A stretch of DNA of 64,000 nt from NCBI RefSeq assembly GCF_018798885.1, contig NZ_CP076361.1, positions 310,001 through 374,000 of the forward strand. Direction: 5' to 3'. The stretch's first letter is position 1, and every line of letters begins with the position of its first letter. The translations under genes and the position numbers were made by a program. The notes under the pieces were generated by a model. It was not told the origin of the DNA and did no database searches. It saw nothing but the letters and a program-made list of their open reading frames with translations. This DNA comes from Gemmobacter fulvus (GTDB lineage Bacteria > Pseudomonadota > Alphaproteobacteria > Rhodobacterales > Rhodobacteraceae). Below, piece by piece: positions 1 to 64,000 of the stretch.

Positions 1-17
1 TCCCACGCGCCGCAGTG

Positions 18-629
18 TCAGCCCCATGCCGCCACCCGTGCGCGATGCTCTGCCTCGGTCAGATGCAGATGCGGGCGGATGAAGGCCTCGGCGCGGGTGA
101 TCCAGCCACCTTTGCCGCCATCACGGCGGCGGGCATATTTGCGGCTGGCCGGGCGGGCATCGGCAAGCGCGTAATAAAAGGCGCGGCGGGCCATGCCATA
201 GGCATCAGCAAAGGCAACCGGATCACCGTCGCTGGCCAGATGCGCCGCCCGCGCCGTGCGTGGCCCGATCACGCCATCCTCGACCAGCGGATAACCCTGC
301 CCGGTCAACAGCCGTTGCAAGAGCTTCACCGCCATGCTGCCCGCATTGACATACATATCAAAGACCGAGGCCTGAATCGCCTCGGGCAATTGCGCCAGTC
401 CGGGCTTGTCATAATAGTCGCGCAGAAAGATCTGCACGGCCTGCGCATGGCTCAGGCGGCGCACATCGGCGCTGGAGATCCGGCCATCGCCGGTCAGATC
501 CAGGCCCAGGCGGCGCATCGTGTGCAGCGTCACACCATATTTGGTGGCCCCGCCAGGATCGTCGGGGTCGTTCACATAGCCGCCCTCACGGGCGACGATC
601 TCTTCGGCGATGCGGGTGACGGATGGCAT
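18..629 (-). CDS. GH108 N-acetylmuramidase (holin-associated endolysin type)
   Basis: A 203-residue glycoside hydrolase family 108 muramidase, predicted to cleave the glycan strands of peptidoglycan. The N-terminal half carries the family signature, AREGGYVNDPDDPGG, with the putative catalytic Glu at residue 15 in the EGGY motif. The C-terminal part resembles the peptidoglycan-binding half of the family (VEDGVIGPRTARA). There is no signal peptide, which fits an enzyme exported through a holin. It lies 59 bases downstream of ccmE on the same strand, and only 17 bases of the window follow its stop, so a partner holin cannot be seen. In Rhodobacter capsulatus a muramidase/holin pair outside the main gene-transfer-agent cluster is needed for particle release. 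Whether this is the orthologue is an inference; family membership is secure. Confidence 0.85.
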   Translation of the reverse strand: MPSVTRIAEEIVAREGGYVNDPDDPGGATKYGVTLHTMRRLGLDLTGDGRISSADVRRLSHAQAVQIFLRDYYDKPGLAQLPEAIQASVFDMYVNAGSMAVKLLQRLLTGQGYPLVEDGVIGPRTARAAHLASDGDPVAFADAYGMARRAFYYALADARPASRKYARRRDGGKGGWITRAEAFIRPHLHLTEAEHRARVAAWG

Positions 630-688
630 TGCGGCTCCCCTCTGGCTGATGGTCCGACCATCCGCGCCAAAGGTTAAGCCCGCTCAAA

Positions 689-1132
689 TCAACCGTTCGG
701 ATCCTGATAGACGCCCTGTTCCTTCAGCGCGTCCATCACCTCTTTCGGCATATAGGTCTCGTCATGTTTGGCGAGGATTTCCGACGCTTCAAACACGCCG
801 CCCACCATCTGCCCGGTGCCGATCATGCCCTGACCTTCGGAAAACAGATCGGGCAATACGCCGGTAAAGGCCACCGGGATCACCTCGGCCCCATCGGTCA
901 CGCGGAAGGTGATCGTCTCACCCTGCCCGCGTGTGATGCTGCCAGGCTCCACCAGTCCACCCAGACGGAACACCTCGCCCGCCTCCGGCGGCTCGGCGAT
1001 CACCTGCGCGGGCGCGCGGAAAAAGTTGATCCCGTCGCGCATCGCATAGCCGATCAGCGCCGTCGATCCCGCCAGGGCCACAAAGGCCAAGGCGATGATC
1101 TGGATCCGGCGTGTTTTCTTCAGTCCCTTCAT
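689..1132 (-). CDS. ccmE: cytochrome c maturation protein CcmE (heme chaperone)
   Basis: A 147-residue heme chaperone of the System I cytochrome c maturation pathway. It takes heme from CcmC/CcmABD in the periplasm and passes it to the CcmF/CcmH lyase. A single N-terminal membrane anchor lies at about residues 9-30 after a KKTRR cytoplasmic head, followed by an OB-fold domain. The covalent heme attachment site is visible as KHDETYMP, with His123 and Tyr127; Glu-Thr replaces the more common Glu-Asn. The length is typical. It starts 7 bases after the argC stop, so the two are probably co-transcribed. The argC-ccmE pairing is known from other alphaproteobacteria, where the gene was called cycJ. 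No other ccm gene is in the window. Confidence 0.96.
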   Translation of the reverse strand: MKGLKKTRRIQIIALAFVALAGSTALIGYAMRDGINFFRAPAQVIAEPPEAGEVFRLGGLVEPGSITRGQGETITFRVTDGAEVIPVAFTGVLPDLFSEGQGMIGTGQMVGGVFEASEILAKHDETYMPKEVMDALKEQGVYQDPNG

Positions 1133-1139
1133 TATCCCC

Positions 1140-2168
1140 TCACGGGAAAACGGGGGCCAGCATCAGCCCTGCCGTTTCCTCAAGCCCCAGCATCAGATTG
1201 GCGTTCTGGATCGCCTGCCCCGACGAGCCTTTCGTCAGATTGTCCAGCACCGCCACGATCAGCGTGCGCCCGGCTATCCGGTCGCCCACCACACCGATGT
1301 GACAGAAATTGGACCCGCGAATGTCGCGTGTCGAGGGGAGTGCGCCGAAAGGTAGCACCTCGATGAACGGCTCCAGCGTATAACGCGCCTCCAGCGCCGC
1401 CCAGACCGCCTGCGCATCGCCCTTCACATAGACCGAGGCGAGGATGCCCCGGTTCATCGGCGACAGATGCGGGGTGAACTGCACCAGCACCGGACGCCCG
1501 GCAATCGCGCTGAACTCCTGATCGAACTCGCCCAGATGCCGGTGCTTGCCGCCAGCCGAATAGGCATGGGTGCCTTCCGACAGTTCGGCATGCAGCAGGT
1601 TTTCCTTCAGGCTGCGCCCAGCCCCCGACACGCCCGCCTTCAGATCAATCAGGATATCGTCAAGATCAATGCAGCCCGCCTCGATCAGCGGCCGCAGCGC
1701 AAACTGCCCGGTGGCGGCGTTGCAGCCGGTGCCCGCGACCAGACGCGCGCCGCGGATGTCGTCGCGGTAAAATTCGGTCAGACCATAGACCGCTTCTTTC
1801 TGCAACTCCGGCGCGGCATGGGGCTGGCCATACCATTTCTGGTATTCGGCCACGTCGCGCAGCCGGAAATCGGCGCTCAGATCCACCACTTTCAGGTCGC
1901 GCGGCAATTGCGAGATCACCGCCTGCGAGGTGGCATGGGGCAGCGCACAGAAGGCCAGATCGACCTTGGCAAAATCAATCTCGTCGATCTTGCACAGTTT
2001 CGGCAGATCGAGATGGCGCAGGAACGGGAACACCTCGGCCATGGCCATGCCCGCCTTGCGATCCCCGGACAGCGCCACGATCTGCATCTGCGGATGGTTT
2101 GCAATCAGGCGGACAAGCTCTGCGCCGGTATAGCCAGATGCACCAAGGATCGCGATTTTCTTTTTCAT
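1140..2168 (-). CDS. argC: N-acetyl-gamma-glutamyl-phosphate reductase
   Basis: ArgC, 342 residues, makes N-acetylglutamate semialdehyde from N-acetylglutamyl phosphate with NADPH, the third step of arginine synthesis. The Rossmann loop GASGYTGAE is at residues 9-17, the catalytic Cys149 lies in [11 protein letters not shown], and SGAGR at 181-185 belongs to the substrate-binding region. The chosen ATG begins [12 protein letters not shown], exactly at the first beta strand, so no earlier start is expected. The ribosome site before it is weak (GGAA). It is 33 bases downstream of murI and 7 bases upstream of ccmE on the same strand, consistent with one operon. Confidence 0.97.
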
Positions 2169-2201
2169 GTCAGTCAGTTCCGGTCACTTGTTCAAGTCAG
2201 T

Positions 2202-3014
2202 TCAGGCGGCTTCAAAGGTGATCCTGCGGCGCAGGAATTGCGTGGCCTTGCTGGACACATTGCCGGGATCCCCGGTGGTCAGAAACTTCGAGTCCGTGCC
2301 AGTCCCGTTGAATTCGGGCCGACGTTCCAGATAATCCGCCAGGCTTTCGGCCACAAGATTGGCCTGGCTGAACACTTTCACATCTGCGCCAAGCGCCTGC
2401 TGGAACGCCGCCTGCATCAGCGGGTAATGCGTGCAGCCCAGAATGGCGGCCTGCGGATGCGGCATCCGGCGTTTCAGCGCGTCGACATGGCTGCGCACCA
2501 GGGCCTCGGCCAGGATCTCGTCGCCCTGTTCGATCGCATCCACCACGCCGCCGCAGGGCTGCGCCTCGACATCCACGCCGATGGCGCGGAAGGCCAGCTC
2601 GCGCTGGAACGCCCGGCTTGCCACCGTGGCCGGCGTGGCAAACAGCGCCACATGTTTGACCGCCACTTCACGCGGCGGGCTGTTGTCGCCCCATTGCCGT
2701 TCGGTCAGCGCCTCGATCAGCGGCACAAATACACCCAGCACCCGTTTGTCCTTGGGGATCCAGGTTTCCTGCATCCGTTTCAGCGCCGCCGCCGAAGCCG
2801 TGTTGCAGGCAAGGATCACCAGATCACAGCCTTCGTCCCACAGCCGTTCCACCGCCGCACAGGTCAGGTTGAAAATATCGTCATGGGTGCGCACACCATA
2901 TGGCGCATGGGCATTGTCGCCCAGATAGACAAAGGGCATATCGGGCAGCCGCCGCGCCGCCGCGTCCAGCACCGTCAATCCGCCCAGACCGGAATCAAAC
3001 ACCCCAATTGCCAT
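2202..3014 (-). CDS. murI: glutamate racemase
   Basis: MurI, 270 residues, interconverts L- and D-glutamate in the cytoplasm and supplies D-Glu for the peptidoglycan stem peptide. The family signatures are all present: [12 protein letters not shown] at the N terminus, catalytic Cys70 in ACNTASAAA, and catalytic Cys194 followed by His196 in GCTHYP. A strong ribosome site, GGGAGGGG, lies about 7 bases before the ATG. The gene begins 15 bases after the stop of the upstream acyltransferase gene, with the ribosome site inside that gap, so translation of the two is probably linked. It sits in a minus-strand run leading to argC and ccmE. Confidence 0.97.
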
Positions 3015-3029
3015 CTGCTGCCCCTCCCG

Positions 3030-3911
3030 CTACCGGGTTTTGTATTTAGCCTCGAACTCGTGGCCATAAGCATAAGGGTCCAGCGGCGTCGGGGAAAGCG
3101 CATAGGTGGCGCGGCGCAGGAAATCCATCATGCCACGCGCGTCATGGCCAAAGCCCGCCAGCGCGCTGGCCGGGATCGGCGCACCGATGGCCACGCGCAC
3201 CGGGCGATCCAGCCGGGCGCGGAACTCCTTGATCAGCAGCCCCAGCCGCAACGAGCTGTGCAGATGGCTGGCCAGTTGAAACAATCGGCTGTTGGCCCCG
3301 TCGAAAAACACCGGCACCACCGTCGCCCCCGACCGCTGGATCAGCTTGGCCGTGAAATTGCGCCAGCCCGGATCCATCGGGCGGGCAAAGAACGGCCGCG
3401 CCGCCGTCGACACCGTGCCGCCCGGAAAGATGCCGATGGCCCCGCCCGCCGCCAGATAATCCAGCGCCACGCGCCGGGTGTGCAGGTTCATCGCAACCGC
3501 CGCCTCGGTCGGATCAAAGCTGATCGGCAGCACCACGCGTTGCAAATCCGGCGCTTTTACAAAGACCGAATTGGCCAGAATGCGAAAATCGCCGCGCACC
3601 GCATCCAGCAGATGCCCCATCATCAGGCCATCCAGAATGCCGTAAGGATGGTTGGCAATCAGCACCAGCGGCCCCTGCGCCGGAATCGCCTGCAAACTGC
3701 CCGCCATGATCCTGAGCGACAGGCCGAACCGCTCTGGCATCACCTGCCAGAAGCTGCGCCCCTGCGCCAGATCGGCCTCATACCCCGCCGCGCGGCGCAT
3801 CACGCCGCGCCGCCCGGTCACATTTTCGAGCGTGCGGATCAGCACCTGCCCACCGCGCGATTGCGCCGCGCTGGCATAGCTGATGTCGCGGCTTACATCC
3901 GATATGGTCAT
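3030..3911 (-). CDS. lysophospholipid acyltransferase family protein (PlsC domain)
   Basis: A glycerolipid or lyso-lipid acyltransferase of the PlsC/LPLAT type, 293 residues from the chosen start. The H-x4-D catalytic motif is NHPYGILDG, with His88 and Asp94. Further LPLAT blocks are the IFPGGTVS segment and the VVPVFFDG segment. I place the start at 3911 (MTISDVSRD) because AGGAGG lies about 8 bases before it; an in-frame start 11 codons earlier has no such site. The acyl acceptor cannot be read from sequence. Related alphaproteobacterial enzymes act on lysophosphatidic acid or, in the OlsA branch, on lyso-ornithine lipid. It is the first gene of the run into murI. Confidence 0.85.
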   Translation of the reverse strand: MTISDVSRDISYASAAQSRGGQVLIRTLENVTGRRGVMRRAAGYEADLAQGRSFWQVMPERFGLSLRIMAGSLQAIPAQGPLVLIANHPYGILDGLMMGHLLDAVRGDFRILANSVFVKAPDLQRVVLPISFDPTEAAVAMNLHTRRVALDYLAAGGAIGIFPGGTVSTAARPFFARPMDPGWRNFTAKLIQRSGATVVPVFFDGANSRLFQLASHLHSSLRLGLLIKEFRARLDRPVRVAIGAPIPASALAGFGHDARGMMDFLRRATYALSPTPLDPYAYGHEFEAKYKTR

Positions 3912-3974
3912 GGCCAGAGCCTCCTGTTGCCTTGCCACTGGCAAGACAACAGGAAGATCACAGCATGATGACGG

Positions 3975-6900
3975 TCACTCTGCCGCCATGCGCGGCACAT
4001 CCCCGCCCGCCCGGATCGCGGCCAGCAAGGTCTCGCGCCGCTTGGCCGCCTTGGCGGCATTGGCATCCTTGACCGGGCCGAACCCACGGATGGTCAGCGG
4101 CAGTTCCGCCCATTCGCAGATCAGCGCCGCAGTCGCCGGGGTATAAAGCGGCAGCAGCATGTCCAGATCCGCCTCGTATTGCGCGATCAAGGCCCGCTCC
4201 ATCCGCCGTTCTTCGGTGCGGCCAAACGGATCCAGCGCCGTGCCGCGCAAGCCCTTCATCCTGGCCAGAAGCCCGAACAGCGGCATGATCCACGGGCCGA
4301 AGGCGCGTTTCTTCGGGCGGCCATTCGGATCCTTGCCCCCAAGCAGCGGCGGCGCAAGATGGAACGAGGGGCGCATCGGGCCTTCCAGCACCTCTGCGGC
4401 CTTGGCCATCGTGTCCAGATGCAGCCGTGCCACCTCGTATTCGTCCTTGTAACTCAACAGCTTGTGATAGCCTTTTGCCACAGGCACACGCAGCGGCTCG
4501 GGCAAGGTTTTCAACCGCGCCAGATAGCGTTCGGCCAGTGCGGCGTTCTGATACCGCGTCAGGTGGTCAACGCGGAACGCCACCGGATCCACCGGCACCT
4601 TGGCGACTGGCACCATAAGCGCCCGCGCCTGATCGGGATGCACCGCCGCCCAACGACCCAGATCGAAGGCGCGCAGATTGGCCTCGACGCCCGCGCCATT
4701 CAGGCGGATGGATTCGCGCAACGCCGCCTCGGACAGGGGCACAAGACCCGACTGCCAGGCCATTCCCAAGAGCAGCATGTTGGAAAAGATCGAATCGCCC
4801 AAGGCAACCCGCGCCAGTTCCGACACGTCGAGGAACTGCACGCCTTCGCGCAACCGCGCTTGAAGAGCGACGCGCAAATCCTCGGACGGAATACGGAATT
4901 CCGTATTGCGGGTAAATTCGCCGGTCACGATTTCATGGTCATTCACCACGGCCCTAGTGCGGCCCGTCGTCATCAGGCCCAACGTCTTGGCCCCCGCCGT
5001 CACCACCAGATCGCCGCCGATCACCGCATCGGCCTCGCCCACCGCCACCCGGATCGCCGAGATGTCTTCGGGCTTCTGCGCCAGACGGCAATGGATATGC
5101 ACCGCGCCGCCTTTCTGCGCGAGCCCTGCCATTTCCATCATGCCGGCGCCCTTGCCGTCCAGATGCGCCGCCATCGCCAGCAGCGCGCCGATGGTCACGA
5201 CCCCGGTGCCACCAACGCCGGTGATCACGATGTTATGAGTGCCGCTGATCGTGGGCAGCACAGGCTGCGGCAGATCCGGCAGATCCGGCAGATCCAGCGC
5301 CATCGCCCCGGCCTTGCGTGGCTTTGCCCCCGCAAGTGTCACGAAAGACGGACAAAAACCGTTGACGCAAGAGAAATCCTTGTTGCAGCTCGATTGGTCA
5401 ATGCCACGCTTGCGGCCCAGTTCGGTTTCCACCGGCACAACCGAGACGCAGTTCGACTGCACACCACAATCGCCACAGCCTTCGCAGATGTCAGTGTTGA
5501 TGAACACGCGCTTGTCGATATCGGGAAAGCTGCCTTTCTTGCGGCGGCGGCGCTTTTCGGCGGCGCAGGTCTGCACATAAACAATGGCCGACACACCTTT
5601 GATCTTGCTCATGTTCTCTTGCACGACCATGAGCTCGTCGCGCGTGTGGCGGCTGACCTCGCGTGGGAACAGGCTGAGATCCAGCCCTTCCTTCGGATCA
5701 TGCACGACGGCCACATGCTTCACGCCCATCGCCAGCAATTCGCGCGCGATCCGATCGGCAGTCAGCCCGCCTTCGTTGAACTGGCCGCCGGTCATGGCCA
5801 CCGCATCGTTGAACAGGATCTTGTAGGTGATATTGGTGCCCGCCGCCAAAGCGGCGCGGATCGCCAGCGACCCGGAGTGGTTATAGGTGCCGTCGCCAAG
5901 GTTCTGGAACACATGGTCCCGCTTGGAAAACGGCGCCTCACCCACCCAGTTCGCGCCTTCGCCACCCATCTGGGTGAAGCCGGTGGTTTCGCGGTCCATC
6001 CACTGCACCATGTAGTGACAGCCGATCCCGGCATAGGCGCGCGCGCCGTCCGGCAGTTTGGTGGAGGAGTTGTGCGGGCAGCCCGAACAGAAATAGGGCA
6101 AGCGCGCCGCCAGATCGCGGGCATTGTCGGCCCGGCGCATCTCGGCGATGCGGGCGAGGCCCGCCTTCACATGCTCGGTGCCGCGCCCTTCCTCGATCAG
6201 GATGCCGCCCAGCTTTTCGGCAATCAGCATCGGGTCCAGCGCATAGCGCGTGGGGAACAGCTCTTCATGGGTGCGGTCATGTTTCCAGCCATGCACCCGG
6301 CGGCCCCGGCGGTTGTCAAAGATCGCCTCCTTGACCTGCACTTCGATCAGCTTGCGCTTTTCCTCGACGACAACGATCAGCTCCAGCCCTTCGGCCCAGT
6401 CGGAAAAGCCGCGCATGTCCATCGGGAAGGTCTGCCCCACCTTGTAGGTGGTCAGGCCCAGCCGCTCGGCCTCATGCGCGTCGATGCCCAGCAGCGACAG
6501 CGCATGGGTCAGATCCAGCCAGTTCTTGCCCGCGGCCACAAAACCGATCTTGGCACCGGGGCGACCCATCACCCGCTTGTCCATCTTGTTGGCATGTGAA
6601 AACGCCTCGGCGGCGAAGCGCTTGAAGTCGATCATCCGCGCTTCCTGCGCCACCGGCGTATCGCCCAGCCGGATGTTCAACCCGCCATCGGGCAGGCGGA
6701 ACTCGGGCAGCACGAAATTCATCCGGTGCGGATTGCCATCCACCACCGCCGTCGCCTCGACCGTGTCCTTCATCGTTTTCAGGCCGACCCACAGCCCGGC
6801 ATAGCGGCTGAGCGCCCAGCCATAGAGACCGTAATCCAGCACCTCCTGCACCCCCGCCGGGCTGACCACCGGCATATAGGCATCCACCATCGCCCAGTCG

Positions 6901-7391
6901 GACTGGTGCAGCACGGTGGAGCTTTCGCCGGTATGGTCATCGCCCATCGCCATCAGCACACCACCATGGCGCGACGAGCCCGCCATATTGGCGTGGCGCA
7001 TCACGTCGCCGGTGCGGTCTACCCCCGGACCCTTGCCATACCACAGCGCAAAGACGCCATCATAGCGCCCCTCGCCGCGCAACTCGGCCTGCTGGCTGCC
7101 CCAGATCGCAGTGGCGGCCAGATCCTCGTTCAGGCCGGGCTGAAACAGCACATCTGCCGCCTCCAGCTCGCGTTTGGCCTTGCTCATGGTCAGATCCACC
7201 GCGCCCAGCGGCGAGCCGCGATAGCCGGTGCAATAGCCCGCCGTATGAAGCCCCGCCGCCCGGTCGCGCGCCTGCTGCATCAGCATCAACCGCACCAGAG
7301 CCTGCGTGCCATTCAGAAGAACCGGAGATTTGGTGAGGTCGTAGCGATCCGAAAGCGAAACATCCTCACGGATCAAATCCTGCCTGCCCAT
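3975..7391 (-). CDS. indolepyruvate ferredoxin oxidoreductase, fused alpha/beta type
   Basis: A single 1138-residue chain joining the two halves (IorA and IorB) of the archaeal-type enzyme. It oxidatively decarboxylates aryl-pyruvates from aromatic amino acids to aryl-acetyl-CoA, with thiamine diphosphate, CoA and ferredoxin. In order it shows a pyrimidine-binding domain (CTGYRGSPLGAVD near residue 50), the Cys-containing YFCSGCPHNSSTKLP near residue 440, a TPP-binding domain (GDGTYNHSG), a [4Fe-4S] cysteine cluster DICEGCGDCG with more cysteines at about residues 630-690, and a C-terminal gamma-type domain starting ITGVGGTGVVT. I chose the start at 7391 because GGGGAGGT precedes it; the upstream in-frame ATG lacks a site. 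A divergent LysR gene lies opposite and may control it. Confidence 0.93.
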   Translation of the reverse strand: MGRQDLIREDVSLSDRYDLTKSPVLLNGTQALVRLMLMQQARDRAAGLHTAGYCTGYRGSPLGAVDLTMSKAKRELEAADVLFQPGLNEDLAATAIWGSQQAELRGEGRYDGVFALWYGKGPGVDRTGDVMRHANMAGSSRHGGVLMAMGDDHTGESSTVLHQSDWAMVDAYMPVVSPAGVQEVLDYGLYGWALSRYAGLWVGLKTMKDTVEATAVVDGNPHRMNFVLPEFRLPDGGLNIRLGDTPVAQEARMIDFKRFAAEAFSHANKMDKRVMGRPGAKIGFVAAGKNWLDLTHALSLLGIDAHEAERLGLTTYKVGQTFPMDMRGFSDWAEGLELIVVVEEKRKLIEVQVKEAIFDNRRGRRVHGWKHDRTHEELFPTRYALDPMLIAEKLGGILIEEGRGTEHVKAGLARIAEMRRADNARDLAARLPYFCSGCPHNSSTKLPDGARAYAGIGCHYMVQWMDRETTGFTQMGGEGANWVGEAPFSKRDHVFQNLGDGTYNHSGSLAIRAALAAGTNITYKILFNDAVAMTGGQFNEGGLTADRIARELLAMGVKHVAVVHDPKEGLDLSLFPREVSRHTRDELMVVQENMSKIKGVSAIVYVQTCAAEKRRRRKKGSFPDIDKRVFINTDICEGCGDCGVQSNCVSVVPVETELGRKRGIDQSSCNKDFSCVNGFCPSFVTLAGAKPRKAGAMALDLPDLPDLPQPVLPTISGTHNIVITGVGGTGVVTIGALLAMAAHLDGKGAGMMEMAGLAQKGGAVHIHCRLAQKPEDISAIRVAVGEADAVIGGDLVVTAGAKTLGLMTTGRTRAVVNDHEIVTGEFTRNTEFRIPSEDLRVALQARLREGVQFLDVSELARVALGDSIFSNMLLLGMAWQSGLVPLSEAALRESIRLNGAGVEANLRAFDLGRWAAVHPDQARALMVPVAKVPVDPVAFRVDHLTRYQNAALAERYLARLKTLPEPLRVPVAKGYHKLLSYKDEYEVARLHLDTMAKAAEVLEGPMRPSFHLAPPLLGGKDPNGRPKKRAFGPWIMPLFGLLARMKGLRGTALDPFGRTEERRMERALIAQYEADLDMLLPLYTPATAALICEWAELPLTIRGFGPVKDANAAKAAKRRETLLAAIRAGGDVPRMAAE

Positions 7392-7430
7392 TGTGCACCT
7401 CCCCTGTGAAACGAGCCTTGGCGGCATGAT

Positions 7431-7449
7431 AGGTCAAAATTGCTGACCT
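7431..7449. promoter_or_regulatory. inverted repeat in the ior / lysR divergent promoter
   Basis: A perfect 6-base dyad, AGGTCA and TGACCT, separated by 7 bases. It lies 40 bases upstream of the oxidoreductase start and about 100 bases upstream of the LysR start. Position and symmetry suit a LysR-type operator between a regulator and its divergent target. The assignment to this LysR is an inference. Confidence 0.5.
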
Positions 7450-7550
7450 ACAAAGGGGAATTTTTGACGAGGAATTCATTTACAGATCGAATTTACTCTC
7501 TAAGTAGGGTCGGAAATGTTAGCGACATACAAAAGAAAAAGAGTTGCGCG

Positions 7551-8444
7551 ATGGATTGGGATAAACTCAGGATATTTCACGCGGTAGCCGATGCCGGCAG
7601 CCTGACCCATGCGGGGGACACCCTGCACCTGAGCCAATCCGCCGTCAGCCGCCAGATTCGCGCGCTGGAAGAAAGCCTGAATGTCACGCTGTTCCACCGT
7701 CACGCCCGCGGGCTGATTCTGACGGAACAGGGCGAGCTGCTGTTCGATGCCACCACCGCCATGGTGAAACGGCTGGAGGCGACCGCCGCCCGCATCCGCG
7801 ACAGCGAGGATGAGGTGTTCGGCGAGCTGCGCGTGACCACCACCACCGGCTTTGGCACGCTCTGGCTCGCGCCGCGTCTGCCCAAGCTGTTCAAGAAATT
7901 CCCGTCGCTGAAAATCGACCTGATGCTGGAAGAGCGCGTGCTGGATCTGCCGATGCGTGAGGCCGATGTGGCAATCCGCATGAAAGAGCCGTCGCAGGCC
8001 GATCTGATCCGGCGGCGGCTGATGAACATCCGCATGCGGCTGTTTGCGACCCCGGAATATCTGGCCGAAAACGGCACCCCGCAAAGCATGGATGATTTCA
8101 GCGCGCACCGCCTGATCTGCCAGCACGCGGGCACGGCGCAGGTGGCGGCTGGCGCCCTGCTGGTGGCCGAGCTGATGAGCCATGACATTCCGTCAACGCT
8201 TACGGTGAACAACTATTTCGGCGTGCTGCAAGGCGTGCTGAATCATCTGGGGATCGGCGTCCTGCCCGATTACACGACCGAGGATTTCCCGAACCTCGTG
8301 CGCGTGCTGCCCGAAACGGAATCGAACGAGGTTCCGGTGTTTCTGGCCTACCCCGAAGAACTGCGTCATTCCAAGCGTGTGGCGGCCTTCCGCGACTTCG
8401 TGACGGAAGAGATTTTCCAGTTCCGCAAGGCCCATCAATCCTGA
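7551..8444 (+). CDS. LysR family transcriptional regulator
   Basis: A 297-residue LysR-type regulator. The N-terminal winged helix-turn-helix begins at MDWDKLRIFHAV and contains SLTHAGDTLHLSQSAVSRQIRALEE. The C-terminal periplasmic-binding-like effector domain runs from about residue 90. I start it at 7551, where the conserved LysR N terminus begins; the frame remains open for 37 codons upstream, but that part is AT-rich, non-conserved in character and overlaps the promoter region. It is divergent from the indolepyruvate oxidoreductase gene, with a 159-base shared region holding an inverted repeat, so local control is likely. The effector is unknown. Two hairpins follow the stop. Confidence 0.9.
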   Translation: MDWDKLRIFHAVADAGSLTHAGDTLHLSQSAVSRQIRALEESLNVTLFHRHARGLILTEQGELLFDATTAMVKRLEATAARIRDSEDEVFGELRVTTTTGFGTLWLAPRLPKLFKKFPSLKIDLMLEERVLDLPMREADVAIRMKEPSQADLIRRRLMNIRMRLFATPEYLAENGTPQSMDDFSAHRLICQHAGTAQVAAGALLVAELMSHDIPSTLTVNNYFGVLQGVLNHLGIGVLPDYTTEDFPNLVRVLPETESNEVPVFLAYPEELRHSKRVAAFRDFVTEEIFQFRKAHQS

Positions 8445-8453
8445 CGACAGAAA

Positions 8454-8474
8454 GCCATGCGCGCAGCGCATGGC
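8454..8474 (+). repeat. perfect hairpin after the LysR gene
   Basis: GCCATGCGC and GCGCATGGC form a perfect 9-base stem with a 3-base loop, 10 bases after the LysR stop. No T-run follows, so it is not a textbook intrinsic terminator. It may protect the 3' end of the mRNA or be a protein site. The adjoining AAGCCATGC also occurs before the related palindrome at 19254. Confidence 0.6.
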
Positions 8475-8476
8475 AG

Positions 8477-8498
8477 ACATGCTGCACCTGCGGCATGT
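8477..8498 (+). repeat. imperfect palindrome ATGCTGC / GCGGCAT, copy 1
   Basis: Arms ACATGCTGC and GCGGCATGT flank the 4 bases ACCT. The only imperfection is T opposite G, which would still pair in RNA. Nearly the same palindrome, with a 3-base spacer and the same imperfection, lies at 19254-19271. The CTGC...GC(A/G)G core recalls the TGC-rich sites bound by PhaR-type regulators of polyhydroxybutyrate granule genes; that link is an inference. Confidence 0.5.
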
Positions 8499-8499
8499 T

Positions 8500-8625
8500 T
8501 GCCCTTGAACGGAATCGCGGGCAGGCCTAAATCCCACCTCGAAGGCGGTGATCGAGACGTTCTCTCTCATCTTCTTCATACCTCCCTGTTGGACTTGGGC
8601 CGAGCTTCTGCTCGGCCTTTTTTTT
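8500..8625 (+). ncRNA. candidate small RNA ending at a strong terminator
   Basis: The segment ends in an unusually good intrinsic terminator although the nearest upstream gene stops 150 bases earlier and shows its own hairpin. Just before the terminator is a pyrimidine-rich single-stranded stretch, with TCTCTCTCATCTTCTTC followed by CCTCCC, complementary to a Shine-Dalgarno sequence. That layout is typical of alphaproteobacterial trans-acting sRNAs (for example those with CUCCUCC loops). The 5' end given is arbitrary. The alternative is a long 3' untranslated region of the LysR mRNA or an sRNA cleaved from it. Confidence 0.35.
8598..8625 (+). terminator. intrinsic terminator upstream of purL
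   Basis: GGCCGAGC and GCTCGGCC form a perfect 8-base stem around the loop TTCT, followed directly by eight T residues. It is the strongest terminator in the window. It ends either the LysR transcript or a small RNA. Confidence 0.9.
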
Positions 8626-8875
8626 ATTTTCGCCCTGTTTTTTATTTCCTGCCCGACAATGCGGCGGTGCAGCATGGTCCTTGTCCAGAAACGGGGCGGA
8701 ACAGGTTTCGCGCGCAGGGGTACAAACCCGGCCTGCGATTCGACCAGCAGCCCGCCGCGCAGGATTTTTTACCCGATCCCCCGCTTTCCACCGGAAAGGT
8801 CCTGCATCACCCTTCCCCTTTGGCGGCACTTGGCCTAAAGGGGCGCAAACGAGGCCGTTGCGTGGGGATGCTGCC

Positions 8876-11035
8876 ATGAATGAACCCGAAATTACCGCAG
8901 AGCTGATCGCCGCGCATGGTCTGAAGCCTGATGAGTATCAGCGCATTCTGGAGATCATCGGGCGGGAGCCAAGCTTCACCGAACTCGGCATCTTCTCGGC
9001 CATGTGGAACGAGCATTGTTCCTATAAATCCTCGAAGAAATGGCTGCGCACCCTGCCGACCACCGGCCCGCAGGTGATCTGCGGCCCGGGTGAAAACGCG
9101 GGCGTGGTGGATATCGGCGATGGTCAGGCCGTCATCTTCAAGATGGAAAGCCACAACCACCCCTCTTACATCGAACCGCATCAGGGCGCGGCCACCGGCG
9201 TCGGCGGCATTCTGCGCGACGTGTTCACCATGGGCGCGCGTCCGATTGCCGCGATGAACTCGCTCAGCTTCGGCCTGCCCTCGCATCCCAAAACCGCGCA
9301 TCTGGTCAAGGGCGTGGTCGAAGGTGTGGGCAGCTATGGCAATGCGTTCGGCGTGCCGACCGTGGGTGGCGAAGTGCGCTTCCATGCCAGCTATAACGGC
9401 AACTGCCTCGTCAACGCCTTTGCGGCGGGTCTGGCCGATGCCGACAAGATTTTCTACTCGGTCGCCTCGGGTGTGGGTATGCCGGTTGTGTATCTGGGGG
9501 CCAAGACCGGGCGCGATGGCGTCGGCGGTGCCACCATGGCCAGCGCGGAATTCGATGACACGATCGAGGAAAAACGCCCCACTGTACAGGTTGGCGACCC
9601 CTTCACCGAAAAGCGCCTGCTGGAAGCCTGTCTGGAACTGATGGCCTCCGGCTCGGTCATTTCGATTCAGGACATGGGTGCCGCCGGTCTGACTTGTTCG
9701 GCGGTGGAAATGGGCGACAAGGGCGGGCTGGGCATCAAGCTGATCCTCGACGCCGTGCCGCAGCGCGAAGCGGCGATGACCGCCTATGAAATGATGCTGT
9801 CCGAAAGCCAGGAGCGGATGCTCATGGTGCTGAAGCCGGAAATGGAAGCCATTGCGCGTGCCATTTTCGTGAAATGGGATCTCGATTTCGCGATTGTCGG
9901 CGAAACCATCCCCGAGGATCGCTTCCTGATCGTGCATGGCAATGAGGTGAAAGCCGATCTGCCGCTCTCGAAACTGTCCTCCTCGGCCCCGGAATATGAT
10001 CGTCCCTGGGTGGAAACGCCGAAACAGGCGCCGCTCGGCCCGGTTCCGGCCATTGCCCCCATCGCCGGTCTGATGGCGCTGATCTCTTCGCCCAGCTACG
10101 CGCACAAGGCCTGGGTCTATGAGCAATATGATTGCCAGGTCGGCGGCGATACCGTGGTGCGTCCGGGCATGGGCGCGGGTGTGGTGCGGGTGCATGGCAC
10201 CACAAAGGCGCTGGCCTTCACCTCGGATGTGACACCGCGCTATGTGAAGGCCAACCCGTTCGAGGGCGGCAAGCAGGCGGTGGCCGAAGCGTATCGTAAC
10301 CTGACCGCCGTGGGCGCGACCCCGCTGGCCACCACCGACAACCTGAACTTCGGCAACCCGGAAAAGCCCGAAATCATGGGTCAATTCGTCGGCGCGATCA
10401 AAGGCATCGGCGCGGCGGTGGCGGCGCTGGATATGCCGATCGTGTCGGGCAACGTCTCGCTGTATAACGAAACCGATGGTTCGGGCATCCTGCCGACGCC
10501 GACGATTGGCGCGGTGGGTATTCTGGCCTCGCTGGATGATCTGATCTCGGGGCAGCCGGTCGAAGGCGATATCGCGCTGGTGATCGGCGAAACCTTTGGC
10601 CATCTGGGCCAGTCGGCGCTGCTGGCCGAGGCCTTCGGGATCGAGGCGGGCGATGCGCCCGAGGTCGATCTGGACGCAGAAAAGCGCCATGGCGATTTCC
10701 TGCGTGCGAACCGTCGCGCGCTGCGCTGCGCCACCGATCTTGCGGATGGTGGTCTGGCGCTGGCCGCGTTCGAGATGGCCGAGGCCGCCGGGCTGGGCCT
10801 GTCGCTCGACGCGGGCGACATTCCGACGCTGTTTGGCGAGGATCAGGCGCGCTATCTGGTGGCCTGTTCGGCCGAAGGCGCACGCGCGCTGGAAGCGGCG
10901 GCCATCACCACCGGCGTTCCGCTGCTGCGGGTGGGCCGGTTTGGTGGCGACACGGTGCGCCTTGGCGCGGATGCGGCCCCGCTGGCCGATCTGTCGCGCG
11001 CCTATCGCGGTGCCTTTGCGGCAGCGGTGGAATAA
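8876..11035 (+). CDS. purL: phosphoribosylformylglycinamidine synthase, PurL subunit (small form)
   Basis: A 719-residue PurL of the short, three-subunit type, which works with PurS and PurQ to make FGAM from FGAR, ATP and glutamine in purine synthesis. It shows the ATP/Mg region [13 protein letters not shown] near residue 45, [22 protein letters not shown] near residue 90, and the duplicated AIRS-like halves (second copy around [11 protein letters not shown] and [11 protein letters not shown]). It lacks the PurS-like N-terminal and glutaminase C-terminal parts of long PurL, as expected for its length. I start it at [10 protein letters not shown]; the frame is open for 65 codons upstream but that part looks non-coding. 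A modest ribosome site (GGGGA) precedes the ATG. purS and purQ are not nearby. Confidence 0.95.
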
Positions 11036-11149
11036 GGGGGGCGGGTGCCCCCTACTATTTTGTCGGGCTGAACGCGGGGCAAGCGCTGTGTTGCCTTGCG
11101 GTGGCCGGTTGCGCATCCTAGATTTGGGCAAAGGACAGGAGGCGTTCAC

Positions 11150-11392
11150 ATGCCGATGGAAGGCAAGGATATCGAGGCGCTGATCCGGGAAGGTTTCCCG
11201 AAGGCGAAGATCACCATCACCGATCTGGCGGGCGACGGAAACCACTGGGCCGCCGAGGTGATTGACGACAGTTTCAAGGGCATGAACCGGGTGCAGCAAC
11301 AGCGCGCCGTCTATGCCAGCCTCAAGGGCAAGATGGACGGGGCACATGGCGAGCTTCATGCGCTGGCGCTGACCACCAAGGCCCCCGAATGA
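11150..11392 (+). CDS. BolA family protein
   Basis: An 80-residue BolA-fold protein. BolA proteins partner monothiol glutaredoxins of the CGFS type to bind a [2Fe-2S] cluster and take part in iron-sulfur trafficking or iron sensing. The family helix-turn-helix-like core is visible as GDGNHWAAEVIDDSFKGMNR, with His in position to be a cluster ligand, and QQRAVYASLK. AGGACAGGAGG precedes the ATG at 11150 and decides the start against an upstream in-frame codon. It overlaps the next gene by 4 bases (ATGA), and the partner grxD follows that gene, so the three form one operon. Length and lack of an extended N terminus suit the short BolA2/IbaG type. Confidence 0.93.
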   Translation: MPMEGKDIEALIREGFPKAKITITDLAGDGNHWAAEVIDDSFKGMNRVQQQRAVYASLKGKMDGAHGELHALALTTKAPE

Positions 11393-11715
11393 CACCGCAG
11401 CTGGTCTGGCTGCTGCTGGCGGGCTTGGCCCTTGTTGTTGCGATTGCCGTCGAGGCTTGGCTGCGGCGCGGGCGCAGCGGTGCGTCGTCGGCACAGCGGT
11501 TCGCCGCGAACCTCGGCAAACCTGCCGATTTGGGCACCGAGGCGCTGGATACGGCGCAGTTCCACAGCGACATGGCCCGCAATGCCCCCTTTGCCCAGAC
11601 CGCCGATTTCAGGGCGCGCCCCGATGCCTTGCAGACCGATCTGCGCCCTGTGAAAGATGACACCAGCTATGCCACCCGCTTTCACGCGGCGTTTGGCAAG
11701 AAGAAGGATGACTGA
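11389..11715 (+). CDS. small single-pass membrane protein between bolA and grxD
   Basis: A 108-residue protein of unknown function. Residues 5-23 (LVWLLLAGLALVVAIAVEA) form one hydrophobic segment with almost nothing before it, followed by WLRRGRSG, so the N terminus is probably outside and the 80-residue tail in the cytoplasm. The tail is polar, lacks cysteine, and ends in AFGKKKDD. Translation is coupled at both ends: the start overlaps the bolA stop by 4 bases, and the grxD start lies immediately after the stop. The context suggests a role tied to the BolA-glutaredoxin pair at the membrane, but nothing in the sequence shows it. I recognise no named family. Confidence 0.8.
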   Translation: MTPQLVWLLLAGLALVVAIAVEAWLRRGRSGASSAQRFAANLGKPADLGTEALDTAQFHSDMARNAPFAQTADFRARPDALQTDLRPVKDDTSYATRFHAAFGKKKDD

Positions 11716-11716
11716 G

Positions 11717-12079
11717 ATGACAAGCGCGCAGGATCAAATCCGCGAAACGGTTGAGAAAAACGACGTGGTGTTGTTCATGAAGGGCACCAAGATGATGCCG
11801 CAATGCGGATTTTCGTCCCGCGTCGCAGGCGTTCTGAACTATATGGGCGTCGATTTTGCCGATGTGAACGTGCTGGCCGATGCCGAGATCCGTCAGGGCA
11901 TCAAGGACTTTTCCGACTGGCCGACCATTCCGCAGCTTTATGTGAAGGGCGAATTTGTCGGCGGCTGCGATATTGTCACCGAAATGACCCTGTCGGGCGA
12001 GCTGGACGCGCTGTTCGAGGCCAAGGGCGTCGCCTATGACAAGGACGCTGCCGAAAAGATCCGCGAAGCCAACGCCTGA
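11717..12079 (+). CDS. grxD: monothiol glutaredoxin, Grx4 family
   Basis: A 120-residue CGFS monothiol glutaredoxin, which binds a [2Fe-2S] cluster with glutathione and hands it on or shares it with BolA. Cys30 lies in MKGTKMMPQCGFSSR. WPTIPQLYVKGEFVGGCDI carries the cis-Pro and the glutathione-binding GG. I prefer the ATG at 11717: a purine-rich AGAAGG site lies about 9 bases before it. An in-frame ATG at 11708 touches that site and overlaps the upstream stop. It closes the bolA operon, and a bidirectional terminator follows. Confidence 0.95.
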   Translation: MTSAQDQIRETVEKNDVVLFMKGTKMMPQCGFSSRVAGVLNYMGVDFADVNVLADAEIRQGIKDFSDWPTIPQLYVKGEFVGGCDIVTEMTLSGELDALFEAKGVAYDKDAAEKIREANA

Positions 12080-12098
12080 TCCCGGCACAATCTGATGA

Positions 12099-12124
12099 AA
12101 AAGCCCGCCTTCCGGCGGGCTTTT
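12099..12124. terminator. bidirectional terminator between grxD and zapA
   Basis: AAAAGCCCGCC, loop TTCC, then GGCGGGCTTTT. The stem is followed by T residues on both strands, so it can end the grxD operon on the plus strand and zapA on the minus strand. The two stops face each other across 46 bases. Confidence 0.9.
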
Positions 12125-12125
12125 G

Positions 12126-12500
12126 TCATTCGGCGGCCTGTTCGTCCAGCCGGGCGGCCAGGGCCTCGGCCCTTGCGGCGATCTCGGCCAGGGTTTCTGT
12201 CACCTGCGGCGGTATCACCGGCACCTCGATCCGCTGCGGCGCAGGCGCTGCGCGGTTTTCCAGTTCGGCCACACGGGCCTGATGGCTGCGCAGCTCGTCT
12301 TCCAGTGCGGCGGTCTTGTCGGCCAGCATCAGCCCGGCCATCAGCAGCATCCGCGATTCCGGCAGACGGCCCATCTGCGTCACCAGCGGCTGCGCCTCGA
12401 TGTCCAGCATCTTGGCGGCCGAGCGCAGGAAATGCTCTTCGCCGGTCTGGCAGGCCACCTGAAAGCTGCGGCCGCCGATGGTGATTTCAACCTCAGGCAT
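12126..12500 (-). CDS. zapA: cell division protein ZapA
   Basis: A 124-residue ZapA, which binds FtsZ and bundles its protofilaments at the division site. The N-terminal domain VEITIGGRSFQVAC...EEHFLRSAAKMLD matches the family, followed by a long helix for the antiparallel coiled coil (ALEDELRSHQARVAELENR) and an Ala-rich end. I start it at 12500 (MPEVEITIGG); a GAGGAAAAG site precedes it and the earlier in-frame start has none. The first 8 bases overlap the end of the upstream coiled-coil gene, so the two are translationally coupled. Confidence 0.9.
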   Translation of the reverse strand: MPEVEITIGGRSFQVACQTGEEHFLRSAAKMLDIEAQPLVTQMGRLPESRMLLMAGLMLADKTAALEDELRSHQARVAELENRAAPAPQRIEVPVIPPQVTETLAEIAARAEALAARLDEQAAE

Positions 12501-13038
12501 CTGTCTTTTCCTCTGCCAGAATGGGCGCAAGCTCTGCGAGGATCTCGTCCAGTTCCGCCGCTTCGGACGAGCGGGCCGCGCGCAGCGCCTCCAGCTCGGC
12601 CAGCATCGCCTTGTTGATCAGATGCGCCTCGACCGAGCCTTCCTGCTGTTCACGCAGGCCCCGCAGCGCCTCGCGCAGCTGGATGGTGCTTTTGCGCATC
12701 CGGTGAATCTCCAGCCCCTGCACATCCAGCTGGCGGGTCAGCTGTTCGATCCGCGCCTCCAGCACAGCTTCCTGTTTGCCGTCGCGCTCCTTGATCGCGC
12801 GCAGCCGTTCAGTCAGCTGCGCATTGGTGCCGCGCTCGGCCTCCAGCGCCTCTTGCAGGCGGCTGATTTCGGCAGTGTCCACGGCTGGCGTGGCCGGTTC
12901 AACAGGCGCGACTTCGGGGGGGGCGGGTTCAGGGTCTTGCGCCTGCACCGCGGTCTGGCTGGCCAATCTGTCCAGCCCCGTTCCGATCCGTGCAAGCGCC
13001 GCCGTGATGCGCCGCTCCAGCTCTGCCAAATCGCTCAT
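12493..13038 (-). CDS. coiled-coil protein coupled to zapA
   Basis: A 181-residue protein of unknown function. The first 30 residues are helical, followed by a Pro/Ala-rich linker (PEPAPPEVAPVEPATPA) and then about 120 residues of near-continuous heptad-like helix rich in Glu, Arg, Leu and Gln (SRLQEALEAERGTNAQLTER onward). No signal peptide or membrane segment is seen. It overlaps zapA by 8 bases and leads that pair, so a role in division as a ZapA or FtsZ-ring partner (a functional analogue of the coiled-coil ZapB) is a reasonable inference. It is divergent from transketolase across about 250 bases. Confidence 0.8.
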   Translation of the reverse strand: MSDLAELERRITAALARIGTGLDRLASQTAVQAQDPEPAPPEVAPVEPATPAVDTAEISRLQEALEAERGTNAQLTERLRAIKERDGKQEAVLEARIEQLTRQLDVQGLEIHRMRKSTIQLREALRGLREQQEGSVEAHLINKAMLAELEALRAARSSEAAELDEILAELAPILAEEKTDA

Positions 13039-13286
13039 GCCCTTGCCTTCTGACTTGCGTTCCGCTTGCGATGGGCGCGACCCGCCTGCCCCGGTCTGCC
13101 GCCTTGGCCAACCTATGGGCGAATCGCATCGCGCCCCGCTTTTTGTGATCTTAACGCAAAGATTGGCGGGAATGTGCCCCCAATCGACCAGCCTTTCCGC
13201 CCAAGGACATGCGCGCCACGCTTGATCTTGCTGACCGGGCTGCTATGGACCTTGGCAATTCATCCGAAACAACGAGGATCTGCCCC

Positions 13287-15302
13287 GTGGATATTGCAAG
13301 CCTGCGCGCCCAGCACCCCGACCATTGGAAAAAAGCCTGTGCCATCCGGGTGCTGACGCTGGATGCGGTCGCAGCCGCGAATTCGGGCCATTCCGGCATG
13401 CCGATGGGCATGGCCGATGTGGCGACTGTCCTGTTTGAAAAGCACCTGAACTTCGATCCCTCGGCACCACTCTGGCCGAACCGCGACCGGTTCATCCTGT
13501 CGGCGGGCCATGGCTCGATGCTGATCTACAGCCTGCTGCACCTGACCGGCTACAAACAGGCCACGCTGGACGAACTGAAGAATTTCCGCCAATGGGGTGC
13601 CCGCACCGCAGGCCACCCGGAATATGGCCATCTGGAAGGCGTGGAAACCACCACCGGCCCGCTGGGTCAGGGCATCTCGAACGCCGTGGGCTTTGCCATG
13701 GCCGAAGAATCCCTGCGCGCCCGCTGGGGGGCCAAGGTGATGGACCATTACACCTATGTCATCGCGGGCGATGGCTGCCTGATGGAAGGTGTCAGCCAGG
13801 AAGCCATCGGCATCGCCGGCAAGCACGAGCTGTCGCGCCTGATCGTGCTGTGGGACAACAACGGCATCACCATCGACGGCAAGGTCTCGCTGTCGGACGT
13901 GACCGACCAGAAGGCGCGCTTTGCCGCCAGCGGTTGGGATGTGTTCGAATGTGACGGGCATGACCCGGTGGCGATTGATGCGGCGATCACCGCCGCCAAG
14001 GCCTCGCCCCGCCCGGCGATGATTGCCTGCGCCACGCATATCGCGCTTGGCTCTTCGGCACAGGATACGTCCAAGGGCCATGGCGCCCTGACCGACAAGC
14101 AGCTGATCGCCGACACCCGCGCCGCCTATGGCTGGGAGCATGGCCCGTTCGAGATTCCGGCCGATGTGAAAGCGGCATGGGATGCGATCGGCGCGCGCGG
14201 CGTGGCAACGCGCCGCGAATGGGAAGGCCGTCTGGCCATGCTGTCCGCCGGAAAACAGGCGGAGTTCAACCGTATCTTCGCAGGCGACGCCCCGGCCAAA
14301 CTGGCCGCTGCCGTGCGCGGTGTGAAAAAGGCCGCGACCGAAGCGCCGAAGAAGCTGGCCACCCGCTCGGCCTCCGAAATCGCGCTGGCCGCGATCAATC
14401 CGGTGATGCAGGAAACCATTGGCGGTTCGGCCGACCTGACCGGATCGAACAACACCAAGACCGCGGATCTGGGTGTGTTCGACCCGATCAACCGCAAGGG
14501 CCGCTACGTCTATTGGGGCATCCGCGAGCATGGCATGGCCGCCGCAATGAACGGCATGGTGCTGCATGGTGGCGTGCGCCCCTATTCGGGCACCTTCATG
14601 TGCTTCACCGACTATGCCCGCCCCGCGATGCGCCTGTCGGCGCTGATGCAGGTGCCGGTGGTCTATGTGATGACGCATGACAGCATCGGTCTGGGCGAAG
14701 ACGGCCCGACCCACCAGCCGGTTGAACATCTGGCTATTTCGCGCGCCACGCCCAACACCTGGGTATTCCGCCCCGCCGATCTGGTCGAAGTGGCCGAGGC
14801 CTGGGAATGTGCCTTCAGCACCAACACCACGCCGACGGTCATGGCGCTCAGCCGCCAGAACCTTGCGCCGGTGCGTCTGACCCACACCAATCAGAACCTC
14901 AGCGCCAAGGGGGCCTATGTTCTGGCCGAGTCCACCGGCAAACGTCAGGTGATCCTGATCGCGACCGGCTCCGAGGTGGAGATCGCCATGAAAGCCCGCG
15001 AGATGCTGGAGGCCGAAGGCATCGGCACCCGCGTCGTCTCCATGCCCTGCATGGAGCTGTTCGCGGCGCAGGACGAAGCCTATCGCAAGAAAGTGCTGCC
15101 CGCAGGCCCGGTGCGCGTCGCCATCGAGGCAGGCGTGCGCATGGGTTGGGATCGCTGGCTGCTGGGCGAGCGTGGCAAGGAAACGAAGGCCGATTTCGTC
15201 GGCATGTCGGGCTTTGGCGCCTCTGCTCCGGCGGACCGCCTTTACAAGGAATTCGGCATCACCGCCGAAAACGCCGTGGCAAAGGCCAAGGCGCTGCTCT
15301 GA
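13287..15302 (+). CDS. tkt: transketolase
   Basis: A 671-residue thiamine-diphosphate enzyme that moves two-carbon units between sugar phosphates in the pentose phosphate and Calvin pathways. Visible motifs are [15 protein letters not shown] (substrate His), the TPP/Mg motif GDGCLMEG ending in [10 protein letters not shown], and [12 protein letters not shown] with the catalytic Glu in the pyrimidine domain. I choose the GTG at 13287 (start residue then [13 protein letters not shown]), because ACGAGGA lies about 8 bases before it and the length then matches the family. An ATG at 13245 would add 14 residues but has no ribosome site. A strong terminator follows. It is divergent from the zapA pair. 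Confidence 0.95.
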
Positions 15303-15321
15303 TCCTGCCGCTTGGCAAACG

Positions 15322-15352
15322 AAAGGGCCGCATCGCAAGATGCGGCCCTTTT
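15322..15352 (+). terminator. intrinsic terminator after transketolase
   Basis: AAAGGGCCGCATC and GATGCGGCCCTTT form a long perfect stem with a 4-base loop, followed by more T residues. The A-tract before the stem may let it also serve the minus-strand DUF2934 gene. Confidence 0.9.
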
Positions 15353-15376
15353 TCATACAGGCTTGGGGGGTGACGC

Positions 15377-15685
15377 TCAGTCTTTCGGCGGCAAGGGCAC
15401 TTCGACGCTTTGCTGCTCTTCCGGGAACAACTGGTCATCGCCCTGATCGGTCAGGCCCGGCATCTCTCCCTGATTTTCAACCGCCAGCAGCGGCTCGCCC
15501 CGGGGCGGGATGGATTGCGCGATGGTCAAGCGCCCCGCCTCGGGGTTTTCAGAGATTTCCAGCAAGGCGCGCGCCCGGTCGACATAGGGTTGCTCACCGC
15601 CTTCGGGGCAGCCCGCCTCTTCCCACATGCTATGGGCCTTTTCGGCCACGCGGCGTTCAAAATCGGCAAAGGCTTTCGCATCCAT
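15377..15685 (-). CDS. DUF2934 domain protein
   Basis: A 102-residue acidic cytoplasmic protein. The first 45 residues match DUF2934: an amphipathic helix FERRVAEKAHSMWEEAGCPEGGEQPYVDRAR, resembling the WxxxGrPxGr...W.rA pattern of that family. The remaining half is Pro/Glu-rich and looks disordered. AGGAGAA lies 8 bases before the ATG. The function of the family is not known; members are often seen beside central-carbon or envelope genes, and no mechanism can be read here. It converges on transketolase across the terminator and lies 60 bases downstream of the DUF808 gene. Confidence 0.75.
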   Translation of the reverse strand: MDAKAFADFERRVAEKAHSMWEEAGCPEGGEQPYVDRARALLEISENPEAGRLTIAQSIPPRGEPLLAVENQGEMPGLTDQGDDQLFPEEQQSVEVPLPPKD

Positions 15686-15745
15686 GGCAGTTCTCCTGTT
15701 CAGGTGACTGTCAACGGCGCGACCGCCCTTCGGGTTCCGAACGCG

Positions 15746-16720
15746 TCAATGGGCGGCGGCCTTGCGCCCCGTCACTGCCCCCCAGAGCGGCACGATCACC
15801 CGCGTCGCCACCGGGATCAGCAATACCCCCAGGATCAGCCCCAGCACCCCGTCACAAACCGCTGTGACCAGCCAGACAACAAGGCCACGAATGCCTTCGG
15901 GCGACGCCGCACCCGCGACCTCGGCCCAGTGATGGATCGTGGCATAGGGTTCGTGCAGGCCGAGCGTATGCAAGCCATGCACGACGATATTGCCGCCCAC
16001 CCACAGCATCGCCAGGGTGCCCACCGTCGACAGCAGCGCCATCAGCTTGGGCATGCCCACAACCAGCCCCCGGCCAAAGCCGCGTGCCGCCCCGGTGCGG
16101 GCCTTGGCGGCCATGTGCAGGCCGATGTCATCCATCTTCACGATCAGCGCCACCGCACCATAGACGGCAAGCGTGATGAACGCCCCCACAACCGCCAGCG
16201 TGATTGCCTGCATCCAGAAGCTCGGGCTTTCCACGGTGGCAAGCGCGATGGTCATGATCTCGGCGCTCAGGATGAAATCGGTCTTGATGGCGCCTGCAAT
16301 CTTTTCTTCTTCCAGATGGGTCGGATCTTTGGTGTCGAAATCAGCCTCCACCACCGCGTCCCCATGCGGGAACAGCGCGTGGAACACCTTTTCGGCGCCC
16401 TCAAAACACAGATAGGCCCCGCCCAGCATCAACAACGGCGTGATGACCCAAGGCGCAAAATAGCTCAGCGCCAGCAAGCCGGGCAGCAGCACGACCAGCT
16501 TGTTTTTCAGCGAGCCCATGGCGATGCGCCAGATGATCGGCAACTCCCTGTCCGCCGAAAAGCCATGCACATATTTCGGCGTCACGGCGGCATCGTCGAT
16601 CACGACGCCCGCCGCCTTGGCCCCCGCCTTGGCCGCCGCTGCCGCCACATCATCAACCGAAGCGGCCGCAACCTTGGCAATGGCCGCCACATCGTCCAGC
16701 AGCGCAAGCAATCCACTCAT
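15746..16720 (-). CDS. DUF808 family (YedI-type) membrane protein
   Basis: A 324-residue inner membrane protein. It begins with the DUF808 signature MSGLLALLDDVAAIAKVAAASVDD, then an Ala-rich helix, VTPKYVHGFSADRELPIIWRIA, and about six to eight hydrophobic segments (for example LVVLLPGLLALSYFAPWVITPLLMLGG). The E. coli homologue is YedI; its function is not established. Length is normal for the family, and AAGGAT precedes the ATG. It is divergent from gap across 204 bases that hold two palindromes, though these more likely serve gap. Confidence 0.9.
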   Translation of the reverse strand: MSGLLALLDDVAAIAKVAAASVDDVAAAAAKAGAKAAGVVIDDAAVTPKYVHGFSADRELPIIWRIAMGSLKNKLVVLLPGLLALSYFAPWVITPLLMLGGAYLCFEGAEKVFHALFPHGDAVVEADFDTKDPTHLEEEKIAGAIKTDFILSAEIMTIALATVESPSFWMQAITLAVVGAFITLAVYGAVALIVKMDDIGLHMAAKARTGAARGFGRGLVVGMPKLMALLSTVGTLAMLWVGGNIVVHGLHTLGLHEPYATIHHWAEVAGAASPEGIRGLVVWLVTAVCDGVLGLILGVLLIPVATRVIVPLWGAVTGRKAAAH

Positions 16721-16796
16721 ACCCGTATCCTTATCCTGTTCACCGGCAGCTTACCCAACGCATCATGTGGCGAAAAGATGCCCATTCCATGAACCC

Positions 16797-16829
16797 TGTT
16801 AGCGGAAACAAAGGAAGTTTGCGCTAACA
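16797..16829. promoter_or_regulatory. paired CceR-like (LacI-type) half-operators before gap-1
   Basis: TGTTAGCG (16797-16804) and CGCTAACA (16822-16829) form a perfect 8-base inverted repeat separated by 17 bases. Read as two 14-base sites, 16797-16810 matches TGNTANCGNTANCA at 9 of its 10 fixed bases and 16816-16829 at 8 of 10. This consensus is the type bound by CceR, the LacI-family regulator of central carbon metabolism in Rhodobacter. Similar sites precede gap-2 and the DUF1127 gene. Confidence 0.6.
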
Positions 16830-16846
16830 CAATGATAAATCGTCGT

Positions 16847-16868
16847 TTTTCTGCTATGCGGCAGAAAA
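16847..16868. promoter_or_regulatory. second perfect palindrome in the gap-1 leader
   Basis: TTTTCTGC and GCAGAAAA, separated by TATGCG, form a perfect 8-base dyad 57 bases before the gap-1 start. It does not match the CceR pattern. It could be another operator or a leader hairpin. Confidence 0.5.
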
Positions 16869-16924
16869 TGCCCGCGTTATAGGCAAAGCCATTCAAGCGG
16901 GCTGACAGCACGGAGACGTTCGGG

Positions 16925-17929
16925 ATGACCATCACCATCGGGATCAATGGCTTCGGCCGTATCGGGCGCTGCACTCTGGCGCATATCGCAGAATCCGGGC
17001 GCAACGACGTGCAGGTGGTGGCCATCAATGCCACCGGGCCGATTGAAACCAACGCGCATCTGCTGAAATACGACTCGGTGCATGGCCGGTTTCCGGGCAA
17101 GGTGAAGGTTGAGGGCAATACGCTGGATCTGGGCCGTGGCCCGATGCGCGTGATGTCGACCTACAACCCCGAAGAGCTGGATTGGGAAGGCGTTGACGTC
17201 GTGCTGGAATGCACCGGCAATTTCAACGAACGCGAGAAGGCGGCGGTCCATCTGGGCCGGGGTGCCAAGCGGGTTCTGGTCTCGGCCCCCGCCAAGCGCG
17301 CCGACAAGACCATCGTCTACGGTGTGAACCACCGCCAGCTGCTATCGGAACATCTGGTCGTGTCGAACGGCTCCTGCACCACCAACTGCCTCGCGCCGCT
17401 GGCCAAGGTGCTGAACGATGCGATCGGCATCGAAAGCGGCATCATGACCACGATCCACTCCTATACAGGCGACCAGCCGACGCTGGACCGCCGCCACAGC
17501 GACCTCTATCGCGCCCGCGCCGCCGCCATGGCGATGATTCCCACCTCCACCGGTGCGGCCAAGGCCCTTGGCGAAGTGCTGCCGGAGTTGGCGGGCAAGC
17601 TGGATGGCACCGCCATCCGCGTCCCCACCCCGAACGTGTCGGCGGTGGATCTGACCTTCGTCGCCTCGAAGGATGTGACGGTGCAGGACGTGAACGAGAT
17701 CGTGCGCGAAGCCGCTGCCGGTTACATGGGCATGGTTCTGTCTTACGACCCGGAGCCGAAAGTCTCGATCGACTTCAATCACACGACGTATTCGTCTATC
17801 TTCGCCCCTGACCAGACCAAGGTTGTCGGAAAGCGCACCGTGCGCGTTCTGGCATGGTATGACAACGAATGGGGCTTCTCTTGCCGTATGGCCGACGTGG
17901 CCGGGGCGATGGGGCGGCTCCTCCAATAA
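16925..17929 (+). CDS. gap: glyceraldehyde-3-phosphate dehydrogenase, type I (copy 1)
   Basis: A 334-residue phosphorylating GAPDH linking glyceraldehyde-3-phosphate and 1,3-bisphosphoglycerate. The N-terminal INGFGRIGR fold, catalytic Cys151 in SNGSCTTNCLAP and His178 in [10 protein letters not shown] are intact. At the end of the second strand it reads AINAT (Ala36) where NAD-dependent enzymes, including copy 2 of this window, have Asp. At the site that reads Leu-Pro in NAD enzymes it has Arg189-Arg190. Both changes suggest use of NADP(H), hence an anabolic or dual role; this is an inference. GGAG precedes the ATG. A 47-codon gene follows after 10 bases and copy 2 after that. Confidence 0.95.
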   Translation: MTITIGINGFGRIGRCTLAHIAESGRNDVQVVAINATGPIETNAHLLKYDSVHGRFPGKVKVEGNTLDLGRGPMRVMSTYNPEELDWEGVDVVLECTGNFNEREKAAVHLGRGAKRVLVSAPAKRADKTIVYGVNHRQLLSEHLVVSNGSCTTNCLAPLAKVLNDAIGIESGIMTTIHSYTGDQPTLDRRHSDLYRARAAAMAMIPTSTGAAKALGEVLPELAGKLDGTAIRVPTPNVSAVDLTFVASKDVTVQDVNEIVREAAAGYMGMVLSYDPEPKVSIDFNHTTYSSIFAPDQTKVVGKRTVRVLAWYDNEWGFSCRMADVAGAMGRLLQ

Positions 17930-17939
17930 CGGAGGGGTC

Positions 17940-18083
17940 GTGACAGACCGTCTTGCGCTTGTCCTCGGGCTGTTGCTCGTGACGCTGATTACAGCCGACA
18001 TCCTCGCCAATGGCGGGGATGTTTTGCTGTTTCTTGCGAAAAAATTTGCCGATCTGACCGAATATCTGATCTTCTGGCGCTGA
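17940..18083 (+). CDS. 47-residue membrane peptide between the two gap genes
   Basis: A short gene starting with GTG, 10 bases after the gap-1 stop and preceded by a clean GGAGGGG site. It reads (V/M)TDRLALVLGLLLVTLITA, continues DILANGGDVLLFLAKKFADL, and ends TEYLIFWR. It has one N-terminal membrane segment and an amphipathic, aromatic C-terminal end. I recall similar short proteins after gap in other Rhodobacterales, which supports it being real, but I cannot search here. It is probably co-translated with gap-1. Function unknown; a membrane-anchored partner of GAPDH or of the envelope is possible. Confidence 0.7.
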   Translation: MTDRLALVLGLLLVTLITADILANGGDVLLFLAKKFADLTEYLIFWR

Positions 18084-18124
18084 GCGGGCAGAAGTTCCGG
18101 TTGATATTTGCGCCGATCCGCTCA

Positions 18125-18138
18125 TGTTAGCGCTAGCA
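18125..18138. promoter_or_regulatory. CceR-like operator before gap-2
   Basis: TGTTAGCGCTAGCA matches every fixed base of the LacI-type consensus TGNTANCGNTANCA. It lies 51 bases upstream of the gap-2 start, between the short membrane-peptide gene and gap-2, so gap-2 probably has its own promoter as well as any read-through. Confidence 0.7.
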
Positions 18139-18188
18139 TCGCGCCGCGAGATTCGCAGGCGCATCTGTCCATGGGCAAGGAGGCTACC

Positions 18189-19190
18189 ATGACCGTCAAA
18201 GTAGCAATCAATGGCTTCGGCCGTATCGGGCGCAACGTGCTGCGCGGCATCATCGAATCAGGTCGGACCGATATCGAGGTGGTCGCGATCAACGATCTGG
18301 GCCCGGTGGAAACCAATGCCCATCTGCTGCGGTTTGATTCGGTGCATGGCCGGTTTCCGGCAACCGTGACCACCACCGCGGACACCATCGACGTGGGTCG
18401 CGGCCCGATCCGCGTGACCGCGATGCGCAACCCGGCAGATCTGCCCTGGGGCGATGTGGACATCGTGATGGAATGCACCGGCATTTTCACCTCCAAGGAA
18501 AAATGCCTGGCCCATCTGGAAAACGGCTCGAAGCGGGTGCTGATCTCGGCCCCCGGTGACGGCGCCGACAAGACCATCGTCTATGGCGTGAACCATGGCA
18601 CGCTGACCAAGGACGATGTGGTGGTCTCCAACGCCTCCTGCACCACCAACTGCCTGTCGCCGGTCGCCAAGGTGCTGAATGACGCCATCGGCATCAAGCG
18701 CGGCTTCATGACCACGATCCATTCCTACACCGGCGACCAGCCGACGCTGGATACCATGCACAAGGATCTGTATCGCGCCCGGGCCGCGGCCCTGTCGATG
18801 ATCCCCACCTCGACCGGGGCGGCCAAGGCCGTGGGTCTGGTGCTGCCGGAACTGAAGGGCAAGCTGGATGGCGTGGCGATCCGGGTGCCGACGCCGAATG
18901 TCTCGGTGGTGGATTTCGTGTTTGAGACGCTGCGCGAAACGACGGTGCAGGAAGTCAACGATGCGGTCCGGGCGGCGGCCAATGGCCCGCTGAAGGGGAT
19001 TCTGGGCTTTACCGATCAGCCGAATGTCAGCTCTGACTTCAACCACGACCCCCATTCCAGCGTGTTCCACATGGATCAGACCAAGGTGATGGAGGGCACG
19101 ATGGTGCGTATCCTCAGCTGGTATGACAATGAATGGGGCTTCTCCAACCGCATGGCGGATACCGCCGTCGCCATGGGCAAACTGATCTGA
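18189..19190 (+). CDS. gap: glyceraldehyde-3-phosphate dehydrogenase, type I (copy 2, NAD-type)
   Basis: A 333-residue GAPDH with the same catalytic layout as copy 1: Cys151 in [12 protein letters not shown] and His178. Here the cofactor loop reads AIND with Asp36, the usual NAD-binding residue, and the second cofactor position reads Thr189-Met190. It is therefore the likely glycolytic, NAD-dependent enzyme of the pair. AAGGAGG lies 7 bases before the ATG at 18189 and decides the start over an earlier in-frame codon. Copies 1 and 2 have the same architecture without gaps over most of their length, consistent with an old duplication. A strong terminator follows. Confidence 0.96.
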
Positions 19191-19212
19191 TCGCGGCCAC
19201 CTCTGGTCAGAG

Positions 19213-19234
19213 GGGCGCCTTCGGGCGCCCTTTT
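19213..19234 (+). terminator. intrinsic terminator after gap-2
   Basis: GGGCGCC, the stable tetraloop TTCG, GGCGCCC, then TTTT. It lies 22 bases after the gap-2 stop. Confidence 0.9.
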
Positions 19235-19253
19235 CACATCGGCAAGCCATGCA

Positions 19254-19271
19254 CATGCTGCATTGCGGCAT
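19254..19271 (+). repeat. imperfect palindrome ATGCTGC / GCGGCAT, copy 2
   Basis: Arms ATGCTGC and GCGGCAT surround ATT. The arms and the single T-G imperfection are the same as at 8478-8497, and both copies follow the word AAGCCATGC. It lies upstream of the DUF1127 gene and 17 bases before a CceR-like site. A PhaR-type or similar regulator site is possible. Confidence 0.5.
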
Positions 19272-19287
19272 CCCGGGTTTGATGGGT

Positions 19288-19301
19288 TGTTAGCGCCATC
19301 A
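19288..19301. promoter_or_regulatory. CceR-like operator before the DUF1127 gene
   Basis: TGTTAGCGCCATCA matches the consensus TGNTANCGNTANCA at all but one fixed base. It is 74 bases upstream of the DUF1127 start and could place that small gene under the same carbon regulator as gap. Confidence 0.5.
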
Positions 19302-19375
19302 TCCTCCCCCATCTAGGTGTCATGGCAGGCATACGGCCCGCCATGGACGCCACGAGATGTGGAAAGGATACGACC

Positions 19376-19543
19376 ATGCTGACCTTGATCGAAAAACTGC
19401 AAACTGCTGCCCGCAACCATGCACGCTATCGCCAGACCCGTGACGAGATCGCCCGCCTGCCTATGGATGTGGCGCTGGATCTGGGCATCTATCCCGGCGA
19501 TGCGCATCACATTGCCCGCGACGCGGTCTATGGCCGGGCCTGA
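19376..19543 (+). CDS. DUF1127 family small protein
   Basis: A 55-residue protein with the DUF1127 pattern: an N-terminal amphipathic helix with basic residues (LIEKLQTAARNHARYRQTRDEI), then ARLPMDVALDLGIYPGD, equivalent to the L.d.lL.DiG. core of the family. In alphaproteobacteria DUF1127 proteins are arginine-rich small proteins, some affecting phosphate or carbon uptake and binding RNA through the mRNA or protein; no function is shown here. GAAAGGA precedes the ATG at 19376, which decides the start over an earlier in-frame ATG. The promoter region holds a palindrome and a CceR-like site. It converges with coaD 6 bases away. Confidence 0.8.
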   Translation: MLTLIEKLQTAARNHARYRQTRDEIARLPMDVALDLGIYPGDAHHIARDAVYGRA

Positions 19544-19549
19544 GCCCGC

Positions 19550-20041
19550 CTAGCTGTATTTGGCGCGCAGCGCTTCTTGGACCGGCGGTGTCACGAATTT
19601 CGAGACATCGCCATTCAACCGCGCAATCTCTTTCACCAGTTTCGACGCGATGGCCTGCCTGCGGGCATCGGCCATCATGAACACCGTCTCGATGCTGGCA
19701 TCCAGCGCACGGTTCATTCCAACCATCTGAAATTCATATTCAAAATCGGCAACCGCGCGCAGACCGCGCACGATGACTCCCGCGCCCACGTCGCGGGCGC
19801 AGTCGATCAGCAGATTTTCGAACGGATGCACGACAATCTCGCCGCCGGTCTTGGCCAGGATACCGGCACATTCGGCTTCGACCATGGCCACCCGCTCTTC
19901 AAGGCTGAACAGCGGGCCCTTGTCCCGGTTGATGGCAACGCCGATCACAAGCCGATCCACCAGCTGCATTGCGCGCTGAATGATATCGACATGGCCAAGC
20001 GTGATCGGGTCAAATGTCCCCGGATACAGACCGATGCGCAT
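19550..20041 (-). CDS. coaD: phosphopantetheine adenylyltransferase
   Basis: CoaD, 163 residues, transfers AMP from ATP to 4'-phosphopantetheine, the penultimate step of coenzyme A synthesis. The nucleotidyltransferase motif TLGH is at residues 14-17 within YPGTFDPITLGHVDII. A second family block is GVIVRGLRAVADFEYEFQM near residue 90, and the ISS-like region appears as ASKLVKEIARLNGDVSKFV. Length is typical. The ribosome site before the ATG is GAGGGG. It converges closely with the DUF1127 gene and is preceded by a hairpin that ends the upstream CBS gene. Confidence 0.97.
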   Translation of the reverse strand: MRIGLYPGTFDPITLGHVDIIQRAMQLVDRLVIGVAINRDKGPLFSLEERVAMVEAECAGILAKTGGEIVVHPFENLLIDCARDVGAGVIVRGLRAVADFEYEFQMVGMNRALDASIETVFMMADARRQAIASKLVKEIARLNGDVSKFVTPPVQEALRAKYS

Positions 20042-20082
20042 GGCTTTCCCCTCCGATGCCTCGCGACACGCAACAATATTGC

Positions 20083-20110
20083 GCGGCGCTTTGCAAGAAC
20101 AAAGCGCCGC
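20083..20110 (-). terminator. hairpin between the CBS gene and coaD
   Basis: GCGGCGCTTTG and CAAAGCGCCGC form a perfect 11-base stem with a 6-base loop. It lies 37 bases downstream of the CBS gene on the minus strand. There is no T-run, so termination may be partial or Rho-aided. Confidence 0.55.
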
Positions 20111-20146
20111 GGCGCAGCATTTGCCGCAGATCGGCGGGTCCCCGGT

Positions 20147-20581
20147 TCAGAACCCCTTGATCATGCCTTCCAGCGCATCCTTCTCGGCCGCCAGTTCCAT
20201 CAGGCGCGATTTCACCACGTCCCCGATGGAAATGAGGCCGACCATTTCGTCGCCTTCCATCACCGGCATATGGCGGAACCGGCCATCGGTCATCTTTTGC
20301 AACACCGAATGGGTTGTTTCTTCGCGTTTGCAGCTGATGATCTTGGCCGTCATCAGCGTATCCACGGCCTCGGTCAGGCAAGACGGGCCGCGTTTGCCCA
20401 ATTCGCGCACGATGTCACGTTCCGACACGATCCCCGCCACGCGCTTGCCATCCGGCGACACGATCACCGCCCCGATTCGGCGTGACGACAGCACCTCGGC
20501 CACCTGAGCAACGGGCGTTCCGGGCATTACAGTCACAACACCATCATCCGCCTTTGATTTCAGGATCTGCGATACGAGCAT
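20147..20581 (-). CDS. CBS-pair domain protein
   Basis: A 144-residue stand-alone protein made of two CBS domains: residues 1-70 (VVTVMPGTPVAQVAEVLSSRRIGAVIVSPDGKRVAGIVSERDIVREL) and 75-140 (KMTDGRFRHMPVMEGDEMVGLISIGDVV). CBS pairs bind adenosine nucleotides and act as energy sensors or regulatory modules. This one has no attached effector domain, so its partner is unknown. AAGGAGGAG lies before the ATG at 20581 and decides the start. It follows the LysR gene by 49 bases on the same strand. Confidence 0.9.
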   Translation of the reverse strand: MLVSQILKSKADDGVVTVMPGTPVAQVAEVLSSRRIGAVIVSPDGKRVAGIVSERDIVRELGKRGPSCLTEAVDTLMTAKIISCKREETTHSVLQKMTDGRFRHMPVMEGDEMVGLISIGDVVKSRLMELAAEKDALEGMIKGF

Positions 20582-20630
20582 GGGCTCCTCCTTCTCTATG
20601 GTCAAAGCCTTGCGCCTGCGCAATTTTATG

Positions 20631-21521
20631 TCAAGCCAAAGCTTCCAGGCGCAACACTTCTTTGCGTATTCCCTGCGCCAGCAAGTCGGCAAAGCGATTG
20701 AGCCGTTCGACCCGCCCGTCATCCGCATGACGGATCAGCCAGAAGCTGCGGGTGAGGCTGATCTGGTCGGCTATCACCCGGATCAGCTCGGGTGCCGAAG
20801 GCAGCGCAAAGTCATGCACCACGCCGATCCCTGCCCCGTGCCGCAACCAGTTCAGCTGCACCGACACCGAATTTGACGCCAGCGGGATCCGCTCGGCCCC
20901 CAATTGGCCCAGATAATCCAGCTCTTTGTCAAAGATCATGTCGGCAATATAGCCCACCATGCGATGCGCCCGCAGATCCTCCACCGACTGCACCGCCGGG
21001 TGCTGCGCAAGATATTGGGTCGAGGCCGCCAGATGCAGCCGGTAATCGGTCAGCTTCTGCACCGTCAGCCGCCCGGTTTCGGGGCGCGAGACCGCAATGG
21101 CAATATCCGCCTCGCGTTTTGACAGGTTGAACACCCGCGGCAGCGCCACGATCTGCACCTCCAGCCCCGGATTGTTATCGCAGATCGCCGCCAGAACCTG
21201 CGGCAGCAGATAGTTGGCACAACCATCCGGGGCACCGATGCGAATCTGCCCGGTCAGCCCATGGGTGCCGCGCAACTCTTCCACCGCCCCCGCCATCGCC
21301 AGTTCGGCGCGTTCGGCATGGGCCAGGATGCGGCTGCCCTCGGCGGTCAGCCCATAGCCTTGCGGGCTTTTCACGAAAAGCCGCGCCTCCAGCACATCCT
21401 CCAGCCGCGCGATGCGGCGGCCTACCGTCGCCGGATCCAGCCGCAGCGCCTTGCCCGCGCCCGACAGGCTTTCAGCGCGCGTCACCGCCAGAAACAGCCG
21501 CAGGTCGTCCCAATCCATCAT
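20631..21521 (-). CDS. LysR family regulator, divergent from the valine catabolism genes
   Basis: A 296-residue LysR-type regulator. Its winged helix-turn-helix spans LRLFLAVTRAESLSGAGKAL and DPATVGRRIARLEDVLEARLF; the effector domain follows from about residue 90. It is divergent from mmsA across 120 bases that hold direct and inverted repeats. In Rhodobacterales such a regulator next to mmsA is likely to control valine degradation, but the ligand is not known. The start is one of two consecutive ATG codons (21521 or 21518). The direct repeat nearest this gene lies only 6 bases upstream of its start, which suggests autoregulation. Confidence 0.9.
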   Translation of the reverse strand: MMDWDDLRLFLAVTRAESLSGAGKALRLDPATVGRRIARLEDVLEARLFVKSPQGYGLTAEGSRILAHAERAELAMAGAVEELRGTHGLTGQIRIGAPDGCANYLLPQVLAAICDNNPGLEVQIVALPRVFNLSKREADIAIAVSRPETGRLTVQKLTDYRLHLAASTQYLAQHPAVQSVEDLRAHRMVGYIADMIFDKELDYLGQLGAERIPLASNSVSVQLNWLRHGAGIGVVHDFALPSAPELIRVIADQISLTRSFWLIRHADDGRVERLNRFADLLAQGIRKEVLRLEALA

Positions 21522-21526
21522 ACACC

Positions 21527-21582
21527 CAAAAATGCAAAGCGTTTTTGAAATATTGCCGCTTTGCCGGGCAAAAATGCAAGGC
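21527..21582. promoter_or_regulatory. direct and inverted repeats in the lysR / mmsA control region
   Basis: CAAAAATGCAA occurs at 21527-21537 and 21569-21579, exactly 42 bases apart (four helical turns). Between them GCAAAGCG (21534-21541) and CGCTTTGC (21557-21564) form a perfect 8-base inverted repeat. This spacing fits a LysR tetramer bridging two sites over both promoters. Confidence 0.6.
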
Positions 21583-21641
21583 TATTGTCAGTGCAGCTTA
21601 TTGGGCCGGCTGACTTCGGCCAAACCGTTCGGGAGGACGCC

Positions 21642-23141
21642 ATGAAAGAGATCGGACACTGGATCAACGGCAAGCATGTGAAGGGCAACTCGGGCCGCTT
21701 TGCTGATGTTTTCAACCCCGCCACCGGCGAAGTGCAGGCGCGTGTCGCGCTCGCCAGCAAGGCCGAGCTGGACGCCGCCACCGCCGATGCGGCCAAGGCG
21801 CAGGTCAAATGGGGTGCCACCAACCCGCAGCGCCGCGCCCGGGTGATGATGAAATTCGTCGACCTGCTGAACCGCGACATGGACAAGCTGGCCGAGGCGC
21901 TGTCCTCAGAACATGGCAAGACCATCCCGGATGCCAAGGGCGACATCCAGCGCGGCCTTGAAGTGATCGAATTCTGCATTGCCGCGCCGCATCTGCTCAA
22001 GGGCGAATTCACCGACAGCGCAGGCCCCGGCATCGACATGTATTCCATGCGTCAGCCGATCGGCGTGGCGGCGGGCATCACCCCGTTCAACTTCCCCGCC
22101 ATGATCCCGCTGTGGAAAATGGGCCCGGCGCTGGCCTGCGGCAATGCCTTCATCCTCAAGCCGTCCGAGCGTGACCCCTCGGTGCCGATGATGCTGGCCG
22201 AGTTGATGAAAGAAGCGGGCCTGCCCGATGGCGTGCTGCAAGTGATCAACGGCGACAAGGAATCGGTCGATGCGATCATCGACAATCCGGATATCGCCGG
22301 GATCGGTTTTGTCGGCTCCACCCCGATTGCCGAATATATCTATGGGCGCGGCTGCTCCAACGGCAAGCGCGTGCAGTGCTTCGGCGGTGCCAAGAACCAC
22401 ATGATCATCATGCCGGATGCCGATCTCGATCAGGCCGCCGATGCGCTGGTGGGCGCGGGCTATGGCGCCGCTGGCGAACGCTGCATGGCGATTTCGGTCG
22501 CGGTGCCGGTGGGTGATGAAACCGCAGACCGCCTGATCGAAAAGCTGATCCCGCGGATCGAAAAGCTGAAGGTCGGCCCCTATACGGGCGGCAATGATGT
22601 GGATTATGGCCCGGTCGTGACCGCCGCCGCCAAGGCCAATATCCTCAAACTGGTGGAAAGCGGCGTGGCACAGGGCGCCAAGCTGGTGGTCGATGGCCGA
22701 AACTTCAACCTGCAAGGCTATGAGGACGGCTTCTTTGTCGGCCCGCACCTGTTTGACCATGTGACCACCGACATGGACATCTATCGCAAGGAAATCTTCG
22801 GCCCCGTGCTGTCGACCGTGCGCGCCAAAACCTATGAAGAGGCGCTGGGATATGCGATGGACCATGAATATGGCAATGGCACCGCGATCTTCACCCGCGA
22901 TGGTGACACCGCGCGCGATTTTGCCAACCGCATCAACGTCGGCATGATCGGCATCAACGTGCCGATCCCGGTTCCGCTGGCCTATCACACCTTCGGCGGC
23001 TGGAAAAAATCCGCCTTTGGCGACCTGAACCAGCACGGGCCGGATTCCTTCCGCTTCTACACGCGCACCAAGACCATCACCTCGCGCTGGCCCAGCGGCA
23101 TCAAGGAAGGCGCAAGCCTGAACTTCAAGCAGATGGATTGA
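21642..23141 (+). CDS. mmsA: methylmalonate-semialdehyde dehydrogenase (CoA-acylating)
   Basis: MmsA, 499 residues, oxidises methylmalonate (or malonate) semialdehyde to propionyl-CoA (or acetyl-CoA) with NAD and CoA in valine, thymine and inositol degradation. The aldehyde dehydrogenase fold shows the cofactor segment GITPFNFPAMIPLWK near residue 145, the glycine motif GFVGSTPIAEYI, and catalytic Cys281 in GAAGERCMAIS, the MmsA form of the active site. GGGAGGA precedes the ATG at 21642, favouring it over a start 27 codons upstream. It leads the valine gene set; the next gene begins 174 bases later after a hairpin and a possible operator. Confidence 0.96.
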   Translation: MKEIGHWINGKHVKGNSGRFADVFNPATGEVQARVALASKAELDAATADAAKAQVKWGATNPQRRARVMMKFVDLLNRDMDKLAEALSSEHGKTIPDAKGDIQRGLEVIEFCIAAPHLLKGEFTDSAGPGIDMYSMRQPIGVAAGITPFNFPAMIPLWKMGPALACGNAFILKPSERDPSVPMMLAELMKEAGLPDGVLQVINGDKESVDAIIDNPDIAGIGFVGSTPIAEYIYGRGCSNGKRVQCFGGAKNHMIIMPDADLDQAADALVGAGYGAAGERCMAISVAVPVGDETADRLIEKLIPRIEKLKVGPYTGGNDVDYGPVVTAAAKANILKLVESGVAQGAKLVVDGRNFNLQGYEDGFFVGPHLFDHVTTDMDIYRKEIFGPVLSTVRAKTYEEALGYAMDHEYGNGTAIFTRDGDTARDFANRINVGMIGINVPIPVPLAYHTFGGWKKSAFGDLNQHGPDSFRFYTRTKTITSRWPSGIKEGASLNFKQMD

Positions 23142-23149
23142 TCTACGGT

Positions 23150-23171
23150 GGGTGCCGCCACGGCGGCACCC
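23150..23171 (+). terminator. strong hairpin between mmsA and the acyl-CoA dehydrogenase gene
   Basis: GGGTGCCGCC and GGCGGCACCC form a perfect 10-base stem with a 2-base apex, 8 bases after the mmsA stop. No T-run follows. It probably reduces read-through or protects the mmsA message. Confidence 0.5.
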
Positions 23172-23276
23172 GCACCCCTTCGGATGCCCCGGCGCGCATC
23201 CTCCCCGGCTTCGGCCATGGCTTCGCAGAGCGGCCCTGCAAATCTGTCACCTTGCAAAACTTCTGCAATGTTCCAC

Positions 23277-23296
23277 AATTAAACAGGCGTTCAATT
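23277..23296. promoter_or_regulatory. near-perfect palindrome before the acyl-CoA dehydrogenase gene
   Basis: AATTAAAC and GTTCAATT surround AGGC; the 8-base arms differ at one position. It ends 19 bases before the ATG and overlaps the leader. The form resembles TetR-family operators seen before acyl-CoA degradation genes. It is unlike the repeats upstream of mmsA, suggesting a second regulator. Confidence 0.5.
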
Positions 23297-23315
23297 CCAG
23301 CAAGGGAGGCTCGGG

Positions 23316-24461
23316 ATGGATTTCGCACTCAGCGAAGAACAGCAGGCCATTTTCGATATGGCGCAGGCATTCGGGCAGGATCATATCGCGCCCCATGCCC
23401 GGCAATGGGAGGCCGAGGGCACGATTCCGAAAGCCCTGTGGGCCAAGGTGGCGGAACTGGGTCTGGGCGGCATCTATGTCAGCGAAGATCACGGCGGATC
23501 GGGGCTGACCCGGCTGGATGCGACGCTGGTGTTCGAAGCGCTCGCCATGGCCTGCCCGGCGGTGTCCTCCTTCCTGTCGATCCACAATATGTGCGGCGGC
23601 ATGATCGACAAATTCGGCAGCGACGCGCTGAAGGCGCGGGTTTTGCCAAAGCTGTGCAGCATGGAGCAGATCTTTGCCTATTGCCTGACGGAACCCGGTT
23701 CCGGCTCGGATGCGGCGGCGCTGCGCACCAAGGCCCTGCGCGACAACGAGGGTTATCGGCTGACCGGCACCAAGGCCTTCATTTCCGGCGGTGGCTATGC
23801 CGATGGCTATATCGTCATGGCCCGCACCGGAGAGGACGGGCCGCGCGGCATTTCGGCCATCGTCGTCCCCGATGGCGCGGCGGGCCTGTCCTTTGGCGGG
23901 CTGGAAGACAAGATGGGCTGGCGCGCACAGCCGACGCGGCAGGTGCAGATGGATGATTGCGCCGTGCCTGCCGACAATCTGATCGGCGTGGAGGGCAAGG
24001 GCTTTGCCTATGCTATGGCCGGGCTGGATGGCGGGCGGCTGAACATCGCGGCCAGCGCCCTTGGCGGCGCACAGGCGGCCTTTGACGCGACGCTGGCCTA
24101 TATGGGCGAACGCCGGGCCTTTGGCAAAACGCTGGACCAGTTTCAGGCGCTGCAATTCCGTCTGGCCGAACTGGAGGTCAAACTGCAATCGGCGCGCATC
24201 TTCCTGCGACAGGCGGCGTGGAAGCTGGACAATGCCGCCCCGGATGCCACGAAATTCTGTGCCATGGCCAAGCTTTATGTCACGGATGCGGCCTTTGATG
24301 TCGCCAATCAATGCCTGCAACTGCATGGTGGTTACGGCTATCTGGCCGATTACGGCGTGGAAAAGATCATGCGGGATCTTCGCGTGCATCAGATTCTGGA
24401 AGGTACCAATGAAATCATGCGCCTGATCGTGTCGCGCGCTCTTCTGGAGGCACGCGGATGA
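23316..24461 (+). CDS. isobutyryl-CoA dehydrogenase (acyl-CoA dehydrogenase family)
   Basis: A 381-residue FAD-dependent acyl-CoA dehydrogenase, probably converting isobutyryl-CoA to methacrylyl-CoA in valine degradation. Family features are YCLTEPGSGSDAAAL near residue 122, the SGGGYAD flavin segment, and the catalytic base Glu362 in HQILEGTNEIMRLIV, in the position used by short-chain and isobutyryl enzymes. The substrate call rests mainly on the neighbours, mmsA upstream and the hydrolase and mmsB downstream. AAGGGAGG precedes the ATG. It overlaps the next gene by 4 bases (ATGA). Confidence 0.9.
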   Translation: MDFALSEEQQAIFDMAQAFGQDHIAPHARQWEAEGTIPKALWAKVAELGLGGIYVSEDHGGSGLTRLDATLVFEALAMACPAVSSFLSIHNMCGGMIDKFGSDALKARVLPKLCSMEQIFAYCLTEPGSGSDAAALRTKALRDNEGYRLTGTKAFISGGGYADGYIVMARTGEDGPRGISAIVVPDGAAGLSFGGLEDKMGWRAQPTRQVQMDDCAVPADNLIGVEGKGFAYAMAGLDGGRLNIAASALGGAQAAFDATLAYMGERRAFGKTLDQFQALQFRLAELEVKLQSARIFLRQAAWKLDNAAPDATKFCAMAKLYVTDAAFDVANQCLQLHGGYGYLADYGVEKIMRDLRVHQILEGTNEIMRLIVSRALLEARG

Positions 24462-25480
24462 GCGAGATCCTGATCCGCCGCGAGGGCCGTGCCGGGCGGA
24501 TCACGCTCAACCGCCCCGAGGCGCTGAATGCGCTCAGCTATCCGATGTGTCTGGCGCTGGATGCGGCCCTGATCGGCTGGCGCGATGACCCCGATGTGGC
24601 GCTGGTGCTGATTGATGCCGCAGGCGACCGGGCCTTCTGTGCGGGTGGCGATATTGCCCAGCTTTATGCCGAAGGCATCGCGGGCAATCACGACCATGGC
24701 CGCGATTTCTGGCGCGATGAATACCGGATGAACGCGCGGATTGCCGACTATGCCAAACCCGTGGTCAGTCTGATCCATGGCTTCTGCATGGGCGGCGGTG
24801 TCGGGGTGGCCTGCCATGCCAGCCATCGCATCGTCGGCGAAACCGCGCAGATCGCCATGCCCGAATGTGCCATCGGTCTGGTGCCGGATGTGGGCGGCTC
24901 GGCCCTGCTGGCCCATGCGCCGGGGCATCTGGGCGCCTATCTGGGCACGACCGGGCGGCGCATGGGGCCTGCCGATGCGATCTATGCCGGGTTTGCCGAT
25001 TGTTTTGTGCCGCAAGCCGCATGGCCGGACCTGATTGCCACGCTGTGCGCCACCGGTGATGTGGCGGCGATTCGGGGCCAGACGCCCCCGCCCGCCAGCC
25101 TGCCCGCCTTGCAACCCCAGATCGACCGGCATTTCGCCAGCGCCGATCTGGCCCGCGTGCTGGCCAGCCTTGACGGCGACGACAGCGATTTCGCGCGCGA
25201 GACACGCCTGACGCTCGGCCGTGTGTCGCCGCTGGCGGCGGCGCTGACCCTCGCCATTCAGGCGCAGCTTGGGCCGCCCCCCAGCCTGCGGCAGGCCCTG
25301 GAGCTGGAATACCGGGTGTCGTTCCGCGCGCAGGCCGATACCGATTTTCTGGAAGGCATCCGCGCGATGATCATCGACAAGGATCGCAAACCCCGCTGGC
25401 AGGCGGCGGCGGATGCGGTGGCGATTGCCGCCCTTCTGGCCCCACTCGGCCCGGATACCCTGACATTCACGGAGGAATAG
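24458..25480 (+). CDS. 3-hydroxyisobutyryl-CoA hydrolase (enoyl-CoA hydratase/isomerase family)
   Basis: A 340-residue crotonase-fold thioesterase that releases 3-hydroxyisobutyrate from its CoA ester, keeping toxic methacrylyl-CoA low. The oxyanion-hole segments are FCAGGDIAQLY near residue 60 and HGFCMGGGVGVACHA near residue 107. PECAIGLVPDVGGS carries the acidic catalytic region. The C-terminal signature DFLEGIRAMIIDKDRKPRW distinguishes hydrolases of this type from ordinary hydratases. It overlaps the dehydrogenase gene by 4 bases, and mmsB begins 2 bases after its stop, so the three are one operon. Confidence 0.93.
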   Translation: MSEILIRREGRAGRITLNRPEALNALSYPMCLALDAALIGWRDDPDVALVLIDAAGDRAFCAGGDIAQLYAEGIAGNHDHGRDFWRDEYRMNARIADYAKPVVSLIHGFCMGGGVGVACHASHRIVGETAQIAMPECAIGLVPDVGGSALLAHAPGHLGAYLGTTGRRMGPADAIYAGFADCFVPQAAWPDLIATLCATGDVAAIRGQTPPPASLPALQPQIDRHFASADLARVLASLDGDDSDFARETRLTLGRVSPLAAALTLAIQAQLGPPPSLRQALELEYRVSFRAQADTDFLEGIRAMIIDKDRKPRWQAAADAVAIAALLAPLGPDTLTFTEE

Positions 25481-25482
25481 CC

Positions 25483-26355
25483 ATGCAGATCGGCTTTATC
25501 GGATTGGGCAATATGGGCGGGCCGATGGCGGCCAACCTCGCCAAGGCGGGCCATGTGGTGCGCGGCTATGACATGGCCGCCCCAATGCCCGAAGGTGTGG
25601 CGGCGGCGGCTTCGGCGGCTGAGGCGGCGGCGGGCGCGGATGTGGTCATCACCATGCTGCCGAATGGCGCGATCCTGCGCGCCGTGGCGGATCAGGTGAT
25701 CCCGGCCATGCCGCAAGGATCGGTGCTCTGCGATTGTTCCACCGTCGATGTGGAAAGCGCGCGCGCCGTGGCCGAACAGGCGCAGGCAGCCGGGCTTGGC
25801 GCACTGGATGCGCCGGTGTCGGGCGGTGTTGGCGGGGCCACCGCAGGCACGCTGACCTTCATGGTTGGCGGCTCCGATGCGGCCTTTGCCACGGTGCAGC
25901 CGCTGTTCGCGGTGATGGGGCAGAAAGCGGTGCATTGCGGTGCCGCCGGGGCCGGTCAGGCCGCCAAAATCTGCAACAACATGATTCTCGGCGTGACCAT
26001 GATCGCCACCTGCGAGGCCTTTGCCCTTGCCGACAAGCTGGGGCTGGACCGGGCGCGCATGTTCGATGTCGTCTCCACCTCCTCGGGGTACAGCTGGACC
26101 ATGAACGCCTATTGCCCTGCCCCCGGCGTTGGGCCGAAATCGCCTGCCGACAACAGCTACAAACCCGGCTTCGCGGCCGAGCTGATGCTGAAGGATCTGC
26201 GCCTGTCGCAACAGGCCGCCGAGGCCGCCGATGCCGACACACCGATGGGGCAACTGGCAGCGGATCTCTATCGCCGCTTTGTCGAGGATGAGGACGGCAA
26301 GGGCATGGATTTTTCGGCCATGCTGCCGCGCTTTGAAAAGCGCGGTCGCGGCTGA
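25483..26355 (+). CDS. mmsB: 3-hydroxyisobutyrate dehydrogenase
   Basis: MmsB, 290 residues, oxidises 3-hydroxyisobutyrate to methylmalonate semialdehyde with NAD, producing the substrate of MmsA at the head of this gene set. The Rossmann motif is GFIGLGNMGGPMAANLAKAGH; Asp30 (RGYDMA) at the end of strand two is less diagnostic than the consensus Arg-Asn but fits a dinucleotide. The substrate loop is DAPVSGGVGGATAGTLTFMVGG, and catalytic Lys162 lies in GAGQAAKICNNM. It starts 2 bases after the hydrolase stop with GGAGGA as ribosome site. It ends the operon. Confidence 0.95.
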   Translation: MQIGFIGLGNMGGPMAANLAKAGHVVRGYDMAAPMPEGVAAAASAAEAAAGADVVITMLPNGAILRAVADQVIPAMPQGSVLCDCSTVDVESARAVAEQAQAAGLGALDAPVSGGVGGATAGTLTFMVGGSDAAFATVQPLFAVMGQKAVHCGAAGAGQAAKICNNMILGVTMIATCEAFALADKLGLDRARMFDVVSTSSGYSWTMNAYCPAPGVGPKSPADNSYKPGFAAELMLKDLRLSQQAAEAADADTPMGQLAADLYRRFVEDEDGKGMDFSAMLPRFEKRGRG

Positions 26356-26411
26356 CTGCGACACTTTGGGCAGAGGCCGCGCGGCGCGTGACTTTGGCCT
26401 CCTCGCATGTT

Positions 26412-26424
26412 ATATTCGGAATAT
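26412..26424. promoter_or_regulatory. AT-rich palindrome before the DUF2892 gene
   Basis: ATATTC G GAATAT is a perfect 13-base palindrome, striking in this GC-rich sequence, and lies 24 bases before the start codon at 26449. DUF2892 genes in other Proteobacteria are often controlled by ArsR-type persulfide sensors (BigR/SqrR/YgaV) that bind ATTC/GAAT dyads. That link is an inference. Confidence 0.5.
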
Positions 26425-26448
26425 GTAATATGAAATGCGAGGATGGCC

Positions 26449-26655
26449 ATGTTCACCACCAATGTCGGCGGGATTGATCGGATCCTGCGTATCGTGATCG
26501 GCGCGGCGCTGCTGATCTGGTTCTTCACCGATCAGGGTAGCGGCTTCTGGCACTATGCCAAGCTGATCGGCATCGTGCCCTTGCTCACGGGCCTGCTGTC
26601 AACCTGCCCGCTCTATTCGGTGCTGGGGATCAGCACCTGCCCGATGAAAGCCTGA
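26449..26655 (+). CDS. DUF2892 membrane protein (YgaP C-terminal type)
   Basis: A 68-residue inner membrane protein of the DUF2892 family. It starts with NVGGIDRILRIVIGAALLIW, the usual opening of the family, then a second hydrophobic segment LIGIVPLLTGLLSTCPLYSVLG, and ends ISTCPMKA with the conserved Cys-Pro pairs (TCPLY and STCP). In E. coli the same module is fused to a rhodanese in YgaP; stand-alone copies are linked to sulfide or persulfide handling. GCGAGG lies 7 bases before the second ATG (26449), so I prefer that to the ATG at 26443, which touches the site. The palindrome upstream may bind an ArsR-type regulator. Confidence 0.85.
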   Translation: MFTTNVGGIDRILRIVIGAALLIWFFTDQGSGFWHYAKLIGIVPLLTGLLSTCPLYSVLGISTCPMKA

Positions 26656-26662
26656 GGCGGCG

Positions 26663-26684
26663 TGCGGCGGATCATTCCGCCGCA
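26663..26684. terminator. hairpin where DUF2892 and uvrA converge
   Basis: TGCGGCGG and CCGCCGCA pair around ATCATT, overlapping the last codons of uvrA. On the plus strand ACCCTTTT follows, so it may end the DUF2892 transcript. It could also be a by-product of coding sequence. Confidence 0.4.
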
Positions 26685-29530
26685 ACCCTTTTCGGTCTGA
26701 GCATGTCTTTCAGATAGCGGCCCGTGTGGCTTTCGGTGGATTTGGCCACCTCTTCGGGGGTGCCCACCGCCACGATCTGCCCGCCGCCATCGCCGCCTTC
26801 CGGCCCGATGTCGATCAGCCAGTCCGCCGTCTTGATCACATCCAGATTGTGTTCGATCACCACGACCGTATTGCCCTGATCGACCAGTTCATGCAGCACT
26901 TCCAACAGCTTGCGCACGTCTTCAAAGTGCAGGCCGGTGGTCGGTTCATCCAGGATATACAGCGTGCGCCCAGTGGCGCGACGGCTCAGCTCCTTCGACA
27001 GCTTGACCCGCTGCGCCTCGCCGCCCGACAGGGTGGTCGCCTGCTGGCCGACCTTGATATAACCAAGCCCGACTTGGCACAGTGCCTCCATCTTGTCACG
27101 GATGCTGGGCACGGCCTGAAAGAACTCGCGGGCATCTTCGCAGGTCATATCAAGAACGTCGGCTATGCTTTTGCCTTTGAAGCGAATTTCAAGAGTCTCG
27201 CGGTTATAGCGATGACCCTTGCAGGTTTCGCAGGTCACATAAACATCCGGCAGGAAGTGCATCTCGATCTTGATCACGCCATCGCCCTGACAGGCCTCGC
27301 AGCGCCCGCCTTTGACGTTGAAGCTGAACCTGCCGGGCAGATAGCCGCGCGCCTTCGATTCCGGCAGACCGGCAAACCAGTCGCGGATCGGGGTGAAGGC
27401 GCCGGTATAAGTGGCCGGGTTTGACCGGGGCGTGCGACCGATGGCGCGCTGGTCAATGTCGATCACCTTGTCCAGATGCTCAAACCCCTTGATGGTCTCG
27501 CAGGGGGCCGGGGTTTCGCGCGCGCCATTCAGCCGGGTCGCGGCGGTCTTGAACAGCGTTTCAATCGTCAGCGTCGATTTGCCCCCGCCCGACACGCCGG
27601 TCACGCAGACAAATTTGCCCAGCGGAAATTCCGCCGTCACGTTGCGCAGGTTGTTCCCGGTCGCCCCGACCACCGTCAGCTTCTTGCCATTGCCCTTGCG
27701 CCGCACCTTGGGCACGGCAATCTCGCGCGCGCCCGACAGGTATTGCCCGGTCAGGCTGGCCGGATCGGCCAGAATCTCGGACGGGGTGCCGCGCGAGACG
27801 ATCTGGCCGCCATGCACCCCCGCACCCGGCCCCATGTCGAACACATAATCCGCCTCACGGATCGCATCCTCGTCATGTTCCACCACCAGCACGGTATTGC
27901 CCTGATCGCGCAGGTTCTTCAGCGTGGTCAGCAGCCGGTCATTGTCGCGCTGATGCAGCCCGATCGAGGGTTCATCCAGCACATACAGCACCCCGGTCAG
28001 GCCCGAGCCGATCTGGCTGGCCAATCGGATCCGCTGGCTTTCTCCCCCTGACAGCGTGCCCGCATTGCGCGACAGCGTCAGATAGTCCAACCCTACATTC
28101 ACAAGGAATCCAAGGCGTTCGCGGATTTCCTTCAGTATGGCGCGGGCAATCTCGTTCTTCTGGTTGGTCAGGCTCTCCGGCACGGTGCCGATCCAGTCAA
28201 ACGCCTCGCGGATTGACATCTGCACCACCTGGCCCACATGCAGCCCGGCGATCTTGACCGCCAGCGCCTCGGGTTTCAGGCGATAGCCGCCACAGGCGCC
28301 GCAAGGCCGGTTGTTCTGATAACGCTCCATCTCTTCGCGCGACCAGGCGCTGTCGGTCTCGCGGTAGCGGCGTTCCATGTTCGGAATGACGCCTTCAAAC
28401 ACGCGGCTGACCTGATAGATGCGCCCGCCCTCGTCATAGCGAAACTGGATCTCTTCGCCGCCGGAGCCGTTCAGAAAGACCTGCTGCACCTTTTCCGGCA
28501 GATCCTTCCACTTTTTCTTCTTGTCGAACTCGTAATGTTTCGCAATCGCTTCAATGGTCTGCAGGAAGTAAGGCGATTTGCTCTTCGACCAGGGCGCAAT
28601 GGCCCCCTGAGCCAGGCTCAGCCCCTGATCGGGCACCACGAGGCGCTCGTCGAAAAACAGTTCAACCCCCAAACCATCGCAAACCGGGCAGGCACCGAAC
28701 GGTGCGTTGAACGAGAACAGCCGCGGTTCGATCTCGGGGATGGTGAAGCCCGACACCGGGCAAGAGAAATTCTCGCTGAAGGTCTTGCGCTCTGGCTCTC
28801 CCTCGGTCGGGGCGGTTTCCAGAATGGCGATGCCGTCGGCCAGGTTCAGTGCGGTGCGAAAGCTGTCGGCAAGGCGGGTGCCGATATCACCCCGCACCAC
28901 GATTCGGTCGACCACCACGTCGATGTCATGGCGGAATTTCTTGTCGAGCGTCGGCGGCTCTTCCAGCTCGTAGAACTGGCCATCCACCTTGATGCGCTGG
29001 AACCCCTGCTTGCGCAGCTCCAGAAACTCTTTTTTGTATTCGCCTTTGCGGTCGCGCACGATGGGAGCCAGCAGATAGGCGCGGGTGCCCTCGGGCATCA
29101 CCAGCACCGCATCCACCATGTCCTGCACCTGCATGGCTTCAATCGGCAGGCCGGTCGCGGGGCTGTAGGGCGTGCCGACACGGGCGAACAGCAGGCGCAT
29201 GTAGTCGTAGATCTCGGTCACCGTGCCAACGGTGGAGCGCGGGTTTTTCGAGGTGGTTTTCTGTTCAATCGAAATCGCGGGCGACAGCCCGCTGATGTGG
29301 TCCACATCCGGCTTGCCCATCATGTCCAGGAACTGCCGCGCATAGGCGCTCAGGCTTTCGACATAGCGGCGCTGGCCTTCGGCATAGATCGTGTCAAAGG
29401 CGAGGCTGGATTTGCCGGAGCCGGACAGGCCGGTGATCACCACCAGCTGATCGCGCGGGATATCGAGGTCGATCCCCTTCAGGTTATGTTCGCGCGCGCC
29501 GCGCACCTCGATGAACTTCTGTTCCGCCAT
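26672..29530 (-). CDS. uvrA: UvrABC nucleotide excision repair subunit A
   Basis: UvrA, 952 residues, the damage-recognising ATPase of excision repair. It has two ABC modules: Walker [10 protein letters not shown] near residue 32 and GVSGGGKST near residue 640, each with an LSGGE(S/A)QR signature. The second zinc module (CEACQGDG...[10 protein letters not shown]) has all four cysteines. The first reads CPVSGF...CPVCDG, with Ser replacing the second cysteine of the E. coli protein; I believe this is common in alphaproteobacteria. Of three in-frame ATGs I prefer 29530 ([11 protein letters not shown]), because GAGGGTGGG sits 7 bases before it. A LexA box lies 68 bases upstream. Confidence 0.97.
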
Positions 29531-29597
29531 GATCATACCCACCCTCGTGACGGCTTAGAGATAGGGCAAGATTGGCATCTTTCCAATGGGAAAACGT

Positions 29598-29612
29598 GAA
29601 CAATGGATGAAC
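29598..29612 (-). promoter_or_regulatory. alphaproteobacterial LexA box before uvrA
   Basis: On the minus strand the sequence is GTTC-ATCCATT-GTTC, a perfect match to the direct-repeat SOS box GTTC-N7-GTTC of Rhodobacter and other alphaproteobacteria. It is 68 bases before the uvrA start, so uvrA is very likely SOS-induced. It falls in the 92 bases between uvrA and the upstream MFS gene. Confidence 0.85.
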
Positions 29613-29622
29613 AAGGGCAGAT

Positions 29623-30795
29623 TCAGGCGGCCTTGCGCCGCCCTGCCTGCCAAAGATGCAGCACGATCCCCAAAAGCGAAAAGCCCAGAACAAACAGCGC
29701 CAATCCGGCACTGCCCTGTGACAGGATCAGCGCCGACAGGATCGGCGTCCCGGTGGTGGTGCCCAGATTGCCAAGCTGCGCCACGGCCCCCGCCGCCTGC
29801 GCCCGTGCCGCACCGCCCGCGTTCAGCTGCGGAATGGCGGCAAAAGACGCCCCCTGCACAAGCCCGAGCGCCCCGGCCATGATCAGACTTCCGGTAATGA
29901 TCCCATAAGGATGGCCCCAGAAGCTCAACAAGATCAGCGCCGCCGCACAGGCCGCCGCAAACCCTGCCATCACCGCCCGCACCGCCGTCATCCGCCCCAG
30001 CAACCAGACCCCGAGGGTCAGGGACACCGCGATGCTGACCAGCGGCATGGCGGTGGCCAGCACCGGCTGCAACGCGCCACCTGCCAGCGGCGGCAGCAGG
30101 GTCAGCACCGCGACATAGGTGATGGTGTAACAAAAGAACCCCATGGCCGGGGCCGCCAGCGTGGCGGAGGCATAGATATGGCCATGCTGGCGCAGCACCG
30201 CTGTGAAAGACAGCGCCACCCGCTGCGACGGCGGATCGGCGGGCAGCAGCACCGCCAACAGCGCCGCAAACCCCGCCATATAGGTGCCATGTGCCGCCAT
30301 CAGCGCGCCCGGCCCAAAGGCCTCGGCCAAGGGTCGCCCCACCACCGCCAGCAGGGCAAATGTCACCGCAAAGAAGCTGGACCACAGCGTCATCGCCAGC
30401 CCCTGCCGGGCCACCGGCGTCACCTGCGCGATCAGCACCGGGGCCGCGACCACAATCGCCAGATGCGATACGCCTTCCACCGCCCGCAGCGTCAGCATCA
30501 CCGTCAGCGGCAGATCCAGCGCCTGAACCCCGGACAGCACCGCCCCCAGCGCCAAAGCCGCCACCAGCACCCGCCGATAGCCATAGCCTTGCACCAGAAT
30601 GCCTGCCGTGGTGCCAAATACCAATCCGGTAAAGCCGACGATGGAGACCAAGAGGCCCAGCCCGGTTGGCCCCGCCTGCGGATAGGAGGCCGCGATCAGA
30701 TCATAGATCACCGCAATCTTGCCGAATTGCGCCGCAGCGCCCAGCCCGGCACCCCAAAGCGCCAGCACGATCCACAGGGAGGAAATCTGTCTCAT
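29623..30795 (-). CDS. MFS transporter
   Basis: A 390-residue major facilitator with about 12 membrane segments. Between segments 2 and 3 is a motif-A-like loop (GILVQGYGYRRVLV). The substrate is not evident. The paired Ala/Gly-rich helices and LRAVEGVSHLAIVVAAP in segment 4 fit drug- or metabolite-efflux branches. The start at 30795 (MRQISSLWIV) puts the first membrane helix at the N terminus. AAGAGG is close to it, only one base away, so a start 13 codons upstream (TTG) cannot be excluded. It lies between the lpd terminator and uvrA, with 92 bases to uvrA. Confidence 0.85.
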   Translation of the reverse strand: MRQISSLWIVLALWGAGLGAAAQFGKIAVIYDLIAASYPQAGPTGLGLLVSIVGFTGLVFGTTAGILVQGYGYRRVLVAALALGAVLSGVQALDLPLTVMLTLRAVEGVSHLAIVVAAPVLIAQVTPVARQGLAMTLWSSFFAVTFALLAVVGRPLAEAFGPGALMAAHGTYMAGFAALLAVLLPADPPSQRVALSFTAVLRQHGHIYASATLAAPAMGFFCYTITYVAVLTLLPPLAGGALQPVLATAMPLVSIAVSLTLGVWLLGRMTAVRAVMAGFAAACAAALILLSFWGHPYGIITGSLIMAGALGLVQGASFAAIPQLNAGGAARAQAAGAVAQLGNLGTTTGTPILSALILSQGSAGLALFVLGFSLLGIVLHLWQAGRRKAA

Positions 30796-30832
30796 GCCTC
30801 TTGCTAGCGCGGCACGGAGGCTTGCACCATGC

Positions 30833-30860
30833 AAAAACGGGCGGCTTTTGACCGCCCGTT
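30833..30860 (-). terminator. intrinsic terminator after lpd
   Basis: On the minus strand AACGGGCGG, a 7-base loop, CCGCCCGTT, then more T residues. It lies 24 bases past the lpd stop and separates lpd from the MFS gene. Confidence 0.85.
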
Positions 30861-30884
30861 CAAATTCATGCCCGTGTCAGCCGC

Positions 30885-32279
30885 TTACATATGCAGCGCG
30901 CGGCCATAGGCATCCAGCACCGCCTCGTGCATCATCTCGCTCAGCGTCGGATGCGGGAACACGGTGTTCATCAGGTCTTCTTCGGTGGTTTCCAGCGCGC
31001 GGCCCACCACATAGCCCTGAATCAGCTCTGTCACTTCGGCGCCAACCATATGCGCACCCAGCAATTCGCCGGTTTTCGCATCGAAGATAGTCTTGATCAT
31101 GCCCTCGGCCTCGCCCAGGGCAATCGCCTTGCCATTGCCGATGAAGGGGAAGCGCCCGACCTTGATGGCGATACCCGCCTCTTTCGCCTTGGCTTCGGTC
31201 ATACCGACCGAGGCCACCTGCGGATGGCAATAGGTGCAACCGGCAATCGAGCCGGGCTTGATCGGATGCGGATGGCCGCCCGCGATCAATTCAGCCACCA
31301 TCACGCCTTCATGGCTGGCCTTGTGGGCAAGCCAAGGCGCGCCCGCGATGTCGCCAATCGCAAAAAGGCCCGGCACGCCGGTGCGGCAATATTCATCCGT
31401 CACCACATGGGTGCGGTCGATCTTGACGCCAAGCGCCTCCAGCCCCAGCCCTTCGACATTGCCGACAATGCCGACCGCCGAAATCACCGTGTCGAATTCC
31501 TGCGTCGTGGTGCCTTTGGCATCTTCCAGATGCGCCACAACCTTGCCATTGCCGCGGTCCAGCTTCTTGACCGTGGTCTTTTCCAGGATCTTCATGCCTT
31601 GTTTGACAAAGGCCTTTTTGGCGAAGGCCGAAATCTCGGCATCTTCCACCGGCAACACACGGTCCATCACCTCGACCACCGTCGTATCGGCGCCCAGTGT
31701 GTTGAAGAAGCTGGCAAATTCGATACCGATTGCGCCCGAGCCGATGACCAGAAGCTTTTTCGGCATCCGCTTGGGTTGCAGCGCGTGTTTATAGGTCCAG
31801 ACCAGATCGCCATCGGCCTCAAGCCCCGGCAGTTCCCGCGCCCGCGCGCCGGTCGCCAGCACGATGGCGGGGGCGGTCAGCTCTTCGGTGCCCTTTTCGG
31901 TCTTGACCGATACAACACCGGCCTTCGGCAGGGTTGCGGCCCCCATGATCACGGTGATCTTGTTCTTTTTCATCAGATGGCCGATGCCACCCGACAATTG
32001 TTTCGCCACGCCGCGCGAGCGGGCGACGACGGCATCCAGATCATAGCTGATGCCCTCGGCCTTCAGGCCGAATTCCTTGGCGCGGTGCATCAGATGGAAC
32101 ACCTCGGCCGAACGCAGCAGCGCCTTGGTCGGGATACAGCCCCAGTTGAGACAGATGCCGCCCAGATGTTCGCGTTCCACGATGGCCACGGATTTGCCCA
32201 GCTGCGCCGCACGGATGGCGGCAACATAGCCCCCGGGCCCGGCACCGATCACGATTACATCAAAACTCTTGGCAGCCAT
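30885..32279 (-). CDS. lpd: dihydrolipoyl dehydrogenase (E3)
   Basis: A 464-residue flavoprotein that reoxidises dihydrolipoamide with NAD in the pyruvate, 2-oxoglutarate or branched-chain dehydrogenase complexes or the glycine cleavage system. The FAD motif GAGPGGYVAAIRAAQLG is at the N terminus, the redox disulfide is GGICLNWGCIPTKALL near residue 40, the NAD motif is GSGAIGIEFASFF, and the dimer-interface His-Glu pair is HPTLSEMMHEAV at the C terminus. GAGGAGG lies 6 bases before the second of two adjacent ATGs, chosen here. No E1 or E2 genes are nearby, so it is a stand-alone copy. Confidence 0.96.
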   Translation of the reverse strand: MAAKSFDVIVIGAGPGGYVAAIRAAQLGKSVAIVEREHLGGICLNWGCIPTKALLRSAEVFHLMHRAKEFGLKAEGISYDLDAVVARSRGVAKQLSGGIGHLMKKNKITVIMGAATLPKAGVVSVKTEKGTEELTAPAIVLATGARARELPGLEADGDLVWTYKHALQPKRMPKKLLVIGSGAIGIEFASFFNTLGADTTVVEVMDRVLPVEDAEISAFAKKAFVKQGMKILEKTTVKKLDRGNGKVVAHLEDAKGTTTQEFDTVISAVGIVGNVEGLGLEALGVKIDRTHVVTDEYCRTGVPGLFAIGDIAGAPWLAHKASHEGVMVAELIAGGHPHPIKPGSIAGCTYCHPQVASVGMTEAKAKEAGIAIKVGRFPFIGNGKAIALGEAEGMIKTIFDAKTGELLGAHMVGAEVTELIQGYVVGRALETTEEDLMNTVFPHPTLSEMMHEAVLDAYGRALHM

Positions 32280-32383
32280 CATTCCCCTCCTCTGGAAAAG
32301 TAGTTTGGCATTAAACTATATTGTGATTTCAAGCAATGCCAGCGGTGCGCTACCCCCATGCGCCTGCTGCATGACTGTGGCTG

Positions 32384-32962
32384 TCATACCCCGGCCTCGC
32401 GAAGACTGTTTACCATTGAAGCATATCCGCCCTCGGCCAGAAACGCGGCCTCCTCTGCCGTGCTGTCCCGACCAAGCGCGGCATTGCGATAGGGAAAGCG
32501 CCCGAAGCGCGCGATGATGGCCTGATGCGCGCGGGCATGCAGCGCCATTTCGGGGTCCGAGGACATGCGTTCGGTCAGCAACGCGACCGACAGCGCCTGA
32601 TCCTCCGGATCCTCGCTATGCTCGAACGGCATGTAGAAGAACTGCCGCTCCGGCTCTGGTGCCTGAAGATCCCAGCCCTCGGCCAGCGCCCGCCGCGCCG
32701 TGGCCCGGGCCAGCGGATCGGTGGCAAAGGCCTGTGCATCGCCCCGGAACATGTTGCGCGGAAACTGGTCGGCCAGAATGATCAGCGCAAGGCTGCCCGC
32801 GACGCCTTCGCCCCAGTGGTCCAGCCCGCCGTCGCGTGCGGCCTGCCACAGATCCAGCCACATGCCGCGAATCTCTGCATCCAGATCCTCGCCCCCGGCA
32901 TACCAGCCTGCCGGGCCAACATCGCCCAGCCAATAATCCAGCACCATGACCGGGTCAGACAT
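32384..32962 (-). CDS. DUF924 family protein
   Basis: A 192-residue soluble protein of DUF924. The family pattern is visible as VLDYWLGDVG, IILADQFPRNMFRG (residues 61-74), ATDPLARATARRAL, FFYMPFEHSEDPEDQ and IARFGRFPYRN. It is all-helical with a TPR-like fold, and its biochemical role is unknown. I start it at 32962, where the conserved N terminus begins and GGAGG lies 5 bases before the ATG; the same frame stays open far upstream, but that part is antisense noise over the MFS gene. It is on the same strand as lpd, with 104 bases between. Confidence 0.9.
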   Translation of the reverse strand: MSDPVMVLDYWLGDVGPAGWYAGGEDLDAEIRGMWLDLWQAARDGGLDHWGEGVAGSLALIILADQFPRNMFRGDAQAFATDPLARATARRALAEGWDLQAPEPERQFFYMPFEHSEDPEDQALSVALLTERMSSDPEMALHARAHQAIIARFGRFPYRNAALGRDSTAEEAAFLAEGGYASMVNSLREAGV

Positions 32963-33033
32963 CCGTTCCTCCACTACAGCACACAGCCTGAGCGTGAGCC
33001 TGACAGGGAAATCCGCCTGCCGCAAGCCAAGGC

Positions 33034-34272
33034 TCAGCGATGCGAGGGCGCGTCCTCGGCCTGTTCCATGACCGCCCCCACCGCCAGCGCTGAGGCTTGC
33101 GGTGTCAGGTTGGCATAGCCGCCGGTCGATTCCGGCGCGTTGCGGCGCGTCATGCGCCATGCGGCATAGCCGGCCAGCCCGATGAAATTGGCGGCTATGA
33201 ACAAGAAGAACCCGTGCGGCCCGATCACGCCCATGATCCAGCCGGTGATCAGCGGCCCGAAAATCGCACCCAACCCGTTCAGGAACAACAGCCCCGACGA
33301 GGCCGCGGCCATTTCCTCTTTTTTCAGGAAGTCGTTGGTATAGGCAATCAGCAGTGAATACAGCGGGTTGGTAATGCCGCCCAGCACCATGGCCACGCCC
33401 AGCATCACCACAAACGGCAGATCGAACAGACCGGCCAGCACCATCACCACGCCCGCCACCGCCGACAGGATCAGGATCAGCCGCCGCCGGTCGCCCCGGT
33501 CGGAAATCCAGCCGATGGGATATTGCAGGATCAGGCCGCCCACATACATCGCGCCGACAAACATCGAAATCTCGCGCACCGACAGCCCGGATTTGGAGCC
33601 CCAGACCGCCGACATGCCGAACATCGCGGCGAATACGCCCCCGGTCAGCAGCATCCCCATGCAGCCCAGCGGCGAAATGCGCCACAGCGCCAGGAAGCTC
33701 AGCCGCCGGGTTGTCTCGAAGGTGGGGGCCGGGGTATCGGCCAGCAGCAGGGGCATGAAGGCCAGGCTGACCAGCACCGAAGGGATCACGAACAGCGTGA
33801 AACTGGCCGGGCTTGCGACATTGAGCAGAACCTGGCTGGAAATGATGCCGATCATCTGCACGATCATATAGGCCGACAGCGCCTGCCCCCGCGTCTCGTT
33901 CGTCGCGGTGTTGTTCAGCCAGCTTTCGGCGGTGATATAGACGCCGCAGAACGAAAACCCTATCAGCACCCGCAAGGCGGCCCAGACCATCCAGTCGGGC
34001 GCCACCGGATAAACGACCAGCACGGCAGAGATCATCGAACCGAGTGCTGCAAACACCCGCACATGGCCCACGCGGCGCAACATGCCGGGGATCATCTGCG
34101 AGCCAACCAGAAAGCCCGCGAAATAGGCCGACATCACGACCGACAGCTCGAAGGTGGTGAAGCCCTCGATCGTGCCCCGGATGCCCAGCAGCGATCCCTG
34201 CATGCCATTGCCCAGCATAAGCAGCATCACGCCCAGAAGCAGCGGCCAGGTGCTGGCAATGACCTTCAACAT
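33034..34272 (-). CDS. MFS transporter (YcaD-type)
   Basis: A 412-residue major facilitator with 12 membrane segments. It starts MLKVIASTWPLLLGVMLLMLGNGMQGSLLG and contains SAYFAGFLVGSQMIPGMLRRVGHVR, a motif-A-like region, and YITAESWLNNTATNETRGQALSAYM, typical of the YcaD family of putative transporters. The substrate is unknown. I place the start at 34272, where CGGAG lies 8 bases upstream and the first membrane helix begins; an upstream in-frame start would add 28 Arg/Cys-rich residues. A hydrophilic tail of about 35 residues ends the protein. Confidence 0.9.
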   Translation of the reverse strand: MLKVIASTWPLLLGVMLLMLGNGMQGSLLGIRGTIEGFTTFELSVVMSAYFAGFLVGSQMIPGMLRRVGHVRVFAALGSMISAVLVVYPVAPDWMVWAALRVLIGFSFCGVYITAESWLNNTATNETRGQALSAYMIVQMIGIISSQVLLNVASPASFTLFVIPSVLVSLAFMPLLLADTPAPTFETTRRLSFLALWRISPLGCMGMLLTGGVFAAMFGMSAVWGSKSGLSVREISMFVGAMYVGGLILQYPIGWISDRGDRRRLILILSAVAGVVMVLAGLFDLPFVVMLGVAMVLGGITNPLYSLLIAYTNDFLKKEEMAAASSGLLFLNGLGAIFGPLITGWIMGVIGPHGFFLFIAANFIGLAGYAAWRMTRRNAPESTGGYANLTPQASALAVGAVMEQAEDAPSHR

Positions 34273-34362
34273 GATGAAACTCCGGCAGGACCAAGCGCGC
34301 AGTCTAGCAGCGCGGCACATGAATGAACGGCAAAAGGCGACATCGGCGCGCGACAAGCGCCC

Positions 34363-35409
34363 TCAGGGAATCAGCAAAGACGAGTCGCCATAGGAAAAGA
34401 AACGATAGCCGTTGCGGATGGCATGATCATAGATCTTCATCACCCGATCCTTGCCGATCAGCGCCGAGACCAGCATCAGCAGCGTCGATTTCGGCAGATG
34501 GAAATTGGTCATCAGCGCATCGGCAATCTGAAAGCGGAAGCCCGGATAGATGAAGATATCCGTCTCGCCCTGCCAGGGCTGCAACTGCCCGCCCTGTGCC
34601 GCAGTTTCGATCAGCCGCAGGGCCGTGGTGCCCACCGGGATCACCCGCCCGCCAGCGGCCTTGGTCGCGTTGATGGCGGCGGCGGCCTCGGCCGTCACCT
34701 CGCCCCATTCGGCGTGCATCCGGTGGGTGGTCACATCCTCCACCTTCACCGGCAGAAAGGTGCCCGCACCGACATGCAGCGTCACTTCGCTGAAGGCCAC
34801 GCCCCTGTCGCGCAGCGCGGCCAGCAGCGCCGCGTCGAAATGCAGGCTGGCGGTCGGGGCCGCGACCGCGCCGGAGTGGCGGGCAAAGACCGTCTGGTAA
34901 TCGTCATGGTCCTGCGCATCGGGCGCGCGTTTTGCGGCGATATAGGGCGGCAGCGGCATCGCCCCCGCCGCGGCCAGCGCCGCATCGAAATCGTCGCCGG
35001 TCAGGTTGAAGCGCAGCGCCACATCCGTGTCACCCTTGGCCATCACAGTGGCGGTCAGAGCATCGGAAAAGCGGATCTCCTCGCCCTCTGCCAGCTTGCG
35101 CAGCGGCTTGGCCAGCGCGCGCCAGTCGCCGCCGGGCTGCGGTTCCAGCAGCGTGATTTCCACCTTCGCCTCGACCGGGCCCTGCGCCGACAGGCGCCGC
35201 CGGATGCCCGACAGCCGCGCCGGGATGACCTTGGTGTTGTTCAGCACCAGCCGGTCGCCGGGGCGGAAGATCGTCACCAGATCGGTCACATGCAGATCCC
35301 GGATCGCCGCGCCTTCGGCCAGCAGCAATCGCGCCGACGAGCGGGGTTTCGCCGGGCGCGTGGCAATCAACGCTTCGGGCAGATCGAAATCGAAATCGGA
35401 CAGTTTCAT
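34363..35409 (-). CDS. queA: S-adenosylmethionine:tRNA ribosyltransferase-isomerase
   Basis: QueA, 348 residues, transfers and isomerises the ribosyl part of S-adenosylmethionine onto preQ1 in tRNA to make epoxyqueuosine. It begins with [23 protein letters not shown], the usual family start, and includes [39 protein letters not shown], and the end block [27 protein letters not shown]. Length is typical. The ATG overlaps the stop of the upstream AsmA-like gene by 4 bases, so the two are coupled. The tgt partner is not in the window. Confidence 0.97.
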
Positions 35410-38400
35410 CCCTGCGGCTCCAGCCGGGGCACGGGGCGGCGAAAAATGTCGCGGAACATGCCGGGGGTAAAGATCGACAGCGGGTTGACCGAAACGCGCG
35501 GGCGTTCCGACGTGCCGCCAATATCATAGTTGAAGCCGAACAGCCCTTCGCCCCGGCGCGTCAACACCGCGCCAATTCCGTTGAGCAGATAGATCGGAGA
35601 GATGACGCCCTGCATGTTGAGCCGCTTGCTGCCAATATCATAGGTTCCCGCCATGGAGACCCCCATCGAGGCCCCCACCGCAGCGCCTCTGGTGACTTCG
35701 ATCCCTGCGGGCGTCAAGCGGAACTCTGCATCCGCCTCGTTGAACACCAGCCCCTCGCCGTTCAGCTGCTCCAGAATCCCCACGACAGAGATGGCCGACA
35801 GCAGCGCCGCCAGCACCGGCGCATTGCGCACCCGGAAATCCTTTGCCGTCACAAGGCCGCGGTAATGCCCCTTGGCCCCGGTGGGCGCGAGTTGCAGATC
35901 CATCGCCCCGCCCCGCGCATTGCTGAAGATCCCGGCCGAGGCCAGCACCCCGCCCGCATTGGCAGAGATCAGCCGCAGCGCCGTGCCCGCGCGCATCGGC
36001 ACCACGGTGCCCCGCACCTCGGCCACCTCGTTCACCCGCGCGGTGAAACTGCCGTTGAAGCCGCCGCGCGTGGCAAACTCGCCGCGCAGCCCGGTCAGTG
36101 CGATGCCCTCGGACACCTGCACCCGGTCCAGCGCCACCCGCATCGGCGCGCTGTCACCGCCGCCGCCGCCGCCGCCCAGATCGGGCAGCCGACGCAGATC
36201 GAACAGCCCGCCCTCGACACTGACCGCCGCCGACCGGCCCTTGCCGCGCCCGGTCAGCGTGACCGGCGCATCCAGCCAGTCAGCCACCTGCACGCGGCTG
36301 AACCGTGCCCGCTCAAGCCCGCCCTCGGGCCGCAGGCTGAGGCTGCCGCGCAGCGACAGGCCGGGGGCCTCCAGCGTCAGCGCCTGCACATTCGCGGGTT
36401 TGCCCAGCGTGGCCGAAAGCGTCAGCTTGCCTGCCCGCTCTGCCGGTTTGCGCCAGCCCAGTTCCGGCACCGCCAGCACCAGCCCGCGCAGATCCGAGCT
36501 GAGAGAGAGTTGCGGTGCCGCCCCCTTCACCAGATCCAACGTGAAATCGCCGCGCCCCTTGCCCGACAATGCGCCCTTCGGCAGGCCCAGCGAAAACTCG
36601 GCCTCGGCGCGGGGCGAAATCTCGGCCCAGCCCGTCACCTGTGACCGGCCCTTGGCTTCGGGTTTGAAATCCTGGCTATAAGTCGCTTCGAACGGCACCG
36701 CGCCCATCAGCCCCGCGCCCGAAATGCGCATCCCGGAGGGACTGGCGATCAGCGTCAGCGCCGGGGCCGTCAGCACCTTGCCGGGCACCAGCAGGTCAGA
36801 GCGCACATCGCTGAGCCGCCCTTCCACCTGATAGGACACATCCTTGAGCAGGATCTTTTTCACCAACGGCATCCGCAGCACCGCCGTCAGCTCGGCCCGC
36901 CCTTCGCCCAGTTCGACCGGACGCCCGGCCTTGGTCAGAAAATTGAAGGGCTTTTCGTCCAGCAAGGACAGCGCCGCCGTCAGGCTGGAAGAGGTGCGCA
37001 GATTGATTTCGGCCTGTGCCGGCTTTTGCAGGATGTCCAGCACCGAAAACACCGATCCGGCCATGTCGATGGCCCCGCCCTTGGGCGGCGTCACCTGCCC
37101 CTGATCCAGCACCATCGTATAGCTGTTGCCCTCGATGGTCGCATAGCCATGGCCCTTGCGGATCGGCGGCAGGGTTTTCAGAAAGCGCACATCGGCATCG
37201 GCAAAATCATAGCCCAGCGAAAAGCGCGGCTCCTGCCCCGGCTCCAGCCGCAGTGCCACTTTCACATTGGCGAGCAGCCCTTCCTGCACATTCTCCACCA
37301 GCCATTCGCGCGTCTTGGGCACCGCCGACACCGGCCACAGCGCGAGCAGCCGATCATGCCGGATCGCATCCAGCGCCAGATCGAGCGACAGCCGCCAGCC
37401 CTTCGCATCGGCGCTGGCCTGACCGCGCGCCTCCAGCCGCCGCCCCTCTTCCAGCAGGGTCAGTTGCCCCACCTCGATGCGGAACGGATCCAGCCGCAGC
37501 CGCAGATCCAGCGCGCCCTGACTGAAGGTCACCGGCTCGGTGAACAGGCCTTCGGGATCCACCATCACCTGCGCAAAGGCGATCTGGCCCAGAAACGCCT
37601 CGGGCCGCCCCTGCGTCACCCCCGGCGCATAGACATGCCCCGAGGCCGACAGCCGCAGCGACGGGCTTTGCACCTGCACATCGGTCAGGGTGATCTTTTC
37701 TTCGGTCGGATCAAAGGACAGGCCGATCACCGCGCTGTCAAAGGCGATGGGATGGCTTTCCGGGCTGGGCCGCAAGGCCCCCGCCGCCAGCCGCAATTCA
37801 CCGTCCAGCGCCGCCACCTGCCCGGTCTTGTCCAGCGCCGCGTTCAGCTTGCCAGAGATCGGCGCATCCAGCACCGACAGAAAGCCCAGCACCGGGGCCT
37901 GACCGGCAATGTCGCGCGCGGCCACCCGCTCCACCGTGGCGCGCAGCCGGGCCTCGGAGCTGGCCTTTTCCGACGTGACCGACAGCAGCGCCTGCGCCGG
38001 ATCCTGCCCCGGTGTGGTCAGCGTCAGGCCCAGCTCCATCCCCAGCGTGTCGGCGGCGTTCAGCAGCGCAAAGCGCCCGTCGCCCACCTGCCAGACCCGA
38101 CCGGCGCGCGCATCCTCCAGCGTCAGCGACAGTGCCTCGGCGGTCACGTCGCGCAGGCTGGCCAGTTCGGGGGCGGCGAACACCCGGTCGATGCCATCCA
38201 GCACCTCGGCAAAGCTGCCCAGATCCTTGGCCGCCATGCCGCCACCCAGATCCAGATCAAACCGCCCCGTCGCATCCCGGCGCAACCGCACCGAGGCACC
38301 CGACAGCACCACCGACGACGGGCGCAGCGCGCCGCGCAGCAGCGCCGCCGGATCAAAGGCCACCCGCGCTTCGGGCAGGCGCAGGATGGTGCCGCCGCCG

Positions 38401-38708
38401 CTGCGCCGCGCGAGGTTCAGGTTTTCCAGCCGCAGCCGTGGCACCCAGTCGGTGCCCACCGTCACCTCGACCCCGCCCAGCGACAGCGCGGTTTCCGACA
38501 GCGGCAGCGCCGCATTCAGCCGTGCCTCGGCCTCGGCCACCGCCCAGACCGGCAGGCGCAGCGGCTTGCCGGTCAGCGCCAGAACCCCGAACCCCGCAGT
38601 CGCCACCAGCAACAGCAGGCTCAGCAGCAGCCACAGGCCGAAACGCGCGCGGCGGCGCGGTTTGGCCTGCGCCGTCGTCTCCGCCGCTGGGGTGCCCGTC
38701 TCGGTCAT
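35406..38708 (-). CDS. AsmA/YhdP-like large envelope protein (DUF3971)
   Basis: A protein of about 1100 residues. A basic head ([10 protein letters not shown]) is followed by one membrane segment at about residues 24-45, then a very long beta-rich region of repeated AsmA-type strands with a DUF3971/YhdP central region, and an AsmA-like C-terminal domain (ending in [31 protein letters not shown]). YhdP, TamB and AsmA relatives are thought to form bridges carrying phospholipid between inner and outer membranes; that role here is inferred from family. I start at 38708 ([11 protein letters not shown]); an upstream TTG would add 22 residues. A run of seven glycines, encoded by near-pure GCC repeats, lies near residue 845. 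It overlaps queA by 4 bases. Confidence 0.87.
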
Positions 38709-38817
38709 TGTCGGTCTGGTCTCTTCACCTTTGGCCGTTTTGCCGGGGTTGCCTTTATCTTTGCCGGAAGGCAACTAAAACCCGAAGCATGTTCACGCTT
38801 TTGGCAAGGAGCCGCCC

Positions 38818-39288
38818 ATGACCGAGATCACCGCCGTCGGACAGCCCGCCCCCGATTTCACCCTGCCGCGCGATGGCGGCGGCGAGATCCGCCTTTCCGC
38901 CCTGCAAGGTGGCAAGGTGGTGCTGTATTTCTATCCCAAGGACGACACGCCCGGCTGCACCACCGAGGCGCTGGATTTCACCGCCCGCGCAGCCGAGTTT
39001 GCCGCAGCAGGCACCACGGTGATCGGCATTTCCAAGGACAGCGTCAAGAAACACGACAAATTCGTCGCCAAACACGGGCTTGGCATCGCACTGGTCTCTG
39101 ACGAGGCAGGCACCACCTGCGAGGATTACGGCGTCTGGGTCGAAAAAAGCATGTATGGCAAGACCTATATGGGCATCGAACGCGCCACCTTTCTGATCGG
39201 CAGCGATGGCAGGCTGGCCCAGATCTGGCGCAAGGTCTCGGTCCCCGGCCATGTCGATGCGGTGCTGGCGGCGGCGCAGGCGCTCTGA
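38818..39288 (+). CDS. bcp: peroxiredoxin, Bcp/PrxQ family
   Basis: A 156-residue thiol peroxidase that reduces hydrogen peroxide and organic hydroperoxides. The peroxidatic Cys47 lies in YPKDDTPGCTTEALDF. In many PrxQ proteins a resolving cysteine follows five residues later; here that position is not Cys, so the enzyme is either 1-Cys or uses Cys101 (AGTTCEDYG). Other family blocks are VIGISKDSVKKHDKF and RATFLIGSDG. AAGGAG lies 7 bases before the ATG. The stop and the next start overlap (TGATG), so it is translationally coupled to the DUF455 gene, and it is divergent from the AsmA-like gene. Confidence 0.95.
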   Translation: MTEITAVGQPAPDFTLPRDGGGEIRLSALQGGKVVLYFYPKDDTPGCTTEALDFTARAAEFAAAGTTVIGISKDSVKKHDKFVAKHGLGIALVSDEAGTTCEDYGVWVEKSMYGKTYMGIERATFLIGSDGRLAQIWRKVSVPGHVDAVLAAAQAL

Positions 39289-40106
39289 TGCCGCAGAGCC
39301 TGGCCCAGATGGCGGTGGAGGTGCTGACCACCGCCGACGGGCGCGCCAAATCTGCCCTGTCGCGCGCCCATGCCGCCACATGGCGGGCGGCACGGGCGGC
39401 GGGCACGCCGCTGCCCGTCGGCACGGCCACGCCGCCCCTGCATCCGGCCCGGCCCACCACACCACGCCTGCTGCCGCCGCGCGACGTCCCGCGCCGCCGC
39501 CCCGGCAGCCCGCAAGGCAGGATCGCCCTGCTGCACGCCGTCGCGCATATCGAGCTGAACGCGGTGGATCTGCACTGGGACATCATCGCCCGCTTCGGCC
39601 ATGTTCCCATGCCGCTGGGTTTCTATGATGACTGGGTGAAATGCGCCGATGAAGAATCCAATCATTTCAATCTGATCTGTGATTGTCTTGAAGCGCAGGG
39701 CAGCCATTATGGCGCCCTGGATGCCCATGCGGGCATGTGGCGCGCCGCCGAGGATACCGCCGAAGACCTGTTCGGGCGGCTGGCGGTGGTGCCGATGGTG
39801 CTGGAGGCGCGGGGGCTGGACGTAACCCCCGGCATGATCGAGATCTTCCGCAAGGCCGGGGATCCGCAGACGCTGGCCGCGCTGAGCGTGATCTATGCCG
39901 AAGAAGTCGCCCATGTGGCCTATGGTTCCAAATGGTTCAACTGGCTCTGTGGCCGCGACGGGCTGGACCCGAAAGACCAGTTCCACGCGCTGGTGCGCCG
40001 CTATTTTCACGGCAGCCTGAAACCGCCGTTCAACGAGGAAAAACGCGCCGAGGCCGGGCTGCCCCCGGATTTCTACTGGCCGCTGACCGAGGCGGATGCC
40101 CCGTAA
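39288..40106 (+). CDS. DUF455 ferritin-like protein
   Basis: A 272-residue protein of DUF455, a ferritin-like family with a predicted diiron four-helix bundle. Candidate metal ligands are seen in HAVAHIELNAVDLHWD (residues 83-98), KCADEESNHFNLI and IYAEEVAHVAYG, that is Glu and Glu-x2-His patterns on successive helices. The N-terminal 75 residues are Pro/Arg/Ala-rich and probably disordered. Its biochemical role is not known. One-base overlap with bcp (TGATG) couples the two, which suggests a link with peroxide or iron handling. Confidence 0.88.
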   Translation: MPQSLAQMAVEVLTTADGRAKSALSRAHAATWRAARAAGTPLPVGTATPPLHPARPTTPRLLPPRDVPRRRPGSPQGRIALLHAVAHIELNAVDLHWDIIARFGHVPMPLGFYDDWVKCADEESNHFNLICDCLEAQGSHYGALDAHAGMWRAAEDTAEDLFGRLAVVPMVLEARGLDVTPGMIEIFRKAGDPQTLAALSVIYAEEVAHVAYGSKWFNWLCGRDGLDPKDQFHALVRRYFHGSLKPPFNEEKRAEAGLPPDFYWPLTEADAP

Positions 40107-40319
40107 AACAGCCAATAATCGGCGGGATGTTGCCGATTTCCGCCATCGCACCGGAACCCTGCCGCCGAGGCCCGTGCAAATTTGTTGCGACAGCCCCGAC
40201 CCGGCTCTAAGCACGTCCGGGGATGAGCGGCACAGCAGCGTGCCGAATTGCCGGTTTTGCGCAGAGGGCCCTTCGGACCCGCGCAGCCAGTCCGGCGTTG
40301 AAGAAGTGGAACCTGCCTC

Positions 40320-41660
40320 GTGCTGACGCGCCTTGCCTACCGGATCAATGCCACGCTCGACCGTTATCTGCCCGAGCAGCGGCTGTTCCTGAAATCGGAC
40401 GCCTCGACCCGGTTTATCCGCCTGCGCCCCACCACGCAGGCGCTCGCCCTTGCCGGGGGCGCCGCCCTGCTGACCTGGACCTTCATTGCCACCTCGATCC
40501 TGCTGATGGACAGCATTGCCGCAGGTTCGGACGGCGATCAGGCGCTGCGCCAGCAGGCACTGTTTGAAGAACGGCTGACCGCCCTGTCGAATGACCGCGA
40601 CCTGCGCGCCGAAGAAGCGCTGCGCGCGCAGGAACGCTTCAACCTTGCCCTGGCCGAAGTCAGCCAGATGCAGGGCCGGCTTCTCGCCTCCGAGGATCGC
40701 CGCAAGGAGCTGGAAACCGGCATCGATGTGATCCAGAACACCCTGCGCCGCACCATCAAGGAACGCGACGAGGCGCGCGGCGAGGCCGAGCGTGTGGCGG
40801 TTGCCCTGTCGGAACAGACCGGCGCGCCGCGCACCGAAGCGGGCCGCGCCCGCGATGCGCTGGCCACGCTCGACATCATGGCCGGGGCGCTTGGCTCCAC
40901 CGCCCGCGAACGCGACGAAATGGTCGAAATGGCCAACCGTGCCCGCGAGGAAACCGCCGAAATCGCCCAGGCGAAAGAGGCGCTGGAACTGCGCAATGAC
41001 GCGATCTTTGCCCGGCTGGAAGAGGCCGTCACCGTGTCGATGGAGCCGCTGGACAATATGTTCCGCGCGGCGGGCCTGTCGCCGGATGACCTGCTCAATC
41101 AGGTGCGCAAGGGCTATTCCGGCCAAGGCGGGCCGCTGACGCCTTTCGTCTCCACCAAGGGCGGCGCGCTGGCGCCTGATGAAACCCGCGCCAATGCCAT
41201 TCTGGGCGGGCTGGACCGGATGAACCTCTATCGTCTGGCCGCCGTCAAATCGCCCTTCGCCAATCCGATCCCGTCGGGCCGCTATCGCTTTACCTCGGGC
41301 TTCGGCACCCGCAACGATCCCAAGGGCGCCGGGCGGCGGATGCACGAAGGCCTCGATTTCGCGGGCAGCTATGGCACGCCGATCACCGCCACCGCCGATG
41401 GCACGGTGATCGAGGCGGGCTGGGGCAATGGCTATGGCCGGATGGTGAAGATCCGGCATGACTTCGGCGTCACTACACTTTATGCTCATATGTCTGAAAT
41501 CCACGTCAGCGCCGGTCAAAGGGTATCGCGCGGCGACCGGATCGGTGATATGGGCAATTCAGGCCGGTCGACCGGCACACATCTCCACTACGAGGTTCAT
41601 ATCGGGGGCCGTCCGGTCAATCCGATGACCTTCATCAAGGCAGCGAGCGATGTTTTCTAA
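40320..41660 (+). CDS. M23 family metallopeptidase with coiled coil
   Basis: A 446-residue membrane-anchored peptidoglycan endopeptidase or regulator. A GTG start (preceded by GAAGAAG at a longish distance) gives a short cytoplasmic head, one membrane segment at about residues 42-62, a long coiled coil (about 75-235), and a C-terminal LytM/M23 domain: RMHEGLDFAGSYGTPI (first His and Asp), TLYAHMSEI and the metal-binding HLHYEVHIGG. All zinc ligands are present, so it should be active. It overlaps the bactofilin gene by 11 bases, an arrangement seen widely; M23 peptidases paired with bactofilins set cell curvature or stalks in other bacteria. Confidence 0.94.
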   Translation: MLTRLAYRINATLDRYLPEQRLFLKSDASTRFIRLRPTTQALALAGGAALLTWTFIATSILLMDSIAAGSDGDQALRQQALFEERLTALSNDRDLRAEEALRAQERFNLALAEVSQMQGRLLASEDRRKELETGIDVIQNTLRRTIKERDEARGEAERVAVALSEQTGAPRTEAGRARDALATLDIMAGALGSTARERDEMVEMANRAREETAEIAQAKEALELRNDAIFARLEEAVTVSMEPLDNMFRAAGLSPDDLLNQVRKGYSGQGGPLTPFVSTKGGALAPDETRANAILGGLDRMNLYRLAAVKSPFANPIPSGRYRFTSGFGTRNDPKGAGRRMHEGLDFAGSYGTPITATADGTVIEAGWGNGYGRMVKIRHDFGVTTLYAHMSEIHVSAGQRVSRGDRIGDMGNSGRSTGTHLHYEVHIGGRPVNPMTFIKAASDVF

Positions 41661-42129
41661 AAGCAGAATCAACGAACCCGGTCCGAAGCAGGTCGAGGGC
41701 GACAAGCCCAAGGCGCCGGAGGTGCCCGCCGCGAAACCTGCCATGGATTACATGCCTTCCGCGTCGAAGGCCAAGCCGAACGCTTCGGTGCTTTCCTCCG
41801 ACCTGACGGTCGTGGGCAATCTGAAAACCACCGGCGACATTCAGGTCGAAGGCACGGTCGAGGGCGATATCCGCGCCCATCTGCTGACCGTGGGCGAGAC
41901 CGCCACCATCAGGGGCGAAATCGTCGCGGATGACATCGTGGTCAATGGCCGGGTGATCGGCCGCGTCCGTGGCCTGAAGGTGCGTCTGACCTCGACTGCG
42001 CGGGTCGAAGGCGACATCATCCACAAGACCATCGCCATCGAAAGCGGTGCGCATTTCGAAGGCTCGGTGCAGCGTCAGGATGACCCGCTGAATGGCGTGA
42101 AGGCCATTGCACCGCCCGCCGCCGAATAA
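41650..42129 (+). CDS. bactofilin
   Basis: A 159-residue polymer-forming cytoskeletal protein (bactofilin, DUF583). The right-handed beta-helix core runs from about residue 47 to 145, with repeated short strands and glycines (LTVVGNLKTTGDIQVEGTVEG, then the stretch AHLLTVGETATIRGEIVADD), flanked by a disordered Pro/Lys-rich head and a short tail. Bactofilins form membrane-bound filaments that recruit peptidoglycan enzymes. The gene overlaps the M23 peptidase gene by 11 bases, so the pair is co-translated and very likely works together. A terminator follows. Confidence 0.95.
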   Translation: MFSKSRINEPGPKQVEGDKPKAPEVPAAKPAMDYMPSASKAKPNASVLSSDLTVVGNLKTTGDIQVEGTVEGDIRAHLLTVGETATIRGEIVADDIVVNGRVIGRVRGLKVRLTSTARVEGDIIHKTIAIESGAHFEGSVQRQDDPLNGVKAIAPPAAE

Positions 42130-42152
42130 GCGAATCGGCATTATGTGACCAC

Positions 42153-42177
42153 AAAGGGTGCCCTTGGGCACCCTTTT
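42153..42177. terminator. terminator after the bactofilin gene
   Basis: AAAGGGTGCCC, a 2-base apex, GGGCACCCTTTT. A-tract and T-tract flank the stem, so it may serve both strands: bactofilin on the plus strand and DUF2189 on the minus strand. Confidence 0.85.
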
Positions 42178-42184
42178 GCATGGG

Positions 42185-42934
42185 TCAGACCAGCGCGCGG
42201 CGATAGAGATGCCAGGTGGCATGGCCCAGCACCGGCAGCACCACGAACAGCCCCAGAAACCACGGCAGCATCGCTGCAAACAGGCTGATGGCGATAAGGC
42301 CGCCCCAGACCAGCATGACCAGCGGATTGGCCTGCACCAGCGCAAAGCTGGTCAGCATCGCGGTCACGAAATCCACCTCGCGGTCCAGCAACAGCGGCAG
42401 GCTGACCACGGTCAGCGCATAGAGCAGCGTGGCAAACACCGCCCCCACGCCGCTGCCCACCGCCAGCATGGTCATGCCCTGCGCGGTGGTGAACACCTCC
42501 AGCGAGCTGGAAATATTGGTCATCGACATGGTGCCCAGAAACAGCGCGAAGATCATATGCGCCAGAAAGTTCCAGAACAGGAAGAACACCACGATGACCG
42601 CCGCAATCGACGGGATCTGGCGGTCCTTCTGGCGGAAGATCACCCCGGCCACGCCGCGCCATGTCAAAGGCTCTGCCTGTTCCAGCCGCCGCGAAATCTC
42701 GTAAAAACCGCAGGCGATGAAGGGGCCAAGGATGGGAAACCCGGCGCTGGCGGGCAGCGTCCACCACAATTGCCCCTTTGCGGTCATCGCCCACAGGATC
42801 AGCCAGCCCCCGGCCACATAGACGCCGGAGAACAGCAACCCATAGAGCGGTGCCGCCCTGAAATCCCGCCACCCTGCCGCAAGACTGGCGCGCAGATCGC
42901 CCCAGCCCACTTGCCCGATCTCGATATCCGTCAT
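42185..42934 (-). CDS. DUF2189 family membrane protein
   Basis: A 249-residue inner membrane protein with about six hydrophobic segments. The family opening is IGQVGWGDLRASLAAGWRDFRAAPLYGL, followed by the segment GWLILWAM and a loop with GFYEISRRLEQAEPLTW. GGGGAGG lies about 7 bases before the ATG at 42934, which decides the start against one 15 codons upstream. Function unknown. It faces the bactofilin terminator and lies 111 bases downstream of prfB on the same strand. Confidence 0.88.
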   Translation of the reverse strand: MTDIEIGQVGWGDLRASLAAGWRDFRAAPLYGLLFSGVYVAGGWLILWAMTAKGQLWWTLPASAGFPILGPFIACGFYEISRRLEQAEPLTWRGVAGVIFRQKDRQIPSIAAVIVVFFLFWNFLAHMIFALFLGTMSMTNISSSLEVFTTAQGMTMLAVGSGVGAVFATLLYALTVVSLPLLLDREVDFVTAMLTSFALVQANPLVMLVWGGLIAISLFAAMLPWFLGLFVVLPVLGHATWHLYRRALV

Positions 42935-43045
42935 GCTGCCTCCCCGGTTGCGGGCAGGGTAAACCGGCTTCGACGGCAACAGAAAGATCTATCTGCGACA
43001 GGTCATTTTTCCTGTGCGCGCAATCACATGGCGCAACGGGCAGGA

Positions 43046-44170
43046 TCAGTCGGCATTGGCCTCGGCGCGGGATTTGCCGGCCACGTCCATCGCCAGCGTC
43101 GCCGCCATGAACTTGTCCAGATCCCCGTCCAGCGTGCCCTGGGTATCCGAGGTTTCGACCCCGGTGCGCAGGTCTTTCACCATCTGATAGGGCTGCAACA
43201 CATAGGAGCGGATCTGGTTGCCCCAGCCCGCATCGCCCTTGGCCTCATGCGCCGCGTTGATCGCCGCGTTCCGCTTGTCCAGCTCCATCTGATACAGCCG
43301 CGATTTCAGCGCCTTCATGGCGATGTCGCGGTTCTGGTGCTGTGATTTTTCGGAACTGGTGGTCACGATGCCGGTGGGCAAGTGGGTGATCCGCACCGCC
43401 GAGTCGGTGGTGTTGACGTGCTGCCCGCCCGCGCCCGACGACCGATAGGTGTCAATGCGGATCTCGTTGGGGGCCACCTCGATTTCGATATTGTCGTCCA
43501 CCACCGGATAGACCCAGACCGAGCTGAACGAGGTATGCCGCCGCGCCGCCGAATCGTAGGGCGAAATCCGCACCAGACGATGCACGCCACTTTCCGATTT
43601 CAGCCAGCCATAGGCATTGGGGCCGGAAATCTTGTAGGCCGCCGATTTGATCCCGGCCTCTTCGCCTTCGGACATGGATTGCAGTTCGACCTTGTAGCCC
43701 TTCTTCTCGGCCCAGCGAACATACATGCGCGCCAGCATGCTGGCCCAATCGCAGCTTTCGGTGCCGCCTGCCCCGGCATTCACCTCAAGGAAAGTGTCAT
43801 TGCCATCGGCCTCACCATCCAGCAGCGCCTCCAGCTCTTTTGCCCGTGCTGTCTCGACCAGCGCGCGGATCGCGGCTTCGGCTTCGGTGATGATCTCCTG
43901 ATCATCCTCCATCTCGCCCAGTTCGATCAGCTCCACATTATCGCGCAGCCCGCTGTCGATCATCTTGTAGGTGCCGACGGCATCCAGCAGCATCTGGCGT
44001 TCGCGCATCAGCTTTTGCGCCTTGGCCGGATCGTTCCACAGGTTCGGGTCTTCGATCATCGCATTGAATTCTTCAAGCCGATGCGGTGCCGTGTCCCAAT
44101 CCATCCGCTGCGCCAGAAGCTTCAGCGACTTGCGGATGGCGTCAACATGGTTCTGGGTTTCGGAGCGCAT
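43046..44170 (-). CDS. prfB: peptide chain release factor 2
   Basis: RF2, 374 residues, reads UGA and UAA stop codons and triggers peptide release. The GGQ motif is at residues 248-250 in SSGAGGQHVN. The stop-recognition tripeptide, SPF in E. coli, reads SPY (203-205), a Phe-to-Tyr change in RLVRISPYDSAARRHTS. The gene has no internal in-frame UGA and no frameshift site: translation is continuous from MRSETQNHVDAIRKS, unlike E. coli but as in other alphaproteobacteria. It lies downstream of the PBP1A gene on the same strand. Confidence 0.97.
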   Translation of the reverse strand: MRSETQNHVDAIRKSLKLLAQRMDWDTAPHRLEEFNAMIEDPNLWNDPAKAQKLMRERQMLLDAVGTYKMIDSGLRDNVELIELGEMEDDQEIITEAEAAIRALVETARAKELEALLDGEADGNDTFLEVNAGAGGTESCDWASMLARMYVRWAEKKGYKVELQSMSEGEEAGIKSAAYKISGPNAYGWLKSESGVHRLVRISPYDSAARRHTSFSSVWVYPVVDDNIEIEVAPNEIRIDTYRSSGAGGQHVNTTDSAVRITHLPTGIVTTSSEKSQHQNRDIAMKALKSRLYQMELDKRNAAINAAHEAKGDAGWGNQIRSYVLQPYQMVKDLRTGVETSDTQGTLDGDLDKFMAATLAMDVAGKSRAEANAD

Positions 44171-44272
44171 GGTCGGGTCTTTCCGGTGATCTGTCGAACA
44201 GGGATTGGCGCGGGTGATAGCCGCTTGATGGCCGCCGGGCAAGAGACCCGGCAGCCGCAGGCGGCAGTGGGG

Positions 44273-46831
44273 TCAATAAAGGCCGCCGGAGCTGAGCGTT
44301 CCGAAGTCCGCCTTCTTGGGGATAACCCTGGTCTTGCCGGTCGAGGTGGTCACGGTGGCCGAGGCCCCGCCGGTATCGGCCTCGCCATAAGCAAACAGCG
44401 GCAGGTTGGAGCCCATGCCAAAGCCGCCATCGACCATCTGACCGGTGCCGAAGATCGGGTCTTCGCCTTCGCGGAAATACTCGGACACGACATGATCGCC
44501 CTGCGCATCATCCGACAGGCGCGCGCCGGTGAAACGGTCGATCTTGATGAAATACCCGCCCGGCGGCACGGCGAACTTGCCGCCGCCGTATTTCTTGATC
44601 GCTGTCCGCATGAAGCTTTCAAACACCGGGCCGCAGAAGCCGCCGCCCGACGCACTGCTGCCCAGCGTGCGCGGATTGTCATACCCGATGTAGCAGCCCG
44701 CCGCGATGTTCGACGTATAGCCGATGAACCACACGTCCTTAGCATCATTGGTGGTGCCGGTCTTGCCTGCAACCGGCACCGGCAGGTTGATGCCGCGCGC
44801 CGTGCCGCGTTCCACCACGCCCTGCATCATTGAGGTGAGCTGATAGGCGGTGATCGGATCCATCACCCGTTCACGGCTGGAGCTGATGCGCGGGGCGGCA
44901 CCCTTGGGCAGCGTGCCCAGACTGCAATCCTCGCATTTGCGCAGATCGTGACGGTAGACCGATTTGCCATAGCGGTCCTGCACCCGGTCCACCAGCGTCG
45001 GCTCCACCCGCTCGCCGCCATTGGCGAACATGGCATAGGCGGCAACCATCTTGAACAGCGTGGTTTCCTGCGAGCCCAGCGAGTTCGACAGGAAGGCCTG
45101 CATCCGGTCATAGACGCCAAAGCGTTCGGCATATCCGGCCACGGTTTCCATGCCGATTTCCTGCGCGATCCGCACCGTCATCAGGTTCCGGCTCTGCTCG
45201 ATCCCGGTGCGCAGCGGCGTCGGGCCGTAGAATTTGTTCGAGGCATTCTTGGGCCGCCACAGGCCCTGCGGCGTGTTCAGCTCGATCGGGGCGTCGACCA
45301 CGATGGTGGCGGGGGTAAAGCCGCTGTCCAAGGCGGCGGCATAGACGAAGGGCTTGAAGCTCGACCCCGGCTGGCGCGCGGCCTGGGTGGTGCGGTTGAA
45401 CACCGAATCCTGATAGGAAAACCCGCCCTGCATCGCCAGAACCCGGCCCGAGAACACATCCATCGCCATGAAGGCGCCCTGCACTTCCGGCACCTGCCGC
45501 AGCGACCAGCGTTTGAAGCTGCCATCGTCATCCGAGGTGACAGCCCGCACCAGCACCACATCGCCGACATCGAGCAGGTCGGCAGGCACACGGGCCTTCT
45601 TGCCCAGCTTGCCATCCTTCAGCCGCTTGCGCGCCCAGGTTACATCCTCAGCCGGGATGAAATGGCCATCGGCATCCTCATCCACGCCTTCGATGCCGAT
45701 CCGGGCCGAGCTTTCACCCAGTTCCAGCACCACTGCCGGATGCCAGCCCGCAATATCGCGCGGCACTTCCACATCGGCCAGCGCGGCGCGCCATGCGTCT
45801 TGTGAGGTCAGCTGCTCCACCGGCAGGGTCTTGCGGGTGCCGCGCCAGACGCCCTGCCCGCGGTCATAGCGTTCCAGCCCGGCGCGCAGCGCTTTCGCGG
45901 CGGCCTCTTGCAGCTCGGGGTCGACCGTGGCCCGAATCGCAAGGCCGCCACCGAAGAACTCCTGCTGGCCAAAGCTGCCCGACAGCTGGCGGCGGATTTC
46001 GTCGGTGAAATAGTCCCGCGGCGGCAGGCCGTTGCGGAAGGCCGGGTAATCGCCATTCTGCACCGATTTCAGCGGCATGTCCTTTTCGGACAGATAGGTC
46101 GCCTCGTCGATATAGCCGTTCTGCCACATCTCGCGCAGCACATAGTTGCGGCGCTGGGTCACGCGCTCCTTGGCGCGCACCGGATGATATTCGCCGGGGG
46201 CCTGCGGCATCGAGGCCAGCATCGCCGCCTCATGCGGGGCCAGCTGCACCAGCGATTTGTTGAAATAGGTCTGCGCCGCTGCCGCCACGCCGTAAGAGTT
46301 CTGCCCAAGGAAGATCTCGTTCAGATACAGCTCAAGGATCTTGTCCTTGCTCAGCGTCTCTTCCAGCCGGGTGGCGAGGATGATTTCCTTGATCTTGCGC
46401 TCTGCCTTGCGTTCACCGCCCAACAGGAAGTTCTTCATCACCTGCTGTGTGATGGTCGAGGCGCCGCGCACATTCTGCCCGCGCGAGGTGACCGCCTCGA
46501 TGCCCGCCGCAAGAATACCGCGCGCGTCATAGCCCTTGTGGGTATAGAAATTCTTGTCCTCGGCCGAGACGAACGCATGTTTGATCAGGTCGGGCACATC
46601 TTCGATCGGTACGAACAGGCGGCGCTCTTCGGCGAATTCGTCGATCATGCGGCCTTCACCGTCATAGATGCGGCTGATCGTCGGCGGGGTATATTGGGCG
46701 AGGCTTTCGTGGCTGGGCAGATCGCGCGAATAGATCCAGAACACCGCTCCGATCGACAGGGCAATGAACAACAGCGCCAGCGTCACCGCTGTGAAAATCG
46801 CTCCGAAGAAAGACCCGACAAACCTCAGCAC
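44273..46831 (-). CDS. mrcA: penicillin-binding protein 1A (class A, bifunctional)
   Basis: An 852-residue peptidoglycan glycosyltransferase and transpeptidase in the inner membrane. One N-terminal membrane segment (about 10-34); a GT51 domain with catalytic Glu91 in SAEDKNFYTHKG and GASTITQQVMKN near residue 123; an OB-like insert (about 320-450); and a transpeptidase domain with Ser490-x2-Lys493 (GSSFKPF), Ser547-Arg-Asn549 and KTGTTN at 690-695. GGGGGTG lies before the ATG. The window also has an AmiC-type amidase upstream on the same strand, so synthesis and splitting enzymes are neighbours. Confidence 0.96.
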   Translation of the reverse strand: MLRFVGSFFGAIFTAVTLALLFIALSIGAVFWIYSRDLPSHESLAQYTPPTISRIYDGEGRMIDEFAEERRLFVPIEDVPDLIKHAFVSAEDKNFYTHKGYDARGILAAGIEAVTSRGQNVRGASTITQQVMKNFLLGGERKAERKIKEIILATRLEETLSKDKILELYLNEIFLGQNSYGVAAAAQTYFNKSLVQLAPHEAAMLASMPQAPGEYHPVRAKERVTQRRNYVLREMWQNGYIDEATYLSEKDMPLKSVQNGDYPAFRNGLPPRDYFTDEIRRQLSGSFGQQEFFGGGLAIRATVDPELQEAAAKALRAGLERYDRGQGVWRGTRKTLPVEQLTSQDAWRAALADVEVPRDIAGWHPAVVLELGESSARIGIEGVDEDADGHFIPAEDVTWARKRLKDGKLGKKARVPADLLDVGDVVLVRAVTSDDDGSFKRWSLRQVPEVQGAFMAMDVFSGRVLAMQGGFSYQDSVFNRTTQAARQPGSSFKPFVYAAALDSGFTPATIVVDAPIELNTPQGLWRPKNASNKFYGPTPLRTGIEQSRNLMTVRIAQEIGMETVAGYAERFGVYDRMQAFLSNSLGSQETTLFKMVAAYAMFANGGERVEPTLVDRVQDRYGKSVYRHDLRKCEDCSLGTLPKGAAPRISSSRERVMDPITAYQLTSMMQGVVERGTARGINLPVPVAGKTGTTNDAKDVWFIGYTSNIAAGCYIGYDNPRTLGSSASGGGFCGPVFESFMRTAIKKYGGGKFAVPPGGYFIKIDRFTGARLSDDAQGDHVVSEYFREGEDPIFGTGQMVDGGFGMGSNLPLFAYGEADTGGASATVTTSTGKTRVIPKKADFGTLSSGGLY

Positions 46832-47004
46832 GAATTCACCCCCGTTCGATCCCGTTCACATATGCGCGCGCCCCGCGTCCATGGCAGCAGGGTTCGGGAT
46901 GTGCCCCATATAGGCGCTCTGCGGCCAGAGGTCAAAACCCCGTGCCGCCCTGCCGGGCGTTTTCCCGCTGACCACACGGCTTTGTGCCCACAGGGCCTAC
47001 GGTG

Positions 47005-48210
47005 TTACTGCCGCCTGAGGCCCGAGAGGGCCGCGTCCTGCGCCGCCCATGCTGTCAGCCCGTCCCGAACCGCTGCCGCCATTTTCGCCCGCCATGCCGG
47101 ATCGCGCAGCCGCGCCAGATCGCGTTCCGACGACAGAAAGCCCAGCTCGATCAGGATCGAGGGAATATCGGGCGATTTCAACACCGAAAACCCCGCCTCC
47201 TGAATCGGATGGCGGTGCATCTTCAGCTCTGCCCCCTTGATCGCACCTTCCAGCGCCAGCGCCAGCCGGTCGACGCGCGGCATGGTTTCGGTGCGGGCCA
47301 TATCCATCAGCACGGTCGCCACCAGATCATCCTGTTCGGTCAGATCGACGCCTGCCAGCAGATCGGCCCGGTCATGCCGTTCGGCCAGCGTTTTCGCCGC
47401 CGCGTCCGAGGCCTCGTCCGACAGGGTGTAAAGTGTGGCCCCCACCGCCTCGCCTTCGGCCAGCGCATCGGCGTGGAGCGAGACAAACACATGCGCCCCC
47501 GCCGCGCGGCTGACCGAGATTCGCGTCTCCAGCGGCACGAAGACATCCTCTTCGCGCGTCAGCACCACCACGAATCCGCCATCGCGCAGCAGCACCTCTT
47601 TCAGTTCGCGCGCAAAGGTCAGCATCAGATCCGCCTCGGTGAACCCGTCACGCTCGGCCCCCGGATCAATGCCGCCATGGCCGGGATCCAGCACCACGAC
47701 CAGCGGCCCCTCGCCCTGACGCGCCGGTTTCGGCAGATCGGCGGGGGCAGGCAAGGCCCAGCCCGCAGGCTCGGGCGCGGCAGCACTGGCGGCGAATGTC
47801 TCGGCGGTTGTCGGCTCCAGCACCAGCTGCACATGGGTGCCGCCTTCGGTGTCCATCCCGGCCGTGCGGATGCGGAACGGCCCCGGAAGTTCAGCCACCA
47901 GCCGCGACCAGCCGGGGCGGAATATGCCTGCGCGCAGATCGGTGATCCCGGCGCGCGGCACGCGGTCGATCCCAGTCCAGTCCACCTCGCGCACATCCAG
48001 CACCAGCCGGGGCGGATCGGCCATCAGACGCACCCGCCACGGCACTGGCTGCGACAGCGCAAGCGTGATCTCCAGCGCAGGCCCGGTCTGCGTGATGGAC
48101 GACCCCGCAGGCTCCAGCCGCGCCAGTGCCGAAAGCTCCTGCGCGCCGACGTTGCCCGCCCATAATCCCACCGTCCAGATCATCGCCAGCGCCAGTATGA
48201 CCGCCCGCAT
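47005..48210 (-). CDS. N-acetylmuramoyl-L-alanine amidase, AmiC type
   Basis: A 401-residue periplasmic amidase that cuts between muramic acid and the stem peptide during cell separation. It has a signal peptide (MRAVILALAMIWTVGLWAGNVGAQ), an AMIN domain at about 40-135 for septal localisation, a Pro/Ala linker, and an Amidase_3 domain with zinc ligands His178 (LDPGHGGIDPG), Glu192 (FTEADLML) and His246 (VSLHADA), plus the late catalytic Glu in SILIELGFLSSERD. GGGGGGCGGG precedes the ATG at 48210, chosen because the signal peptide begins there. It is followed by mrcA on the same strand. Confidence 0.94.
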   Translation of the reverse strand: MRAVILALAMIWTVGLWAGNVGAQELSALARLEPAGSSITQTGPALEITLALSQPVPWRVRLMADPPRLVLDVREVDWTGIDRVPRAGITDLRAGIFRPGWSRLVAELPGPFRIRTAGMDTEGGTHVQLVLEPTTAETFAASAAAPEPAGWALPAPADLPKPARQGEGPLVVVLDPGHGGIDPGAERDGFTEADLMLTFARELKEVLLRDGGFVVVLTREEDVFVPLETRISVSRAAGAHVFVSLHADALAEGEAVGATLYTLSDEASDAAAKTLAERHDRADLLAGVDLTEQDDLVATVLMDMARTETMPRVDRLALALEGAIKGAELKMHRHPIQEAGFSVLKSPDIPSILIELGFLSSERDLARLRDPAWRAKMAAAVRDGLTAWAAQDAALSGLRRQ

Positions 48211-48279
48211 CCCGCCCCCCGCATCCCGCGCTATTGTCACACCCAAGCGCGGATAACCGCAGCACGGGCCTCCATCAAA

Positions 48280-49431
48280 TCACGCTTTGGCGCGCGTCGC
48301 CATGAAGCGCTGCAACCGTGCCAGCCCCTCGACAATATCCGCCGTCGCCCGCGCATAGGAAAACCGCAGGGTCTGCGCCCCGCGCGCCGGATCGAAATCC
48401 AGCCCCGGCGTCACCGCCACCCCGGCGCCCTCCAGAATCTCGGAGGCAAAGCGCAGGCTGTCATCGGTCAGATCCGACACATCGGCATAGACGTAAAACG
48501 CGCCATCCGGCGGCGCAAAACGGGTGAAGCCAGCCTTGGGCAGGCCCTCCAGCATCAGGCGGCGGTTTTCGGCATAGACGGCGCGGTTCGCCTCCAGCGC
48601 GTCAATGCAGTCCAGCGCCGCAAGCGCGGCGATCTGGCTGGCATGGGGCGGGCAGATGAACATGTTCTGCGCCAGCCGCTCGACCACGCGCACATGATCT
48701 TCGGGCACCACCATCCAGCCGATCCGCCAGCCGGTCATGCTGAAATATTTGGAAAACGAGTTGATGACGTAACAGTCATCAGTGATTTCCAGCGCCGAAA
48801 CCGCGCGGTCGCCATAATGCAGCCCGTGATAGATCTCGTCCGACACGAAGGAAATGCCGCGTGCCGCGCAATGCCCGATCAGCGCCGACAGCGCCGCGCG
48901 ATCCAGCATGGTGCCCGAAGGATTGCCGGGGCTGGCCACGATCAGGCCCTGCATCTCCACCCCGTCCAGATCGGCGGGCACCGGCTGAAGCCGGTTCGCG
49001 GCAGAGGACGGAATGCCCACGGGCGTCAGGCTTAGCGCGCGCAGGATCTGGCGATAGCTGGGATAGCCCGGCTCGCCCAAGGCAACGCGGTTGCCCGCCT
49101 CAAACAGCGCGGTGAAGGCCAGAAGGAAGGCGGCAGAAGACCCGGCCGTCACCACCACCCGCTCGGGGTTCAGATCCACCCCATACCAGCGGCGATACAG
49201 CGCCGCGATGCCTGCGCGCAGTTCCGGCAGGCCAAGCGCCACGGTATAGCCCAAAGGCCCGGTCTGCATCGCCTGTGCCAGCGCCTGCGCCGCCGGTGCG
49301 GGTGCCCCCGTGCCCGGCTGGCCCACCTCCATGTGAATGATGTGCCGCCCCGCGGCTTCGGCAGCCCGCGCCGCCTCCATCACATCCATCACGATGAAGG
49401 GATCGACAACACCACGTCTTGAAACCTGCAT
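48280..49431 (-). CDS. PLP-dependent aminotransferase, class I/II
   Basis: A 383-residue fold-type I aminotransferase of the aspartate aminotransferase superfamily. The PLP lysine is Lys228 in NSFSKYFSMTGWRIGW. Other family features are EVGQPGTGAP (N terminus), GYPSYR (aromatic near the cofactor), ASPGNPSGTM (Asn binding PLP), SDEIYHGLHYG (Asp pairing with the pyridine), and a C-terminal RFSYARA with the substrate-binding Arg. The exact substrate cannot be told. AAGGGGG precedes the ATG at 49431, chosen over a start 30 codons upstream that would lie in the divergent promoter region. It is divergent from the DsbA-like gene. Confidence 0.9.
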   Translation of the reverse strand: MQVSRRGVVDPFIVMDVMEAARAAEAAGRHIIHMEVGQPGTGAPAPAAQALAQAMQTGPLGYTVALGLPELRAGIAALYRRWYGVDLNPERVVVTAGSSAAFLLAFTALFEAGNRVALGEPGYPSYRQILRALSLTPVGIPSSAANRLQPVPADLDGVEMQGLIVASPGNPSGTMLDRAALSALIGHCAARGISFVSDEIYHGLHYGDRAVSALEITDDCYVINSFSKYFSMTGWRIGWMVVPEDHVRVVERLAQNMFICPPHASQIAALAALDCIDALEANRAVYAENRRLMLEGLPKAGFTRFAPPDGAFYVYADVSDLTDDSLRFASEILEGAGVAVTPGLDFDPARGAQTLRFSYARATADIVEGLARLQRFMATRAKA

Positions 49432-49541
49432 CCGCACCCCCTTAAAGTCGGCGCGACACTGGCCCGGCGGGGCGCGCGCGTCAAGGCGGGGCCACGGGTC
49501 CAGCCCGGTCTCTGCGCCCACCTTGCCCTACGGAGAGACAG

Positions 49542-50297
49542 ATGACCAAGAAGACCTTCCTTGCTGGCACCGCGCTGGCCCTTTTGCTTGCGATGCCCGC
49601 ACAGGCCTTCGACCCCGCCGCGATGACGGATGCCGAACGCGACGCCTTTGGCGCGCAGGTCCGTGCCTATCTGATGGAAAACCCCGAAGTGCTGATGGAA
49701 GCCATCGCCGTGCTGGAACAACGTCAGCAGGATGATTCCGCGCAGGCCGATCTGGCGCTGATGGCCGAAAACAAGGAGGCGATCTTCAATGACGGCGTCT
49801 CATGGGTCGGCGGCAACCCGGATGGCGATATCACCATGGTTGAATTCATCGACTATCGCTGCGGATATTGCCGCAAATCCTATGAAGAAACCGAAGAGTT
49901 GGTGAAAACCGATGGCAACATCCGTTTTGTGGTCAAGGAATTCCCGATCCTCGGCGAAGGCTCGATGATCTCGTCGCAATTCGCCATTGCGGTGAAACAG
50001 GTGGCGGGCGACGCGGCCTACAAGAAGGCGCATGACGCGCTGATCACCCTGCGCGGTGATGCGACGCCCGAAGCGATGGCCGCCCTTGCAACAGAACTCG
50101 GTCTCGACAGCGCCGAAATCCTCGCAAAGATGGACACGCCCGAGGTGATGGCCGTCATTCAGGCCAATCACGATCTGGGCACGACGCTACAGATCAACGG
50201 CACGCCCAGCTTCATCATTGATCAGACCATGGTGCGCGGTTACGTGCCGCTGGATGCCATGCGCCAGATCGTCGATGGCCAGCGCAAAGACGGCTGA
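49542..50297 (+). CDS. periplasmic DsbA-family thiol:disulfide oxidoreductase
   Basis: A 251-residue exported protein. A signal peptide (residues 1-22, ending AQA) leads into a short helical region and a thioredoxin fold with the redox pair Cys107-Gly-Tyr-Cys110 in EFIDYRCGYCRKSYEE and cis-Pro in INGTPSFII. The long helical N-terminal part before the thioredoxin fold resembles DsbG/ScsC-like oxidoreductases that form oligomers, so isomerase or chaperone activity is possible rather than simple oxidation. GGAGAG precedes the ATG. It faces the MFS gene, 45 bases away. Confidence 0.92.
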   Translation: MTKKTFLAGTALALLLAMPAQAFDPAAMTDAERDAFGAQVRAYLMENPEVLMEAIAVLEQRQQDDSAQADLALMAENKEAIFNDGVSWVGGNPDGDITMVEFIDYRCGYCRKSYEETEELVKTDGNIRFVVKEFPILGEGSMISSQFAIAVKQVAGDAAYKKAHDALITLRGDATPEAMAALATELGLDSAEILAKMDTPEVMAVIQANHDLGTTLQINGTPSFIIDQTMVRGYVPLDAMRQIVDGQRKDG

Positions 50298-50342
50298 CAC
50301 GGTGCCGGGGGTGTGGGGCTGGCCCAAGCTCCCGGCGCTGTC

Positions 50343-51551
50343 TTACCGGGGTTCCGCCACCGGAGTGCCCCGCTGGGCCAGCATCACGAGGCCCAGCATC
50401 AGGCCAAGCGCCATCAGCCCCAGTGCCATCACGTCAAACGCGCCGCGCAGGCCATAGGCCAGTACCAGCGGTGCCGAAATCAGCGGCGAGGCGAACTGAC
50501 CGGCGAAAAACGCCGTGGTCAGCAGGCCCGAAGCCCGGCCCCGCTGTGCCGCCGGAACAAAGCCCATGAAATAAGCCGTGTAATTTGGCAGCGACGGCCC
50601 CATGCCGATCCCCGCCACCAGCGCACCGGCCACCACCAGCCCCGGCCCCTGTGCCTGCGCGATGATCAGCACGCCCAGCCCCATCAGCACATAAGACATG
50701 GCAAAGATTGCCATCGGTGACAGAAACCGCCGGATCCGCCCATACAGAAGCGCGCCCGGCATCTGGGCCACGGTCATCGAGGCCATCAGCGCCCCGACAG
50801 CCAGCGTATTGCTGATCCCGATCTCGCCCAGCAGGAAGGGCAGACGCGTCGGCATCACATAAAATGCCGCCATGAACAGAAACGCGAGCGGCCCGACCAC
50901 GGCATAGGCGCGCCACGGAAAGGCCCCCTCCACCCGCGAGGGCGTGGCAACCCGCAGCCCGCGCTCGGCCCGCAGCCGCCGCGCGTGGGGGGCCAGCATC
51001 ACCAGCGCAAAAGCCGCAATCGGCAGCACCAGCGCATAGACCGCAAACGCCCCGCGCCAATGCAATGTCGCCAGTGCCCCGCCCAGCAGCATCACCACGA
51101 TGCCGCCGCCCGACATCGCAGCGCCCTGCCAGCCCAGATAGCGTTCGCGCGCCGCGCCCTGCCACAGATCCGCCGCCCAGGCCATGCTCAGCGTCATGGT
51201 GCCTGCAACGCCAAAGCCCAGCAGCAACCTCCCCGCCAGAAGCTGCGGCAGGGTTTCGGCCCAGAGCCCCGTGGTGCCGCCAATCGCATAGGCCAGCGCC
51301 GAGGCCGCCAGCATGGTCTGGCGGCTGAAACGGTCGGCCATCCAGCCGACCAGCCCCGCGCTCAGCATGATCGCCAGTGACGGCAGGGTCAGAATCAGCC
51401 CGGTCAGCGTATCAATCCCCGCCACATCGGCGAAATGCGCCTTGAGGCCAGGCAGCGAGGGGGCAATCGTGGCATTGGCCATGATGGTCATGGCAGCAAG
51501 CAGCAGAACCGAAACGGTCAGCCGCCGCCCCGGTTTCGGAACGTCGGTCAT
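50343..51551 (-). CDS. MFS transporter divergent from a LysR regulator
   Basis: A 402-residue major facilitator with 12 membrane segments. It carries loop GWMADRFSRQTML (motif A, residues about 65-78) after segment 2 and the opening VSVLLLAAMTIMANATIAPSLPGLKAHF, typical of drug-efflux-like MFS proteins. I place the start at 51551 (MTDVPKPGRR); a second ATG 23 codons upstream has no ribosome site and would reach into the operator region. The site before 51551 is weak. The divergent LysR gene 90 bases away is its probable regulator, the usual arrangement for inducible efflux pumps. Confidence 0.87.
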   Translation of the reverse strand: MTDVPKPGRRLTVSVLLLAAMTIMANATIAPSLPGLKAHFADVAGIDTLTGLILTLPSLAIMLSAGLVGWMADRFSRQTMLAASALAYAIGGTTGLWAETLPQLLAGRLLLGFGVAGTMTLSMAWAADLWQGAARERYLGWQGAAMSGGGIVVMLLGGALATLHWRGAFAVYALVLPIAAFALVMLAPHARRLRAERGLRVATPSRVEGAFPWRAYAVVGPLAFLFMAAFYVMPTRLPFLLGEIGISNTLAVGALMASMTVAQMPGALLYGRIRRFLSPMAIFAMSYVLMGLGVLIIAQAQGPGLVVAGALVAGIGMGPSLPNYTAYFMGFVPAAQRGRASGLLTTAFFAGQFASPLISAPLVLAYGLRGAFDVMALGLMALGLMLGLVMLAQRGTPVAEPR

Positions 51552-51628
51552 ATCAATGTCTTTCGCAGGTTTCCGCTGGTAATCTGGGGCAAAACATAAA
51601 TCTGGACAAGTCAGCCTCATTTGGAATT

Positions 51629-51643
51629 ATAATCCACGATTAT
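51629..51643. promoter_or_regulatory. palindrome overlapping the LysR start codon
   Basis: ATAATC-CAC-GATTAT is a perfect 15-base palindrome. Its last two bases are the first two of the LysR ATG (51642). It lies 77 bases upstream of the MFS start. Binding here would block the LysR gene directly and could activate the MFS promoter. Confidence 0.6.
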
Positions 51644-52544
51644 GGACAATGAACTTGATCTTGCCGCCCTGCGCGCCTTCCGGTCGGTGATCCGCGAAGG
51701 ATCGTTCACGGCAGCGGCCTTGGCGCTGCGGGTGCCCAAAAGCACCCTCTCCAAACGGATTGCCGATCTCGAGGCGTTGCTGGGCACCCGGCTGTTTGAA
51801 CGCAGCACCCGCCATCTGCGCATCACGCAGGAAGGCGAGGTTCTGGCGCTGCGGGTGGAGCGTTTGCTGGGCGAGGCCGATGACATCCGCCGCGCCTTGG
51901 GCGAACAGGGCGGTGCGCCCAAGGGTCATCTGCGGCTGGCGGTGCCGCCGGTGATGGGCCATGTGATGATGGGGCGCATCGCCGCCGAGTTTCGCGCCAC
52001 CTACCCCGAGGTGACGCTGGAGCTGCATTTCCTCGACCGCACGCCGGATCTGCTGGAACAAGGCTTTGACGGCGCGATCCGCTTTGGCCCGCTGGAGGAT
52101 TCCACCCAGATCGCCCGCCTGCTGCTGCATGGCCATGCCACACTTGCCGCCGCCCCCGGGTTGGACGGGCTGGACAGGATCCGCCATCCTGCCGATCTGG
52201 CAGGCTTTCCGCAGGTCACGCTGGCTGCGGGCTGGATCGGCCCCTGGGTGCTGGAAAATGGCGGCGAACGGGTGGAAATTGCGCCGCGCCCGGGCCTTGC
52301 GCTCGGCTCATTTCTGGCGGTGCGGGATGCGGTGGTGGCCGGGGCCGGAGTGGCCCTGCTGCCCTGGCTACTGGCCCAGCCCGCCTTTGCCGATGGCAGC
52401 CTGCGCCCGGTGCTGCCCGACTGGGCCACACCGCATCGCGGCATGTATTTCGTCTATCCGTCGGCGCACAGCCTGACTGCCCGCCTGCGCGCCTTCATCG
52501 ACCATCTGGCCCAGTCGATCCAGCGGCTCGATCTGCCCGCCTGA
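51642..52544 (+). CDS. LysR family regulator, apparently without a leader ribosome site
   Basis: A 300-residue LysR-type regulator. The winged helix-turn-helix spans LAALRAFRSVIREGSFTAAALALRVPKSTLSKRIADLEALLG, and the effector domain follows from about residue 90. It begins MDNELDLAALRAF, a normal LysR N terminus, and no other start is near. The 21 bases before the ATG (TTGGAATTATAATCCACGATT) hold no Shine-Dalgarno sequence and include a palindrome, so the message may be leaderless or have a very short leader. It is divergent from the MFS gene and converges with ispG 12 bases away. Confidence 0.9.
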   Translation: MDNELDLAALRAFRSVIREGSFTAAALALRVPKSTLSKRIADLEALLGTRLFERSTRHLRITQEGEVLALRVERLLGEADDIRRALGEQGGAPKGHLRLAVPPVMGHVMMGRIAAEFRATYPEVTLELHFLDRTPDLLEQGFDGAIRFGPLEDSTQIARLLLHGHATLAAAPGLDGLDRIRHPADLAGFPQVTLAAGWIGPWVLENGGERVEIAPRPGLALGSFLAVRDAVVAGAGVALLPWLLAQPAFADGSLRPVLPDWATPHRGMYFVYPSAHSLTARLRAFIDHLAQSIQRLDLPA

Positions 52545-52556
52545 GGCGGGCGGATG

Positions 52557-53684
52557 TCACTCTGCCGCCTGCGCCGCCTCGGCTGCTTCGATGGACGCGG
52601 CCTTTTCTTCGACCAGCTCGACGATATGGTCGATCATCTGCTCGTTGTTGAGCTTGTGGCTTTGTTTGCCCGCCAGATACACCATGCCCGATCCGGCCCC
52701 GCCGCCGGTAAATCCGATATCGGTCATCAGCGCCTCGCCCGGGCCGTTCACCACACAGCCGATGATGCTGAGGCTCATCGAGGTGGTGATATGCGCCAGC
52801 CGGTCTTCCAGCGCCGACACCGTCTTGATCACGTCAAACCCCTGCCGCGCACAGGAGGGGCAGGAGATGATGGTGACGCCGCGATGGCGCAGGCCCAGAC
52901 TTTTCAGGATCTCGTAACCAACCTTCACCTCTTCCACCGGATCGGCAGACAGGCTGACCCGGATCGTATCGCCAATGCCGGACCACAGCAGATTGCCCAG
53001 CCCCACCGCCGATTTCACCGTGCCGGACACCAGCCCGCCCGCCTCGGTGATGCCCAGATGGATCGGCGCATCGGTGGCATCGGCCAGTGCCTGATAGGCG
53101 GCGGCGGCCAGAAAGACGTCCGAGGCCTTCACCGAAATCTTGAATTCGTGAAAATCGTTGTCCTGCAACAGCTTGATGTGATCGAGACCACTTTCCACCA
53201 TCGCATCGGGGCACGGCTCGCCGTATTTCTCCAGCAAGTGCCGCTCCAGCGAGCCGGCGTTCACGCCGATACGGATAGAACAGCCGTGATCCTTGGCCGC
53301 GCGCACCACCTCGGCCACGCGCTTGGCATCGCCGATATTGCCGGGGTTGATGCGCAGACAGGCCGCCCCCGCCTCGGCGGCTTCAATCGCCCGTTTGTAG
53401 TGGAAATGGATATCGGCCACGATCGGCACCGGACTTTCGGCAACGATGGCCTTCAGCGCCCGCGTGCTGTCCTCGTCCGGGGTGGAGATACGCACGATAT
53501 CGGCCCCGGCGACCGCGCAGCGCTGCACCTGTTCCAGCGTCGCCGCCACATCCGAAGTAATGGTATTAGTCATGGTCTGCACCGAAATCGGCGCATCCCC
53601 GCCCACGGCCACCTTGCCCACCATGATCTGACGCGACTTGCGCCGGTCCATGTTGCGCCACGGGCGGATCGGATTATGCGACAT
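52557..53684 (-). CDS. ispG: 4-hydroxy-3-methylbut-2-enyl-diphosphate synthase
   Basis: IspG (GcpE), 375 residues, makes HMBPP from the cyclic diphosphate MEcPP in the MEP isoprenoid pathway, with a [4Fe-4S] cluster. The cluster ligands are Cys275 and Cys278 ([13 protein letters not shown]) and Cys310 ([13 protein letters not shown]). The TIM-barrel half is visible in [15 protein letters not shown] and INPGNIGD. I start it at 53684 ([11 protein letters not shown]), with GAAAGG upstream; an earlier in-frame start would add 20 residues in a terminator region. rodZ lies directly upstream on the same strand, an order also found in E. coli. Confidence 0.96.
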
Positions 53685-53731
53685 GGGTCTGCGCCTTTCG
53701 GAAAGCTTCGCGCGATACATAAAGACGCAAA

Positions 53732-53758
53732 GGCCCCGGAGCAACTGCTGCCGGGGCC
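53732..53758 (-). terminator. hairpin between rodZ and ispG
   Basis: GGCCCCGG and CCGGGGCC form a perfect 8-base stem with an 11-base loop. Read on the minus strand it is followed by CCTTT. It lies 28 bases past the rodZ stop, so termination is likely partial and ispG probably has its own promoter. Confidence 0.55.
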
Positions 53759-53785
53759 CTGTGCATCAAACCTGCTTGAGAGCGG

Positions 53786-55051
53786 TCACTCGCTGGGTGC
53801 TGCCACGGCCTGATCGGCTTGGGCCACGTTCACGATGCGCGCCAGATCGGCATCATCGCTCAGATCCGCCACGGCATATTTCTGCGTCAGCGCATCCTGG
53901 GTCAGCGCGATGTTCTTCACCACCTGCGGGCCGGGGGCGGCGGGGCCATAGGTCTGGCCGTTCACCACAAAATAGACCGAACCGGAGTTGCCCGACCGCA
54001 GGGTCGAGGGTTCTTCCATCGTCGGCACCTGATAACGTTCGCCGGCATTCAGGATCTTTTCAAACAGCACGGTGCCATCTGCCGCCGATACGCGCACCCA
54101 GGACGGGCGCACGGCCAGCACTTCGATGCCCTGCTTGGCATCGGCCATCACCTGCACGCCATCGGATGCAGCGGCAGCGGTACTGCCATCAGCCTGCACC
54201 AGATCGGGCTGCGTGGTCGCTGCACTGCCCGCCTGGGCAATCGCCATGCCCATGCCCGGATAGGTGCCGGTCTGGCGCGGATCAATGCTGGCAATCGGGC
54301 CGTCACGCGACACCATCACCGGCACATCCAGCGCCTCGGGGCGATAGAGCCGGTTCATCAGATCGGGATTCTGCACCGTGGAGGCATCTGCCACGGCAAC
54401 ATCGCCCGCCGCCGGGGCCGAGCGCACCATCGGCGCCACGCCATCAATATTGCCCAGCGGATCAATCTCGGCCACGACCGAGGGGGCCTGCTCCACCGGC
54501 GAGAGTTGCACGCGCTGCACTTCCTGCAACACCGACCAGCCGCCATATCCCAGCGCACCGATCAGCGCGACCAGCACCAGCAACGAGCCCACGGCACCGG
54601 GTTCGACCCGGCTGAGGAAGCTTTCGCTGCGCGGCACGAACAGCGCATTGGGATTGGCCAGCGGATCACGGTTTTCTGCCGCCGCACTGCGCGACCGCGC
54701 GGCGGTGATCGCCGCCGGGGCGGCTGCGGCAGACATGCCATGCGCCACTTCAAAATTCGCCTCGGCACAGAAGCGTTTGAACGCCCAGTCCGGGTCCATG
54801 CCCAGATAGCGCGCATAAGACCGGACATAACCGGCCACAAACCCTTGTGTTTCAAAGGCGGACACATCGCAATTCTCGATCGCGGCGATATAGGTCGCCT
54901 TGATCTTCAATTCGCGTTGAACATCCAGAAGTGATTTGCCCAGTGTGGCGCGCTCACCGCGCATCACATCGCCCAAGCGCAGTTCGAAATCGTCAAAGCC
55001 CTTTGGTTTGTCGAGTTCTGTCGTCGAAGGTTTCGTCCTCCGCCAGATCAT
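53786..55051 (-). CDS. rodZ: RodZ-like helix-turn-helix membrane protein
   Basis: A 421-residue protein with the RodZ layout: a cytoplasmic helix-turn-helix domain at about 25-90 (LRLGDVMRGERATLGKSLLDVQREL and so on, with GYVRSYARYLGMDP), one membrane segment at about 152-172 (GSLLVLVALIGALGYGGWSV), a long Pro/Ala-rich periplasmic linker, and a C-terminal DUF4115-type beta domain (VLAVRPSWVRVSAADGTVLFE...). RodZ links MreB to the elongation machinery. The adjacency to ispG supports the call, since the same pair occurs in E. coli. A CceR-like sequence lies 68 bases upstream. Confidence 0.92.
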   Translation of the reverse strand: MIWRRTKPSTTELDKPKGFDDFELRLGDVMRGERATLGKSLLDVQRELKIKATYIAAIENCDVSAFETQGFVAGYVRSYARYLGMDPDWAFKRFCAEANFEVAHGMSAAAAPAAITAARSRSAAAENRDPLANPNALFVPRSESFLSRVEPGAVGSLLVLVALIGALGYGGWSVLQEVQRVQLSPVEQAPSVVAEIDPLGNIDGVAPMVRSAPAAGDVAVADASTVQNPDLMNRLYRPEALDVPVMVSRDGPIASIDPRQTGTYPGMGMAIAQAGSAATTQPDLVQADGSTAAAASDGVQVMADAKQGIEVLAVRPSWVRVSAADGTVLFEKILNAGERYQVPTMEEPSTLRSGNSGSVYFVVNGQTYGPAAPGPQVVKNIALTQDALTQKYAVADLSDDADLARIVNVAQADQAVAAPSE

Positions 55052-55118
55052 GCGCCCTGCCCCGTGCTGTCTTGCCGTTATCGAGTCGCGTTGCCCCGCG
55101 ACTCATGCGTTCTATTGG

Positions 55119-55132
55119 GGCTAACGCTAGCA
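55119..55132. promoter_or_regulatory. CceR-like sequence upstream of rodZ
   Basis: GGCTAACGCTAGCA matches the LacI-type consensus TGNTANCGNTANCA at all fixed bases except the first. It lies 68 bases before the rodZ start and 35 bases after the hemA stop. Whether the carbon regulator acts on a shape gene is untested; a chance match is possible. Confidence 0.35.
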
Positions 55133-55166
55133 CAGGGCAAGCGCCTTTTGCACCCGCAGAAGGCTT

Positions 55167-56402
55167 TCAGGCAGAGAGCTCGGCACGATTCAGCGCACAA
55201 TGCCGCCAGAGTGCATCCATCGCCATCACAACTGCGTCAATCTGCGCCGCATCGTGAACGGGCGACGGGGTGAAGCGCAAACGCTCGGTGCCGCGGGGCA
55301 CGGTGGGGAAGTTGATCGGCTGCACATAGATGCCGAATTGCTCCAGCAACATGTCGGACAACATCTTGCAATGCACCGGATCGCCGACATGCACCGGCAC
55401 GATATGCGAGCCGTGGTCGATGATCGGCAGGCCCAGCCCCTTGAGCCGCATCTTGAGGATATTGGCGTGCAGCTGCTGTGCATCGCGCAGATGCTGCGCG
55501 GTCTTCAACACCCGCACCGAGGCGGCGGCCCCGGCGGCAATCACCGGCGGCAGCGAGGTGGTGAAGATGAAGCCTGGCGCATAAGACCGGACGGCATCAA
55601 TCATTTTCGCGCTGGCCGCAATATAGCCGCCAAACACGCCAAAGGCCTTGCCCAGCGTCGCGTTGATGATGTCGACCCGCGCCATCTGCCCGTCGCGTTC
55701 GGCCACGCCGCCGCCGCGCGGACCATACATGCCGACGGCATGCACCTCGTCCAGATAGGTCAGCGCGCCCACCTCTTCGGCCAGATCACAGATTTCCTTG
55801 ATCGGGCCAAAATCGCCATCCATCGAATAGATCGATTCGAAGGCAATCAGCTTGGGCGCCGCCGGATCATCCGCCGCGATCAGCGCCCGCAGATGTGCCA
55901 CGTCATTGTGGCGGAACACACGCCGCGCGCCGCCATTGCGCCGGATGCCTTCGATCATCGAGGCATGGTTGAGCGCATCCGAATAGATGATCAGCCCCGG
56001 AAACAGTTTGTGCAACGTGGACAGCGTGGCGTCATTGGCGACATAGGCCGACGAAAACACCAGCGCCTTGTCCTTGCCATGCAGGTCTGCCAGCTCGGCC
56101 TCCAGCCGGTTGTGATAGACCGTGGTGCCCGAGATGTTGCGCGTGCCGCCCGACCCGGCGCCGGTGGCGTCCAGCGCCTCGTGCATTGCCGCCAGAACCT
56201 CGGGGTGCTGGCCCATGCCCAGATAGTCATTGCCGCACCAGACGGTGATCGGCTTTTCCGTGCCATCCGCCTTGCGCCAGATCGCATGGGGGAAATGGCC
56301 CTTGCGCCGTTCGATGTCGATGAAGGTGCGATAGCGCCCCTCGTCATGCAGACGGGAAATCGCGCTGTCGAGCGCCGCATCATAATCGAATTCGTGGCTC
56401 AT
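55167..56402 (-). CDS. hemA: 5-aminolevulinate synthase
   Basis: HemA, 411 residues, condenses glycine and succinyl-CoA to 5-aminolevulinate with PLP, the C4 entry to heme and, in phototrophs, bacteriochlorophyll. The PLP lysine is Lys252 in [14 protein letters not shown]. Other features are the glycine-rich [27 protein letters not shown] and [11 protein letters not shown] (Asp pairing with PLP). GGGAG precedes the ATG at 56402, which fits the family start ([11 protein letters not shown]...). An FnrL-type site lies 75-88 bases upstream, matching the known oxygen control of hemA in Rhodobacter. Confidence 0.97.
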
Positions 56403-56476
56403 GTCCGTCTCCCTGGCGCGCGGCAAGATCCGCGCTCTGCTGGGCCTGTCTCTAGGCTGCCTGAATTTTCAGCGCC

Positions 56477-56490
56477 TTGATATTGGTCAA
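56477..56490 (-). promoter_or_regulatory. FnrL-type site before hemA
   Basis: Read toward hemA it is TTGAC-CAAT-ATCAA, matching the Fnr consensus TTGAT-N4-ATCAA at 9 of 10 fixed bases. It is centred about 81 bases before the hemA start. Fnr-type sites control hemA in Rhodobacter under low oxygen, so this one is probably functional. Confidence 0.75.
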
Positions 56491-56551
56491 ATCCTGCATC
56501 GCAAAGAGGGCATTTTGCCACCCCTGCCGTCAATTCCGACTTTTGGCCCGT

Positions 56552-57127
56552 TTAATCGGCAATCACCACCGTGCAATCGCCCGCCTTGGCCTTGTCTTCA
56601 CAGGCTTTTACCGCCGCATCGCCAGCCGCGTCACCCTTGGCGAGGCCGAAAAGCCCGGTCGAGGCCGAAATCGCCAATGCCCCCGGTGCGGCATAATGCG
56701 CCTTTAGCGCCGCCGTGGCATCCGCCGAAAGTTGCAGGTCGCGGGCTTCCCAGCCTTCGGGGCGGATCAGCGCCACCACCTGACAGGCCACAGCGCCCTT
56801 GCGTTTGGCCTCGCAGCCCTTCAGCGCCGCCGCCTGCGCCGCATCGGTATCGTGATAGTTCACTGAAGCGACCGTCGCCTCGACCATCAGCCCCTCGGCG
56901 GGTGAAATCGCAATCGCCCCGTAATAGGGCTGTCCGGTGCCCACGAGGGTCAGGGCGGCGGTATCCTGCGCGCTCAGCCCCTCTTGCGACTGCATTTCCA
57001 CGGCGGATCCCTCTGCCGGATACATCAGCTTTGCCGCCGCCTTGCCGGTCAGCGATTCCGCCGCTGCGGCCCCGGCCAATGTCAGACAGCACAGCCCCGC
57101 GAGGGCAGGCGCACCAAACCACATCAT
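56552..57127 (-). CDS. exported protein of unknown function upstream of hemA
   Basis: A 191-residue protein with a signal peptide (MMWFGAPALAGLCCLTLAGA, cleavage near AAA-ES) and a mature part of about 168 residues. It contains four cysteines (105, 115, 176, 185) in two close pairs, likely disulfides. Two similar blocks, PYYGAIAISPAEGLMVEA and PGALAISASTGLFGLAK, suggest an internal repeat. I recall relatives misnamed 5-aminolevulinate synthase because of this neighbourhood; nothing here is enzymatic in that sense. GGGAGA precedes the ATG. It lies on the same strand as hemA, 149 bases upstream, and is divergent from the dipeptidase gene. Confidence 0.8.
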   Translation of the reverse strand: MMWFGAPALAGLCCLTLAGAAAAESLTGKAAAKLMYPAEGSAVEMQSQEGLSAQDTAALTLVGTGQPYYGAIAISPAEGLMVEATVASVNYHDTDAAQAAALKGCEAKRKGAVACQVVALIRPEGWEARDLQLSADATAALKAHYAAPGALAISASTGLFGLAKGDAAGDAAVKACEDKAKAGDCTVVIAD

Positions 57128-57159
57128 CGCAACATCTCCCTTGCACTTGGCCCCTTTTA

Positions 57160-57185
57160 CCCTGTCCCGGTGGCTCTGGACAGGG
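57160..57185. promoter_or_regulatory. inverted repeat in a divergent promoter
   Basis: CCCTGTCC and GGACAGGG are perfect 8-base arms separated by 10 bases. The element is centred between the exported-protein gene and the dipeptidase gene, 33 and 51 bases from their starts. It could be an operator serving both. Confidence 0.45.
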
Positions 57186-57235
57186 GGGCAGAGCCTGCTA
57201 GGGTCCGGCGCAACGTCACGAAAAGGAGAAGACCC

Positions 57236-58633
57236 ATGCCGCATGATCCACAGGCGCCCGACGCCGTGCTGGCGCGCATCGACGCCATGCTGCCCGCCGC
57301 ACTGGACCGGCTGATGGACCTGCTGCGCATTCCGTCCATTTCCACCGACCCGGCCTTCAAGGCCGACTGTGACCGCGCCGCCGACTGGCTGGTGGCCGAT
57401 CTGCAAAGCCTGGGCTTCGACGCCGCCAAACGGCCCACCCCCGGTCATCCGATGGTGGTGGCGCATGGCGACGGCCCCGCCGATGCCAGCGGCCCGCATC
57501 TGCTGTTCTATGGTCATTACGACGTGCAGCCGGTGGATCCGCTGTCGCTGTGGGACCGCGATCCGTTCGACCCGGCCCTTGAAAATACGCCCAAGGGTCA
57601 GGTGATCCGGGCGCGCGGGGCCTCGGATGACAAGGGCCAGTTGATGACCTTTCTGGAGGCTCTGCGCGCCTGGAAGGCCGAAACGGGCCAGCTGCCCTGC
57701 AAGCTGACGATCTTTCTGGAGGGAGAAGAGGAATCGGGCTCGCCCTCGCTCATCCCGTTCCTGCAAGACAATGCGGCTGAATTGCAGGCCGATATCGCGC
57801 TGATCTGCGACACTGGCCTGTTTCAGGATACCGCCCCTGCGATTGTCACCATGCTGCGCGGGCTGCTGGGCGAAGAGATCACCCTGCACGCCGCCAACAA
57901 GGATCTTCATTCCGGCATGTTCGGCGGGCTGGCAGCCAACCCGATCCGCGCGCTGACCCGCATCCTTGCCAATCTGCATGACGATCAGGGCCGCATCACC
58001 CTGCCCGGCTTTTACGATGGCGTCAGCGAATTGCCCGATGCGATTCGCGCCCAATGGCAAAACCTTGCCTTCGATCACGCGGCCTTCCTCGGTGATGTCG
58101 GGCTGTCGGTGCCCGCGGGAGAGCTGGACCGCACGCCGCTGGAAATGCTCTGGTCGCGCCCGACGGCCGAGGTGAATGGCATCTGGGGCGGCTATACCGG
58201 CGACGGGTTCAAGACCGTGCTGCCCGCCGAAGCCCATGCCAAGGTCAGCTTCCGCCTTGTCGGCACCCAGGATCCCCATGCGATCCGCGCCGCGTTCCGC
58301 GCCTGGGTGCAGGCGCAATTGCCTGCCGATTGCAGCGCCACATTCACCGAACACGGTGCGAGCCCGGCGGGCCTGATGCAGATCACCCACCCCGCCTTCG
58401 AGGCCGCCCGCGCCGCGCTTGGCGATGAATGGGGGCGCGCTGCCGCCTATGTCGGCTGCGGCGGGTCGATCCCGATTGCCGGATATTTCAAGACCTATCT
58501 CGGCATGGATGCGATGCTGCTGGGCTTTGCCCGCGATGATGACCAGATCCATTCGCCCAATGAAAAATACGATGTGGAATGTTTCCACAAGGGCATCCGC
58601 TCCTGGGCGCGACTGCTGGCGCGGCTGGCATGA
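57236..58633 (+). CDS. M20 family dipeptidase
   Basis: A 465-residue zinc metallopeptidase of the M20 (carnosinase/DapE) family, likely hydrolysing dipeptides or other amides. Metal ligands are visible as His94 and Asp96 (YGHYDVQPVD), Asp131 (ASDDKGQ), and Glu164-Glu165 (LEGEEESGSP), the second of which is the catalytic or metal acid of the family. A dimerisation domain follows (LHAANKDLHSGMFGGLAANP), and the end AYVGCGGSIPI and DDQIHSPNEKYD carries the last His ligand. AAAAGGAG lies before the ATG at 57236, which decides the start. It overlaps the GNAT gene by 4 bases. Confidence 0.93.
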   Translation: MPHDPQAPDAVLARIDAMLPAALDRLMDLLRIPSISTDPAFKADCDRAADWLVADLQSLGFDAAKRPTPGHPMVVAHGDGPADASGPHLLFYGHYDVQPVDPLSLWDRDPFDPALENTPKGQVIRARGASDDKGQLMTFLEALRAWKAETGQLPCKLTIFLEGEEESGSPSLIPFLQDNAAELQADIALICDTGLFQDTAPAIVTMLRGLLGEEITLHAANKDLHSGMFGGLAANPIRALTRILANLHDDQGRITLPGFYDGVSELPDAIRAQWQNLAFDHAAFLGDVGLSVPAGELDRTPLEMLWSRPTAEVNGIWGGYTGDGFKTVLPAEAHAKVSFRLVGTQDPHAIRAAFRAWVQAQLPADCSATFTEHGASPAGLMQITHPAFEAARAALGDEWGRAAAYVGCGGSIPIAGYFKTYLGMDAMLLGFARDDDQIHSPNEKYDVECFHKGIRSWARLLARLA

Positions 58634-59073
58634 CGGTTCAGATCCGCACGGCCGCAGCCGCAGACGAAACCGGATGGCGCGCCCTCTGGGACGCCTATCT
58701 GGCATTCTACAACGTCAGCCTCGATCCCGCGATCACCGCCCACACCTGGGCGCGCATCCTTGATCCCGCCTCGCCGCTCACGGCGCGGCTGGGCTTTGTC
58801 GATGGCAGGATGCAGGGATTCGCCCTGCATCATCACCACGCCTCGACCTGGGTCATGGGCGAGGATTGTTATCTGGAGGATCTGTTTGTCGCGGATTCGG
58901 CGCGGGGCCATGGGCTTGGCCGCGCCTTGATCGACGATCTGAAGGCGCTGGCCAAGGCGGCGGGCTGGCATCGGCTGTATTGGCACACCGACGAGGGCAA
59001 TGCCCGCGCCCGTGCGCTATATGATTCCTATGCGCCCTATGATGGCCATGTGCGCTACCGGATCACCTTGTGA
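58630..59073 (+). CDS. GNAT family N-acetyltransferase
   Basis: A 147-residue acetyltransferase using acetyl-CoA. The cofactor-binding motif A is DLFVADSARGHGLGRALIDDL at about residues 85-105, with R-x-x-G-x-G/A. The family strands precede it (MQGFALHHHHASTWVMGEDCYLE), and WHTDEGNARARALYDSYA is motif B. The substrate is unknown. It begins within the stop of the dipeptidase gene (ATGA) and is co-translated with it, which hints at amino acid or peptide substrates. Confidence 0.92.
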   Translation: MTVQIRTAAAADETGWRALWDAYLAFYNVSLDPAITAHTWARILDPASPLTARLGFVDGRMQGFALHHHHASTWVMGEDCYLEDLFVADSARGHGLGRALIDDLKALAKAAGWHRLYWHTDEGNARARALYDSYAPYDGHVRYRITL

Positions 59074-59133
59074 CCCTCTGCTGCGGGGCCGGATCACCCG
59101 GCCCTGCGGCGCAGCCCAATTCCGGAAACGGCG

Positions 59134-59160
59134 AAAGCCGGACCTGATGGCCCGGCTTTT
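59134..59160 (+). terminator. intrinsic terminator after the GNAT gene
   Basis: AAAGCCGG, a 10-base loop, CCGGCTTTT. It closes the dipeptidase-GNAT operon ahead of the tRNA genes on the other strand. Confidence 0.7.
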
Positions 59161-59186
59161 CGTCGTATAATGGAAAGTCTTGAAAC

Positions 59187-59263
59187 TGGCGCGGTGGACG
59201 GGGCTCGAACCCGCGACCCCCGGCGTGACAGGCCGGTACTCTAACCAACTGAGCTACCACCGC
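59187..59263 (-). tRNA. tRNA-Asp(GTC), copy 1
   Basis: A 77-base tRNA with encoded CCA. The acceptor GCGGTGG pairs with CCACCGC, the D arm is GCTC...GAGT, the anticodon stem is CCGGC/GCCGG with loop CTGTCAC (anticodon GTC), and the T arm is GCGGG/CCCGT with TTCGAGC. The discriminator is G, as usual for Asp. An identical copy lies 35 bases away. Confidence 0.97.
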
Positions 59264-59298
59264 GCACTGTTTCAGACATCCGGGGCGAAGGCGGGCGG

Positions 59299-59375
59299 TG
59301 GCGCGGTGGACGGGGCTCGAACCCGCGACCCCCGGCGTGACAGGCCGGTACTCTAACCAACTGAGCTACCACCGC
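59299..59375 (-). tRNA. tRNA-Asp(GTC), copy 2
   Basis: The sequence is identical to copy 1, with the anticodon GTC and an encoded CCA end. It is upstream of copy 1 on the minus strand, so one promoter probably serves both. Confidence 0.97.
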
Positions 59376-59489
59376 ATTGCCGCCCGAGCCTTCGCCCGGA
59401 TGTGTGGAGGGTATTACGGAAGCCCGCGTGCGCCGTCAAGCGCCCCAAAGCGGATTTCTTTCATAATCTCGCAAATATCTGGAAAGGCG

Positions 59490-60428
59490 TTACTTTTCGG
59501 GTGCCGGGATGAACTCGGCGTCATCTGCCGGTGGCAGTCGGAACCTTCCATGCGCCCAATCCCCCGCGCGCCAGGCTTCTTTGGCCGCATCAATGCGCGC
59601 CTGGCTGGAGGCCACGAAGTTCCACCAGATAAAGCGCGGCCCATCCATCGTGGCACCGCCCAGAACCATGACCCGCGCGCCCGACTCTCCGGCCTTCACG
59701 CTGATCCGGTCGCCCGGACGGAAGATCAGCATCTGGCCCGGCCCGAACACCTGCCCGCCCACCGACACCTCCCCGCTCAGCACATAGACCCCGCGATCTT
59801 CGTGATCGTCGGGCAAGGGCAGCTGCGCCCCCGCCATCAGCACGGCATCGGCATAGATGGTTTCGCTGGCCACCGGCACCGGCGCGCGCGCGCCCCAGCC
59901 ATGGCCAAGGATCAGCCGCACCTGCTTGCCCTCGCCCTCCAGCATCGGCAAGTCGTCCTTCGGGCTGTGATGGAAGGCGGCCGGATTGTCCTCGGCGTCT
60001 TTCGGCAAGGCGACCCAGCTTTGCAGGCCAAACATCTTGTGCGGCGCGCGGCGAATCTCGCCATCCGTGCGTTCGGAATGGGTGATGCCCTGCCCCGCCA
60101 CCATCAGGTTCACCTCGCCCGGTTCGATCCATCGGTCGGTGCCCAGGCTGTCGCGGTGGTGCAGCTTGCCCTTCAGCAGATAGGTTACGGTGGCGAGACC
60201 GATATGCGGATGCGGGCGCACGTCGATGCCCTGCCCGGTCAGAAACTCTGCCGGTCCCATCTGGTCGAAAAAGATGAATGGGCCGACCATCTGCCGCTGC
60301 ACCGAGGGCAGCGCCCGGCGCACCTCGAAGCCGCCCAGATCGCGGGCGCGCGCCACGATGACCGTCTCGATGGCGTCCACGGCATCGCCAAGCGGAATGT
60401 CGGGGTCCAATGCGGGGTTCCAGCTCAT
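59490..60428 (-). CDS. pirin family protein
   Basis: A 312-residue bicupin of the pirin family; bacterial members can act as quercetin 2,3-dioxygenases or modulate metabolic enzymes. The metal ligands of the N-terminal cupin are clear: His73 and His75 (RPHPHIGLATVTYL), then His117 and Glu119 in AGQGITHSER. A second cupin lies in the C-terminal half (GVYVLSGEVSVGGQVFGPGQ). CAGGAGGA lies before the ATG at 60428, which decides the start over one 40 codons upstream. It is upstream of the tRNA-Asp pair on the same strand. Confidence 0.93.
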   Translation of the reverse strand: MSWNPALDPDIPLGDAVDAIETVIVARARDLGGFEVRRALPSVQRQMVGPFIFFDQMGPAEFLTGQGIDVRPHPHIGLATVTYLLKGKLHHRDSLGTDRWIEPGEVNLMVAGQGITHSERTDGEIRRAPHKMFGLQSWVALPKDAEDNPAAFHHSPKDDLPMLEGEGKQVRLILGHGWGARAPVPVASETIYADAVLMAGAQLPLPDDHEDRGVYVLSGEVSVGGQVFGPGQMLIFRPGDRISVKAGESGARVMVLGGATMDGPRFIWWNFVASSQARIDAAKEAWRAGDWAHGRFRLPPADDAEFIPAPEK

Positions 60429-60545
60429 GTCGTCCTCCTGTTCTGCTGTTCCCAACATAGGCTCAGAGGCGGCACAGGTCATCTGCTGCAATCGGCAAAG
60501 ACCTGTGCAAACGGGACGGATACCTACAGGCGCGGAGCAGGAATG

Positions 60546-60571
60546 CAAAAGGGCCGGGGTTTCCCCCGGCC
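60546..60571 (-). terminator. intrinsic terminator after yceI
   Basis: On the minus strand GGGCCGGGG, a 4-base loop, CCCCGGCCC, then TTTT. It lies 26 bases past the YceI stop. Confidence 0.85.
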
Positions 60572-60596
60572 CGTCGGCATCGCAATTGGAAAAGGC

Positions 60597-61172
60597 TTAT
60601 TCGGCCTTGGTGGCTTCGATCGAGATCTGCACCGTCACGTCATCGCCGACGAAGGGCGCGAACTGGCCCAGATTGTATTCGGTGCGCTTCAGGACCGTGG
60701 TGCCGGTGAAGCCCAGCCACGGCTTTTTCGCCATCGGATGTTCGCCCGCCTGCGTCAGCGCCGCATCCAGCACCACCGATTTGGTCACGCCGTTCAGCGT
60801 CAGGTCGCCGGTGATCTTGGCGGTCTTTTCGCCGGTCACTTCGATGCCGGTGGATTTGAAGCTGACCATCTCGTCATCGGTCGCATCAAAGAAATCCGCG
60901 GTCATGAAGTGGTCGAAGCGCTCTTGCCAGCCGGTCAGCATGGTCTTGACCGGGAAGGACACTTCAACGCTGGAATTGGCCGGGGCCTCGGCGTCGAACG
61001 TGATCTTGCCGTCAAACCCCGAGAACAGGCCATAGGTGGTCGAATAGCCAAGGTGGTTGTAGCTGAACAGGATCTGGCTGTGGCTGGGATCCAGCACATA
61101 GGCCTCCGGTGCAGCGAAAACCGGGGCGGCGGCAAGCGCGCCAAGCAGGGAAAGGGTGGAAAGGCGGATCAC
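60597..61172 (-). CDS. YceI family periplasmic protein
   Basis: A 191-residue periplasmic lipocalin-like protein of the YceI family, which binds polyisoprenoids or similar lipids. A signal peptide (residues 1-20, ending VFA) is followed by AYVLDPSHSQILFSYNHLGYS, the usual family opening, then FDGKITFD, DFFDATDDEMVSFKST and GDLTLNGVTKSVVLD. I choose the GTG at 61172 because CGGAG lies 7 bases before it and the signal peptide starts there; an upstream ATG would add 31 residues before the signal. An inverted repeat lies 110-127 bases upstream. Confidence 0.92.
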   Translation of the reverse strand: MIRLSTLSLLGALAAAPVFAAPEAYVLDPSHSQILFSYNHLGYSTTYGLFSGFDGKITFDAEAPANSSVEVSFPVKTMLTGWQERFDHFMTADFFDATDDEMVSFKSTGIEVTGEKTAKITGDLTLNGVTKSVVLDAALTQAGEHPMAKKPWLGFTGTTVLKRTEYNLGQFAPFVGDDVTVQISIEATKAE

Positions 61173-61281
61173 GAGGACACTCCGTCTGTTGAATTCATCA
61201 GTTGATCGCAGCCCATGCTGCATGTGCAAACAGATAGCGATCCGGCCCATCTGCACACAACTCACTGAATCCGAACAGGGT

Positions 61282-61299
61282 CTGTTCGCTCACGAACAG
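61282..61299. promoter_or_regulatory. inverted repeat between the VWA gene and yceI
   Basis: CTGTTCG and CGAACAG form perfect 7-base arms around CTCA. It lies between the VWA stop (61330) and the YceI start (61172). Without a T-run it is a poor terminator. It is not the GTTC-N7-GTTC LexA pattern, because the arms are inverted. Confidence 0.45.
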
Positions 61300-61329
61300 T
61301 CACCTTTGCGCCAGCCGGTGAAACACCGA

Positions 61330-62592
61330 TCAGGATTGCGCCATCAGGCGCAGCATCCTTGTGCGCTCGCCACTGTCGCCGGGATCCGAGATGGCCGCCG
61401 CCAGCCCTTCCAGCGAGGCAATGGAATGGCCCGCGCGAAAGGCATCGACATGCGGCATCATCGCGCGGATTCCGGTGGCCCTGGGGGCGAATCCCTCCCA
61501 GCGCAGCAAGGGGTTCAGCCAGATCAGGCGGCGCGCCGACAGGTGCAGCCGCTCCATCTCGCGCGCCAGTTGCCCGGTATCGTCGCGGTCCAGCCCGTCG
61601 GTGATCAGCAGCACCACCGCGCCCTGCCCCAGCACGCGGCGCGACCAATCGCGGTTGAACAGATGCAGGCAGGCGCCGATCCGCGTGCCGCCCGACCAGT
61701 CCTGCGCCTCGGCCCCCGCCGCCTTCAGCGCCGCATCCACATCGCGGTGGCGCAGATGGCGGGTGATATTGGTCAGCCGCGTGCCAAAGGTGAAGCCATG
61801 CACCCGCGCCCAGCCCTGCCCCTTGCGATTGGCGACCGCGTGCAGGAAATGCAGCACCATCCGGCTGTATTGCGACATGGAGCCGGAAATATCGCAGATC
61901 ACCACCAGATTGGGCCAGCGCGTGGTCGGGCTGCGATGCGCCAGCGCAGTGATCTCGCCGCCCCGGCGCAGGCTGTCGCGCAGGGTGCGCCGCCCATCGG
62001 GTCGCCGCCCCAGCGCATCCGCCGCCAGCCGGCGCGAGGGCAAGGGTTTCACCGGCAGCGCCAGCCGCGCCAGCATCCGCTTCGCCTCGGCCATTTCGGC
62101 AAGGCTCATCTGTTCAAAATCCAGGGTTTTCAGGCGCTCTTCGCGCGAGAGCGTGGCAGAGGCATCAATCTCCACCTGCTCATCCCCGGTCTGATCCGGC
62201 CCGGCCTGCGGCACATCGCGGTTGGCCCCGTCCAGCAGCGCCTCGGCGGCGCGTTTTTCGGCAGCCTCTGCCAGACGTTCCTCCTGCACGCCGCGGATGG
62301 CGGGCAGCATCAGGCTCATCATCTGTTCCATATAGCGCGGGTCGCGCCAGTACAGGCGGAAGATCTGCCGGAACACCGGGCGATGTTCGGGGCGATTGAC
62401 GAAACAGGCGTGCAGCGTCCAATAGAAATCGCGTTTTTCGGTAAAGCCCACCGCCTCCACCGCGCGGATCGCATCAATCACCCGCCCCGGCCCGATTGGC
62501 AGCCCTGCCTTGCGCAAGGCCCGCGCGAACCACAAGATGTTGCGGCTCAACTCACCCTGTTCGGGCAGATCCAGATCCGCATAAACCGCCAT
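61330..62592 (-). CDS. CoxE-type VWA domain protein
   Basis: A 420-residue protein with a C-terminal von Willebrand A domain. The MIDAS motif is Asp234-x-Ser236-x-Ser238 in VICDISGSMSQYSRM, and GGTRIGACLHLF and ITDGLDRDD complete the metal site. The N-terminal half is helical and resembles CoxE, a partner of MoxR-type AAA ATPases in maturation of CO dehydrogenase and other enzymes. No MoxR gene is next to it here. AGGGGG precedes the ATG at 62592, which decides the start. The long open frame after it belongs to no other gene. Function: likely chaperone or insertase, unproven. Confidence 0.9.
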   Translation of the reverse strand: MAVYADLDLPEQGELSRNILWFARALRKAGLPIGPGRVIDAIRAVEAVGFTEKRDFYWTLHACFVNRPEHRPVFRQIFRLYWRDPRYMEQMMSLMLPAIRGVQEERLAEAAEKRAAEALLDGANRDVPQAGPDQTGDEQVEIDASATLSREERLKTLDFEQMSLAEMAEAKRMLARLALPVKPLPSRRLAADALGRRPDGRRTLRDSLRRGGEITALAHRSPTTRWPNLVVICDISGSMSQYSRMVLHFLHAVANRKGQGWARVHGFTFGTRLTNITRHLRHRDVDAALKAAGAEAQDWSGGTRIGACLHLFNRDWSRRVLGQGAVVLLITDGLDRDDTGQLAREMERLHLSARRLIWLNPLLRWEGFAPRATGIRAMMPHVDAFRAGHSIASLEGLAAAISDPGDSGERTRMLRLMAQS

Positions 62593-62749
62593 GTGCCCCC
62601 TGCCTGCCCAACCGCCCTGCCGCAGCATAGGCGCAAAGCGCGCGTATCGCGCACTGCCATTAGGTCGGGGTTTGCGATCTGTCGCAAGGGTCAGCTTTGC
62701 GCAAACCGGGGCTTGCCCATCCCGATCCGATCCGGTATCGGAAGCGCGG

Positions 62750-62825
<76 letters not shown>

Positions 62826-62847
62826 GTCCCCTCCCTCGCCATGGAAG

Positions 62848-64000
62848 TCAGTAGATCTTCTTGCGGATCCGGCGCAGGCCCAGCCAGACCGCGCCGATCA
62901 CCAGCGGGGTCAGGATCGCCGTGGCCATGCCCTTGCTCAGCCCCACCGCCTCGGTCAGCGGATAGGCGGCATAGGCGGCGAGGCTGACGGCGTAATAGCT
63001 GATCGCCACCACCGACAACCCTTCGACCGTATGTTGCAGGCGCAGCGCCAGATCGGCGCGGCGGTCCATGCTTTCCAGCAGCTTCTGATTCTGCGCCGAG
63101 CGTTCGACATCGACCCGGGTGCGCAGCAATTCCGCCGCGCGCTGCGCGCGTTCGGCCATGGCCGCCAGCCGGTTTTCGGTGGATTTCACCGTGCGCATCG
63201 CCGGATCATAGCGCCGCATCATGAATTCGCCAAAGGTCTGCCGCCCCTGCAACCGGGTTTCGCGCAGCACTTCGATCCGCTGGTTGACGATGGCCTCATA
63301 GGCCCCGGTCGCGCCAAAGCGGAACGAAAAGCGCACGGCAAGGCTTTCCAGCTCGGCCGAGATCGACAGCAATTCGTTCAACGCGTCCTCGGGCGAGTGG
63401 TTGGACGCATCCAGCCCCGAGACCAGCGCCGACAGCTTGGGGTCCAGCGCATTCAGCCGCGCCGACAATTCGCGCGACCGCATCAGCCCCAGCATCGACA
63501 TGGCGCGATAGGTCTCGATCTCGCACAGGCGCTGCACGATCCGGCCAATGCGCCGCGCCCCCACGCCCTCGCGCACAAAGACCACAAAGCGCATATGCCC
63601 GGCGGCATCTATGCGAAAATCCCCGGCGATGACGGCAGCCCCATCCACCACCCAGGACACCGCAAGGCTTTCGGCCACAAACCATTCCTCAAGCCGCGCC
63701 AGCACCTCCTCTTCGGAGTCGGGCAGACGTTCGACCCGGATCAGCACCGAGGCCAGACGTTTGCCGGGGGCCACCGCCAGCCACTCCGCCGGAAACACCT
63801 TGGCCTCCATCGGGTCGAAGGGCCGGTCGGACAGGCCGGGCGTGAAGGCCGAATAGGTGACGAACTCGGTATGGCTTTCCCATTTCAGTTCGGCCCGGCC
63901 AATGGAGCCGGAGAAATGCGTGGCATCCGGTTGCGGGTGGCCCGATCCGTGCCGGTCCAGCAGTGCCAGCAGATGCGCACGGTCGGCGGCACGGTCACGG
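62848..64000 (-). CDS. DUF3422 family membrane protein (cut by window end)
   Basis: The reading frame is open to the end of the window, so the N terminus is missing; about 383 residues are visible. An ATG at 63810 is internal, because upstream codons continue in frame with family-like sequence (FSGSIGRAELKWESHTEFVTY). DUF3422 proteins have a large cytoplasmic part, a coiled-coil region (STENRLAAMAERAQRAAELLR) and two C-terminal membrane segments, here about 270-320 of the ATG-numbered part (SVVAISYYAVSLAAYAAYPL and MATAILTPLVIGAVWLGL). The function is unknown; coupling to cell membrane or division is speculative. It converges with tRNA-Val. Confidence 0.9.
   Translation of the reverse strand, partial: RDRAADRAHLLALLDRHGSGHPQPDATHFSGSIGRAELKWESHTEFVTYSAFTPGLSDRPFDPMEAKVFPAEWLAVAPGKRLASVLIRVERLPDSEEEVLARLEEWFVAESLAVSWVVDGAAVIAGDFRIDAAGHMRFVVFVREGVGARRIGRIVQRLCEIETYRAMSMLGLMRSRELSARLNALDPKLSALVSGLDASNHSPEDALNELLSISAELESLAVRFSFRFGATGAYEAIVNQRIEVLRETRLQGRQTFGEFMMRRYDPAMRTVKSTENRLAAMAERAQRAAELLRTRVDVERSAQNQKLLESMDRRADLALRLQHTVEGLSVVAISYYAVSLAAYAAYPLTEAVGLSKGMATAILTPLVIGAVWLGLRRIRKKIY

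Follow-up and report, generated by a model that had tools for sequence, protein, structure and literature searches.

The bolA–grxD region was analysed within a stretch of 64 000 nucleotides from Gemmobacter fulvus (NZ_CP076361.1, positions 310 001–374 000), which is referred to below as the window. Open-reading-frame (ORF) calls and profile searches confirmed the order bolA, a 108-amino-acid ORF and grxD on the + strand; the place between bolA and grxD is called the slot. The features of the locus (window coordinates) are as follows.

11036..11053, + strand: terminator-like hairpin in the purL–bolA interval, a possible 5' border of the bolA–slot–grxD transcript (motif scan)
11150..11392, + strand: bolA, 80 aa (ORF; Pfam PF01722, E = 9.4e-12)
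11389..11715, + strand: slot gene of family B, encoding a predicted single-pass membrane protein of 108 aa (overlaps bolA by ATGA; a congener has a homologue of 45% identity in this slot)
11395..11475, + strand: predicted membrane helix, residues 3–29 of the slot protein (hydropathy and single-sequence AlphaFold2)
11530..11550, + strand: LGTEALD, residues 48–54 of the slot protein, corresponding to the recurrent family B signature LG-x-EA-x-D (alignments)
11650..11712, + strand: C-terminal tail VKDDTSYATRFHAAFGKKKDD, residues 88–108, resembling the DDETYAARYHRxF tail of long family B members (alignments)
11717..12079, + strand: grxD, monothiol CGFS glutaredoxin, 120 aa (NCBIfam TIGR00365)
12103..12124, + strand: hairpin GCCCGCC-TTCC-GGCGGGC followed by TTTT, 3' of grxD, a possible terminator (read by eye)

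BolA and CGFS glutaredoxin form a [2Fe–2S] pair, and both are nearly universal. By Pfam and NCBIfam the flanking genes of the window are ordinary members of this pair: the bolA product belongs to the BolA family (PF01722, 45.5 bits against a cut-off of 25.7) and the grxD product is a Grx4-type monothiol glutaredoxin (TIGR00365, 151.6 bits against a cut-off of 117.1) with CGFS in its translation. The ATGA overlap with bolA and the immediately following grxD that had been reported in the first-pass annotation are both present; the ATGA at 11389–11392 comprises the bolA stop and the start of the slot ORF, and a single base (11716) lies between the stop of the slot ORF and the grxD ATG. The G+C content of the slot ORF by codon position (0.67/0.51/0.77) resembles that of bolA and grxD and is of the coding type. 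A scan of the locus for promoters and terminators gave no excess over shuffled sequences. The hairpin at 11036..11053 was the one found against 1.2 expected in shuffles and is not significant, and the hairpin at 12103..12124, with its four T residues, is absent from the scan output because the terminator scan requires five.

The 108-residue protein was searched against Pfam, where no match exceeded the cut-off (best YwiC, 14.4 bits against 25), and against NCBIfam, where none was found; together with the predicted helix, this agrees with its earlier description as an unknown membrane protein. The 20 family B sequences of alignment A2 gave just scattered weak matches to Pfam and NCBIfam, in one or two sequences. 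The slot protein was assigned to family B by its position between bolA and grxD and by profile A2 (E = 9.6e-24 in its own genome), this match being partly by construction since the window sequence is one of the 20 rows of A2. The highest 19-residue Kyte–Doolittle window (2.54) is N-terminal, with basic residues next to it, and a single-sequence AlphaFold2 model gave a confident helix at residues 3–29 and little else (mean pLDDT 66.2, pTM 0.24), leaving a tail of about 80 residues after the helix. Among the membrane ORFs found in the slot in Rhodobacteraceae, an excess of Lys and Arg after the helix over those before it (15 residues on each side) was found in 67 of 67, the position of the helix near the protein start leaving few preceding residues for this count; hydropathy indicated a second helix in none of the 67. 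The median helix start is residue 5 and the median tail length is 57 residues. Hydropathy and charge thus fit an orientation with the N-terminus outside and the tail in the cytosol. The alignments of families A and B contain no conserved Cys in the tails, so by this evidence the proteins of these families would not themselves be cluster ligands.

A search with the single protein against 101 relatives yielded one convincing match, in G010 (45% identity, E = 8.8e-17; locus L002), where the homologue occupies the same bolA–grxD position and BolA is 96% identical. In the 11 genomes of the genus, family B is present in five (the window and G010, with shorter forms in G001, G002 and G004) and family D in two (G005 and G008), while the remaining four (G003, G006, G007 and G009) have no membrane ORF in bolA–grxD gaps of 230, 12, 11 and 103 nt, respectively; shortened family B members lie at loci L043, L044 and L046. 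A putative paralogue elsewhere in G007 (match at L006) was rejected as it crosses other reading frames and represents no comparable gene. The nearest relative by the bolA–grxD locus is G006 (L039), which is 93% identical and has a gap of 12 nt without a slot gene. Most relatives lack the gene, which is literally the finding that the first-pass annotation had named as refuting its idea; since the closest relative also lacks it, BolA–GrxD works without it. Outside Rhodobacteraceae, 27 loci from the other families with the best scores were examined, out of 161 genomes with grxD (three of the 161 being Rhodobacteraceae). All 26 readable loci lack an ORF of at least 30 aa between bolA and grxD, in contrast to the small membrane genes inserted here, and the gaps measure 2–93 nt with one exception of 218 nt.

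Within Rhodobacteraceae, loci were collected from 146 of 149 genomes, one per genus, giving 147 loci (two from one genome) and, with ten congeners, 157. In 155 of the 157, bolA immediately precedes grxD, and the other two show no bolA in the fetched stretch. Gap lengths range from −1 to 745 nt, gaps of 11–50 nt being common; in the 156 loci used further (L201 added) the gap is ≤90 nt in 73 and >90 nt in 83, and an insert is missing from about half of them. Classification by profile placed family A in 26 loci, B in 22, C in eight and D in seven, with two or three families in some loci and with a few assignments, such as L092 to C, L010 to D and L128 to A, based on weak matches; membrane ORFs of other kinds occur at a further 11 loci, and in 17 the spacer has none. 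A membrane ORF was defined as one covering 60% of the gap with a hydropathy of at least 1.6. By this rule one is present in 52 of 82 bolA–grxD gaps of more than 90 nt compared with four of 75 purL–bolA gaps above the same length, the latter coming from the 114 loci whose purL was read and serving as the sole operon-gap control; the purL–bolA inserts are soluble genes rather than membrane ORFs. Forty dinucleotide shuffles gave a mean of 0.175 and a maximum of two membrane-ORF loci against the observed 52 of 83 with a gap of more than 90 nt, and the membrane ORFs in the bolA–grxD gap are therefore not chance occurrences. In 53 of 58 loci the start of the first membrane ORF lies no more than 15 nt from the bolA stop (with an exact ATGA in 19), and in 38 of 58 the end of the last one is equally close to the grxD ATG.

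Two kinds of insert were observed in the neighbouring purL–bolA gap. Seven relatives (L054, L058, L092, L117, L126, L135 and L146) contain a Cys-rich ORF with the motif CAxCAALCCVxxxxDKG...PCxNL..H.C.IH..L..RGF.GC..Y.C.GAGQ adjoining the iron–sulfur genes; it presumably resembles the CxxCxxCC (YkgJ) type, and the one of the seven that was searched gave no Pfam match at E = 0.1. GNAT-like acetyltransferase ORFs, mostly overlapping the purL stop by ATGA, occur at L013, L014, L040, L042, L043, L044, L046 and L047, some of them in congeners, but not in the window species; the one searched, from L047, matched PF00583 (E = 2.9e-7). At L049, G007 has a second, diverged bolA–grx pair (52% and 59% identity) whose two genes enclose an ORF of 305 aa resembling an aldo/keto reductase; the pair is possibly foreign, the G007 genome being 82% complete with 3% contamination.

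Family A proteins (about 80 aa) share the tail RGSxPGxGxHxI..YxSG..GGG..VP[RK]DPQEYAKxFVPK, and 15 columns are invariant across 42 sequences. Family B is characterized by the helix, KRxxxRPLA and LGxEAxD, to which long members add the DDETYAARYHRxF tail, and its alignment A2 has no invariant column. Family C (about 45 aa) ends in ALRPYxKxD..RR, and family D has the core YGxGxW..RR. Several family B members (L066, L109, L323, L325, L327, L336 and L341) lack the helix and start with a short aromatic and basic stretch; their retention of both tail motifs suggests that the tail is the working part. The AlphaFold2 model of family A (mean pLDDT 80.6) consists of a helix, a glycine-rich β-hairpin and a short C-terminal helix, and Foldseek searches of the model and its tail against solved structures gave no useful match (best E = 3.6). 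Several loci have stacked slot genes: three consecutive ORFs at L067/L184 (a 44-aa ORF, B and A) and at L129 (B, D and C), and pairs at L111, L326 and L342 (A then B), L344 (B then A) and L115 (D then B). L340 and L342 also encode chimeras that begin like B and end like A and are matched by both profiles (A1, 2.7e-13 and 8.5e-10; A2, 2e-12 and 1.9e-11, in a set of 14 sequences). L150 likewise matches A1 and A2, but it was a row of A2. The chimeras appear to link families A and B, and any case for homology of their tails depends on L340 and L342; comparison of the profiles themselves gave a probability of only 36.5% with a shifted register, a weak likeness on which homology was not accepted. 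The window protein matched profile A1 with E = 0.0071 in the same set of 14 sequences. In the Roseovarius-type loci L063, L257 and L278 the family A gene is followed by that for a larger membrane protein of about 157–188 aa, with a single helix and a domain in the cytosol; the protein of L257, the only one of the three searched, gave no Pfam match better than E = 0.04.

In the 149 family genomes all 22 matches to profile A1 lie in the slot, 21 of them being sequences from which the profile had been built. Of the three matches in 289 class genomes, one occupies the slot of an additional Rhodobacteraceae genome, and the other two are weak and at loci with neither bolA nor grxD. When 84 980 species were scanned, 153 relatives of family A came up; the best 80 of these 153, some of them from genomes already in the first set, all sit between bolA and grxD. 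For family B (profile A2, E = 0.001), 41 of 384 family genomes gave 42 matches, and 40 of the 42 lie in the slot; for newly drawn genomes the figure is 22 of 24. Of the two matches elsewhere, one is weak and the other is a genuine B-like ORF in G567 (E = 1.8e-8), whose slot is empty (32 nt). This ORF (locus L339, 1501–1635, − strand) encodes 54 aa without a hydrophobic helix, adjoins a sugar epimerase/dehydratase-like frame and was counted as a true exception to exclusivity. A search at the looser threshold of E = 0.01 added two further weak matches elsewhere. The weak family B matches of that search in G138 and G182 (E about 0.005) were treated as chance, as was a second match in G647 (7.1e-4) at L346, which has neither bolA nor grxD. 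In 240 class genomes, A2 found only its own genome and five weak matches without bolA or grxD (E = 0.001–0.007), also treated as chance. Family C gave nine matches, seven in the slot and two weak ones inside long frames. By these profile searches, families A, B and C sit almost exclusively between bolA and grxD. The first-pass annotation had called the gene locked into the operon, which is borne out for position (40 of 42 family B matches in the slot) but not for presence (five of 11 genomes in the genus and 41 of 384 in the family).

Comparison of the slot gene with its nearest full-length homologue in the genus (L048) gave dN = 0.517 and dS = 1.99, the latter near saturation, and hence a dN/dS of about 0.26, with 46, 29 and 68 differences at the three codon positions; these values indicate that the frame is translated and constrained. 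The neighbours in the same pair gave dN/dS values of 0.025/0.57 (bolA) and 0.09/0.80 (grxD), so that replacements accumulate in the slot protein at about 20 times the rate of BolA (dN of 0.517 versus 0.025). The family B pair L044/L046 has dN = 0.093 and dS = 0.229 (ratio 0.41), and close family A pairs have dN/dS values such as 0.015/0.126, 0.0/0.072, 0.078/0.234 and 0.089/0.32. Judged from these substitution patterns, both families are under purifying selection, which is much looser for B than for its neighbours.

Trees were built from bolA and grxD (156 loci) and from bolA, grxD and part of purL (106 of the 156). As 58 of 103 inner branches of the locus tree have weak support and its shape is distorted by three long branches, the trees were used just for counting label changes. 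Family A required 13 changes for 13 carriers (12.55 after shuffling), B 12 for 15 (14.2) and any slot occupant 28 (33); on this weak tree occupancy hardly follows the locus. The scatter of labels, the stacks and the chimeras suggest that the slot is old and that its genes were often lost and exchanged, and the counts do not separate gain from loss. In a scan of BolA and GrxD residues a single column passed the Bonferroni threshold of 1.9e-4: GrxD residue 103 (window 12023–12025) is Asn in 39 of 66 loci with a slot membrane ORF and in 25 of 90 without (p = 1.3e-4), a statistic that ignores kinship and was not used as support.

Small single-helix regulators of membrane complexes, of the AcrZ, KdpF and MgtS type, are lineage-specific and co-transcribed with their partner. 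The slot proteins are similar in size, single helix, lineage restriction and apparent co-transcription with a partner; they differ in that they have predicted cytosolic tails bearing motifs of their own and in that their genes are flanked by those of soluble iron–sulfur carriers and not of a transporter. In the accessible parts of the open-licence literature (including PMC7538681 and PMC10051749) no membrane component of BolA–GrxD was found, and the accessible parts likewise contained no description of a gene between bolA and grxD. The slot gene, whose product fits no family described in Pfam or NCBIfam, would give a putative new form of the bolA–grxD operon.

The reading that we tentatively prefer is a lineage-specific, fast-evolving membrane adaptor of the BolA–GrxD pair. 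Acting with BolA or GrxD would best explain the fixed position, the coupling to both genes, the constrained tail and the near-absence elsewhere; a dedicated membrane partner of BolA or GrxD is plausible from the near-exclusive position, translational coupling and cytosolic tail. The protein would be a small signal-anchored inner-membrane protein with its N-terminus outside, made beside BolA and GrxD through translational coupling, and its tail, as the working part, may bring the pair, or one client protein, to the membrane. Fast evolution of the tail would then track lineage-specific clients, and small membrane proteins of several kinds, unrelated to each other or only distantly related, may have filled the same role from the same slot in different Rhodobacteraceae. 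The gene, its coupling geometry, constraint and near-exclusive position and the turnover of the slot are directly supported; we infer the topology (from hydropathy and charge), membrane recruitment, contact with BolA or GrxD and the clients. An extension of this is a membrane-anchored branch of the carrier system in Rhodobacteraceae, in which exchangeable tail-in adaptors from this one slot are swapped or stacked between lineages and direct clusters or iron signals to clients that differ; it is more doubtful than the adaptor itself.

Nearly as likely as the adaptor, given the scattered presence, the empty half of the loci and the B-like gene elsewhere in G567 beside an empty slot, is that the inserts are passengers, i.e. 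orphan membrane proteins of a function unrelated to Fe–S, carried in a permissive, constitutive housekeeping operon by vertical descent with many losses; modulators of a transporter or an envelope enzyme are conceivable. The turnover of B, D and nothing within one genus and the presence of several families in one slot agree with this, although a mere landing site should leave more outside copies than the none of 22 (A), two of 42 (B) and two of nine (C) observed, and the neighbouring purL–bolA gap, which also bears inserts, holds soluble genes with membrane ORFs in only four of 75. It is improbable that the ORF is a cis device, a translated spacer which sets the GrxD:BolA ratio by coupling and membrane-localized translation and whose peptide matters little: the tight coupling on both sides and the sequence freedom of family B would suit such a device, but the invariant columns and low dN/dS of family A would not, and the common gaps of 11–50 nt are evidently enough for coupling. 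Least probable of all are neutral or decaying ORFs, small genes that arise de novo and die in an intra-operon spacer. The loci without insert, the 17 of 156 spacers without a membrane ORF and the shortened members at L043, L044 and L046 would be expected from them, whereas the excess over shuffled gaps, dN/dS values below 1 and motifs common to several genera speak against them; for families A and B the constraint already disfavours this origin.

For the adaptor reading, a family found almost only between bolA and grxD would provide a direct handle on a partner. The pattern itself is unusual, with several small and similarly oriented membrane families replacing each other or stacking at one fixed place in an operon. 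Family A has cultured hosts, among them Sulfitobacter, Roseovarius, Tateyamaria omphalii, Marinovum algicola, Thalassobacter stenotrophicus and Pseudosulfitobacter pseudonitzschiae, which make the idea testable in ordinary environmental strains.
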